In this document: in pieces, positions 1 to 33,045 of the stretch
Position numbering within the stretch: the stretch's first letter is position 1
How the letters are laid out: every line of letters starts with the position of its first letter
Assembly: GCA_023251075.1 (NCBI GenBank)
Contig: JAHEZM010000034.1
Coordinates: forward strand, 1-33,045
DNA from: Flavobacteriales bacterium
GTDB taxonomy: Bacteria; Bacteroidota; Bacteroidia; Flavobacteriales_C; GCA-002722245
DNA length: 33,045 nucleotides
Direction: 5' to 3'
Notes under the pieces: generated by a model
Database searches by the model: none
Told to the model about the DNA's origin: nothing
The model's input: the letters and a program-made list of their open reading frames with translations, nothing else
Made by a program: the position numbers and the translations under genes

Positions 1-47
1 CATTTCTCTTGAGTGTTTAATGAAGTGATAATTTCTATTAATTCCAT
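1..47 (-). CDS. possible 5' end of a gene running out of the window
   Basis: On the minus strand an ATG at 47-45 opens a frame that stays open to the window edge and reads MELIEIITSLNTQEK. A promoter-like TTTCTTTG, one base off TAnnTTTG, lies at 68-61, which leaves a leader of about 13 bases. Fifteen residues are too few to name a family. The call rests on the open frame and the promoter-like box, and it may be chance. Confidence 0.35.
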   Translation of the reverse strand, partial: MELIEIITSLNTQEK

Positions 48-117
48 AAGTTTTTTCTTTCAAAGAAACACTTACAGACCGTATTCTATTTACGGTTTGC
101 CTTAATATGGGTCATTA

Positions 118-216
118 CCCTCTAAGAGGGATTAATTAGCGCTCCCAATCTTTTTAGATATAAGGTGATAAAAACAGTTCTGAGTATAGTATAACTAATC
201 CCAATCCCTCTTAGAG
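118..216. repeat. left inverted palindrome pair flanking the DUF559 gene
   Basis: CTCTAAGAGGGATT at 120-133 is repeated exactly in inverse orientation at 203-216 (AATCCCTCTTAGAG). The left copy is itself a small hairpin (CCCTCT-A-AGAGGG, 118-130). The inner copy is preceded by ACTAATC and followed by CGGTG and purine-rich sequence. The same order is seen in the right-hand element at 721-775. The pair therefore looks like two head-to-head REP-like units. The remaining bases from 48 to 264 hold no gene that I can support. Confidence 0.7.
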
Positions 217-264
217 AAGAGCGGTGCGAAAAGGCTTTTGAGCGCTGCAGGGAGATGGACCTTA

Positions 265-666
265 TTAATCAAAATTAGAAACTACTTTACTTTCCAAATT
301 CAACAACCTTTCTCTTTCTTTCATTTCAAAAATTATTGTACGTTCAACATTTTCCAGATTCTGCATCACCTCTTCATCATGAAATCGTAAAGTTTTATAT
401 CCTAATTCTGCTAATCTTTCATCGCGAATAATATCTTCTTCATATTTGAAATTATGTGAATAGCCATCAACTTCAATAACCAATTTCAATTTTCGACACA
501 TGAAATCAGTTATATAATTGTCAATCGGTCGTTGTCGTAAAAATGTATATCCAGTAAGTTTATTTTTTAAAAGTGACGACCACAATTTAATTTCGCTGAA
601 AGTTGAAGCTTTGCGTAAATGACGAGCAAAGCCATTAAGCTGTTTGTTGTAATTATTTTGATGCAT
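265..666 (-). CDS. DUF559 family (Vsr-like) endonuclease-domain protein
   Basis: A 133-residue protein of the DUF559 family, small proteins with a PD-(D/E)XK nuclease fold related to very-short-patch-repair and restriction-type nucleases. Family hallmarks are in order: SEIKLW (24-29), FLRQRPI (42-48), DF (54-55), IEVDGYSH (64-71), RDERLAELGY (81-90) and LRFHDEEV (93-100). The likely catalytic set is D54 and E65-x-D67. The frame stays open upstream to 831, but those codons run through the flanking palindrome. I chose the ATG at 666 because family similarity starts there and a TATTTTCG promoter-like box sits 17 bases upstream (684-691). DUF559 copies are usually solitary and of unknown role. 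Both sides of this one carry inverted REP-like repeats, which suggests it belongs to a mobile or repeat-associated unit. Substrate and activity are not established. Confidence 0.85.
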   Translation of the reverse strand: MHQNNYNKQLNGFARHLRKASTFSEIKLWSSLLKNKLTGYTFLRQRPIDNYITDFMCRKLKLVIEVDGYSHNFKYEEDIIRDERLAELGYKTLRFHDEEVMQNLENVERTIIFEMKERERLLNLESKVVSNFD

Positions 667-683
667 AAGTTTAGTTAGTGTAG

Positions 684-691
684 CGAAAATA
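684..691 (-). promoter_or_regulatory. -7 promoter element for the DUF559 gene
   Basis: Reads TATTTTCG on the minus strand, one base off the Bacteroidota consensus TAnnTTTG, with the ATG 17 bases downstream. The same TTCG variant precedes several housekeeping genes in this window, so the nuclease gene appears to have a host-type promoter. Confidence 0.5.
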
Positions 692-721
692 ATAAAATCT
701 CTTTTTATGTGGTACGGGTTA

Positions 722-859
722 CTAATCTTTCTCCTCGGAGGAGGAGAGTGTGTAAAGGCCGGTGAAGGGGAAGAGGATGGATTAAGTATTATTGTAAATC
801 CATCCTCTTTCAGCCGCACAAGCAAAATCACACTCTCCTCCTCCGAGGAGAAAGATTAG
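722..859. repeat. right nested inverted repeat (31-bp perfect arms)
   Basis: Bases 722-752 are repeated perfectly in inverse orientation at 829-859 (31 bp, cores CTCCTCGGAGGAG and CTCCTCCGAGGAG). Inside them a second perfect 13-bp inverted repeat, AAGAGGATGGATT at 771-783, pairs with 797-809 across a 13-base loop. The whole could fold into one long interrupted hairpin. The gap between the DUF559 start (666) and the histidine kinase start (916) consists mainly of this element. Confidence 0.9.
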
Positions 860-915
860 CACGCCATTTCATGAAAAACCACACGTAACTAAACATTTTT
901 CCGTAATTTCACCTC

Positions 916-1824
916 ATGCGCAACACCATTAAAAAACCCATCATCATCTTCACTGCTTTGCTTAGCTACATTGTTTTGCAAAGTATATGGTGGTTACGCA
1001 ATACCTGGAATTTATACCAAGAAATTTATGGTGGAGAAGTATTGCAACGAAAGATGTATATGCTGATAGGGGAAGGTGCTGTTTTTCTCATCATTTTAGG
1101 TTTAGGTTTTTTCGTTATTTATCGTGCTATAAAAAAAGAAATGGCATTGAGTGCACAACAAAAAAATTTCCTGATGGCCATTACCCATGAACTGAAAACG
1201 CCTATCGCTTCTATCAAATTAATGTTGCAAACGATTTCTTCGCGTAAACTGGAACAAGAACAAATTCAAGATTTATCAAAAAAAGCCATTGACGATAGTG
1301 ACCGACTCAATCAGCTAGTGGAGAATATTCTCATTGCCACCAAAATTGATGAGCGTTTGTATTTACTTAATAAAGAAGAAATTTCTTTAAATCACCTCAT
1401 TGAAAAACTAATTTCAAATTCGGCTTTTCAAAAAACTCATTCCATTATTTTTTTTGTGAAAAACGACAGCGAAATTTTACTTAATGCTGATACCAGCGGT
1501 ATGATTTCCATCATTACCAATCTTTTGGAAAATGCCATTAAATATTCACCCGAAAGAAGTGAAATAACTATTTCCTTAACGGAAGAAAATAAGATTGTTA
1601 GTCTTTCTATTGCCGATACAGGTGAAGGAATTCCCGATGAAGAAAAAGAAAATATTTTTGTGAAATTTTACCGTATTGGTAACGAAAATACACGCAAAAA
1701 AAAGGGAACCGGACTAGGACTCTTCATCGTGAAAAATTTAGTGCTGCTGCACAATGGGTCTATTGAAGTGAAAAATAATTCACCGAAAGGGACTATATTT
1801 GCGCTTCAATTTCCGAAAAATTAA
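916..1824 (+). CDS. sensor histidine kinase
   Basis: A 302-residue membrane histidine kinase. Two hydrophobic segments (about 8-26 and 48-70) enclose a short periplasmic loop of roughly 20 residues. No HAMP or PAS domain is visible, so the input is probably sensed in or near the membrane. The HisKA H-box is HELKTP with H91 as the expected phosphorylation site. The ATPase domain shows the N-box (LLENAIKY, N206), G1 (DTGEGIP, 234-240) and G2 (GTGLGLF, 264-270). All catalytic signatures are intact. No response regulator is adjacent, so it is an orphan whose partner and signal cannot be read here. gpmI follows after 11 bases and could share its transcript. Confidence 0.93.
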   Translation: MRNTIKKPIIIFTALLSYIVLQSIWWLRNTWNLYQEIYGGEVLQRKMYMLIGEGAVFLIILGLGFFVIYRAIKKEMALSAQQKNFLMAITHELKTPIASIKLMLQTISSRKLEQEQIQDLSKKAIDDSDRLNQLVENILIATKIDERLYLLNKEEISLNHLIEKLISNSAFQKTHSIIFFVKNDSEILLNADTSGMISIITNLLENAIKYSPERSEITISLTEENKIVSLSIADTGEGIPDEEKENIFVKFYRIGNENTRKKKGTGLGLFIVKNLVLLHNGSIEVKNNSPKGTIFALQFPKN

Positions 1825-1835
1825 ATTCAAAATTT

Positions 1836-3353
1836 ATGTCTAAAAAAGTTGCTCTTATTATCATGGATGGATGGGGAAAAGGTGATCATACCAAGTCAGA
1901 TGCTATATTTCATGCCTATACTCCTTTCGTTGATTCATTATATGCTAATTATCCTAACTCTGAATTAATCACCAGCGGTGAAGAAGTGGGTTTGCCTGAA
2001 GGACAAATGGGGAACTCTGAAGTAGGGCACTTAAATATTGGTGCAGGACGCGTAGTTTATCAGGACTTAGTGAAAATAAATGTTGCCGTTCGCGACAAAT
2101 CTTTTTTCTCTCATCCTGTGCTAAAAGCAGCTTTCAAAGAAGCAAAAGACAAAAATAAAGCAGTGCATTTTTTAGGATTACTTTCTGAAGGTTGTGTGCA
2201 TTCTTCTCAAAAACATTTGTACGCTTTGTGCGACATGGCCACTACCGAAGGCGTGAAAGATGTATTTATCCATGGCTTTACCGACGGGCGTGATGTAGAT
2301 CCTAAAAGTGGAATCGACTATGTAGAACAACTTCAAAAATACATCAAAAACACAACGGCGAAAATTGCTACGCTTTGCGGAAGATATTATGCAATGGATC
2401 GTGACAAACGTTGGGATCGTGTGAAATTGGCTTACGATTTATTGGTGCACGGAAAAGGTGAGCATTTTGCCGATCCGGTAGAAGCAATGAAAGCATCGTA
2501 CGCTAAAAATGAAACCGATGAGTTTGTTAAACCTACTGTAATTACTAATGCGACCGGACAACCCACTGCCACCATCAAAGAAGGTGATGTAGTAATTTGT
2601 TTTAACTTCCGTACCGATCGCTGCCGTGAAATTACTCAGGCTTTAAATCAACAGGATTTTCATGAACAAAACATGTTCAAATTGAATTTGTATTATGTAA
2701 CGATGGCACGTTACGATGAGTCGTTCAAAGGTGTGCACGTAATTTACGAAAAAGACAATTTGACCATGACTATGGGAGAAGCTTTGGAGAAAGCACATAA
2801 AAAACAAATTCGCGCTGCCGAAACAGAAAAATATCCGCATGTTACTTTCTTCTTCTCGGGCGGAAGAGAAGAACCTTTCAAAGGTGAACTGCGCATTATG
2901 GCTGCATCACCTAAAGTAGCCACTTATGATTTACAACCGGAGATGAGCGCTCAGGAATTAACCGATAAAGTTTGTGCTGAATTGAAAAAAGGAGAAGCTG
3001 ATTTTCTTTGTTTGAACTTCGCTAACCCTGATATGGTAGGCCACACTGGTGTTTATGAAGCTGTAGTAAAAGCTGTTGAAACGGTAGACACTTGTGTAAA
3101 ACAAGTAGTAGAAACAGGTTTGCCAAACGGTTATTCTTTCATCATTATTGCCGATCATGGTAATGCCGATTATGTAATTAACCCTGATGGTTCTCCCAAT
3201 ACTGCCCACACTACCAATCCGGTTCCATGCTTCTTAATCGACAATGATTATACAGACATTAAAGATGGAAAATTAGGCGATATTGCTCCCACTATTTTGA
3301 AGATGATGGGCGTTGAGATTCCGAAGGATATGACGGGGGAGATATTGGTGTAA
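1836..3353 (+). CDS. gpmI: 2,3-bisphosphoglycerate-independent phosphoglycerate mutase
   Basis: A 505-residue cytoplasmic glycolytic and gluconeogenic enzyme that interconverts 3- and 2-phosphoglycerate using two metal ions and a phosphoserine intermediate. Family motifs are complete: D11 in MDGWG, the catalytic serine S61 in MGNSEVGHLNIG, HGFTDGRDVDP (146-156), GRYYAMDRDKRWDR (182-195), FRTDR (258-262), NPDMVGHTG (397-405), ADHGNAD (439-445) and HTTNPVP (458-464). Its length matches the usual size of about 510 residues. The ATG lies 12 bases after the histidine kinase stop, and tyrS converges on its 3' end after 13 bases. Confidence 0.98.
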   Translation: MSKKVALIIMDGWGKGDHTKSDAIFHAYTPFVDSLYANYPNSELITSGEEVGLPEGQMGNSEVGHLNIGAGRVVYQDLVKINVAVRDKSFFSHPVLKAAFKEAKDKNKAVHFLGLLSEGCVHSSQKHLYALCDMATTEGVKDVFIHGFTDGRDVDPKSGIDYVEQLQKYIKNTTAKIATLCGRYYAMDRDKRWDRVKLAYDLLVHGKGEHFADPVEAMKASYAKNETDEFVKPTVITNATGQPTATIKEGDVVICFNFRTDRCREITQALNQQDFHEQNMFKLNLYYVTMARYDESFKGVHVIYEKDNLTMTMGEALEKAHKKQIRAAETEKYPHVTFFFSGGREEPFKGELRIMAASPKVATYDLQPEMSAQELTDKVCAELKKGEADFLCLNFANPDMVGHTGVYEAVVKAVETVDTCVKQVVETGLPNGYSFIIIADHGNADYVINPDGSPNTAHTTNPVPCFLIDNDYTDIKDGKLGDIAPTILKMMGVEIPKDMTGEILV

Positions 3354-3366
3354 AACCACAGAATCT

Positions 3367-4641
3367 CTACCCTACCACCACCAAATGGTATTTCTTTTTG
3401 CCGTTTTGCAACAACAAATATTTGGTGCTGATTAAATCGTTTAAGTCAACTTTTTTGCTTTCGTCGGCTTTCGTTTTATTTACTGAAATAGCATTCCCTT
3501 GAATGCTTCTTCGGGCCTCTCCTTTCGACGCACATAAACCAGTTAAATCAGAAAGTAAATCGATAATAGAAATTCCTGTTGCCAATTGATCTTTGCTTAA
3601 AGTACTTTTAGGAACATCGGAAAAAACCGATAACAAATCTTCCTCGCTTAAAGATTGAAGCGTTTCTAAAGTTCCTTTTCCAAAAAGAATCTCTGATGCT
3701 GCAATCGCTTTATTGTAATCTTCTTCTGAATGAACAGTGATGGTTACCTCTTTTGCCAATGCTTTTTGTAAGGCACGCATTCCCGGTTCTTTAGCATGCT
3801 CCTCAGCAAGTGCATCAATCTCTTCTTTCGATTTAGTAGTAAATATTTTCATGTAACGCAATGCTTCATCATCGGCAACATTTAACCAAAACTGGTAAAA
3901 CTGATAAGGTGAAGTTTTCTTTGCATCTAACCAGATATTTCCTCCTTCAGATTTTCCGAATTTTGTTCCATCAGATTTGGTGATTAAAGGCGTAGTAATG
4001 GCAAAAGCTTCGCGGTCGCTTTTACGACGCACTAACTCGGTACCGGTAGTAATATTTCCCCATTGATCAGAACCACCCATTTGCAACTTCACGTTATGTT
4101 TTTCATTGAGGTAGAAAAAATCATAACCTTGAATCAACTGGTAAGAAAACTCAGTAAATGAAATTCCACTCTCCATTCTATTCTTCACAGAATCTTTCGC
4201 CATCATATAAGAAATGGTGATATTTTTTCCCACATCGCGCAAGAAATCCAACAAAGAAAAATCTTTAAACCAATCGTAATTATTTACTATTTGCGCAGAG
4301 TTTGCTCCGCTATTGAAATCTAAAAATTTCTCTAATTGTTTTTGAATACAGGCCTGATTGTGTTTCAAAGTAGTTTCATCTAAAAACTTTCTTTCTGCTG
4401 ATTTACCTGATGGATCACCCACCATACCAGTTGCTCCGCCCACCAGGGCAAAAGGTTTGTGACCGCATCTTTGTAAGTGCTTCAACAACATAATGGCCGC
4501 TAAATTTCCCACATGCAAAGAATCGGCGGTTGGATCAAAGCCCACATAAGCCGAAGTCATTTCTTTTTGCAGTTGCTCTTCTGTTCCCGGCATAGTGTCT
4601 TGCAACATGCCTCGCCATTTTAATTCTTCAATAAAATTCAT
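3367..4641 (-). CDS. tyrS: tyrosyl-tRNA synthetase
   Basis: A 424-residue class I aminoacyl-tRNA synthetase that charges tRNA-Tyr. The HIGH motif is HVGN (43-46), followed by [10 protein letters not shown] (75-84), the tyrosine-binding YQLIQGYDF (167-175), GGSDQWGN (189-196) and the KMSKS-type loop KFGKS (227-231). An S4 RNA-binding domain closes the protein (about 355-424). The open frame has an earlier ATG at 4665. The ATG at 4641 fits the family N-terminus ([11 protein letters not shown]) and leaves a 21-base leader behind a perfect TATCTTTG box. Confidence 0.98.
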
Positions 4642-4662
4642 GTGTTTAATTTTTAGCAAGTA

Positions 4663-4670
4663 CAAAGATA
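4663..4670 (-). promoter_or_regulatory. tyrS promoter, -7 element
   Basis: TATCTTTG on the minus strand matches TAnnTTTG exactly. A TTG at 4694-4692 lies 21 bases upstream, a fitting distance for the -33 element. The tyrS ATG is 21 bases downstream. Confidence 0.7.
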
Positions 4671-4680
4671 GAAGAATTGT

Positions 4681-4688
4681 TATCTTCG
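4681..4688 (+). promoter_or_regulatory. promoter of the SDR gene, -7 element
   Basis: TATCTTCG, one base off TAnnTTTG, lies 15 bases before the ATG at 4704. It overlaps the region between the -33 and -7 elements of the divergent tyrS promoter, so the two promoters share bases. Confidence 0.55.
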
Positions 4689-4703
4689 CCTCAAAGGAAT
4701 TTC

Positions 4704-5699
4704 ATGAACTTTATAACAGGTGGAACAGGATTGTTAGGCGCTCACCTTCTCTTCAATTTAGTAAGCAGAGGGGAGAAAGTTCGTGCTTTAAAAAGAAGTA
4801 ACAGCAACCTGAAAACAGCAGAGAATATTTTTAAATTTTATGCGCCACAAGAAAATCTATTTTCTAAAATAGAATGGGTGGAGGGCGATGTACTCGATAT
4901 TCTTTCTTTAGAGGAAGGAATGAAGGATTGCGACTTTGTTTACCACTGTGCGGCAACGGTTTCTTTTGCCAAAAAAGATAAAGAACAAATGTTCAAAATC
5001 AATATTGAAGGCACCACCAATGTGGTGAATGTTGCTTTAAAACTCAATATCAAAAAGCTATGTCATGTTAGTTCTACTGCGGCTTTAGGAGGATCAACAG
5101 AAGACGGAAAAATAACCGAAGAGAAATTGTGGGAAGAAGAAAAAGATCGTTCTAACTATGCCTTCAGCAAGAAATTTTCAGAAATGGAAATTTGGCGGGG
5201 AATTGAAGAGGGACTCAATGCAGTAATTGTAAATCCAAGTGTAATTATTGGTGCGGGTGATGAACAAAAATCAAGTGGTGCTCTTTTCCAGAAAGTAAAA
5301 AAAGGATTGAAATATTACACCCATGGAATTAATGCTTTTGTGGATGCACGCGATGTTGCTGAAGTAATGATTCAGTTGATGAAAGGAGAATATCAATCAC
5401 AACGGTATTTAGTTTTTAGTGAAAATGCTTCTTTCAAAGAAATATTTGAACAAATAGCCGATGGAATAAAACTAGCTCCCCCCACAAAAGAAGCCAAACC
5501 ATGGATGGCAGCAATACTTTGGAGAGTAGAGGGAATAAGAAGTTTTTTATTTGGTTCGGAGCCCTTAATCACCAAAGAAAATGCAGAATCCGCTTTTAGA
5601 AAAGCATACTATTCCAATGAAAAAATCAAAAAGGAGTTGGGCTTTGAATTCAGAACAGTGAAAGAATCAATAGCTGATGCAGCGAAATTTTATCGTTGA
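4704..5699 (+). CDS. NAD-dependent epimerase/dehydratase (extended SDR)
   Basis: A 331-residue extended short-chain dehydrogenase/reductase. The N-terminal Rossmann motif is GGTGLLG (6-12). SST (123-125) and Y152-x3-K156 (YAFSK) form the catalytic triad. The sequence style resembles the 3-beta-hydroxysteroid dehydrogenase and dihydroflavonol reductase branches, but the substrate cannot be deduced. The frame opens earlier at 4677, but the Rossmann fold begins at the ATG at 4704, which has AAAGGA a few bases upstream. It is transcribed divergently from tyrS. Its last 10 bases overlap the 3' end of the convergent unknown gene. Confidence 0.9.
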   Translation: MNFITGGTGLLGAHLLFNLVSRGEKVRALKRSNSNLKTAENIFKFYAPQENLFSKIEWVEGDVLDILSLEEGMKDCDFVYHCAATVSFAKKDKEQMFKINIEGTTNVVNVALKLNIKKLCHVSSTAALGGSTEDGKITEEKLWEEEKDRSNYAFSKKFSEMEIWRGIEEGLNAVIVNPSVIIGAGDEQKSSGALFQKVKKGLKYYTHGINAFVDARDVAEVMIQLMKGEYQSQRYLVFSENASFKEIFEQIADGIKLAPPTKEAKPWMAAILWRVEGIRSFLFGSEPLITKENAESAFRKAYYSNEKIKKELGFEFRTVKESIADAAKFYR

Positions 5700-6100
5700 T
5701 AATTACGTCTTCTCACCCTTTGTTCCTGATCGAAATTTAAAATTGCAACAGCCAGTTGACCATAGGCAGGGTCCTTTTCTCTCAACCATATCAACGCAGT
5801 TTCATTATCTCTACATGCATCTAAAACAGCAGCCCATTCTAAATCCTGATACTTTAAAAAATAATCAATGCTGGTTTGAAAATCTTCCAAAAAAGCAATA
5901 GCGAACATGTACAATTTATCGAAAGAAAAACTCTTCAGCCAATCCAATGCTTCATCATCATTTTTAGTAATTACATCTGCCACTGCGGCTAATTCTTTAC
6001 AATGATCAGTGAGCCATAGAAAAGAGGATTCATTGCCATTGATAAAATCGGCCAAATGCAAAATTTGCTCACTGCTATAGTCCTTCGAATTTTTAAGCAT
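5690..6100 (-). CDS. hypothetical helical protein
   Basis: A 136-residue soluble acidic protein that I do not recognise. It has no signal peptide or membrane segment. Repeating helical modules with tryptophan-leucine pairs (FLWLTDHC, LDWLKSF, LEWAAVLDAC, ALIWLREKD) suggest an all-alpha, repeat-like fold, and the C-terminus is arginine-rich (RVRRRNYQR). It starts 3 bases after the DUF4296 stop, so the two are almost certainly co-transcribed. Its tail overlaps the SDR gene by 10 bases, tail to tail. Confidence 0.75.
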   Translation of the reverse strand: MLKNSKDYSSEQILHLADFINGNESSFLWLTDHCKELAAVADVITKNDDEALDWLKSFSFDKLYMFAIAFLEDFQTSIDYFLKYQDLEWAAVLDACRDNETALIWLREKDPAYGQLAVAILNFDQEQRVRRRNYQR

Positions 6101-6103
6101 ATT

Positions 6104-6481
6104 CTATTTTACTTTAGTGGTATCGAATTTACCTTTCAACAAAGCATTTTGTTCGCTGAACAATTCTAAAACTCTATTGTAAGTATTTTCAAATTTTTGT
6201 GGATGGGAAGTATAATAAGTCAATGTAGAATCCCATTGCGCTTTTGATATATTGTGTTTTTTCAAAACACCCATGTAGGCACTGTACTTATTATGAACTT
6301 TGCGGTTATCGGGATAGATTTGAAATTTGGCCCCGGCATCCATCAAATGAATATCTACCAATACTTTGGCAAAAGTATTACTATCTAAAACTTCTTTGGG
6401 AATACTCTCCACTGTGGCATCAGAATTGGAAGAACAAGAAAATATACTAACCAGCAGAAGGAGAAAAAAAATAACACGCAT
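6104..6481 (-). CDS. DUF4296 domain lipoprotein
   Basis: A 125-residue predicted lipoprotein. The signal peptide MRVIFFLLLLVSIFSC ends in a lipobox cysteine (C16). The mature part has the DUF4296 pattern, including FAKVLVDIHLMDA and a later WDSTLTYYTSHP segment. DUF4296 is a Bacteroidota-specific envelope family of unknown function, often found near dihydroorotase and DPM-synthase genes as it is here. I chose the ATG at 6481 over 6514 because it starts the signal peptide directly. Confidence 0.88.
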   Translation of the reverse strand: MRVIFFLLLLVSIFSCSSNSDATVESIPKEVLDSNTFAKVLVDIHLMDAGAKFQIYPDNRKVHNKYSAYMGVLKKHNISKAQWDSTLTYYTSHPQKFENTYNRVLELFSEQNALLKGKFDTTKVK

Positions 6482-6560
6482 ATTTGGATTTTTCTGTTTT
6501 TTATAAATTATCAACTCTAAAAATAGGAAAATACACGTTAGCAGGTTACTTATTTTTTAA

Positions 6561-6568
6561 TATCTTCA
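6561..6568 (+). promoter_or_regulatory. -7 element before the MORN gene
   Basis: TATCTTCA, two bases off TAnnTTTG, lies 22 bases before the ATG at 6591. It is the only promoter-like box seen in the 6482-6590 gap. Confidence 0.4.
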
Positions 6569-6590
6569 CAGCGTAAAATTAAATTCAAAT

Positions 6591-7013
6591 ATGAGAAAGT
6601 TACTTTTATTTTCTTTTTTAGTGGCGGCCACATTTTCTTTCAATCAGGTAAGTGCGCAGTGTTACAAAGGAAATTGCTATGAAGGACAAGGAACGTTTAA
6701 ATACCCCAATGGCGATCAATATGAGGGACAGTGGAAAGCAGGAAAACCTAACGGTTATGGCAAATATCTTTTCGCAAATGGAGATCATTACATTGGAAAC
6801 TTTGTTTTAGGAAAAAGAAGTGGATATGGAATTTACACCTGGGCCAATCGTGGTAAATATGAAGGCACATGGAAGGAAGATAAAAGAGACGGAAGAGGAA
6901 AATTCACCTGGGCAAACAATACCAGCTACAATGGTATATGGTTAGCTGATCAGATTATGAATATGGATGTTTTTACAACAACCGATACACAATCTAAACC
7001 GGTAGAGAATTAA
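6591..7013 (+). CDS. secreted MORN-repeat protein
   Basis: A 140-residue exported protein. A signal peptide (about 1-22, ending VSAQ) is followed by four consecutive MORN-type repeats of about 23 residues, recognised by YEGQGTF, YPNGDQYEGQW, GYGKYLFANGDHYIGNF, GYGIYTWANRGKYEGTW and GRGKFTWANNTSYNGIW. MORN repeats form an extended beta-hairpin stack used for binding or scaffolding, and no enzymatic domain is attached. It is a single-gene unit with its own promoter-like box. It ends in a 4-base tail-to-tail overlap with pyrC, and its probable terminator lies inside pyrC. Confidence 0.88.
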   Translation: MRKLLLFSFLVAATFSFNQVSAQCYKGNCYEGQGTFKYPNGDQYEGQWKAGKPNGYGKYLFANGDHYIGNFVLGKRSGYGIYTWANRGKYEGTWKEDKRDGRGKFTWANNTSYNGIWLADQIMNMDVFTTTDTQSKPVEN

Positions 7014-8356
7014 GACCTGAAAAATAATAATTGATTACCAGTGGCTCCATTAATAATGGAGCCATTTTTATATACTACATTTCCATTTACCAATGTAGCA
7101 GAAACCTGCGCAGAAAAAGTATAACCATCAAAGGGACTCCAACCACATTTATACAGAATATTTTCTTTACTAACTGTCCACGGTTTATTCATATCCACCA
7201 ATACCAAATCAGCCCAATATCCTTTTCTGATAAATCCTCTTTTTTCTACTTGTAAGCAAATAGCCGGGGCGTGACACAATTTCTCTACCGCTCGCTCTAC
7301 TGTTATTTTTCCTTGCTTTACAAACTCTAGCATAGCTACCAAAGAATGTTGCACCAACGGTCCGCCAGAGGGAGCTTTTAAATAACCACTTTGTTTTTCC
7401 TCTATTGTATGTGGAGCATGATCCGTGGCAACAATATCAATATGATTATCCAGCAAGCCTTTCCAAATTGCCGCTCTATCTTTTGCTGTTTTAACAGCAG
7501 GATTCCATTTAATCCATGGCCCTTTCGTTTTATAATCTTCATCAGAAAACCAAAGATGATGAATACATGCTTCTGCAGTAATTCTCTTTTTCTCCAGAGG
7601 AATATCATTGGTAAACAATCCCACTTCAGAGGCCGATGAAATATGCAATATATGTAAACGGGTACCGTGCTTTTTAGCCAAGGCTACAGCCATAGATGAC
7701 GACTTATAACAAGCCTCTTCGCTTCTAATAAGAGGATGGGCTTCAAAGGGAATATTTTCTCCGTATTTAGCCTTGTATGCTTCCAAATTCGACTTCACTG
7801 TTTGCTCATCTTCACAATGAGTGGCAATCAACAATTTTGTTTTTTTGAATATTTCACTGAGCACATGAGTATCATCCACCAACATATCTCCGGTGGAAGA
7901 ACCCATAAAAATTTTCAACCCAGCAGTAATCTTTGGATCGGCAGCCAACAACTGATCAATATTATGATTCGTTGCACCCAAAAAAAAAGAATAATTGGCA
8001 ATACTGTTTTGAGCAGCGATATCGAATTTTTTCTCTAATTCTTCAATAGTTGTAGTTTGTGGATTCGTATTAGGCATCTCCATGAAAGAGGTTATACCGC
8101 CTGCCACTGCAGCTCTCGACTCTGAATAAATATCAGCTTTATGAGTTAAGCCTGGTTCGCGAAAATGAACCTGATCATCGATTAAACCTGGAATAATTAA
8201 TTTTCCTGTAGCGTCAATCACCTCAATATTAGCATCGCCTATCGGAACATTATCCCCCTCAAAAACCTCTTGAATTTTACCATCTTCAATGAATACACTT
8301 CCTACAAACGATCTTCCTTCGTTTACAATGGTTCCGCTCTTAATGAGTGTTTTCAT
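7010..8356 (-). CDS. pyrC: dihydroorotase (class I type)
   Basis: A 448-residue amidohydrolase that closes carbamoyl-aspartate to dihydroorotate in pyrimidine synthesis. Metal-site residues: DDQVHFREPG (60-69), the likely carboxylated lysine K148 (GLKIFMGSSTGDM), H180 (ATHCEDE), H238 (LHILHIS) and D312 (TDHAPH). The first ligand of the usual HxH motif is glutamine (Q62-V-H64). I recall QVH in other Bacteroidota dihydroorotases, so this may be a lineage trait; a non-hydantoinase relative with another substrate is the alternative. The start overlaps the upstream mannosyltransferase gene by 17 bases, so it is the last gene of the pdxJ operon. Confidence 0.92.
   Translation of the reverse strand: MKTLIKSGTIVNEGRSFVGSVFIEDGKIQEVFEGDNVPIGDANIEVIDATGKLIIPGLIDDQVHFREPGLTHKADIYSESRAAVAGGITSFMEMPNTNPQTTTIEELEKKFDIAAQNSIANYSFFLGATNHNIDQLLAADPKITAGLKIFMGSSTGDMLVDDTHVLSEIFKKTKLLIATHCEDEQTVKSNLEAYKAKYGENIPFEAHPLIRSEEACYKSSSMAVALAKKHGTRLHILHISSASEVGLFTNDIPLEKKRITAEACIHHLWFSDEDYKTKGPWIKWNPAVKTAKDRAAIWKGLLDNHIDIVATDHAPHTIEEKQSGYLKAPSGGPLVQHSLVAMLEFVKQGKITVERAVEKLCHAPAICLQVEKRGFIRKGYWADLVLVDMNKPWTVSKENILYKCGWSPFDGYTFSAQVSATLVNGNVVYKNGSIINGATGNQLLFFRS
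7042..7069 (+). terminator. intrinsic terminator of the MORN gene inside pyrC
   Basis: TGGCTCCAT (7042-7050) pairs perfectly with ATGGAGCCA (7056-7064), extendable by one T-A pair to a 3-base loop, and is followed by five T. It lies 29 bases past the MORN stop codon on the same strand. On the other strand the same bases encode GSIINGA near the dihydroorotase C-terminus. Confidence 0.75.
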
Positions 8357-9086
8357 TTGCTTGTTTATATTTTGTAAACCAAGATTTTATTTTCATCATA
8401 AATACCCCCACGAATGCTTCCTTAATAATTCCTTTGCTCATTTTAGAAGCACCTTGAGTTCTGTCTTGAAAAATAATAGGCACTTCAACAATTTTAAAAC
8501 CATGTTTCCACGCTCTGAATTTCATTTCAATTTGAAATCCATAACCTATTAACTTTATTTTATCTAATTCAATAGTTTCTAAAACTCTTCTTTTGTAGCA
8601 TTTGAATCCGGCCGTAGTATCACGAATAGTCATTCTTGTAATCATTCTCACGTAAGCAGAACCATAGTAAGAAGTAAGTACTCTCGACATAGGCCAGTTC
8701 ACCACATTCACCCCCGTAATATATCTTGAGCCAATAGCTAAATCAGCACCCTCTACACAAGCCTGACGCAAACGCAAAAGATCATCGGGATTATGAGAAA
8801 AATCGGCATCGATTTCAAAAATAAGATCATACTTATTTTCCATTGCCCATTTGAAACCATGAATATAAGCGGTTCCTAAACCTTGTTTCCCTGAACGTTC
8901 CTTCAAATGCAAGCGACCAGAAAATTCTTTTTGTAAATTTTTTACAATGTTTGCAGTGCCATCAGGTGAACCATCATCAACAATTAACATGTGAAAACCC
9001 ACTTCATAGCTCATTACCTTTCTGATAATGTTCTCTATGTTTTCAATTTCATTATAGGTGGGTATGATTGCTAAACTTTCAGGCAT
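8340..9086 (-). CDS. polyprenol monophosphomannose synthase (GT2, DPM1-like)
   Basis: A 248-residue GT2 glycosyltransferase that probably moves mannose, or a related sugar, from a nucleotide sugar to polyprenyl phosphate at the inner membrane face. Motifs: IIPTYNE (7-13), VDDGSPDGT (36-44), GKQGLGTAY (66-74), the metal-binding DAD (93-95, EIDADFSH), and DRTQGASKMS near the end. It has no transmembrane C-terminal half, so it is the short soluble DPM1 form rather than the ArnC or GtrB type. The 17-base overlap with pyrC and the 24-base gap from the hydrolase gene place it in the pdxJ operon. Confidence 0.92.
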   Translation of the reverse strand: MPESLAIIPTYNEIENIENIIRKVMSYEVGFHMLIVDDGSPDGTANIVKNLQKEFSGRLHLKERSGKQGLGTAYIHGFKWAMENKYDLIFEIDADFSHNPDDLLRLRQACVEGADLAIGSRYITGVNVVNWPMSRVLTSYYGSAYVRMITRMTIRDTTAGFKCYKRRVLETIELDKIKLIGYGFQIEMKFRAWKHGFKIVEVPIIFQDRTQGASKMSKGIIKEAFVGVFMMKIKSWFTKYKQANENTH

Positions 9087-9110
9087 TATTATAATTATAA
9101 GTGCGTTAAA

Positions 9111-9878
9111 TTAGTTGTTTTTGAGGAATTTTCGCACAACATTTACAAATTCTTGGGGTTGCTCTGCATGCACCCAATGACCGGCCCCTTTCATCGTTTC
9201 CATTTTCATGAGCGGAAATTTCTCAAGCATCAAATCTATATCTTCCTCTAAAACATAATTAGAATTTCCTCCACGTAAAAATAAAGCGGAATTAGAAAAT
9301 TCTGCTTTTTCTGGCAATGCTTCTCCAATATTTTCTATCTCTTTGGTAAGGTCTTTTAAATTAAATTTCCAGGTGAAAGATTCACCACTCTCTCTTTTCA
9401 AATTTTTCATCAACCACTGCACCACACCCATATCATTTAACTGATCCATCAATTGTTTTTCAACCTCTTGTCGGCTCGATACTTTTTCTAAATCCACCGC
9501 ATTCAATGCATTTAAAACCGATTGATGGTGTTGGGGATAATATTTTGGACCAATGTCCACCACTACCAATTTATCAACTAATTTTTCGTTTTCACAGGCA
9601 AAAAACATAGCGATTTTTCCTCCCATAGAATGACCTAAAACGTGAGCCTTCGATATTTTATGTTCTTGAAAAAACTGCTGTAAATCCTCGCTCATTTCAG
9701 CATAACTATGCTTGGAATGGTGCTCACTTTTTCCATGATTTCTAAGATCAATTATATAAACCTGATATTCATCCGACAATTCTTTTGCGATACCTTGCCA
9801 ATTATCAAGGGATCCTAAAAATCCATGCAAAATGATCAAGGGCTGACCTTGTCCTAAAACCTTATAGTTAAGAACCAT
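9111..9878 (-). CDS. alpha/beta hydrolase, YbfF-like esterase
   Basis: A 255-residue alpha/beta-fold hydrolase. The oxyanion-hole motif LHGFLGS (17-23) and the nucleophile elbow GHSMGG (S84) are clear. The catalytic histidine is probably H234 in GAGHWVH. No signal peptide is present, so it is cytoplasmic. The nearest functional group appears to be the small acyl-CoA and ester hydrolases of the YbfF type, but the substrate is unknown. Its start overlaps the pdxJ 3' end by 11 bases, which indicates translational coupling. Confidence 0.9.
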
Positions 9879-10590
9879 GACGTAATTGACGCAAATAAAG
9901 TTGAATGGTATTTTCTAATCCGAGATACAAAGCATCGGCAATTAAAGCATGACCGATAGACACTTCTTGTAAATTTGGAATTTGCTCAGAAAAGTACTTC
10001 AAGTTTTCTAAACTTAAATCATGTCCAGCATTCAATCCCAAACTACATTCCTTTGCTTTAGCTGCTGCTTTCACATAGGGTTCAATCGCTTTTTCTCTAT
10101 TGACTTTATAATGGGTAGCGTATTCTTCGGTGTACAATTCTATTCTGTTGGCACCTGTTTTTGCTGCCCATTCAATTTGAGCCAACTCGGTTTCCATAAA
10201 AACAGAAGTTCTGATGTTGTGTTTAGTGAACTCTTTTATTACTTCTTCTAAAAAACTAAAATTCTTTTTGGCATCCCAACCCGCATTAGAAGTTAAAGCA
10301 TTAGGAGGGTCGGGTACCAGGGTAACTTGGTCGGGCTTCACCTCTATCACCATTTTCATAAAATCGGTAGAAGGATAACCTTCAATATTGAATTCGGTGC
10401 CTACTACTTTTTTAAGTGCATACACATCGGAATAACGTACATGTCGCTCATCAGGACGCGGATGCACAGTAATGCCCTGCGCACCAAAACGCTCAGCATC
10501 AAAGGCTACCTGAATTAAATCGGGCACATTTCCTCCTCTGGAATTTCTTAGAGTAGCTACCTTATTTATATTAACACTTAATCTTACCAT
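9868..10590 (-). CDS. pdxJ: pyridoxine 5'-phosphate synthase
   Basis: A 240-residue TIM-barrel enzyme that condenses 1-deoxy-D-xylulose 5-phosphate with 3-amino-2-oxopropyl phosphate to give pyridoxine 5'-phosphate (DXP-dependent vitamin B6 route). Visible motifs are [18 protein letters not shown] at the N-terminus, [10 protein letters not shown] (41-50, with active-site H43), FNIEGYP (E69), GLNAGHDL (H190) and IGHALIADA. The frame opens at 10641, but the family starts at the ATG at 10590, 20 bases after a perfect TACTTTTG box. It is the first gene of a four-gene minus-strand operon and is divergent from the CBS gene. Confidence 0.97.
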
Positions 10591-10610
10591 GATAAATTGC
10601 GTATGGTATG

Positions 10611-10618
10611 CAAAAGTA
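10611..10618 (-). promoter_or_regulatory. pdxJ promoter, -7 element
   Basis: TACTTTTG on the minus strand matches TAnnTTTG exactly and lies 20 bases before the pdxJ ATG. No convincing TTG was found at the -33 position. Confidence 0.6.
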
Positions 10619-10626
10619 AAAAATAC

Positions 10627-10634
10627 TACCTTAG
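10627..10634 (+). promoter_or_regulatory. -7 element of the CBS-domain gene
   Basis: TACCTTAG, one base off TAnnTTTG, lies 26 bases before the GTG at 10661. Only 8 bases separate it from the pdxJ -7 element on the other strand, so the two promoters overlap. Its position argues against a start at the ATG at 10589, which lies upstream of it. Confidence 0.45.
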
Positions 10635-10660
10635 CGCCCACATTAAAAATAGATTATTCT

Positions 10661-11326
10661 GTGTTAGCTCAAGATTTAATTACATACGACCTTCCATTTC
10701 TTAAACCTCAAGATTCGGGAGATACTGCTTTGTCTTTGATGGACGAATTTCGAATTTCTCATATCGCTATTGTAAAAGAAAGCGAATATTGCGGACTTTT
10801 ATCTGATAAAGACATCTTCGATTTTTTTGAAGATACCAGTGAAGAAATTAAAAATCAAAAACTATCGTTGATGCGCCCTTTTGTGCGTGCCGACAATCAT
10901 ATTTTTGAGGTAATCAAAATTATGGGAGAAGCACGAATTTCAGTTATTCCTGTGTTAGACGATAAGGATGTTTACTGCGGATCTATTCTTTCACAAGATT
11001 TAGCTTATAGTTTTTCTAAATTCATTTCATCGAATGAACCAGGAGGAGTGATTGTTTTAGAGGTAAATATCAACGATTATTCTTTGTCACACATAGCCCA
11101 GATTGTTGAATCAGATAATGCTAAAATTCTTAATTGTACTACTTCTACCCCAGCCGATTCCATGAAATTGGAAGTAGTTTTAAAAATCAATATTATAGAC
11201 CTTTCTCGTATTATTCAAACTTTCACCCGCTTTAACTATACTATTAAAGCGAGTTATCACCAAAGTACTTTCGACGAAGATCTTCAACGACGTTTTGATT
11301 TATTCATGAATTATCTCAACATGTAA
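10661..11326 (+). CDS. CBS-domain protein
   Basis: A 221-residue cytoplasmic protein with a tandem CBS pair (a Bateman module), which usually binds adenosine nucleotides. The first CBS covers roughly residues 10-60 (DSGDTALSLMDEFRISHIAIV, then GLLSDKDI). The second covers about 70-125 (NHIFEVIKIMGEARISVIPVLDD). An ACT-like C-terminal region (about 132-205, GVIVLEVNINDYSLSHIAQI) follows. The frame can also start at the ATG at 10589, but that would overlap the pdxJ start and precede the promoter-like box. The GTG at 10661 gives the family-like N-terminus VLAQDLI. It heads the cluster leading to nadK; its regulatory target is unknown. Confidence 0.82.
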   Translation: MLAQDLITYDLPFLKPQDSGDTALSLMDEFRISHIAIVKESEYCGLLSDKDIFDFFEDTSEEIKNQKLSLMRPFVRADNHIFEVIKIMGEARISVIPVLDDKDVYCGSILSQDLAYSFSKFISSNEPGGVIVLEVNINDYSLSHIAQIVESDNAKILNCTTSTPADSMKLEVVLKINIIDLSRIIQTFTRFNYTIKASYHQSTFDEDLQRRFDLFMNYLNM

Positions 11327-11328
11327 GA

Positions 11329-12720
11329 ATGAGGTGTTTTTTGGCTTTCACTGCGATTTTTCTTTTAAACTATTGCACTGTTACTGCTCAGGATACCACC
11401 TATATTCTTAATGAAATTGAAATTGAAGGGAATAAAACCACCAAAAAATACATCGTTGAAAAAGAATTAACCTTTAAAAAAGGTGATATAACAACGATTT
11501 CTGATCTGAATCTTAAAATCACACAATCAAAAAAGAATTTAATCAACACATCTCTCTTCCACTTCGTTGATGTTGAATTAAGTACCACGGGAAAACTGGT
11601 TAATCTTAAAATAAAACTCAAAGAACGTTGGTATACCTGGCCAAAACCAATTTTATTAGGAGAAGACCGGAATGTATTCGATTGGCTACAATACAGAACT
11701 TTCGACCGCTTTAGTTATGGTTTGTTTTTAAATCGATACAATTTTAGAGGGCGGCAAGAAACCATTCAACTGAAATTGAAATTTGGTTACTCTCAGGAAT
11801 TGGGTTTGTTGTATAAAATACCCTATCTGATTAAAACCAAAAATCATGGATTAACCTTTTCATTTCTTGCAGTTCAACGTCATGAAATATATTATAAGAG
11901 TATCAACGACAAAATCACCTATTACAAAAATCATGATGCCATCATGCGTAATGAATTCAACGCTTTTATAGAATACGTTTACCGCTTTCATTTTTACAAC
12001 CAACATATTTTCAGAGCCGATTTCGACCAGGTAAAAGTAGGCGACACTATTGTTTCGAAAGCGGAAAACCCCAATTACCTTATCAATGGAAGAAATAATG
12101 CAAAATACTTTTCTTTAAAATACATGTACAAAATTGATAAACGAGATTCAAAAAATTATCCTTTAAGCGGCTACGATATTGAAGCTGAAATAAAAAAATA
12201 CGGATTGAACCTTTCTGCCAATGAAATCAATACTTTGTCTTTTATCTTTCTTGCTGAAAAATTTGGAAAAATAAACAACCGTTTCTATTACGGAGGAGGA
12301 TTGAAAACAAGATATTTCACCACCAGCACCACCCCATTTTATATTGCAAGAGGATTGGGTTTCAATAACGACTATGTAAGAGGATATGAACCCTATTTAA
12401 TTAGCGGAAATAATTTCGTGGTGGCTAAATCGAACATTAAATGGCAAATATTTAAACCCAAAATATTTAAAGTACCTTACCTGAAATGGGATAAATTCAA
12501 CACCATTCCCTATGCTATTTATCTTACTAGCTATGTAGATGCTGGTTATATTCAGGATAAAACTTACACCACACAAAATAATTTGGCCAATAATTTTTTG
12601 ATAGGTTATGGTATGGGACTAGATTTCGTGAGCTATTACGATACTGTTTGCAGGGTAGAATTTTCTACAAATAAAAAAGGACAATCGGGGATTTATGTTA
12701 GCTTTATAGCACCTATTTAA
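11329..12720 (+). CDS. single-POTRA Omp85-family outer membrane protein
   Basis: A 463-residue exported protein starting 2 bases after the CBS gene stop. A signal peptide (about 1-20, TVTAQ) is followed by one POTRA-like domain (about 24-107, with YILNEIEIEGNKTTKKYIVEKEL and NTSLFHFVDVEL). The rest is a beta-barrel of the bacterial surface antigen type with strands rich in aromatic and polar residues, and ARGLGFNNDYVRGYEP (about 342-357) carries the VRGY version of the Omp85 signature. It is much shorter than BamA and has one POTRA instead of five. It probably inserts or secretes specific clients, or is structural. Confidence 0.82.
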   Translation: MRCFLAFTAIFLLNYCTVTAQDTTYILNEIEIEGNKTTKKYIVEKELTFKKGDITTISDLNLKITQSKKNLINTSLFHFVDVELSTTGKLVNLKIKLKERWYTWPKPILLGEDRNVFDWLQYRTFDRFSYGLFLNRYNFRGRQETIQLKLKFGYSQELGLLYKIPYLIKTKNHGLTFSFLAVQRHEIYYKSINDKITYYKNHDAIMRNEFNAFIEYVYRFHFYNQHIFRADFDQVKVGDTIVSKAENPNYLINGRNNAKYFSLKYMYKIDKRDSKNYPLSGYDIEAEIKKYGLNLSANEINTLSFIFLAEKFGKINNRFYYGGGLKTRYFTTSTTPFYIARGLGFNNDYVRGYEPYLISGNNFVVAKSNIKWQIFKPKIFKVPYLKWDKFNTIPYAIYLTSYVDAGYIQDKTYTTQNNLANNFLIGYGMGLDFVSYYDTVCRVEFSTNKKGQSGIYVSFIAPI

Positions 12721-12742
12721 TTAGAAGCATTAAATTAATAGT

Positions 12743-13621
12743 ATGAAACTGGCGATTTTTGGTAAAGAGTATAATGAGGAAAAGAAAAATATCATTGAAG
12801 ATTTTTTTCATTATATCAATGATCATAAGGAAATACAATATATGATCTATGCTCCTTTCCTATCAAAAATTGAAAATAAAATTGCCAATATCTCCCAGGC
12901 AAATACATTCACTACTAGCGAAGAATTAGAAGGAGTTGATTTTCTGTGCAGTTTAGGCGGTGATGGAACAATATTGGAATCGCTTCTTTTAATCAAAAGC
13001 AGAAAAATCCCTATTTTGGGGATTAACACTGGTCGATTGGGGTTCCTTGCCAGCATTGCTTCTAACGACACGATTACCTCTATTGAAAACATATTAAACG
13101 GCGACTATTACCTTGATGAAAGAACTTTGGTGCGACTGGTCACCAAAGACCATATTTTTGGCGACACCAATTTTGCACTGAACGAAGTAACTATTCATAA
13201 AAAAGAAACCTCATCAATGATTATTGTTCACGCTTACATCAATGATGAATACCTAACTTCTTATTGGGCCGATGGATTGATTGTATCTACTCCTACTGGC
13301 TCAACCGGTTATTCGTTAAGTTGTAACGGGCCCATTGTAATGCCCAATTCGGGAGTATTTATCATCACCCCTATTGCTCCTCACAATTTAAATATGCGAC
13401 CATTAATTATTCCTGATAGCAAAAAAATAAGATTGGTTTTGGAAGGACGAGGAAACGAATTCATGGTGTCTTTGGATTCCAGGAATGCAACCGTAGATGA
13501 AAAAACAGAACTAATTATTGAGAAAGAAAGCTTCAGAGCTCAAATTTTGAGAATAAAAGGACAATCATTTGCTTCTACCGTGCGCAATAAACTCTACTGG
13601 GGTCACGACAACAGAAATTAA
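12743..13621 (+). CDS. nadK: NAD kinase
   Basis: A 292-residue cytoplasmic enzyme that phosphorylates NAD to NADP, using ATP or polyphosphate depending on the species. Motifs are complete: GGDGT (72-76), NTGRLGFL (95-102), NEVTIHK (147-153) and TPTGSTGYS (183-191) followed by NGPIV. The length is typical. It lies 22 bases after the Omp85-like gene in the same direction, and a new promoter follows it at 13651. Confidence 0.98.
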   Translation: MKLAIFGKEYNEEKKNIIEDFFHYINDHKEIQYMIYAPFLSKIENKIANISQANTFTTSEELEGVDFLCSLGGDGTILESLLLIKSRKIPILGINTGRLGFLASIASNDTITSIENILNGDYYLDERTLVRLVTKDHIFGDTNFALNEVTIHKKETSSMIIVHAYINDEYLTSYWADGLIVSTPTGSTGYSLSCNGPIVMPNSGVFIITPIAPHNLNMRPLIIPDSKKIRLVLEGRGNEFMVSLDSRNATVDEKTELIIEKESFRAQILRIKGQSFASTVRNKLYWGHDNRN

Positions 13622-13650
13622 ATTGCATTTCATTTATTACATATTTTAAT

Positions 13651-13658
13651 TATATTTG
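13651..13658 (+). promoter_or_regulatory. -7 element before the first DUF6089 gene
   Basis: TATATTTG matches TAnnTTTG exactly and ends 21 bases before the ATG at 13680. It lies between nadK and the barrel genes and marks a likely start of the uppS-bamA transcription unit. Confidence 0.65.
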
Positions 13659-13679
13659 CCTTCAGTGAAAAATAATCTA

Positions 13680-14579
13680 ATGAGATATTGTATAGCTTTC
13701 TTAGTACTGGTGCTGTTTTCAACACAAGGTCAAGCCCAATCTTACTCAGCTTGGAAAAAAACAAGAGCCGAATTATGTTTAGGCTTAGGTGTCGCCAATT
13801 TTTTAGGTGACCTTGGAGGTGCTAACCAAATTGGTACAGATTATTTTGCCGATTTAGAGATGAATACTACCAGACCCGCTCTTACAATGGGTTTACGTTA
13901 TAAATTAGACCCTCATCAGGCCCTTTATGGTGGTTTTGCCTGGGGAATGGTTGCCGGTGATGATAGATTAACACAATGGCCTGACAGAAATGGCCGCCAG
14001 TTACAGTTCCGTTCACATATCTTGGAACTAGGTATTAGATATGAATTCTTAGTAGTGAAAGAGCGTGTGGGTCACATTTACAAATTGAAAAATATTAAAG
14101 GTCAAAAACGTTTGGGTATTTATCCTTATGGATTTATTGGTATTAATGGTTTTTATTTCGATCCTCAGGGGAAAGATGCCAGCGGAAACTGGGTAGGACT
14201 AAGAAAATACAACACAGAAGGTCAGGGTGTTATTCCAACAAGAAGACCTTATAGCCCTATAGGAATTTCAATTCCTTTTGGTTTTGGATTCAGAAGAGCA
14301 ATCGACAAAAGATGGATGTGGGGGATTGAATACGGTTTAAGAAAAACATTCACTGATTATATTGATGATGTAAGTACTACCTATTTCGATAATGCTACAA
14401 TCTCTAGCTACTATGGCCCAACGGCAGCATATGTTGCTGATCCAAACAACGGAGCTAACGAGCATTATGTAGCTGGTCAACAACGTGGAGACCCTACAGA
14501 TAACGATGCCTATATGTTTTTTACCGTAACCGTAAGCTATAAGCTTAAAACAGGTAGAAATGGTGTTTGGAAATTCTAG
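13680..14579 (+). CDS. DUF6089 family outer membrane beta-barrel protein
   Basis: A 299-residue exported protein. A signal peptide (MRYCIAFLVLVLFSTQGQAQ) is followed by alternating amphipathic strands typical of an OmpA-like or PorP-like barrel of the DUF6089 family. Recognisable segments are LCLGLGVANFLGDLGG, RPALTMGLRYKL and GIEYGLRKTFTDYIDD. The frame could start at a TTG at 13656, but that codon lies inside the promoter box, so I chose the ATG at 13680. It is paralogous to the next gene. Its place just before uppS and bamA is common in Bacteroidota. The function is unknown. Confidence 0.85.
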   Translation: MRYCIAFLVLVLFSTQGQAQSYSAWKKTRAELCLGLGVANFLGDLGGANQIGTDYFADLEMNTTRPALTMGLRYKLDPHQALYGGFAWGMVAGDDRLTQWPDRNGRQLQFRSHILELGIRYEFLVVKERVGHIYKLKNIKGQKRLGIYPYGFIGINGFYFDPQGKDASGNWVGLRKYNTEGQGVIPTRRPYSPIGISIPFGFGFRRAIDKRWMWGIEYGLRKTFTDYIDDVSTTYFDNATISSYYGPTAAYVADPNNGANEHYVAGQQRGDPTDNDAYMFFTVTVSYKLKTGRNGVWKF

Positions 14580-14594
14580 TAGAATTTTCTTTTT
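14571..14594 (+). terminator. weak AT-rich terminator after the first DUF6089 gene
   Basis: AAATTCT (14571-14577) pairs with AGAATTT (14581-14587) around a 3-base loop that includes part of the stop codon, followed by TCTTTTT. The stem is AT-rich, so termination is probably partial. Confidence 0.4.
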
Positions 14595-14645
14595 CACACA
14601 ATCAATTCATCTTGTTTTCGTTAGTATTCAGTAACTGTATTTGGT

Positions 14646-15479
14646 GTGTTTATAAAAAAACTCTGTTTAGTTATTGTCTTAACGCTGTTTTCCCTTACAG
14701 GGATTGCATCTCCTAACATTCAGCCTTATAACGAAATTGGATTTTTTATTGGAAGCTCTTATTATCTGGGAGAATTAAACAAAAAACATTTTCCTGTTAA
14801 CATAATGCAGCCCGCTGGTGGTTTGCTCTACCGACACAACCTGAATGGCCATTATTCTTTCCGTTTTTTTGGAAACTATACAGAAATAAAAGGTTATGAT
14901 TCTTATTCCAACAACGACTTTGAGAAAAACCGAAACCTCTCCTTTAAATCAATGATCATAGAAGCCGGAGCCCAACTCGAATTTAATTTTTATGAATTTG
15001 CCTTAGTAAAAGATGCCCGAAGAATCATTACACCTTTTGTATTTGGAGGCATCAATTACTTTTACTTTAACCCTCAGGCAAACAATGGCTCAGGTTGGGT
15101 TGATTTACAACCCTTAGGTACCGAAGGGCAGGGTACTTCAAAATACGGCGATAGAAAAAAATACATCCGGCACCAGATTGCGGTACCAGTTGGTTTGGGT
15201 TTAAAATTTAAGATTAAAAGATTTGCTTTTACTACCGAATGGGGGATTAGAAAAACCTTCACCGATTATATTGATGATATAAGTACTACTTATGTTGATC
15301 CATCAGTATTAGGCGGTCAGGCAGCTCAACTCGCCAATCGATCTCAAGTACCCAGCAATAAAATAATCGACAAACAAAGAGGTGATGCCAGTAACAAAGA
15401 CTGGTATGTATTTACAGGCTTAACCATTTCTTTCAACATAAATAAAGAAGCGGTTTGTCCCGACTTTAGAAGCAAATAA
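14646..15479 (+). CDS. DUF6089 family beta-barrel protein, second copy
   Basis: A 277-residue paralogue of the preceding gene with a signal peptide (FIKKLCLVIVLTLFSLTGIAS) and the same closing pattern (WGIRKTFTDYIDDISTTYVD, then KQRGDASNKDW against QQRGDPTDNDA in the first copy). The start is a GTG at 14646; no ATG precedes the signal peptide. A TGTATTTG box, one base off consensus, ends only 2 bases before that GTG. Either the gene is read from the upstream promoter or its transcript has almost no leader. It is probably an outer membrane protein of unknown function. Confidence 0.83.
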   Translation: MFIKKLCLVIVLTLFSLTGIASPNIQPYNEIGFFIGSSYYLGELNKKHFPVNIMQPAGGLLYRHNLNGHYSFRFFGNYTEIKGYDSYSNNDFEKNRNLSFKSMIIEAGAQLEFNFYEFALVKDARRIITPFVFGGINYFYFNPQANNGSGWVDLQPLGTEGQGTSKYGDRKKYIRHQIAVPVGLGLKFKIKRFAFTTEWGIRKTFTDYIDDISTTYVDPSVLGGQAAQLANRSQVPSNKIIDKQRGDASNKDWYVFTGLTISFNINKEAVCPDFRSK

Positions 15480-15549
15480 CCCTAAAAAGAACCTCTTGTT
15501 TTAGAAAAATAAACTACATTTACACCCTCTTAAAAATCCTTGATAATTA

Positions 15550-16293
15550 ATGTCTTTGCTAGAGAAAATAGATAAAAATAATGTTCCAAAACATGTGGCA
15601 ATAATCATGGATGGAAATGGGCGTTGGGCAAAAAAGCAAGGAAAGCTTAGAATCTTCGGACATAAAAATGGAGTTAAAGCAGTGCGTGCCTCATTGGAAG
15701 CAGCAGTAAAAAGTGGAGTTCGAAACCTAACGTTGTATGCTTTTTCTACAGAAAACTGGAACCGTCCGCAAATTGAAATCAATGCCTTAATGGAGCTTTT
15801 GGTAGATACGATCAATAGCGAAACGAAAACATTAAACGAGAATAAGATTCGCTTGTATGCCATTGGTAACTTGGAATCTTTACCCAAAAAATGTCAGAAA
15901 AAATTACAGGAAGCGATTGACAATACTGCTCAAAACGATAAACTCAATTTAATTTTAGCATTGAGCTATAGCTCTAAATGGGAGATTACCGATGCAATCA
16001 AGAAAATTTGTAAAGATGCAGTAAGCGGTAATATCAAAACAGAAGAAATTACAGAAAATACTTTAAGTCAGTATCTAAACACCAGTAAATTTCCTGATCC
16101 TGAATTGATGATTAGAACAAGTGGTGAACAAAGAATCAGTAACTTCTTATTGTACCAATTGGCCTACGCTGAATTATATTTTACAGAAACATTATGGCCC
16201 GATTTCAGAGAAGAAGATTTCTATTCGGCGCTGTTGAACTACCAACAAAGAGAAAGAAGATTTGGTATGACTAGCGAACAAATTACACAGTAA
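15550..16293 (+). CDS. uppS: isoprenyl transferase (undecaprenyl diphosphate synthase)
   Basis: A 247-residue cis-prenyltransferase that extends farnesyl diphosphate with isopentenyl diphosphate to the C55 carrier used for peptidoglycan and glycan export. Motifs: HVAIIMDGNGRWAKKQG (15-31, catalytic D21), FSTENWNRP (64-72) and RTSGEQRISNFLLYQ (188-202) followed by WPDF. All substrate-binding residues look intact. The promoter-like TACATTTA lies at 15515-15522. bamA starts 2 bases after its stop, so the two are tightly coupled. Confidence 0.97.
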   Translation: MSLLEKIDKNNVPKHVAIIMDGNGRWAKKQGKLRIFGHKNGVKAVRASLEAAVKSGVRNLTLYAFSTENWNRPQIEINALMELLVDTINSETKTLNENKIRLYAIGNLESLPKKCQKKLQEAIDNTAQNDKLNLILALSYSSKWEITDAIKKICKDAVSGNIKTEEITENTLSQYLNTSKFPDPELMIRTSGEQRISNFLLYQLAYAELYFTETLWPDFREEDFYSALLNYQQRERRFGMTSEQITQ

Positions 16294-16295
16294 AC

Positions 16296-18752
16296 ATGAA
16301 GTATTTTAAAATAATCATTCTTTTCCTACTACCATTCTCAGTTTTTGCTCAAGAGCCCGAAGATTCCTATTTACACCCACGAGAATATATCATCGATAAC
16401 ATCATTCCTAAAAACAATCAGGCTATTGAAGATTATACCATTATTTCCTGGTCGGGATTAGAAAAAGGCGGTCGCCTACGCTGGCCCGGTGATCAAATTT
16501 CAGTAGCCATTAAAAAACTTTGGAACCAAGGGGCTTTCGATGACATTGAGTTTAAATATGAAATTGTAGAGGGTAATAAAATTGTGCTTTATATCTACGT
16601 TAAAGAGCGTCCCAGATTAAAGTCTTTCAGTATTATCGGTGTAAGAAAAACGCCTAAAAAAGAAATCATAGAAAAAATAAATTTGCAGAAAGACCGTCCG
16701 GTTACCCCCAACCTAATAGCTACTACAGAAACACTTATTAAACGCTACTTTGAAGAAAAAGGAAGAGCAAATTGTGAAGTTCAAATCACACAAATTATCG
16801 ACTCTGTTGATGCCAGTAAAGTATATCTTAAAATAAATATCGATAAGGGAGAGAAAGTAAAAATTCAAGACATTATTTTCAGCGGAAATATTGCCTTAGG
16901 CGATGCTAAACTTAGAAAATTAATGAAAGAAACCAAGCGCTATCGCTGGTGGAATGTATTTAAAGATGGTGCCTTCTCGGAAAAAGATTACACTACTGAT
17001 TTAGCCACTATCATTAGCAAATACAACGAAAAAGGTTTTCGTGATGCCCGAATTGTAAGTGATTCTGTAATCAAGTTAAATCCTAGCAGGAAATTAATTA
17101 AAATTCAAATCGACGAAGGAACTAAATTCTATTTCAGAAATATTAATTGGGTGGGAAATACCAAATACAGTACTGAAGAATTGAATAGAATTTTAAATAT
17201 AAAAAGAGGTGATGTGTACAACATGCAAAACCTGAATAGCAAGTTGATGATGGATGCTAACGGACAAGATGTTAGTTCGCTTTATTTAGATGATGGCTAT
17301 TTATTCTTCAACATAAATCCTAAAGAAACCAAAATTGAAGGAGATTCTATCGACATTGAAATTCGCATTTACGAAGGAAAACAAGCGCGAATTAGAAATG
17401 TAACCTTGGTTGGAAACACCAAAACCAGCGACTATGTCGTAATGCGTGAAATAAGAACTAAGCCAGGTGATTTGTTTCGTCGTTCCGATATTATTCGTTC
17501 TCAAAGAGAGTTGGCTCAGTTGAAGTATTTCAACCCAGAGAAAATGGCCGTAAACCCAAAACCAAATCCTGCTGATGGAACGGTAGATATTGAATATGTT
17601 GTAGAAGAACAGCCTTCCGATCAGGTAGAGCTTTCTGCAGGTTATGGCGCCAATCGATTAATTGGAACATTGGGTTTATCGTTCAATAATTTTTCTACCA
17701 AAAGAATTTTGAAAAGGCAGGCTTGGACTCCCCTTCCATCGGGTGACGGACAAACCCTAAGCATTCGTGCACAATCTACCGGATTAAATTACCAAAGCTA
17801 TAATCTGTCATTTATAGAACCTTGGTTAGGCGGTAAAAAACCAAACTCCTTAAGTGTGTCGTTTTCGCATTCCCGAATCAATACTTTCAACTCTGCTATT
17901 TCTCTATTAATCCCTTCCGGTCACTATTATTCAACTACGGGTACGGTGGGTTACGGACAAAGATTGAAATGGCCTGATGACTTTTTTAGCTGGAATCACT
18001 TTTTCACTTATCAACATTATGATATTTTTAATTACAGCGGGGCTACAATTCCTTCCGGACAATACAACGCGTGGTATTATAAAATGTTGATTTCAAGAAA
18101 TTCAATAGATCAACCTATTTACCCAAGAAGTGGATCAAATATCAACTTCACTTTCCAGGTAACACCTCCTTGGAGTAAAATTAGTCCGGATATGGCAAAA
18201 CGTTTAAATCTACTTGAATACTATAAAATAAAATTCCAGGCAGAATTTTACCACAAAATAGTGGGTAACCTGGTATTGTACAGTAAAATGAACTTTGGTG
18301 TTTTAGGCAGATACAACGCTGCAAGTCCTTATACAAGTTTTGAACGTTTCTATTTAGGTGGTAGTCCTATGTCGTACAACATCGACGGTAGAGAGGTTAT
18401 TTCCTTAAGAGGTTATACTGCTGATTATGGTACCAATGGCGTAACGCCAAAAGATGGAGCTGTTGCAGCAGTAAAATACACTATGGAATTGCGTTACCCT
18501 GTTTCTTTGAATCCAAGTGCAACTATTTATGCATTAGCTTTTGCGGAAGCAGGAAGAGGTTGGTCGAATGTGCGTTTAATGAGTCCCTTTGAACCAAGAA
18601 AATCGGTAGGTGCCGGTGTAAGAATTTTCATGCCTATGTTTGGTTTATTAGGTGTTGATATTGGTTATGGTTTCGATAACATCAACGGCATTAAACCTTC
18701 TCCAGGCTGGCAACCAACATTTATGCTGGGCTATAGTATGAGTAACTGGTAA
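16296..18752 (+). CDS. bamA: outer membrane protein assembly factor BamA
   Basis: An 818-residue Omp85 insertase that folds beta-barrel proteins into the outer membrane. A signal peptide (1-19, SVFAQ) is followed by five POTRA domains (approximate residues 45-105, 108-185, 188-275, 278-360 and 363-440), each ending in the usual strand that pairs with the next. The 16-strand barrel (445-818) carries the loop-6 signature as LRGY (704-707) instead of VRGF, and the protein ends with an aromatic residue (SNW). The setting uppS-bamA-ompH-ompH is the standard Bacteroidota arrangement. Confidence 0.97.
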   Translation: MKYFKIIILFLLPFSVFAQEPEDSYLHPREYIIDNIIPKNNQAIEDYTIISWSGLEKGGRLRWPGDQISVAIKKLWNQGAFDDIEFKYEIVEGNKIVLYIYVKERPRLKSFSIIGVRKTPKKEIIEKINLQKDRPVTPNLIATTETLIKRYFEEKGRANCEVQITQIIDSVDASKVYLKINIDKGEKVKIQDIIFSGNIALGDAKLRKLMKETKRYRWWNVFKDGAFSEKDYTTDLATIISKYNEKGFRDARIVSDSVIKLNPSRKLIKIQIDEGTKFYFRNINWVGNTKYSTEELNRILNIKRGDVYNMQNLNSKLMMDANGQDVSSLYLDDGYLFFNINPKETKIEGDSIDIEIRIYEGKQARIRNVTLVGNTKTSDYVVMREIRTKPGDLFRRSDIIRSQRELAQLKYFNPEKMAVNPKPNPADGTVDIEYVVEEQPSDQVELSAGYGANRLIGTLGLSFNNFSTKRILKRQAWTPLPSGDGQTLSIRAQSTGLNYQSYNLSFIEPWLGGKKPNSLSVSFSHSRINTFNSAISLLIPSGHYYSTTGTVGYGQRLKWPDDFFSWNHFFTYQHYDIFNYSGATIPSGQYNAWYYKMLISRNSIDQPIYPRSGSNINFTFQVTPPWSKISPDMAKRLNLLEYYKIKFQAEFYHKIVGNLVLYSKMNFGVLGRYNAASPYTSFERFYLGGSPMSYNIDGREVISLRGYTADYGTNGVTPKDGAVAAVKYTMELRYPVSLNPSATIYALAFAEAGRGWSNVRLMSPFEPRKSVGAGVRIFMPMFGLLGVDIGYGFDNINGIKPSPGWQPTFMLGYSMSNW

Positions 18753-18799
18753 TTGGAATGGCTTTTGTAAAATGATATTCAACTTTATAATAATATAAT

Positions 18800-18807
18800 T
18801 AACTTCG
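18800..18807 (+). promoter_or_regulatory. -7 element before the first ompH gene
   Basis: TAACTTCG, one base off TAnnTTTG, ends 9 bases before the ATG at 18817. The identical octamer precedes the HU gene. It would let the chaperone pair be expressed apart from bamA. Confidence 0.5.
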
Positions 18808-18816
18808 GCGCAGAAA

Positions 18817-19335
18817 ATGAGACACTTACTTTTCATAGTAGCTTTCCTCGGAATACTTTCTGTTAATGCTCAAACGGCATCGAAAGTAGGCTGTGTTGAT
18901 ACCAAATACATCTTCTCAAAAATTCCCGAGTACCTATCTGCAGAAACTAAACTGAAAGAACTAAGCAGCACCTGGGAAAAAGAAATTGCAATAAAAAAAT
19001 CGAGTATTGATCAACTACACCGAAATTTTGAAGCCGATAAAATTTTACTTTCATCGGAAATGAAAATCAAGAAAGAACAAGAAATTACCAGCGCTGAAAA
19101 AGAATTGATTGAGTTGCAAAACAAATATTTCGGAGAAAACGGAGAGCTTTTTAAAGAAAGAGAAAAATTAATAAAACCTATTCAGGATAAAGTATTCAAA
19201 GCAATAAAAGACTATGCTGAAAGCAAAAGCTATTCTGTAATTCTGGATAGATCCAGTGATCTTTCAGTATTGTATGTAAACAGTAAAAATGAAATAAGCA
19301 ACGATATATTAAAACAACTCGGATATTCTAATTAA
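18817..19335 (+). CDS. OmpH/Skp family periplasmic chaperone
   Basis: A 172-residue Skp-like chaperone that holds unfolded outer membrane proteins for BamA. A signal peptide (1-18, SVNAQ) is followed by KVGCVDTKYIFSKIPEY, the conserved first strand, then a long charged coiled-coil hairpin (about 40-125) forming the tentacle. The C-terminus returns to a strand (YSVILDRSSDLSVLYV). It is followed after 10 bases by a second OmpH gene. Confidence 0.93.
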   Translation: MRHLLFIVAFLGILSVNAQTASKVGCVDTKYIFSKIPEYLSAETKLKELSSTWEKEIAIKKSSIDQLHRNFEADKILLSSEMKIKKEQEITSAEKELIELQNKYFGENGELFKEREKLIKPIQDKVFKAIKDYAESKSYSVILDRSSDLSVLYVNSKNEISNDILKQLGYSN

Positions 19336-19345
19336 TCTAAACCAT

Positions 19346-19924
19346 ATGAAAACGTCAAAATTTTTCCTAACCCTAACTTTCGTGACGATGATTTGTGCTG
19401 CCGGATACGCGCAAAAAATGAAAATTGCTCATGTTACTACTTTAAAAATTATAGATACTATTGCTCAAATAGACTCTATCAATGTTAGATTGCAAAAAGA
19501 CAAAGATTATATTGCAAGTACATTGAAAAAGAAAGAGCAAGACTATATGGCAAAAAAGAATGAAATTGAAGTGAACCGTGGAAAATGGTCGGACCTGCAA
19601 ATGAAAGCTGAAATGGAAGGCTTAGCTTATATGGAACAAGACTATGGAAATTTCGCACAACAGGCAGAACAAGGCTTGCAAGAAGTTCAAATGGGTCTTT
19701 TGGCACCCATACAAGAAGAAGTTCAAAAAGCAATTGATAAAGTAGCTGAAGCTCAATTGGTAACTTATGTGATAGATAATAGTCAGGGTATTTTAGTTCA
19801 TATTAGTAAAACCAATGGTGCGCATGACATGACTGAAGATGTTATAAAGGAAGTATTTGCAGCGAGAGCAGCAAAGAAAAGTGGTACAGCAGTAACCACT
19901 CCAAAAACAAGCACTCCAAAATAA
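19346..19924 (+). CDS. OmpH/Skp family protein, second copy
   Basis: A 192-residue paralogue of the preceding chaperone. A signal peptide (about 1-22, AAGYAQ) is followed by KIAHVTTLKIIDTI, a charged coiled coil (about 45-125) and the closing strand VTYVIDNSQGILVHI. The extra C-terminal tail is rich in threonine, lysine and proline (SGTAVTTPKTSTPK). Two OmpH copies after bamA are usual in Bacteroidota. A strong terminator follows 8 bases after the stop. Confidence 0.93.
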   Translation: MKTSKFFLTLTFVTMICAAGYAQKMKIAHVTTLKIIDTIAQIDSINVRLQKDKDYIASTLKKKEQDYMAKKNEIEVNRGKWSDLQMKAEMEGLAYMEQDYGNFAQQAEQGLQEVQMGLLAPIQEEVQKAIDKVAEAQLVTYVIDNSQGILVHISKTNGAHDMTEDVIKEVFAARAAKKSGTAVTTPKTSTPK

Positions 19925-19932
19925 TTAAAATC

Positions 19933-19958
19933 AATCCCGAATCTTTCGGGATTTTTTT
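19933..19958 (+). terminator. intrinsic terminator abutting the murI start codon
   Basis: AATCCCGA (19933-19940) pairs perfectly with TCGGGATT (19946-19953) over a 5-base loop (ATCTT). A run of seven T (19952-19958) ends exactly at the murI ATG (19959). It is the strongest terminator seen in the window and should end the bamA-ompH transcript. Confidence 0.85.
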
Positions 19959-20780
19959 ATGTCGAAAACGGAACAAGCCATAGGAATTTTTGATTCAGGA
20001 ATTGGTGGACTCACCGTTGCATCAGCTATTCAAAAACTTTTGCCCAACGAAAAAATAATTTATTTCGGTGATACAGCTCACGTTCCTTATGGTGATAAAT
20101 CGAGTTCTGCCATTCAATTTTATTCCGAAAAAATTGCCGATTTCTTATTGTCGAAAAAATGCAAACTAATTGTAATTGCCTGTAATACGGCTTCAGCGGC
20201 AGCAAGAAAATCAACTGCAGAACACGTAAAAAATGTTGTGGTATTGAATGTAATTGATCCGGTGGTAGATTATGTAAGCACACATTTCAATAAGTCTACC
20301 ATAGGTTTAATTGGAACCAAAGGCACCATCAATTCTCGTGTATATCCGAAAGCGATTCAAAAGAAAAATTCAAAAATAAAAACCAATTCATTGGCCACTC
20401 CCCTATTGGCACCAATGATTGAAGAAGGTTTTTTCAATAACAATATTAGTAAAACAGTCATCTCCGCTTATCTCGAAAAATCTTCATTACAAAATATCGA
20501 TGCTTTAATTTTGGGTTGCACACATTATCCTTTAATTCAAAAGGAAATCGAAACGGTGTACAAGAAGAAAAAACAAAAAGTAAAAATTTTAAATAGTGCC
20601 GATATCGTTGCTCAATACGTGAAAGAGTCTCTGAAACAACAAAAATTGTTAGCAAAAAAAAGTACTCCTAAACACGAATTTTTTGTTTCCGATTATACCT
20701 CTTCATTTGAAGAATCAACCAAGATTTTCTTTGGTGGAAAAGTAAAATTGAAGGAAGTAGATTTGTGGAAGAGTAAGTAG
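19959..20780 (+). CDS. murI: glutamate racemase
   Basis: A 273-residue cytoplasmic enzyme that converts L- to D-glutamate for peptidoglycan. The two catalytic cysteines are C75 (ACNTASA) and C187 (LGCTHYP), with D12-S13 in FDSGIGG and H189. The length is normal. The ATG directly follows the U-tract of an intrinsic terminator, and no TAnnTTTG box is visible in the 34 bases upstream. Expression must come from read-through, from a promoter inside the preceding gene, or as a leaderless message. It converges with the carbonic-anhydrase-like gene 42 bases downstream. Confidence 0.97.
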   Translation: MSKTEQAIGIFDSGIGGLTVASAIQKLLPNEKIIYFGDTAHVPYGDKSSSAIQFYSEKIADFLLSKKCKLIVIACNTASAAARKSTAEHVKNVVVLNVIDPVVDYVSTHFNKSTIGLIGTKGTINSRVYPKAIQKKNSKIKTNSLATPLLAPMIEEGFFNNNISKTVISAYLEKSSLQNIDALILGCTHYPLIQKEIETVYKKKKQKVKILNSADIVAQYVKESLKQQKLLAKKSTPKHEFFVSDYTSSFEESTKIFFGGKVKLKEVDLWKSK

Positions 20781-20822
20781 ATCGAACAGGACAAACACAC
20801 TCCAAACTCACTCCCACTCTTC

Positions 20823-21335
20823 CTATTTAAACCACCCACTATACTTCACATAATTATTCGCAATTCTATTAATCTCCCCTTCTTGTAATTTCTGATCTAC
20901 CTTCTTAATAAATTTAGCAGGTACGCCGGCAAAAATTGACCCTGGTTCTACAATAGTACCTTGCGTTAAAACAGCACCTGCAGCAATAATAGAATTTTCG
21001 CCAATCACACAATCATCCATTACAATAGCTCCCATTCCTATTAAAACATTATCTTTTACAGTACACCCGTGCACAATTGCATGATGACCAATAGATACAT
21101 TATTACCAATATTGGTGGGGAATTTTTGATACGTTGCATGAATACAAGCACCATCTTGCACGTTCACTTTATTACCCATTTTGATGTAATGCACATCGCC
21201 TCTTACTACTGCGTTAAACCAAAAACTACACTGATCTCCACAAACCACATCCCCCACTATTGTTGCATTTTCCGCGATATAACAATCGTTACCAAATTGC
21301 GGAGATTTTCCTTCTACTGACTTAATTAATGCCAT
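20823..21335 (-). CDS. gamma-carbonic anhydrase-like hexapeptide protein
   Basis: A 170-residue left-handed beta-helix protein of the gamma-carbonic anhydrase family (YrdA/PaaY type). Hexapeptide repeats run from about 22 to 140 (ATIVGDV, NVSIGHH, NVLIGMG, NSIIAAG, GSIFAGVPAKFI). The metal-site histidines appear present: H66 (CIHATYQ) and H84/H85 plus H89 (IGHHAIVHG). Many such proteins lack carbonic anhydrase activity or act on acyl-CoA, so the reaction stays open. It starts 1 base after the stop of the upstream type IX secreted protein gene and is surely co-transcribed with it. Confidence 0.92.
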   Translation of the reverse strand: MALIKSVEGKSPQFGNDCYIAENATIVGDVVCGDQCSFWFNAVVRGDVHYIKMGNKVNVQDGACIHATYQKFPTNIGNNVSIGHHAIVHGCTVKDNVLIGMGAIVMDDCVIGENSIIAAGAVLTQGTIVEPGSIFAGVPAKFIKKVDQKLQEGEINRIANNYVKYSGWFK

Positions 21336-21336
21336 T

Positions 21337-22692
21337 TTATATTTTAATTATTTTTTTGACTATTATTTTTTTGTCGTTCTCATAAATTACCAGAAAATAC
21401 ATTGCTGCACCCAAACTCGATAAATCCAACTTCACTGTCTCTGTAGTAAAATTAGAATATAATTCAATCAATCGTCCTTGTTCATCGTAGAGATATAATT
21501 TTTTCCCATCTACCGTTCCTATATTGATCCAAAATAAATCGCTCGACACATTTGGCGCAACATTGTATAAACCAATTTCAGGAGTTACAATTTCTACCTC
21601 TGTTAATTCAGGAACGGTACAATTCACCGTTTTATCTCCATACAGATGAACCGCTACCGCATAATCTTTTTGCAAATAATTTCCATTTAAAATAGCCTGA
21701 TAGCGATGTACCATTACATAAGCCCCTTTTTTTGCATCGTTTATTGTTGTATTCCATGTTACGGTATCGGTAACATCGTTGGCGGTGGAAACAGGATTAT
21801 TGTTAGCTGCTAAAGCGCTAGTCCAAAAACTGTAGGATTGCGAAGACACCGTTGATAGAGAAATATTAATGCCATATTTAAGAGTAGATCCTGGTATTAC
21901 CTGAAAATGAGGAAGAGTTGGAAAAGTAGGATTCACCGTAAAATTAGTGGAAGTCTTCACCACAAAATCGGTACTGCTGCTTCCTATAATTTTTCCGCTT
22001 CGGTATTCATTAATCACCAAACAAAACGAATGACTACCTGTACCAGGTGTTAACCATGTTAATGTTCCTGTAGTTGCATCAACTGAGGTATTGATAGGAA
22101 GAGTATATTTGGTTGCAGTAGCACCATTCTCCATTCTACAATTTTGAAGGATATACACCAAACTATCACCATCGCTATCGTAAGCACCGGGATTTACAGA
22201 ATAGGGTAAATTTTTCTCGGCATAAAAAATAGGATCCAACTGATATTCTACAGAATTATTGGTACAAATCCCAGCATCCCAATACACCGGAGCCAAGGCA
22301 TCTACATATAATTTTACATTCGATGAATTACCATTGTTCAAATTTAAAATACTTCCACTGCGATAAGCCTCGCTCACAAAAATTCTGAAATTTCCGTCGT
22401 AAGAATAAGTGTGAGTTCCTTTGTAAATACTTTTTCTGATATTAGGATTGATCAATACTCCATTACCTGCACCATTAACTCTGGAAACCGCTTCGTGCTG
22501 ATCATCTCCCCAATAAAAAACTATGCTTGGTTTATCACTATCCGCCATTTGCTCATTCTCGTAAGTGGAAACTGTTACCTCTAAAGTTCTATTGCCTAAA
22601 TTTTTGTAAGAAATATTTGCTCCTAAATAATGATCGGCCTTTAGGGAAAGGGTAAAAGTGAAAAGGCAGAAGAAGAAAAGTAAATACTTCAT
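21337..22692 (-). CDS. secreted protein with a type IX secretion sorting domain
   Basis: A 451-residue extracellular or surface protein. A signal peptide (MKYLLFFFCLFTFTLSLKA) is followed by HYLGANISYKNLG and a beta-rich body with Ig-like, cadherin-like stretches (AYDSDGDSLVYIL, SVDATTGTLTWLTPGTGSH). The last 75 residues form a type A C-terminal signal (LYNVAPNVSSDLFWI, KLYLYDEQGRLIELY, LSSLGAAMYFLVI, KIIVKKIIKI), so export by the type IX system is expected. No catalytic motif is seen; adhesion or a surface-structure role is a guess. I chose the ATG at 22692 over 22788 because it begins the signal peptide and lies 21 bases after a promoter box. Confidence 0.88.
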   Translation of the reverse strand: MKYLLFFFCLFTFTLSLKADHYLGANISYKNLGNRTLEVTVSTYENEQMADSDKPSIVFYWGDDQHEAVSRVNGAGNGVLINPNIRKSIYKGTHTYSYDGNFRIFVSEAYRSGSILNLNNGNSSNVKLYVDALAPVYWDAGICTNNSVEYQLDPIFYAEKNLPYSVNPGAYDSDGDSLVYILQNCRMENGATATKYTLPINTSVDATTGTLTWLTPGTGSHSFCLVINEYRSGKIIGSSSTDFVVKTSTNFTVNPTFPTLPHFQVIPGSTLKYGINISLSTVSSQSYSFWTSALAANNNPVSTANDVTDTVTWNTTINDAKKGAYVMVHRYQAILNGNYLQKDYAVAVHLYGDKTVNCTVPELTEVEIVTPEIGLYNVAPNVSSDLFWINIGTVDGKKLYLYDEQGRLIELYSNFTTETVKLDLSSLGAAMYFLVIYENDKKIIVKKIIKI

Positions 22693-22713
22693 GAATAGAA
22701 AATGAATTCCTAT

Positions 22714-22721
22714 CAAAAATA
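22714..22721 (-). promoter_or_regulatory. -7 element before the type IX secreted protein gene
   Basis: TATTTTTG on the minus strand matches TAnnTTTG exactly and lies 21 bases before the ATG at 22692. A weaker box on the other strand (TTACTTTG, 22728-22735) could serve the divergent ArsC-like gene. Confidence 0.55.
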
Positions 22722-22770
22722 TTGTATTTACTTTGAATAAAATATCTAAACTTGATTTCAAATTGATCTT

Positions 22771-23124
22771 ATGAAAAAAATATATCACTTAAAAACCTGT
22801 TCTACCTGTGTTAAAATTATCAAGGAAGTGAGGCCAGGCAAGGATGTTATTCAACAAGACATTAAAACGGAAAAAATTACTTCGGAACAACTAGATGCTA
22901 TGGCAAAATTAGCCGGTAGCTATGAGGCTCTATTCAGCAGAAAATCGATTAAATACAGAACATTGGGTTTAGCAGAGAAAAAACTCACAGAAAAAGACTA
23001 CAGAAAACTAATACTGGAAGAATACACTTTTTTACGCCGTCCGGTAAGCGTTATAGAGGGAGAGATTTTTATTGGCAATGCCAAAGCGGTAACCGAAGCC
23101 TTGAAAAAGAAGTTGAAAAAGTAA
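22771..23124 (+). CDS. ArsC/Spx family thioredoxin-fold protein
   Basis: A 117-residue member of the ArsC/Spx/YffB group of thioredoxin-fold proteins. The N-terminus MKKIYHLKTCSTC carries C10-x-x-C13. YRTLGLAEKKLTEKDYRKLILEEYTFLRRPV matches the family core, where an RRP segment contributes the anion-binding arginine of arsenate reductases. True arsenate reductases usually have a different cysteine context, so a redox or regulatory role of the YffB kind is equally likely. No ars genes are nearby. The DMT permease starts on the very next base. Confidence 0.87.
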   Translation: MKKIYHLKTCSTCVKIIKEVRPGKDVIQQDIKTEKITSEQLDAMAKLAGSYEALFSRKSIKYRTLGLAEKKLTEKDYRKLILEEYTFLRRPVSVIEGEIFIGNAKAVTEALKKKLKK

Positions 23125-23997
23125 ATGTCGAAAAAAGTTCTCGCTCATCTCGTTCTCATCATGGTTACCGTAGTTTACGGTAGCAATTATGTTATCATCA
23201 AGTTTGTATCACCACAGCATATAGGACCGGGCGGATTGGTGCTCATACGCACCATTATGGCCGTTGTATTTTTTTGGATTGCCGGACTTTTTGTAAATCA
23301 AAAAAAAATAGAAAAAGAGGATTGGGGTAGAATTATTTTATGTGCCATTTGCGGATCGGCCTTCAATCAATTGTGTTTCTTCCAAGGGGCAGTGAATACT
23401 TCTCCTATTGATGCCTCTTTGATCATGACCACCAATCCCATTATAGTACTGCTTTTTGCATCGGTTATTTTAAAAGAAAAGCTCACCAACAATAAATTAA
23501 TAGGTATTGCTTTAGGTTGTATTGGAGCCATTTTTATCATCATGCAAAAAGAAGGATCGGCCAATGCGCCCGATCGCTTGTACGGGAATACTATGATCTT
23601 TGTGAATTCAATTTTATTCGGGCTCTACATTGTTCTTGTAAAACCCTTAATCACTAAATACGATACCATCACTTTAATGAAATGGATTTTTCTTTTGGGG
23701 ATGATTATGTTGATTCCTTTCGGTTACGAAGAAATGATGGTAGTAGATTGGAATTTTTCTACAGAAGTTTGGTGGGCCTTTATCTACTCTTCGGCCATAG
23801 TTACCTTTTTGGGTTATGTACCTAATATCTTGGCTTTGCGCTGGGTTTCGTCATCGCTGGTTAGCTCCTACCTCTACGTTCAACCTATTATAGCAGCTGG
23901 TTTGGCGATACTTTGGTTAAATGAAGGGCTCTCTCCTTCGGCAATATTCGCAGCTGTGCTCATTTTCATAGGGGTGTACCTGGTGGGTAAAGAGTGA
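23125..23997 (+). CDS. EamA/DMT-family transporter
   Basis: A 290-residue inner membrane permease of the drug/metabolite transporter superfamily with ten predicted helices in two EamA repeats (about 5-135 and 150-289). Typical segments are YGSNYVIIKFVSP in helix 1, FFQGAVNTSPIDASLI, and the repeat-2 match YVPNILALRWVSSSLVSSYLYVQPIIAAGLAILWLNE. The substrate cannot be inferred. Its ATG directly follows the stop codon of the ArsC-like gene, so the two are co-translated. Confidence 0.93.
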   Translation: MSKKVLAHLVLIMVTVVYGSNYVIIKFVSPQHIGPGGLVLIRTIMAVVFFWIAGLFVNQKKIEKEDWGRIILCAICGSAFNQLCFFQGAVNTSPIDASLIMTTNPIIVLLFASVILKEKLTNNKLIGIALGCIGAIFIIMQKEGSANAPDRLYGNTMIFVNSILFGLYIVLVKPLITKYDTITLMKWIFLLGMIMLIPFGYEEMMVVDWNFSTEVWWAFIYSSAIVTFLGYVPNILALRWVSSSLVSSYLYVQPIIAAGLAILWLNEGLSPSAIFAAVLIFIGVYLVGKE

Positions 23998-24006
23998 AAT
24001 TATTCT

Positions 24007-24014
24007 TATGTTTG
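24007..24014 (+). promoter_or_regulatory. promoter of yicC-gmk-nadD, -7 element
   Basis: TATGTTTG matches TAnnTTTG exactly and ends 16 bases before the yicC ATG (24031). No good TTG lies at the expected -33 distance. Confidence 0.6.
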
Positions 24015-24030
24015 CTAAAAAGCAACTTAC

Positions 24031-24897
24031 ATGATTAAATCAATGACAGGGTTTGGAAAAGGCGAAGTTCGTGTTGCGGACAAGGTCATTACTATTGAAG
24101 TAAAATCGCTCAACAGCAAACAATCCGATATTTTCATGAAACTTCCTTCTGCTTACAAATCGAAGGAAATTGATTTAAGAAATATTATTTCACAATCATT
24201 AAACAGAGGAAAAATTGATTTTTTATTGAATGTAGAATCTACAGAAAATAACTCCGTTAAAATCAATAAAGAACTAGCACTTTCTTACTTCAAACAAATT
24301 CAGCAATTAGAGCCATCGGTAGGCGATAAAATGAGCGAAGAAATGATTTCCTTGATTTTGCGTATGCCCGATGTAATGAATACTGGTAAAGAAGAAATTG
24401 ATGAAAGCGAATGGGAAGCTATCAAAAAAGCCACCAACAGCGCTTTAGAAAATTTAGATAAATTCAGAACATCGGAAGGAAAAGTATTAGAAGCCGACTT
24501 ATTCTCTCACATCAAAAACATTGAAACATTTTTAATTCAAATCGATCCTTTAGATAAAAACCGATTGGTTAAAATTCGCGAAAAGCAAGATAAAGCAATT
24601 TCTGATTTGAAAGATGCTAACATTGATAAAAATCGTTTCGAGCAGGAATTAATTTACTATATTGAAAAGGTAGATATCAGTGAAGAAAAAGTAAGATTGA
24701 AAAGTCATTTAGATTATTTCTTCCTCACTGCAAAAGAAGAAAATCCGGGTAAAAAACTGGGTTTTATTTGTCAGGAAATAGGAAGAGAAATCAATACCAT
24801 AGGTTCAAAATCGAATGATGCCGACATGCAAAAGTTGGTGGTGCAAATGAAAGATGAACTAGAAAAAATAAAAGAACAGAGTTTAAATGTCCTCTAA
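24031..24897 (+). CDS. YicC/YloC family endoribonuclease
   Basis: A 288-residue protein of the YicC family, whose studied members are metal-dependent endoribonucleases involved in RNA decay. The N-terminus MIKSMTGFGKGE and KSLNSKQSDIFMKLP are family signatures. The C-terminal half has RFEQELIYYIEKVDISEEKVRLKSHLDYF and ends with GREINTIGSKSNDADMQKLVVQMKDELEKIKEQ, a strongly conserved helix. The length is normal. It overlaps gmk by 11 bases, the usual yicC-gmk pairing. Confidence 0.95.
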   Translation: MIKSMTGFGKGEVRVADKVITIEVKSLNSKQSDIFMKLPSAYKSKEIDLRNIISQSLNRGKIDFLLNVESTENNSVKINKELALSYFKQIQQLEPSVGDKMSEEMISLILRMPDVMNTGKEEIDESEWEAIKKATNSALENLDKFRTSEGKVLEADLFSHIKNIETFLIQIDPLDKNRLVKIREKQDKAISDLKDANIDKNRFEQELIYYIEKVDISEEKVRLKSHLDYFFLTAKEENPGKKLGFICQEIGREINTIGSKSNDADMQKLVVQMKDELEKIKEQSLNVL

Positions 24898-25471
24898 TCA
24901 ACATAAAGGCAAACTGGTTATTTTTTCTGCACCATCAGGAGCGGGGAAAACTACTATTGTTCACCATTTGTTAACGAAAGATTATAAACTTGAATTCTCT
25001 ATTTCTGCCTGCACTCGCGCAAGAAGAAATGGCGAAGAACATGGAAAAGATTACTACTACATCTCTGTTGAAGAATTCAAAAAAAGTATTTCTTTAGATG
25101 AATTTGTAGAGTGGGAAGAAGTATACAAAGACAATTTCTACGGCACATTGAAAGCCGAAGTAGAACGCATTTGGAAAAAAGGACATCATGTTATTTTTGA
25201 TGTGGATGTGGATGGCGGACTCAACTTAAAAAAGGCATTTGGTGATAGAGCCTTAGCCATTTTTGTAATGCCCCCTTCTTTAGATTCTCTTCGCGAAAGA
25301 TTAGAACAACGCGAAACAGAAACACCGGAAAGCATTGCACGCCGAATGGGAAAAGCTCCTATAGAATTACAAAAATCGGTGCTATTTGATACGGTTATTT
25401 TGAACGATAATTTAGAAAGTGCTTTTGCAAAAGCAGAAAGTTTGGTTGAGGAGTTTTTAGGGAAAAAATGA
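24887..25471 (+). CDS. gmk: guanylate kinase
   Basis: A 194-residue enzyme that phosphorylates GMP to GDP with ATP. The P-loop APSGAGKTT (15-23) and the GMP-binding CTRARRNGEEHGKDYYYI and EWEEVYKDNFYGT segments are intact. VIFDVDVDGGLNLK is the conserved strand after the GMP-binding domain, and RLEQRETE forms the lid. The start overlaps yicC by 11 bases, which suggests translational coupling. An imperfect palindrome lies between this gene and nadD. Confidence 0.97.
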   Translation: MSSNQHKGKLVIFSAPSGAGKTTIVHHLLTKDYKLEFSISACTRARRNGEEHGKDYYYISVEEFKKSISLDEFVEWEEVYKDNFYGTLKAEVERIWKKGHHVIFDVDVDGGLNLKKAFGDRALAIFVMPPSLDSLRERLEQRETETPESIARRMGKAPIELQKSVLFDTVILNDNLESAFAKAESLVEEFLGKK

Positions 25472-25481
25472 AATTTATGAA

Positions 25482-25525
25482 TAGGACACTAGTTCCTTCG
25501 GAGTACCTCAGGAACTAGCATCCTA
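25482..25525. repeat. imperfect palindrome between gmk and nadD
   Basis: TAGGACACTAGTTCC (25482-25496) pairs with GGAACTAGCATCCTA (25511-25525) except at two positions. This gives a 15-bp arm with an internal 2-base mismatch and a 14-base loop. No T-run follows on the plus strand. It may be a short palindromic repeat or an RNA structure in the operon. Confidence 0.75.
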
Positions 25526-25538
25526 AACTTCAAATTAA

Positions 25539-26114
25539 ATGAAAAACATCGGACTCTTTTTTGGCTCCTTCAACCCCATTCACAATGGTCATATGGCGAT
25601 TGCGAACTACATGTTGGAGTACACCGATATTCAGGAATTGTGGTTTGTAATTAGTCCGCAAAATCCATTAAAAGAAAAAGCTTCTCTGCTATCTGAAAAC
25701 AATCGCTATCAACTAGTGTTAGAAGCCATAGAAGCTGAACCGCGATTCAAAGCATCCAGCATAGAATTCAAATTGCCTCAACCTTCATATACCATCAATA
25801 CTCTGGTGTATTTGAAAGAAAAATATCCCAATACAAAATTTTCATTGATTGTTGGAGAAGACAATTTAGCAAGCTTTCACAAATGGAAAAACTACGAGCG
25901 TATTTTAGAACAATGCGATTTGCTAGTTTATCCTCGTCCGAACTGTGCTAAAACTGAATTTCATTCGCATCCCAAAGTAAAAATGATTGCTGCACCACAA
26001 ATAGAAATATCTTCTAGCTTCATTAGAAAGGCCATTAAAGAAAATAAAAATGTTCAATATTTTGTGCCGGAAAGAGTATGGAAATATATGATGGATATGG
26101 GGTATTATAAATAG
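25539..26114 (+). CDS. nadD: nicotinate-nucleotide adenylyltransferase
   Basis: A 191-residue nucleotidyltransferase that adenylates nicotinate mononucleotide to deamido-NAD. The family motif GSFNPIHNGH (9-18) supplies the HxGH-type site. SFHKWKNYERIL and the C-terminal ISSSFIR (a conserved phosphate-binding element) are present. The length is typical. It ends the yicC-gmk-nadD run, and with nadK the window holds two enzymes of NAD(P) synthesis. Confidence 0.96.
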   Translation: MKNIGLFFGSFNPIHNGHMAIANYMLEYTDIQELWFVISPQNPLKEKASLLSENNRYQLVLEAIEAEPRFKASSIEFKLPQPSYTINTLVYLKEKYPNTKFSLIVGEDNLASFHKWKNYERILEQCDLLVYPRPNCAKTEFHSHPKVKMIAAPQIEISSSFIRKAIKENKNVQYFVPERVWKYMMDMGYYK

Positions 26115-26119
26115 AAGAC

Positions 26120-26463
26120 ATGAAAAAATTATTTTATGTTTTATTTTCGATATTGGCTGCATGCAACAACAATACTTCCGAAAGATCACTCCGGAAAATT
26201 ACAAAAACAGAATTGGTATCGACATTCAAAACGACCATATTTTTACTTCCAGCGGAAGCAGCGAAGCGAAAATTTCTACCAATGAAATCAAAGAAATTGC
26301 GGAGCTGAAAGACATCATCGTAATTAGATTAGATGTTACGAAAACCTTTGTTATTCCTAAAGATCAGGTGAAAGATCTGCCTGCACTTATCTCAGAATTA
26401 AAAGATTTGGCGAAAAAAGTGAAGGTGAATTATAGCGAAGAATTGAATTGGGTTTGGAAGTAA
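26120..26463 (+). pseudogene. YcxB-like protein, frame-disrupted or truncated
   Basis: The frame starting at 26161 encodes 100 residues that resemble the C-terminal cytosolic domain of YcxB-like membrane proteins (ENYKNRIGIDI, KISTNEIKEIAELKD, KTFVIPKDQ, and a closing ELNWVWK). The hydrophobic N-terminal part of that family is missing. The overlapping frame from 26120, 5 bases after nadD, reads MKKLFYVLFSILAAC, which looks like a transmembrane helix or a lipoprotein signal peptide. Joining the two by a shift near 26160 would restore helix plus domain. A decayed gene is the most likely reading. A short soluble protein starting at 26161 or a sequencing error are alternatives. Confidence 0.55.
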
Positions 26464-26485
26464 AATCTCATTTACTATGCTCGTC

Positions 26486-26621
26486 GGTTAATTGCCGTTG
26501 GTTTTAACCAACGGTTTAATAATTTCCCTATTAAGGCTTTAGCCAAAAAGACATGTTATTTTGGCTAAAGCCCTATTGGTTTTTTTCTCGTATCCGTCGG
26601 TTAAAACCGACGGCAATTGAC
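26486..26621. repeat. cloverleaf-like inverted repeat element (three hairpins)
   Basis: Bases 26487-26509 and 26599-26621 are inverted copies matching at 21 of 23 positions. Each arm also folds on itself: CCGTTGGTT (26495-26503) with AACCAACGG (26506-26514), and CCGTCGGTT (26594-26602) with AACCGACGG (26605-26613). Between them a perfect 14-bp hairpin, GGCTTTAGCCAAAA (26535-26548) with 26559-26572, is followed by seven T (26580-26586) and could act as a terminator for the plus strand. The element fills most of the 26464-26673 gap between converging genes. Confidence 0.88.
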
Positions 26622-26673
26622 TTGAAGTACTGAGTAAATCCCACTCTCAACCCTCACTCCCTCTCTTCCCCAA

Positions 26674-27760
26674 TCATCCGCCGTATTCCATCAGATACGA
26701 TTTAATAAAGGGCATTAAATCGCCATCCATTACATCTTGTACATTGGAGGTTTCGTGAGAGGTACGTAAATCTTTAACGAGCTTATAAGGATGCATCACA
26801 TAGTTGCGAATTTGCGATCCCCATTCTATTTTCTTTTTATTGCCTTCAATAGCGTTTTGAGTTTCCATACGTTTGCGCAATTCTAACTCGTACAATTGCG
26901 ACTTCAACATGGTTAAAGCTTTCTCTTTATTTTGGAGTTGAGAACGTGATTCCTGATTTTTAATAATGATGCCGGATGGTTTATGATGTAAGCGTACTGC
27001 TGTTTCTACCTTATTTACATTTTGTCCGCCTGCACCTCCCGAGCGAAAAGTATCCCACTCAATATCCCCTAAACTAATTTCAATATTCAAGGTATCATCT
27101 ACCAACGGGTAAACATAAATCGATGCAAAAGAAGTATGTCGTTTTGCCGCAGCATCAAAAGGAGAAATACGCACCAAACGATGCACACCATTTTCGCCTT
27201 TCAAATAACCGTAAGCATATTCCCCTTCTATCTCTAACGTAGCTGTTTTAATTCCTGCACCATCTCCTTTTTGGTAATCTACTTCGGTAACTTTAAATCC
27301 TTGCTTCTCGGCATACATTTTATACATACGTAACAACATCGACGCCCAATCCTGACTCTCTGTTCCTCCTGCACCCGAGTTAATTTCCAAGATAGCACTT
27401 AGCGAATCCTCCTTACCTGAAAGCATATTTTTAAACTCCATCGCCTCCACTTTAGCCAAAACGATTTGGTAAGCAGCTTCTACCTCTGCTTCGGTAGCCT
27501 CACCCACACCAAAAAATTCCATCATCACCTGGAGATCATCGGCCATGTCTTGAGCTTCATTGTAACTCTCTACCCACGATTTTTTTATCCTGATTTCTTT
27601 GAGAATCGATTCTGCCCGTTTGGCATCATCCCAAAAGTTGGGAGCCTGTGTCTTTTCCTCCTCTTCCTGAATTTCTATGACTTTCTTATCGACGTCAAAG
27701 ATATTGCTTTAACGCGCCCACGCGCTGCACAATTCCTTTATATTGTTCTGAAGTAACCAT
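26674..27760 (-). CDS. prfB: peptide chain release factor 2 with programmed +1 frameshift
   Basis: RF2 releases peptides at UGA and UAA codons. The ATG at 27760 opens 21 codons ending CTT, followed by in-frame TGA (27697-27695) and C. A +1 shift at CTT-TGA-C continues as GAC GTC GAT and joins the long frame, for 361 residues in all. After the shift come the SPF anticodon-like tripeptide (199-201) and GGQ (244-246, [14 protein letters not shown]) that triggers hydrolysis. Low RF2 lets the ribosome slip, so the gene controls its own output. The bases before the shift (AAAGCAATAT) lack the Shine-Dalgarno-like stimulator known from Escherichia coli. Annotation that ignores the shift would start at 27546 and lose 71 residues. 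Confidence 0.97.
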
Positions 27761-27770
27761 ATAGTTTATT

Positions 27771-27778
27771 TACTTTAG
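27771..27778 (+). promoter_or_regulatory. -7 element before the unknown membrane protein gene
   Basis: TACTTTAG, one base off TAnnTTTG, lies 22 bases before the GTG at 27801. On the opposite strand TATATTTT (27793-27786) sits 25 bases before the prfB start, so the 40-base gap may hold overlapping divergent promoters. Confidence 0.4.
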
Positions 27779-27800
27779 CGGTGTAAAAATATAATTATTC

Positions 27801-28766
27801 GTGGAAAGAACAGCATTCAATAACATATTCGCACTACAATCAGGGTTGTATTGCCATATACATAACGATTTACTGGTGATTAACGATAGGGAATTCATAG
27901 AAAATCGCGATTTGAATACCGATCTTCAATCGGTAAGCAAAATGAAAATAGTGCATATCATTTTAAATGCTGCTATTACTTTTGCTATCATCATCATGAC
28001 TTATATCACTGGTTTTTATCCTTTGTCTCTATTATTGTTTGTTACCATTTGGGATTTGAAAAGAGTGAAACGACAAACTATTCCGGTAATTAAAAGCGAT
28101 TGTATTCCCTTAAAAAACATAGTAAACGGAAAATTCATCAGTGGGAAATTAAACTTCAATGAAATTGATTTGTTGATTAAAAATGAAGAAGGGAAAATAA
28201 TGATGAAATCTCTTCGATTGTACGATAGCAAAACAGAAATTGAAAAAGCGATTACTATTTTACAAATAGCAGGAATTAAGGTTGAAAATCCTTTAGATGT
28301 AGAGCGAACTAAATTGATAAATAAACCCTTCGCCATTGTGAATGAAAATGAAAAAATTTATTTTCTCGAAGAAGAAATAGCCATTTCAAAAAATGGAATT
28401 TATCCTGAAAAAGGAGAATATGTTAATGTAAATAATTTTATGTTTATCGCCACAGAATTAGGTTTATCGGTGATGTTTGTTGCAAAAATTTACCTGATGT
28501 TTGCCAAAGGGAAATTCTTGTGGGCCGATTTTTTTGTATTGATTATGCTTTTCATTTTTATCACTCTTCCTTTATCGTTGTTTAATAAATCAACTGCGGA
28601 TATCATCAGCAAGAAAGATATTTTAAACCAATCGATAGAGCAGAAAAAAAAGAAAATATTTTTGGTACTTACATTAAAAAGTGGATGGAGAATGCCGTTA
28701 ACCAGAAAGATTGAATTTGAAAACGAAGAAGAAGCGAAGAAGGTATTGGAATATATAGCGGGTTAA
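27801..28766 (+). CDS. unknown membrane protein with internal duplication
   Basis: A 321-residue protein from a GTG start that I do not recognise. Two transmembrane hairpins (about 50-84 and 213-261) are each followed by a soluble domain of similar pattern. The first domain (94-160) has IPLKNIVNG, LLIKNEEGK and IEKAITILQIAGI. The second (264-321) has ISKKDILNQ, LVLTLKSGWRMPLTRKIEFENEE and EEAKKVLEYIAG. The parallel order suggests a tandem duplication of a hairpin plus a small PH-like or alpha/beta domain. An N-terminal segment (10-35, YCHIHNDLLVINDREF) could be a further partial domain. No enzyme motif is seen. It is divergent from prfB and convergent with recX. Confidence 0.8.
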   Translation: MERTAFNNIFALQSGLYCHIHNDLLVINDREFIENRDLNTDLQSVSKMKIVHIILNAAITFAIIIMTYITGFYPLSLLLFVTIWDLKRVKRQTIPVIKSDCIPLKNIVNGKFISGKLNFNEIDLLIKNEEGKIMMKSLRLYDSKTEIEKAITILQIAGIKVENPLDVERTKLINKPFAIVNENEKIYFLEEEIAISKNGIYPEKGEYVNVNNFMFIATELGLSVMFVAKIYLMFAKGKFLWADFFVLIMLFIFITLPLSLFNKSTADIISKKDILNQSIEQKKKKIFLVLTLKSGWRMPLTRKIEFENEEEAKKVLEYIAG

Positions 28767-28768
28767 TG

Positions 28769-28834
28769 TTCCCGTAGGGGTGCCCCTTGCGGGTACCCAA
28801 CAATATTATGGTCTGGGTACCACCCCTACGGGAA
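28769..28834. repeat. nested inverted repeat between convergent genes
   Basis: TTCCCGTAGGGGTG (28769-28782) is perfectly inverted at 28821-28834. Inside, GGTACCCA (28792-28799) pairs with TGGGTACC (28814-28821) over a 14-base loop. The element begins 2 bases after the stop codon of the unknown membrane protein. It supplies the last codons and the TAG stop of recX (28828-28826). It may be a mobile palindrome that also stops transcription from both sides. Confidence 0.88.
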
Positions 28835-29302
28835 AAGATCTTCCACCATATCAATCACCAAATCACTCTCAAAACCCTTGCCCACAATATATCTTATGAT
28901 TTTTCCTTTTTGATTGTATTCCGATTCTCCTTTTACTTCTTTCAATTTCTTTTTAGCCAGATGTACAATTGTTTCTTTGTACAATTTATGATCGATTTCC
29001 TCCTTGGCTTTTTTGATACAATAAGCAGAAATATTTCTTTGCTTCAATTCCATTTCAATTTTAATCCAGCCCCAATCGTTGTTCTTGAATTTACCTCGCG
29101 CGAAAGCACGTGAAAATCTTTCTTCATTTAAAAAATTAGAGGAAATTAAATCGGAAATAATTCCTTCTATATCATCACGCTGAACACCTAATTTATATAA
29201 ATCATTACGCACTTCTTTCTGGCAGCGTTCCTGATAAGCGCAGTATTTCTGGGCTTTCAGCAAAGCCTGGTGGCGTGTGTATATTTTTTTAGCACTACTC
29301 AT
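28826..29302 (-). CDS. recX: RecX family regulatory protein
   Basis: A 158-residue helical protein of the RecX family, which binds RecA filaments and limits recombination. The core pattern is present: ALLKAQKYCAYQERCQKEVRNDLYKLGV, ISDLISSNFLNEERFSRAFARGKFKNNDWGWIKIEMELKQRNIS, and a later YIVGKGFESDLVIDMV. RecX is made of repeated three-helix units, and two to three are visible. The ATG at 29302 overlaps the upstream CDF gene by 8 bases. The stop codon lies inside a palindromic repeat, so the final residues (FP) come from that repeat. No recA lies in the window. Confidence 0.9.
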   Translation of the reverse strand: MSSAKKIYTRHQALLKAQKYCAYQERCQKEVRNDLYKLGVQRDDIEGIISDLISSNFLNEERFSRAFARGKFKNNDWGWIKIEMELKQRNISAYCIKKAKEEIDHKLYKETIVHLAKKKLKEVKGESEYNQKGKIIRYIVGKGFESDLVIDMVEDLFP

Positions 29303-30167
29303 GAGGTTCAACATGCACTAACACATCGGCAATTTCCGGTAATTCTTCTTGTACTTTTTCTTTTATTCTATGTGCAATACCGTGTCCTTCTTTAACGCTA
29401 ATCTGTCCGTTAACTATCACATGTAAATCTACAAAATAATGCATCCCTGTTTTGCGCACATTGCATTTTTCAGTGTCGATCACTCCATCTACTTTTTTAG
29501 AAATAATGCGCACTTTTTCAATCACCTCATCGTGTAAATGTTCATCCATAATTTCGCCCAATGCCGGACGAAATATTAAGTAGGCATTGTACAAAATAAA
29601 AGCAGAGGCAAAGAGTGCAGCCCAATCATCGGCACTTTCATAACCTTCGCCCCCAATAAGGGCTATAGAGATTCCAATAAAAGCAGCAACAGAGGTTATC
29701 GCATCACTTCTGTGGTGCCATGCATCGGCTTGTAAGGATGAACTATTGGTTTCTTTTCCTTTCTTAGATACAATGCGAAAAAAAATTTCTTTAACTAAAA
29801 TAATAGCAGCTAAAACAATTAAAGTAAATGACTCGGGGGCCTCGTGCGGAGTTTCAATATTGTGAATACTTTCATAGGCAATAACAGTAGCGGAAGTAAC
29901 TAAAAATCCAACCACCAAAAAAGTAATCAGAGGTTCGGCTTTCCCATGACCATATGGATGATTTGCATCTGCCGGTTTGGTTGAATAACGCAAACCAAAT
30001 AACACCAATAGAGAAGAAAAAATATCTGTAGTGGATTCAATAGCATCAGCCATTAAAGCGTATGAATTGCCAAAAAAACCGGTGAAACCTTTCACCAAAG
30101 CCAAACAGGAATTACCTATGATACTTAGGTACGTTGCTTTAATGGCTTGTTGTTTTTTGCTTTGCAT
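29295..30167 (-). CDS. cation diffusion facilitator (CDF) metal transporter
   Basis: A 290-residue inner membrane antiporter that exports divalent metals such as zinc, cobalt or iron. Six helices are predicted (within about 10-190), followed by a cytosolic ferredoxin-like domain (about 205-288, FVDLHVIVNGQISVKEGHGIAHRI). Site-A residues by alignment with YiiP are E44 and D48 in ADAIESTTD (helix 2) and H151 and D155 in AWHHRSDAITS (helix 5). Glutamate replaces the first aspartate or histidine of helix 2, which may alter metal choice. It overlaps recX by 8 bases and lies just downstream of a long perfect hairpin. Confidence 0.94.
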   Translation of the reverse strand: MQSKKQQAIKATYLSIIGNSCLALVKGFTGFFGNSYALMADAIESTTDIFSSLLVLFGLRYSTKPADANHPYGHGKAEPLITFLVVGFLVTSATVIAYESIHNIETPHEAPESFTLIVLAAIILVKEIFFRIVSKKGKETNSSSLQADAWHHRSDAITSVAAFIGISIALIGGEGYESADDWAALFASAFILYNAYLIFRPALGEIMDEHLHDEVIEKVRIISKKVDGVIDTEKCNVRKTGMHYFVDLHVIVNGQISVKEGHGIAHRIKEKVQEELPEIADVLVHVEPHE

Positions 30168-30193
30168 GTTTTAATCATTCTTCTATTTTTTCA

Positions 30194-30256
30194 AGTGTGG
30201 GTTGCTAACTAACTTCTCCCTTTTTTAAAGGGAGAAGTTAGTTAGCAACCCACACT
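30194..30256. repeat. 30-bp perfect palindrome (solitary hairpin)
   Basis: Bases 30194-30223 are an exact inverted copy of 30227-30256, with a 3-base loop (TTT). The arm reads AGTGTGGGTTGCTAACTAAC and continues as TTCTCCCTTT. The core AAAGGGAGAAG followed by TTAGTTAGCAACCC resembles the outer ends of the DUF559 element (GAGAAAGATTAGC at 847-860 and GAGGGATTAATTAGC at 126-140). It lies 26 bases upstream of the CDF start codon, in the 30168-30331 gap. Confidence 0.95.
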
Positions 30257-30280
30257 GAGAAAGTTTTTGTAAAATAAATA

Positions 30281-30306
30281 TAGGCAAGCTTTTTCAAACT
30301 TGCCTA
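30281..30306 (-). terminator. possible terminator of the RNase E/G gene
   Basis: TAGGCAAG (30281-30288) pairs with CTTGCCTA (30299-30306), and the stem can extend by three A-T pairs past a mismatch. On the minus strand it follows the RNase gene stop by 25 bases and is followed by the T-rich TATTTATTTTA. The tail is interrupted, so strength is uncertain. Confidence 0.5.
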
Positions 30307-30331
30307 CATTGTTTATTCATTATGATAAAAA

Positions 30332-31885
30332 TCAATTCACATCAATTTCAACTCCTTCTTTAGTGAAATATCTCATTTCAATTAAATCGTAAGAATCGAA
30401 AGATTGAACTTCAATTTTTCCACCATATTTTTTTCCTAGTTTTTTATACAAAGGATTCCAGAAGCCTTTGGTTAAGTAAGCCGCAACAAAAGGATGCACG
30501 GTTACTATCACATGAGGTTTTTTCAAATCCTGGAAAATATGTTTGATATCGGCTTCAATCTTATCCATCATAACGATAGAAGGCTGAACATGTCCTGATC
30601 CTTTACAGCTCGGACAAACCTCATCGGTTACCACATCGGTGGCAGGGCGAACGCGCTGACGGGTAATTTCAATTACACCAAATTTACTTGGAGGAAGAAT
30701 GCTGTGTTTAGCACGATCATCCTTCATTGCATCACGAAGTGTGTTGAACAATTGCTTACGGTTAGCCGGATTTTTCATGTCGATAAAATCGATCACGATA
30801 ATTCCTCCCATATCGCGCAAACGCAATTGTCGAGCTACCTCTTCCGCTGCCTCAAGATTCACTGCTAAAGCATTTTCCTCTTGATTCATTTCGGTTTTAG
30901 AACGGTGACCGCTATTGATATCAATAACGTGCATTGCTTCTGTATGCTCGATAATTAGGTAAATTCCACTCTTCAGAGTTACGGTTTTACCAAACGATGT
31001 TTTAATTTGACGGGCGATTCCGAAGTGTTCAAAAATGGGTAATCGATCTTTGTAATGTTTTACGATATCGATATTTTCTGGAGATTTATCCATTAAATAT
31101 TCGCGTACTTCTTCGTAAACAAATTCATCGTCGACATGAATACTATTAAAAGAACTATTCAATACATCACGCAAAATAGCAGATGTACGACTTAATTCTC
31201 CTAATATTCTATCGTTGGGTTTTGCCCCACGAAGGTTATCATGAACTTGTTTCCATCTTTCTAAAACATCGGTTAAATCCTTCTCCAAATCGGCAGCCGG
31301 TTTATCGGCAGAGTTGGTACGGATAATCACCCCAAAATTCTTTGGTTTGATATTTTGAATAATCTGACGCAAACGATCTCTTTCTTTGGCATCACGAATT
31401 TTCTGAGAAACAGAAACTCTATCTGAAAAAGGAACCAAAACCAAGTATCTACCCGGAATGGAAATTTCAGAACCTATACGCGGACCTTTGGTAGAGATGG
31501 GCTCTTTAGCCACTTGCACCATTACCTCTTGTCCGGATTTAATTACCTCTGTAATAGAACCCGATTTTTCAATATCAGGTTCATTTTTGAAGTACATTAA
31601 ATTACTTGTATTCTCCTTGCCCTCACGAACACGCGCCAAATATTTATTGAGCGAGCGTACTTGCGGACCTAAATCGAAGTAATGCAGAAACGCATCTTTT
31701 TCGTAGCCAACATCAACGAAGGCTGCATTTAAACCAGGAACCACTTTACGTGCTGTACCTAAGTAAATGTCGCCAACAGCAAACTTTATATCGCGTGATT
31801 CGCGATGAAGTTCAACTAGCTTTTTCTCTTTTAAGATTGCAATGACTACTTCGGAAGGAGAAGAATTGATAATTAATTCATTCAC
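30332..31885 (-). CDS. rng: ribonuclease E/G family protein
   Basis: A 517-residue endoribonuclease for rRNA processing and mRNA decay. An S1 RNA-binding domain spans about 35-130 (GDIYLGTARKVVPGLNAAFVDVG). The catalytic metal residues are D322 (HVIDINSG) and D366 (IVIDFIDM). A zinc-link follows with C424 and C427 (DEVCPSCKGSGH). It ends soon after the small domain and lacks the long unstructured degradosome tail of RNase E, so it is nearer RNase G in form. It follows the HU, TPR and AURKAIP1/COX24 genes on the same strand. The 126 bases before it show no clear promoter. Confidence 0.95.
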   Translation of the reverse strand: MNELIINSSPSEVVIAILKEKKLVELHRESRDIKFAVGDIYLGTARKVVPGLNAAFVDVGYEKDAFLHYFDLGPQVRSLNKYLARVREGKENTSNLMYFKNEPDIEKSGSITEVIKSGQEVMVQVAKEPISTKGPRIGSEISIPGRYLVLVPFSDRVSVSQKIRDAKERDRLRQIIQNIKPKNFGVIIRTNSADKPAADLEKDLTDVLERWKQVHDNLRGAKPNDRILGELSRTSAILRDVLNSSFNSIHVDDEFVYEEVREYLMDKSPENIDIVKHYKDRLPIFEHFGIARQIKTSFGKTVTLKSGIYLIIEHTEAMHVIDINSGHRSKTEMNQEENALAVNLEAAEEVARQLRLRDMGGIIVIDFIDMKNPANRKQLFNTLRDAMKDDRAKHSILPPSKFGVIEITRQRVRPATDVVTDEVCPSCKGSGHVQPSIVMMDKIEADIKHIFQDLKKPHVIVTVHPFVAAYLTKGFWNPLYKKLGKKYGGKIEVQSFDSYDLIEMRYFTKEGVEIDVN

Positions 31886-32011
31886 TTCTTAAATAGATTA
31901 AGGTGATACTTCGTAGAAGCTCACCGGTTACACAATATAAAACAATGTTCAATATTATTTGTTCAACGTTAACTAACATCGAACCTTAAACATTGAACTC
32001 AGACAAAAGGA

Positions 32012-32107
32012 CTATTTCCCTTTTTTCTTGTGTCTGTTTTTTCTCAAACGTTTTTTACGTTTGTGTGTAGCCATTTTGTGACGTTTTCTTTTTTTTCCGC
32101 TTGGCAT
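32012..32107 (-). CDS. AURKAIP1/COX24-domain small basic protein
   Basis: A 31-residue gene on the minus strand, ATG at 32107 and TAG at 32014-32012. The product is almost entirely lysine, arginine and histidine (MPSGKKRKRHKMATHKRKKR, then LRKNRHKKKGK). The KRKRHKMATHKRKKRLRK core is the AURKAIP1/COX24 domain, also found in the mitochondrial small-subunit protein mS38. I recall such tiny proteins as conserved in Bacteroidota, often between an HU gene and the RNase E/G gene as here. A ribosomal role is likely by homology but is not shown here. The gene sits 19 bases after the TPR gene and is short enough to be missed by gene callers. Confidence 0.88.
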   Translation of the reverse strand: MPSGKKRKRHKMATHKRKKRLRKNRHKKKGK

Positions 32108-32126
32108 AAAATCTTTTTTTAAAGTT

Positions 32127-32594
32127 TTACTTTAATTGATTAATAATTTCTTGCACTTCTTTTTTCTGTGTTGAATCCTTAGTGGATTCATACAACTTAG
32201 TGAAAACAGTTTTTGCTTTCGTTGTATCTTTCAACATCAGATAAGTGTCCCCTAACTGTTTCATCACTACAGGTGATGGTTGAATTTCGGCTAGCCTTTC
32301 CAGGTAAGAAGCAGCTTTATCGTACTGGCCTGTTCTAAAACAGCCCTCGATCAAAATACCAAGTGCTCTCACATTTTTAGGATCTTCCTCCAATACTTCT
32401 TTTAGGAGTTTAATCCCTGGCATCGGTGCCTGTTGGGTTTGAATGATGACGAGTGCTTCATCAATCTTCTTATTCAACATTTGCTCACGTGTCATATCAG
32501 AATGAACTTCCGATGAACTTTTAGTGGGCAAAAAGTATAAAAGAACGAGTGCTGCAATGGCAGTGATAACTACTATAAGTTGTTTTTTGCTCAT
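32127..32594 (-). CDS. membrane-anchored TPR protein
   Basis: A 155-residue protein with one N-terminal transmembrane helix (about 5-22, LIVVITAIAALVLLYFLP) and a periplasm-facing helical domain. Two to three TPR-like repeats are visible (about 45-80, 82-115 and 116-150), such as NVRALGILIEGCFRTGQYDKAASYLERLAEIQPSP and VMKQLGDTYLMLKDTTKAKTVFTKLYE. TPRs bind protein partners, and the partner is unknown. It follows the HU gene by 12 bases and precedes the AURKAIP1/COX24 gene, so the run looks like one operon. Confidence 0.88.
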   Translation of the reverse strand: MSKKQLIVVITAIAALVLLYFLPTKSSSEVHSDMTREQMLNKKIDEALVIIQTQQAPMPGIKLLKEVLEEDPKNVRALGILIEGCFRTGQYDKAASYLERLAEIQPSPVVMKQLGDTYLMLKDTTKAKTVFTKLYESTKDSTQKKEVQEIINQLK

Positions 32595-32606
32595 TGCGGC
32601 GATTTA

Positions 32607-32897
32607 CTACTTCTTTTTAGAAGTTACCTTCACTTTCTCCACAAACACCTTAGCTGGTTTAAAAGCCGGGATGTTGTGTTCTGGAATAATGATGGTGGTG
32701 TTTTTAGAAATGTTTCTTCCTGTTTTTTGAGCTCTTTTTTTAACGATAAAAGAACCAAATCCTCTTAAATAAACATTGTCTCCGTTAGATACAGAAGTTT
32801 TGATGGATTTCATCATTGCCTCTACAGTTGCTTGAACTGCTACTTTCTCAATGCCTGTTTTTTCGGCAATCTCATTTACGATGTCTGCTTTTGTCAT
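32607..32897 (-). CDS. HU family DNA-binding protein
   Basis: A 96-residue nucleoid protein of the HU/IHF family that bends DNA as a dimer. The N-terminus MTKADIVNEIAEKTGIEK, the central RGFGSFIVKKRAQKTGRN and the arm-tip NIPAFKPAKVF are family signatures, including the proline that wedges into DNA. A lysine-rich tail (VKVTSKKK) ends it. The frame stays open to 33005, but the family starts at the ATG at 32897, 41 bases after a TAACTTCG box. It heads the HU-TPR-AURKAIP1/COX24-RNase run. Confidence 0.96.
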   Translation of the reverse strand: MTKADIVNEIAEKTGIEKVAVQATVEAMMKSIKTSVSNGDNVYLRGFGSFIVKKRAQKTGRNISKNTTIIIPEHNIPAFKPAKVFVEKVKVTSKKK

Positions 32898-32938
32898 TTC
32901 GAAATATATTAAATAATTACTTTCTATTTTAGGGGCTG

Positions 32939-32946
32939 CGAAGTTA
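32939..32946 (-). promoter_or_regulatory. HU gene promoter, -7 element
   Basis: TAACTTCG on the minus strand, one base off TAnnTTTG, with a TTG at 32967-32965 separated by 18 bases, the expected -33 spacing. The ATG is 41 bases downstream. Confidence 0.6.
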
Positions 32947-33045
32947 CATTTTAAATTGATTTTACAAAAACCTTGTGCGATTTTTTTTCTTTGTAAGTCA
33001 TTCAATTTTAATTATTTGTAAATGTTCTCGAAAAAAATTATTGTT

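Follow-up and report, generated by a model that had tools for sequence, protein, structure and literature searches.

The region at positions 118-859 of the window, by which we mean the whole 33,045-nt stretch of DNA analyzed here, is probably (we put the likelihood at about 0.6) a copy of a selfish REPtron-like family, in which the gene of an EDxHD/Vsr-like DUF559 nuclease lies between inverted hairpin units, gene-less doublets of such units are non-autonomous, and the nuclease would cut or nick its cognate stems. As far as sequence comparison goes, the palindromic units and the DUF559 gene were shown to be a matched set. The simplest reading would be a REPtron/REPIN-like element with a Vsr-like nuclease replacing the Y1 transposase, and the data point to a counterpart, not described so far, of the REP repeats that transposases drive.

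DUF559 is a large family with unknown function, and no PD-(D/E)XK-type nuclease is known to transpose on its own. In open-access full text, to which our literature search was confined, we found no paper connecting DUF559 with palindromes, with insertion in frame or with tRNA synthetases.

The nuclease gene and the palindromic units of the window

The initial annotation, made from the sequence alone, described three inverted pairs, and all of them were confirmed in the window, with every stated coordinate and sequence correct: a 31-nt perfect pair (722-752 and 829-859) with a nested 13-nt pair (771-783 and 797-809) to the right of the gene, and a 14-nt perfect pair (120-133 and 203-216) to the left of it. 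The RNA fold of the right-hand structure has an energy of -103 kcal/mol, compared to a mean of -44 for shuffled sequences (z = -13), and its 18-nt core has two matches in the window, while none is expected by chance. The left pair by itself folds barely better than shuffled sequences (z = -1.05); it is nevertheless real, because its unit recurs at other sites. Rfam yielded no match within the window. The features are listed in Table 1.

Table 1. Features of the DUF559 locus in the window, with the sequences and comparisons on which each is based
Feature	Positions	Strand	Sequence or evidence
Insertion-sequence-like element end, inside the outer left palindrome, at the contig edge	1..118	-	terminal GGGTAATGACCC on the minus strand; ORF start MELIEIITSLNTQEK...
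Outer left palindromic unit in reverse orientation, a remnant truncated by the insertion sequence	118..158	-	perfect 14-nt complement to 203-216; complete in the orthologous G001 locus
Inner left palindromic unit, adjoining the 3' end of DUF559	195..264	+	ACTAATCCC, stem CCCTCTTAGAGAAGAG, CGGTGCG, tail GCTGCAGGGAGATGGA; matches further copies by BLAST; orthologous unit in G001
DUF559 nuclease gene, 133 aa from ATG 666 (likely start)	265..666	-	PF04480, 6.2e-32; profile matches to PDB 3hrl and I-Bth0305I
Right doublet, forward unit	721..784	+	stem CTCCTCGGAGGAGGAGAG, tail GGGGAAGAGGATGGATT; inverted arms, copies elsewhere, covarying alignment
Right doublet, reverse unit, forming together with 721-784 a REPIN-like hairpin without a gene	796..860	-	fold z -13; gene-less copies on C4 and C14; covarying stem

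The only gene of the region was identified, in agreement with the initial annotation, as a DUF559 nuclease with a Vsr-like fold (PF04480, E = 6e-32; 110.1 bits, the curated cut-off being 20.6). It likely starts with the ATG at 666; an alternative ORF of 188 aa, beginning with the GTG at 831, reads through the palindrome. The family profile matches NGO0050 (PDB 3hrl, 1.8e-31) and the homing endonuclease I-Bth0305I (PDB 3r3p, 2e-6), and the profile and fold comparison groups DUF559 with these two proteins and with Vsr. The aligned domain shows no variation at residues E57, D59, H63 and D70. The dN/dS ratios are 0.07-0.16 for DUF559 pairs with dS of 0.5-0.85, free and embedded copies being alike, and 0.11 for the window gene and its ortholog L071, for which dS is saturated. 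Judging by these substitution patterns, the nuclease is shown to be under purifying selection, with its active site intact.

The suggestion that four related units surround the gene was right in part: the units are real and belong to a repeat family, but the right pair is an independent doublet of another subfamily. The segment 721-860 is a full doublet without a gene and belongs to a sister subfamily; this doublet also stands alone at C4:34499 and C14:28907 of the same genome and therefore is not the DUF559 gene's own right-hand unit. The outer left unit (118-140) is broken at position 118 by the insertion-sequence-like element, which interrupts the palindromic unit and lies outside the DUF559 cassette. 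Contigs C4 and C21 also end with the sequence of this element next to palindromes, in a diverged form on C21. The element, recognized by its GGGTAATGACCC end and MELIEIITSLNTQEK ORF start, is seen in a palindrome stem at three contig ends (window 1-118, G000:C4 and G000:C21), which suggests an insertion sequence targeting these palindromes and breaking the assembly.

In the orthologous locus of a congener (G001:C38), two inverted units directly flank the DUF559 gene. Both loci have ispG - palindromes - DUF559 - palindromes - histidine kinase in this order, read with a gap, as the ispG side of the window contig beyond the insertion sequence is not assembled; hence, the insertion is older than the split of the two species. 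In the comparison of empty and filled sites proposed in the initial annotation, three other congeners (G002-G004) have no DUF559 insertion at this locus, but a clean empty site was not found among G000-G004. In the orthologous region, G002 and G004 have ispG, a methyltransferase gene and the kinase gene, G003 has only the latter two, and the methyltransferase gene is absent there in G000 and G001. In G002, a long hairpin of the GTCATCCTGA class is located downstream of ispG (L347), in the intergenic region that holds the DUF559 locus in G000 and G001.

Palindromes and DUF559 genes in the genus and in other taxa

Contrary to what would be expected of a structure unique to one locus, the palindromes recur in the genome of the window (G000; 3.28 Mb, 45 contigs) and in the genus, represented by the congeners G001-G004. 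The search for genomic copies suggested in the initial annotation was run with positions 700-915 as the query and identified further copies in G000, mostly gene-less inverted doublets of approximately 115-155 bp (C4, C14, C19 and C21). The doublet from C19, matched by the inner left unit of the window (G000:C7:205-263), was in turn used as a BLAST query and matched about a dozen places in G000 and roughly as many in G001, whose congener G003 has tens of them and G002 and G004 a few; all copy numbers, obtained by BLAST and pattern searches, are lower bounds. Sixteen aligned doublets share a hairpin of 39 pairs, 17 of which show compensatory changes on both sides. Multi-copy inverted doublets forming a hairpin, the property that characterizes REPINs, are hence present, while the unit consensus of this 16-sequence alignment contains no GTAG.

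The genus has three DUF559 clades, sometimes coexisting in one genome. Palindromes are highly similar within a clade, but across clades their similarity is at the background level, also when the clades share a genome (permutation p = 2e-4). Within the genus, the palindrome subfamily follows the DUF559 clade and not the genome. A part of the same-clade similarity may reflect vertical inheritance and not cognacy, as in the orthologous pair of the window and L071.

DUF559 genes elsewhere were also found to carry palindromes, with exceptions: C41 of G000 features a cluster with a second DUF559 gene between inverted units, and of 40 DUF559 loci of the class, 32 exceed the 95th percentile of the controls, whereas eight have no matched palindrome pair. 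The median inverted match between upstream and downstream flanks of these 40 loci is 16.75, versus 9 for 232 shifted controls. Among 19 loci from Gammaproteobacteria, 15 exceed all 73 controls. For 53 of 119 DUF559 loci, their own right arm is within the best 5% of all arms. Terminal inverted repeats, the criterion applied to insertion sequences and MITEs, are observed as matched inverted arms of up to about 70-80 nt. As single cases from Cyanobacteria and Alphaproteobacteria, inverted palindromes are present on both sides of a DUF559 locus on a cyanobacterial plasmid and of the DUF559 gene between sufB and sufC in the suf operon of a Sphingomonas parapaucimobilis plasmid (L390, 1480-1890; CACCCCTCCCC palindromes); a Neisseria locus has similar palindromes, but its inverted match is not above the background.

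In Bacteroidia and Gammaproteobacteria, the matching inverted palindromes around DUF559 genes are of a single recognizable type (CTCTCC...GGAGAG). By motif count, palindromes of this CTCTCC type occur on both sides of 21 of 42 and 24 of 79 DUF559 loci in two sets, and on both sides of none of 28 GIY-YIG loci, 27 Y1 loci and 448 shifted controls beside DUF559. The GIY-YIG genes were taken as a negative control and turned out to have different palindromes of their own, GTCATCCTGAG-like and resembling CGTC repeats, which do not flank DUF559. Palindromes of the GTCA-CTGA type are found on both sides of 12 of 28 GIY-YIG, one of 121 DUF559 and none of 27 Y1 loci, so that the DUF559 and GIY-YIG motif counts form a double dissociation. 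In the 60 genomes analyzed, the CTCTCC type is not equally frequent with and without DUF559: it is more common in genomes with DUF559 (Mann-Whitney p = 5.6e-5), and the association persists when the number of Y1 genes and the size of the genome are controlled for (partial r = 0.45, p = 3e-4). Thirteen of the 31 DUF559 genomes hold fewer than two copies of the one pattern searched, which other subfamilies escape.

In-frame insertions into conserved proteins

Many DUF559 domains are part of much longer open frames, 700-1900 aa in length. Pfam places them between the halves of LeuS, IleS, MetG, MetH, RecG, RecJ, a UvrD-type nuclease-helicase, MazG and acetyl-CoA synthetase (Acs), and it shows only DUF559 between these halves, with no intein protein-splicing domains. 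The cassettes are in frame and free of stops, and the peptides at the junctions result from translation of the palindromes (SPSPLERVGERSFGEG and similar); they were found at most 90 aa upstream of DUF559 in 65 of the 93 embedded copies versus 12% of control windows. Embedded copies make up 73 of 80 DUF559 domains, a biased figure, since the profile was made from embedded sequences; a less biased one comes from LeuS, where 17 of 144 proteins, pooled from several searches, contain DUF559.

The LeuS survey covered 149 Bacteroidia genomes, 144 of them with LeuS, and found DUF559 at a first site in eight genomes and at a second site in nine. Gillisia mitskevichiae DSM 19839 and Cellulophaga baltica DSM 24729 are strains with a LeuS gene that carries the insert in frame. 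At the first site, two further genomes have only the palindrome doublet and one has a single unit, all in frame; one LeuS site thus exists in four states: empty, with a single palindrome, with a doublet, and with DUF559 between palindromes. The single LeuS of G001 has its cassette at the first site, where about 450 nt extend from GCCTCACCCC to GGGGTGAGGC; the site is empty in G000 and G002-G004, and these empty sites are too diverged for any target-site duplication to be read. AlphaFold modeling of LeuS with the insert (15 sequences) gave a weak model with DUF559-like secondary structure (mean pLDDT 60, pTM 0.30).

On the DUF559 tree, 36 insertion-site changes are needed, compared to a mean of 76 after shuffling; LeuS site B requires 14 changes, and at least five of them are forced by branches with strong support. 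RecG insertions are mostly inherited, and old, vertically kept ones have no recognizable palindromes. These comparisons show that the cassette has changed its place many times, in part by entering conserved proteins in frame, and that the doublet also moves without the gene.

Two other LeuS proteins have inserts of a different kind. The second insertion site of G094 (L325) contains an in-frame CGTC-like doublet (CGTCACCCTGAACTTGTTTCAGGGT...CATGACG) in the loop used by DUF559 cassettes elsewhere. The first site of G150 (L331) contains about 130 nuclease-like amino acids with neither palindromes nor the DUF559 active-site pattern, perhaps a decayed insertion.

Relation to known elements and candidate movers

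REPtrons and REPINs, the RAYT-associated REPs (PMC3116915, PMC2817692, PMC3733652), share with the present family multi-copy, mostly intergenic inverted palindromic doublets that form hairpins, a dedicated small enzyme gene between its palindromes, and enzyme clades with different cognate repeats. The REPtron analogy drawn in the initial annotation therefore holds for the anatomy, that is, doublets with and without the gene and cognate pairing of enzyme and repeat. The family is not a REPtron proper, because its enzyme is an EDxHD/Vsr-like nuclease and not a Y1 HUH transposase and because the GTAG tag at the repeat end is absent; frequent in-frame intragenic insertion together with the gene is a further difference. 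Rickettsia palindromic elements and other intragenic REPs (PMC3733652) likewise lie in frame in conserved protein genes, but they carry no gene, whereas the DUF559 insert also encodes a putative mobility enzyme. CGTC-tagged REPs, abundant palindromes with no dedicated transposase known (PMC3733652), resemble the DUF559 palindromes in both these respects and differ in sequence class. Small GIY-YIG nuclease genes (L392, at G000:C14:78978-79211, and L393-L420) lie between inverted GTCATCCTGAG... (CGTC-like) palindromes, on both sides in 12 of 28 cases, and GIY-YIG may be the cognate enzyme of the CGTC-type REPs, which are reported to have no transposase.

DUF559 shares a homologous catalytic domain with conserved acidic and histidine residues with EDxHD homing endonucleases of the I-Bth0305I type (PMC3943268; PDB 3r3p). 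This homology fits an explanation that we consider unlikely, though the most serious of the alternatives, namely that another enzyme moves the palindromes and DUF559 is a homing-endonuclease-like parasite settling in the loop of pre-existing doublets; such a parasite would also agree with the excess of gene-less over gene-bearing doublets, the use of the same LeuS site by both, and the palindromes in a few genomes without strong DUF559. On the other hand, DUF559 was the only gene found between these palindromes, which are absent from RAYT/Y1 and GIY-YIG genes, the subfamily follows the DUF559 clade, which is not expected of a late invader lacking co-mobility, and the matched TIR-like arms extend beyond the stem. 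Unlike the EDxHD homing endonucleases, DUF559 is associated with gene-less doublets, has hairpin palindromes at both ends and no self-splicing intron or intein, and occupies many unrelated target genes, a variety which argues against one fixed site.

That classical RAYT/IS200-type transposases move the repeats and DUF559 is mere cargo is very improbable: Y1 transposases are indeed present in 44 of 60 genomes, and REP doublets of such a shape are REPINs where RAYTs act, but the Y1 genes of the same genomes carry different palindromes, their flanks being unlike those of DUF559, and Y1 adds nothing to the palindrome count once DUF559 and genome size are considered (partial r = 0.13, p = 0.32). 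RAYT as the mover was rejected on the flank comparison. Least credible of all is a reading without mobility, with a domesticated host gene next to palindromes that serve as ordinary terminators of transcription or as mRNA hairpins; strong RNA hairpins next to an intergenic gene would look like this, but the palindromes differ between DUF559 clades while left still matches right, gene-less copies are dispersed, and the same arrangement lies in frame within essential genes whose orthologs are empty. The in-frame insertions contradict this immobile reading.

If the REPtron-like reading is correct, DUF559 would recognize the stem of its own palindrome class and cut or nick there, and host repair would copy the unit, the doublet or the doublet with the nuclease gene, either into the break or to sites elsewhere. 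Intragenic insertions would survive only if in frame and in tolerant inter-domain loops, and the host protein would then contain the embedded nuclease as an additional domain. A wider generalization, to which we give slightly less than even odds, is that REP-like palindrome classes are each spread by their own small nuclease, GTAG by Y1, GTCATCCTGAG (CGTC-like) by GIY-YIG and CTCTCC by DUF559, the DUF559 branch being a transposase-free mobile element that also spreads as an in-frame domain of essential proteins.

The CTCTCC-type palindromes are widespread repeats for which we found no reported mover. A cognate pairing of nuclease and repeat gives DUF559 and these palindromes each a testable role, and it bears on the open question of which enzyme mobilizes REPs without RAYT (PMC3733652). 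If true, leuS and other essential genes would be repeated hosts of a selfish nuclease, tolerated in frame and with no need of splicing.
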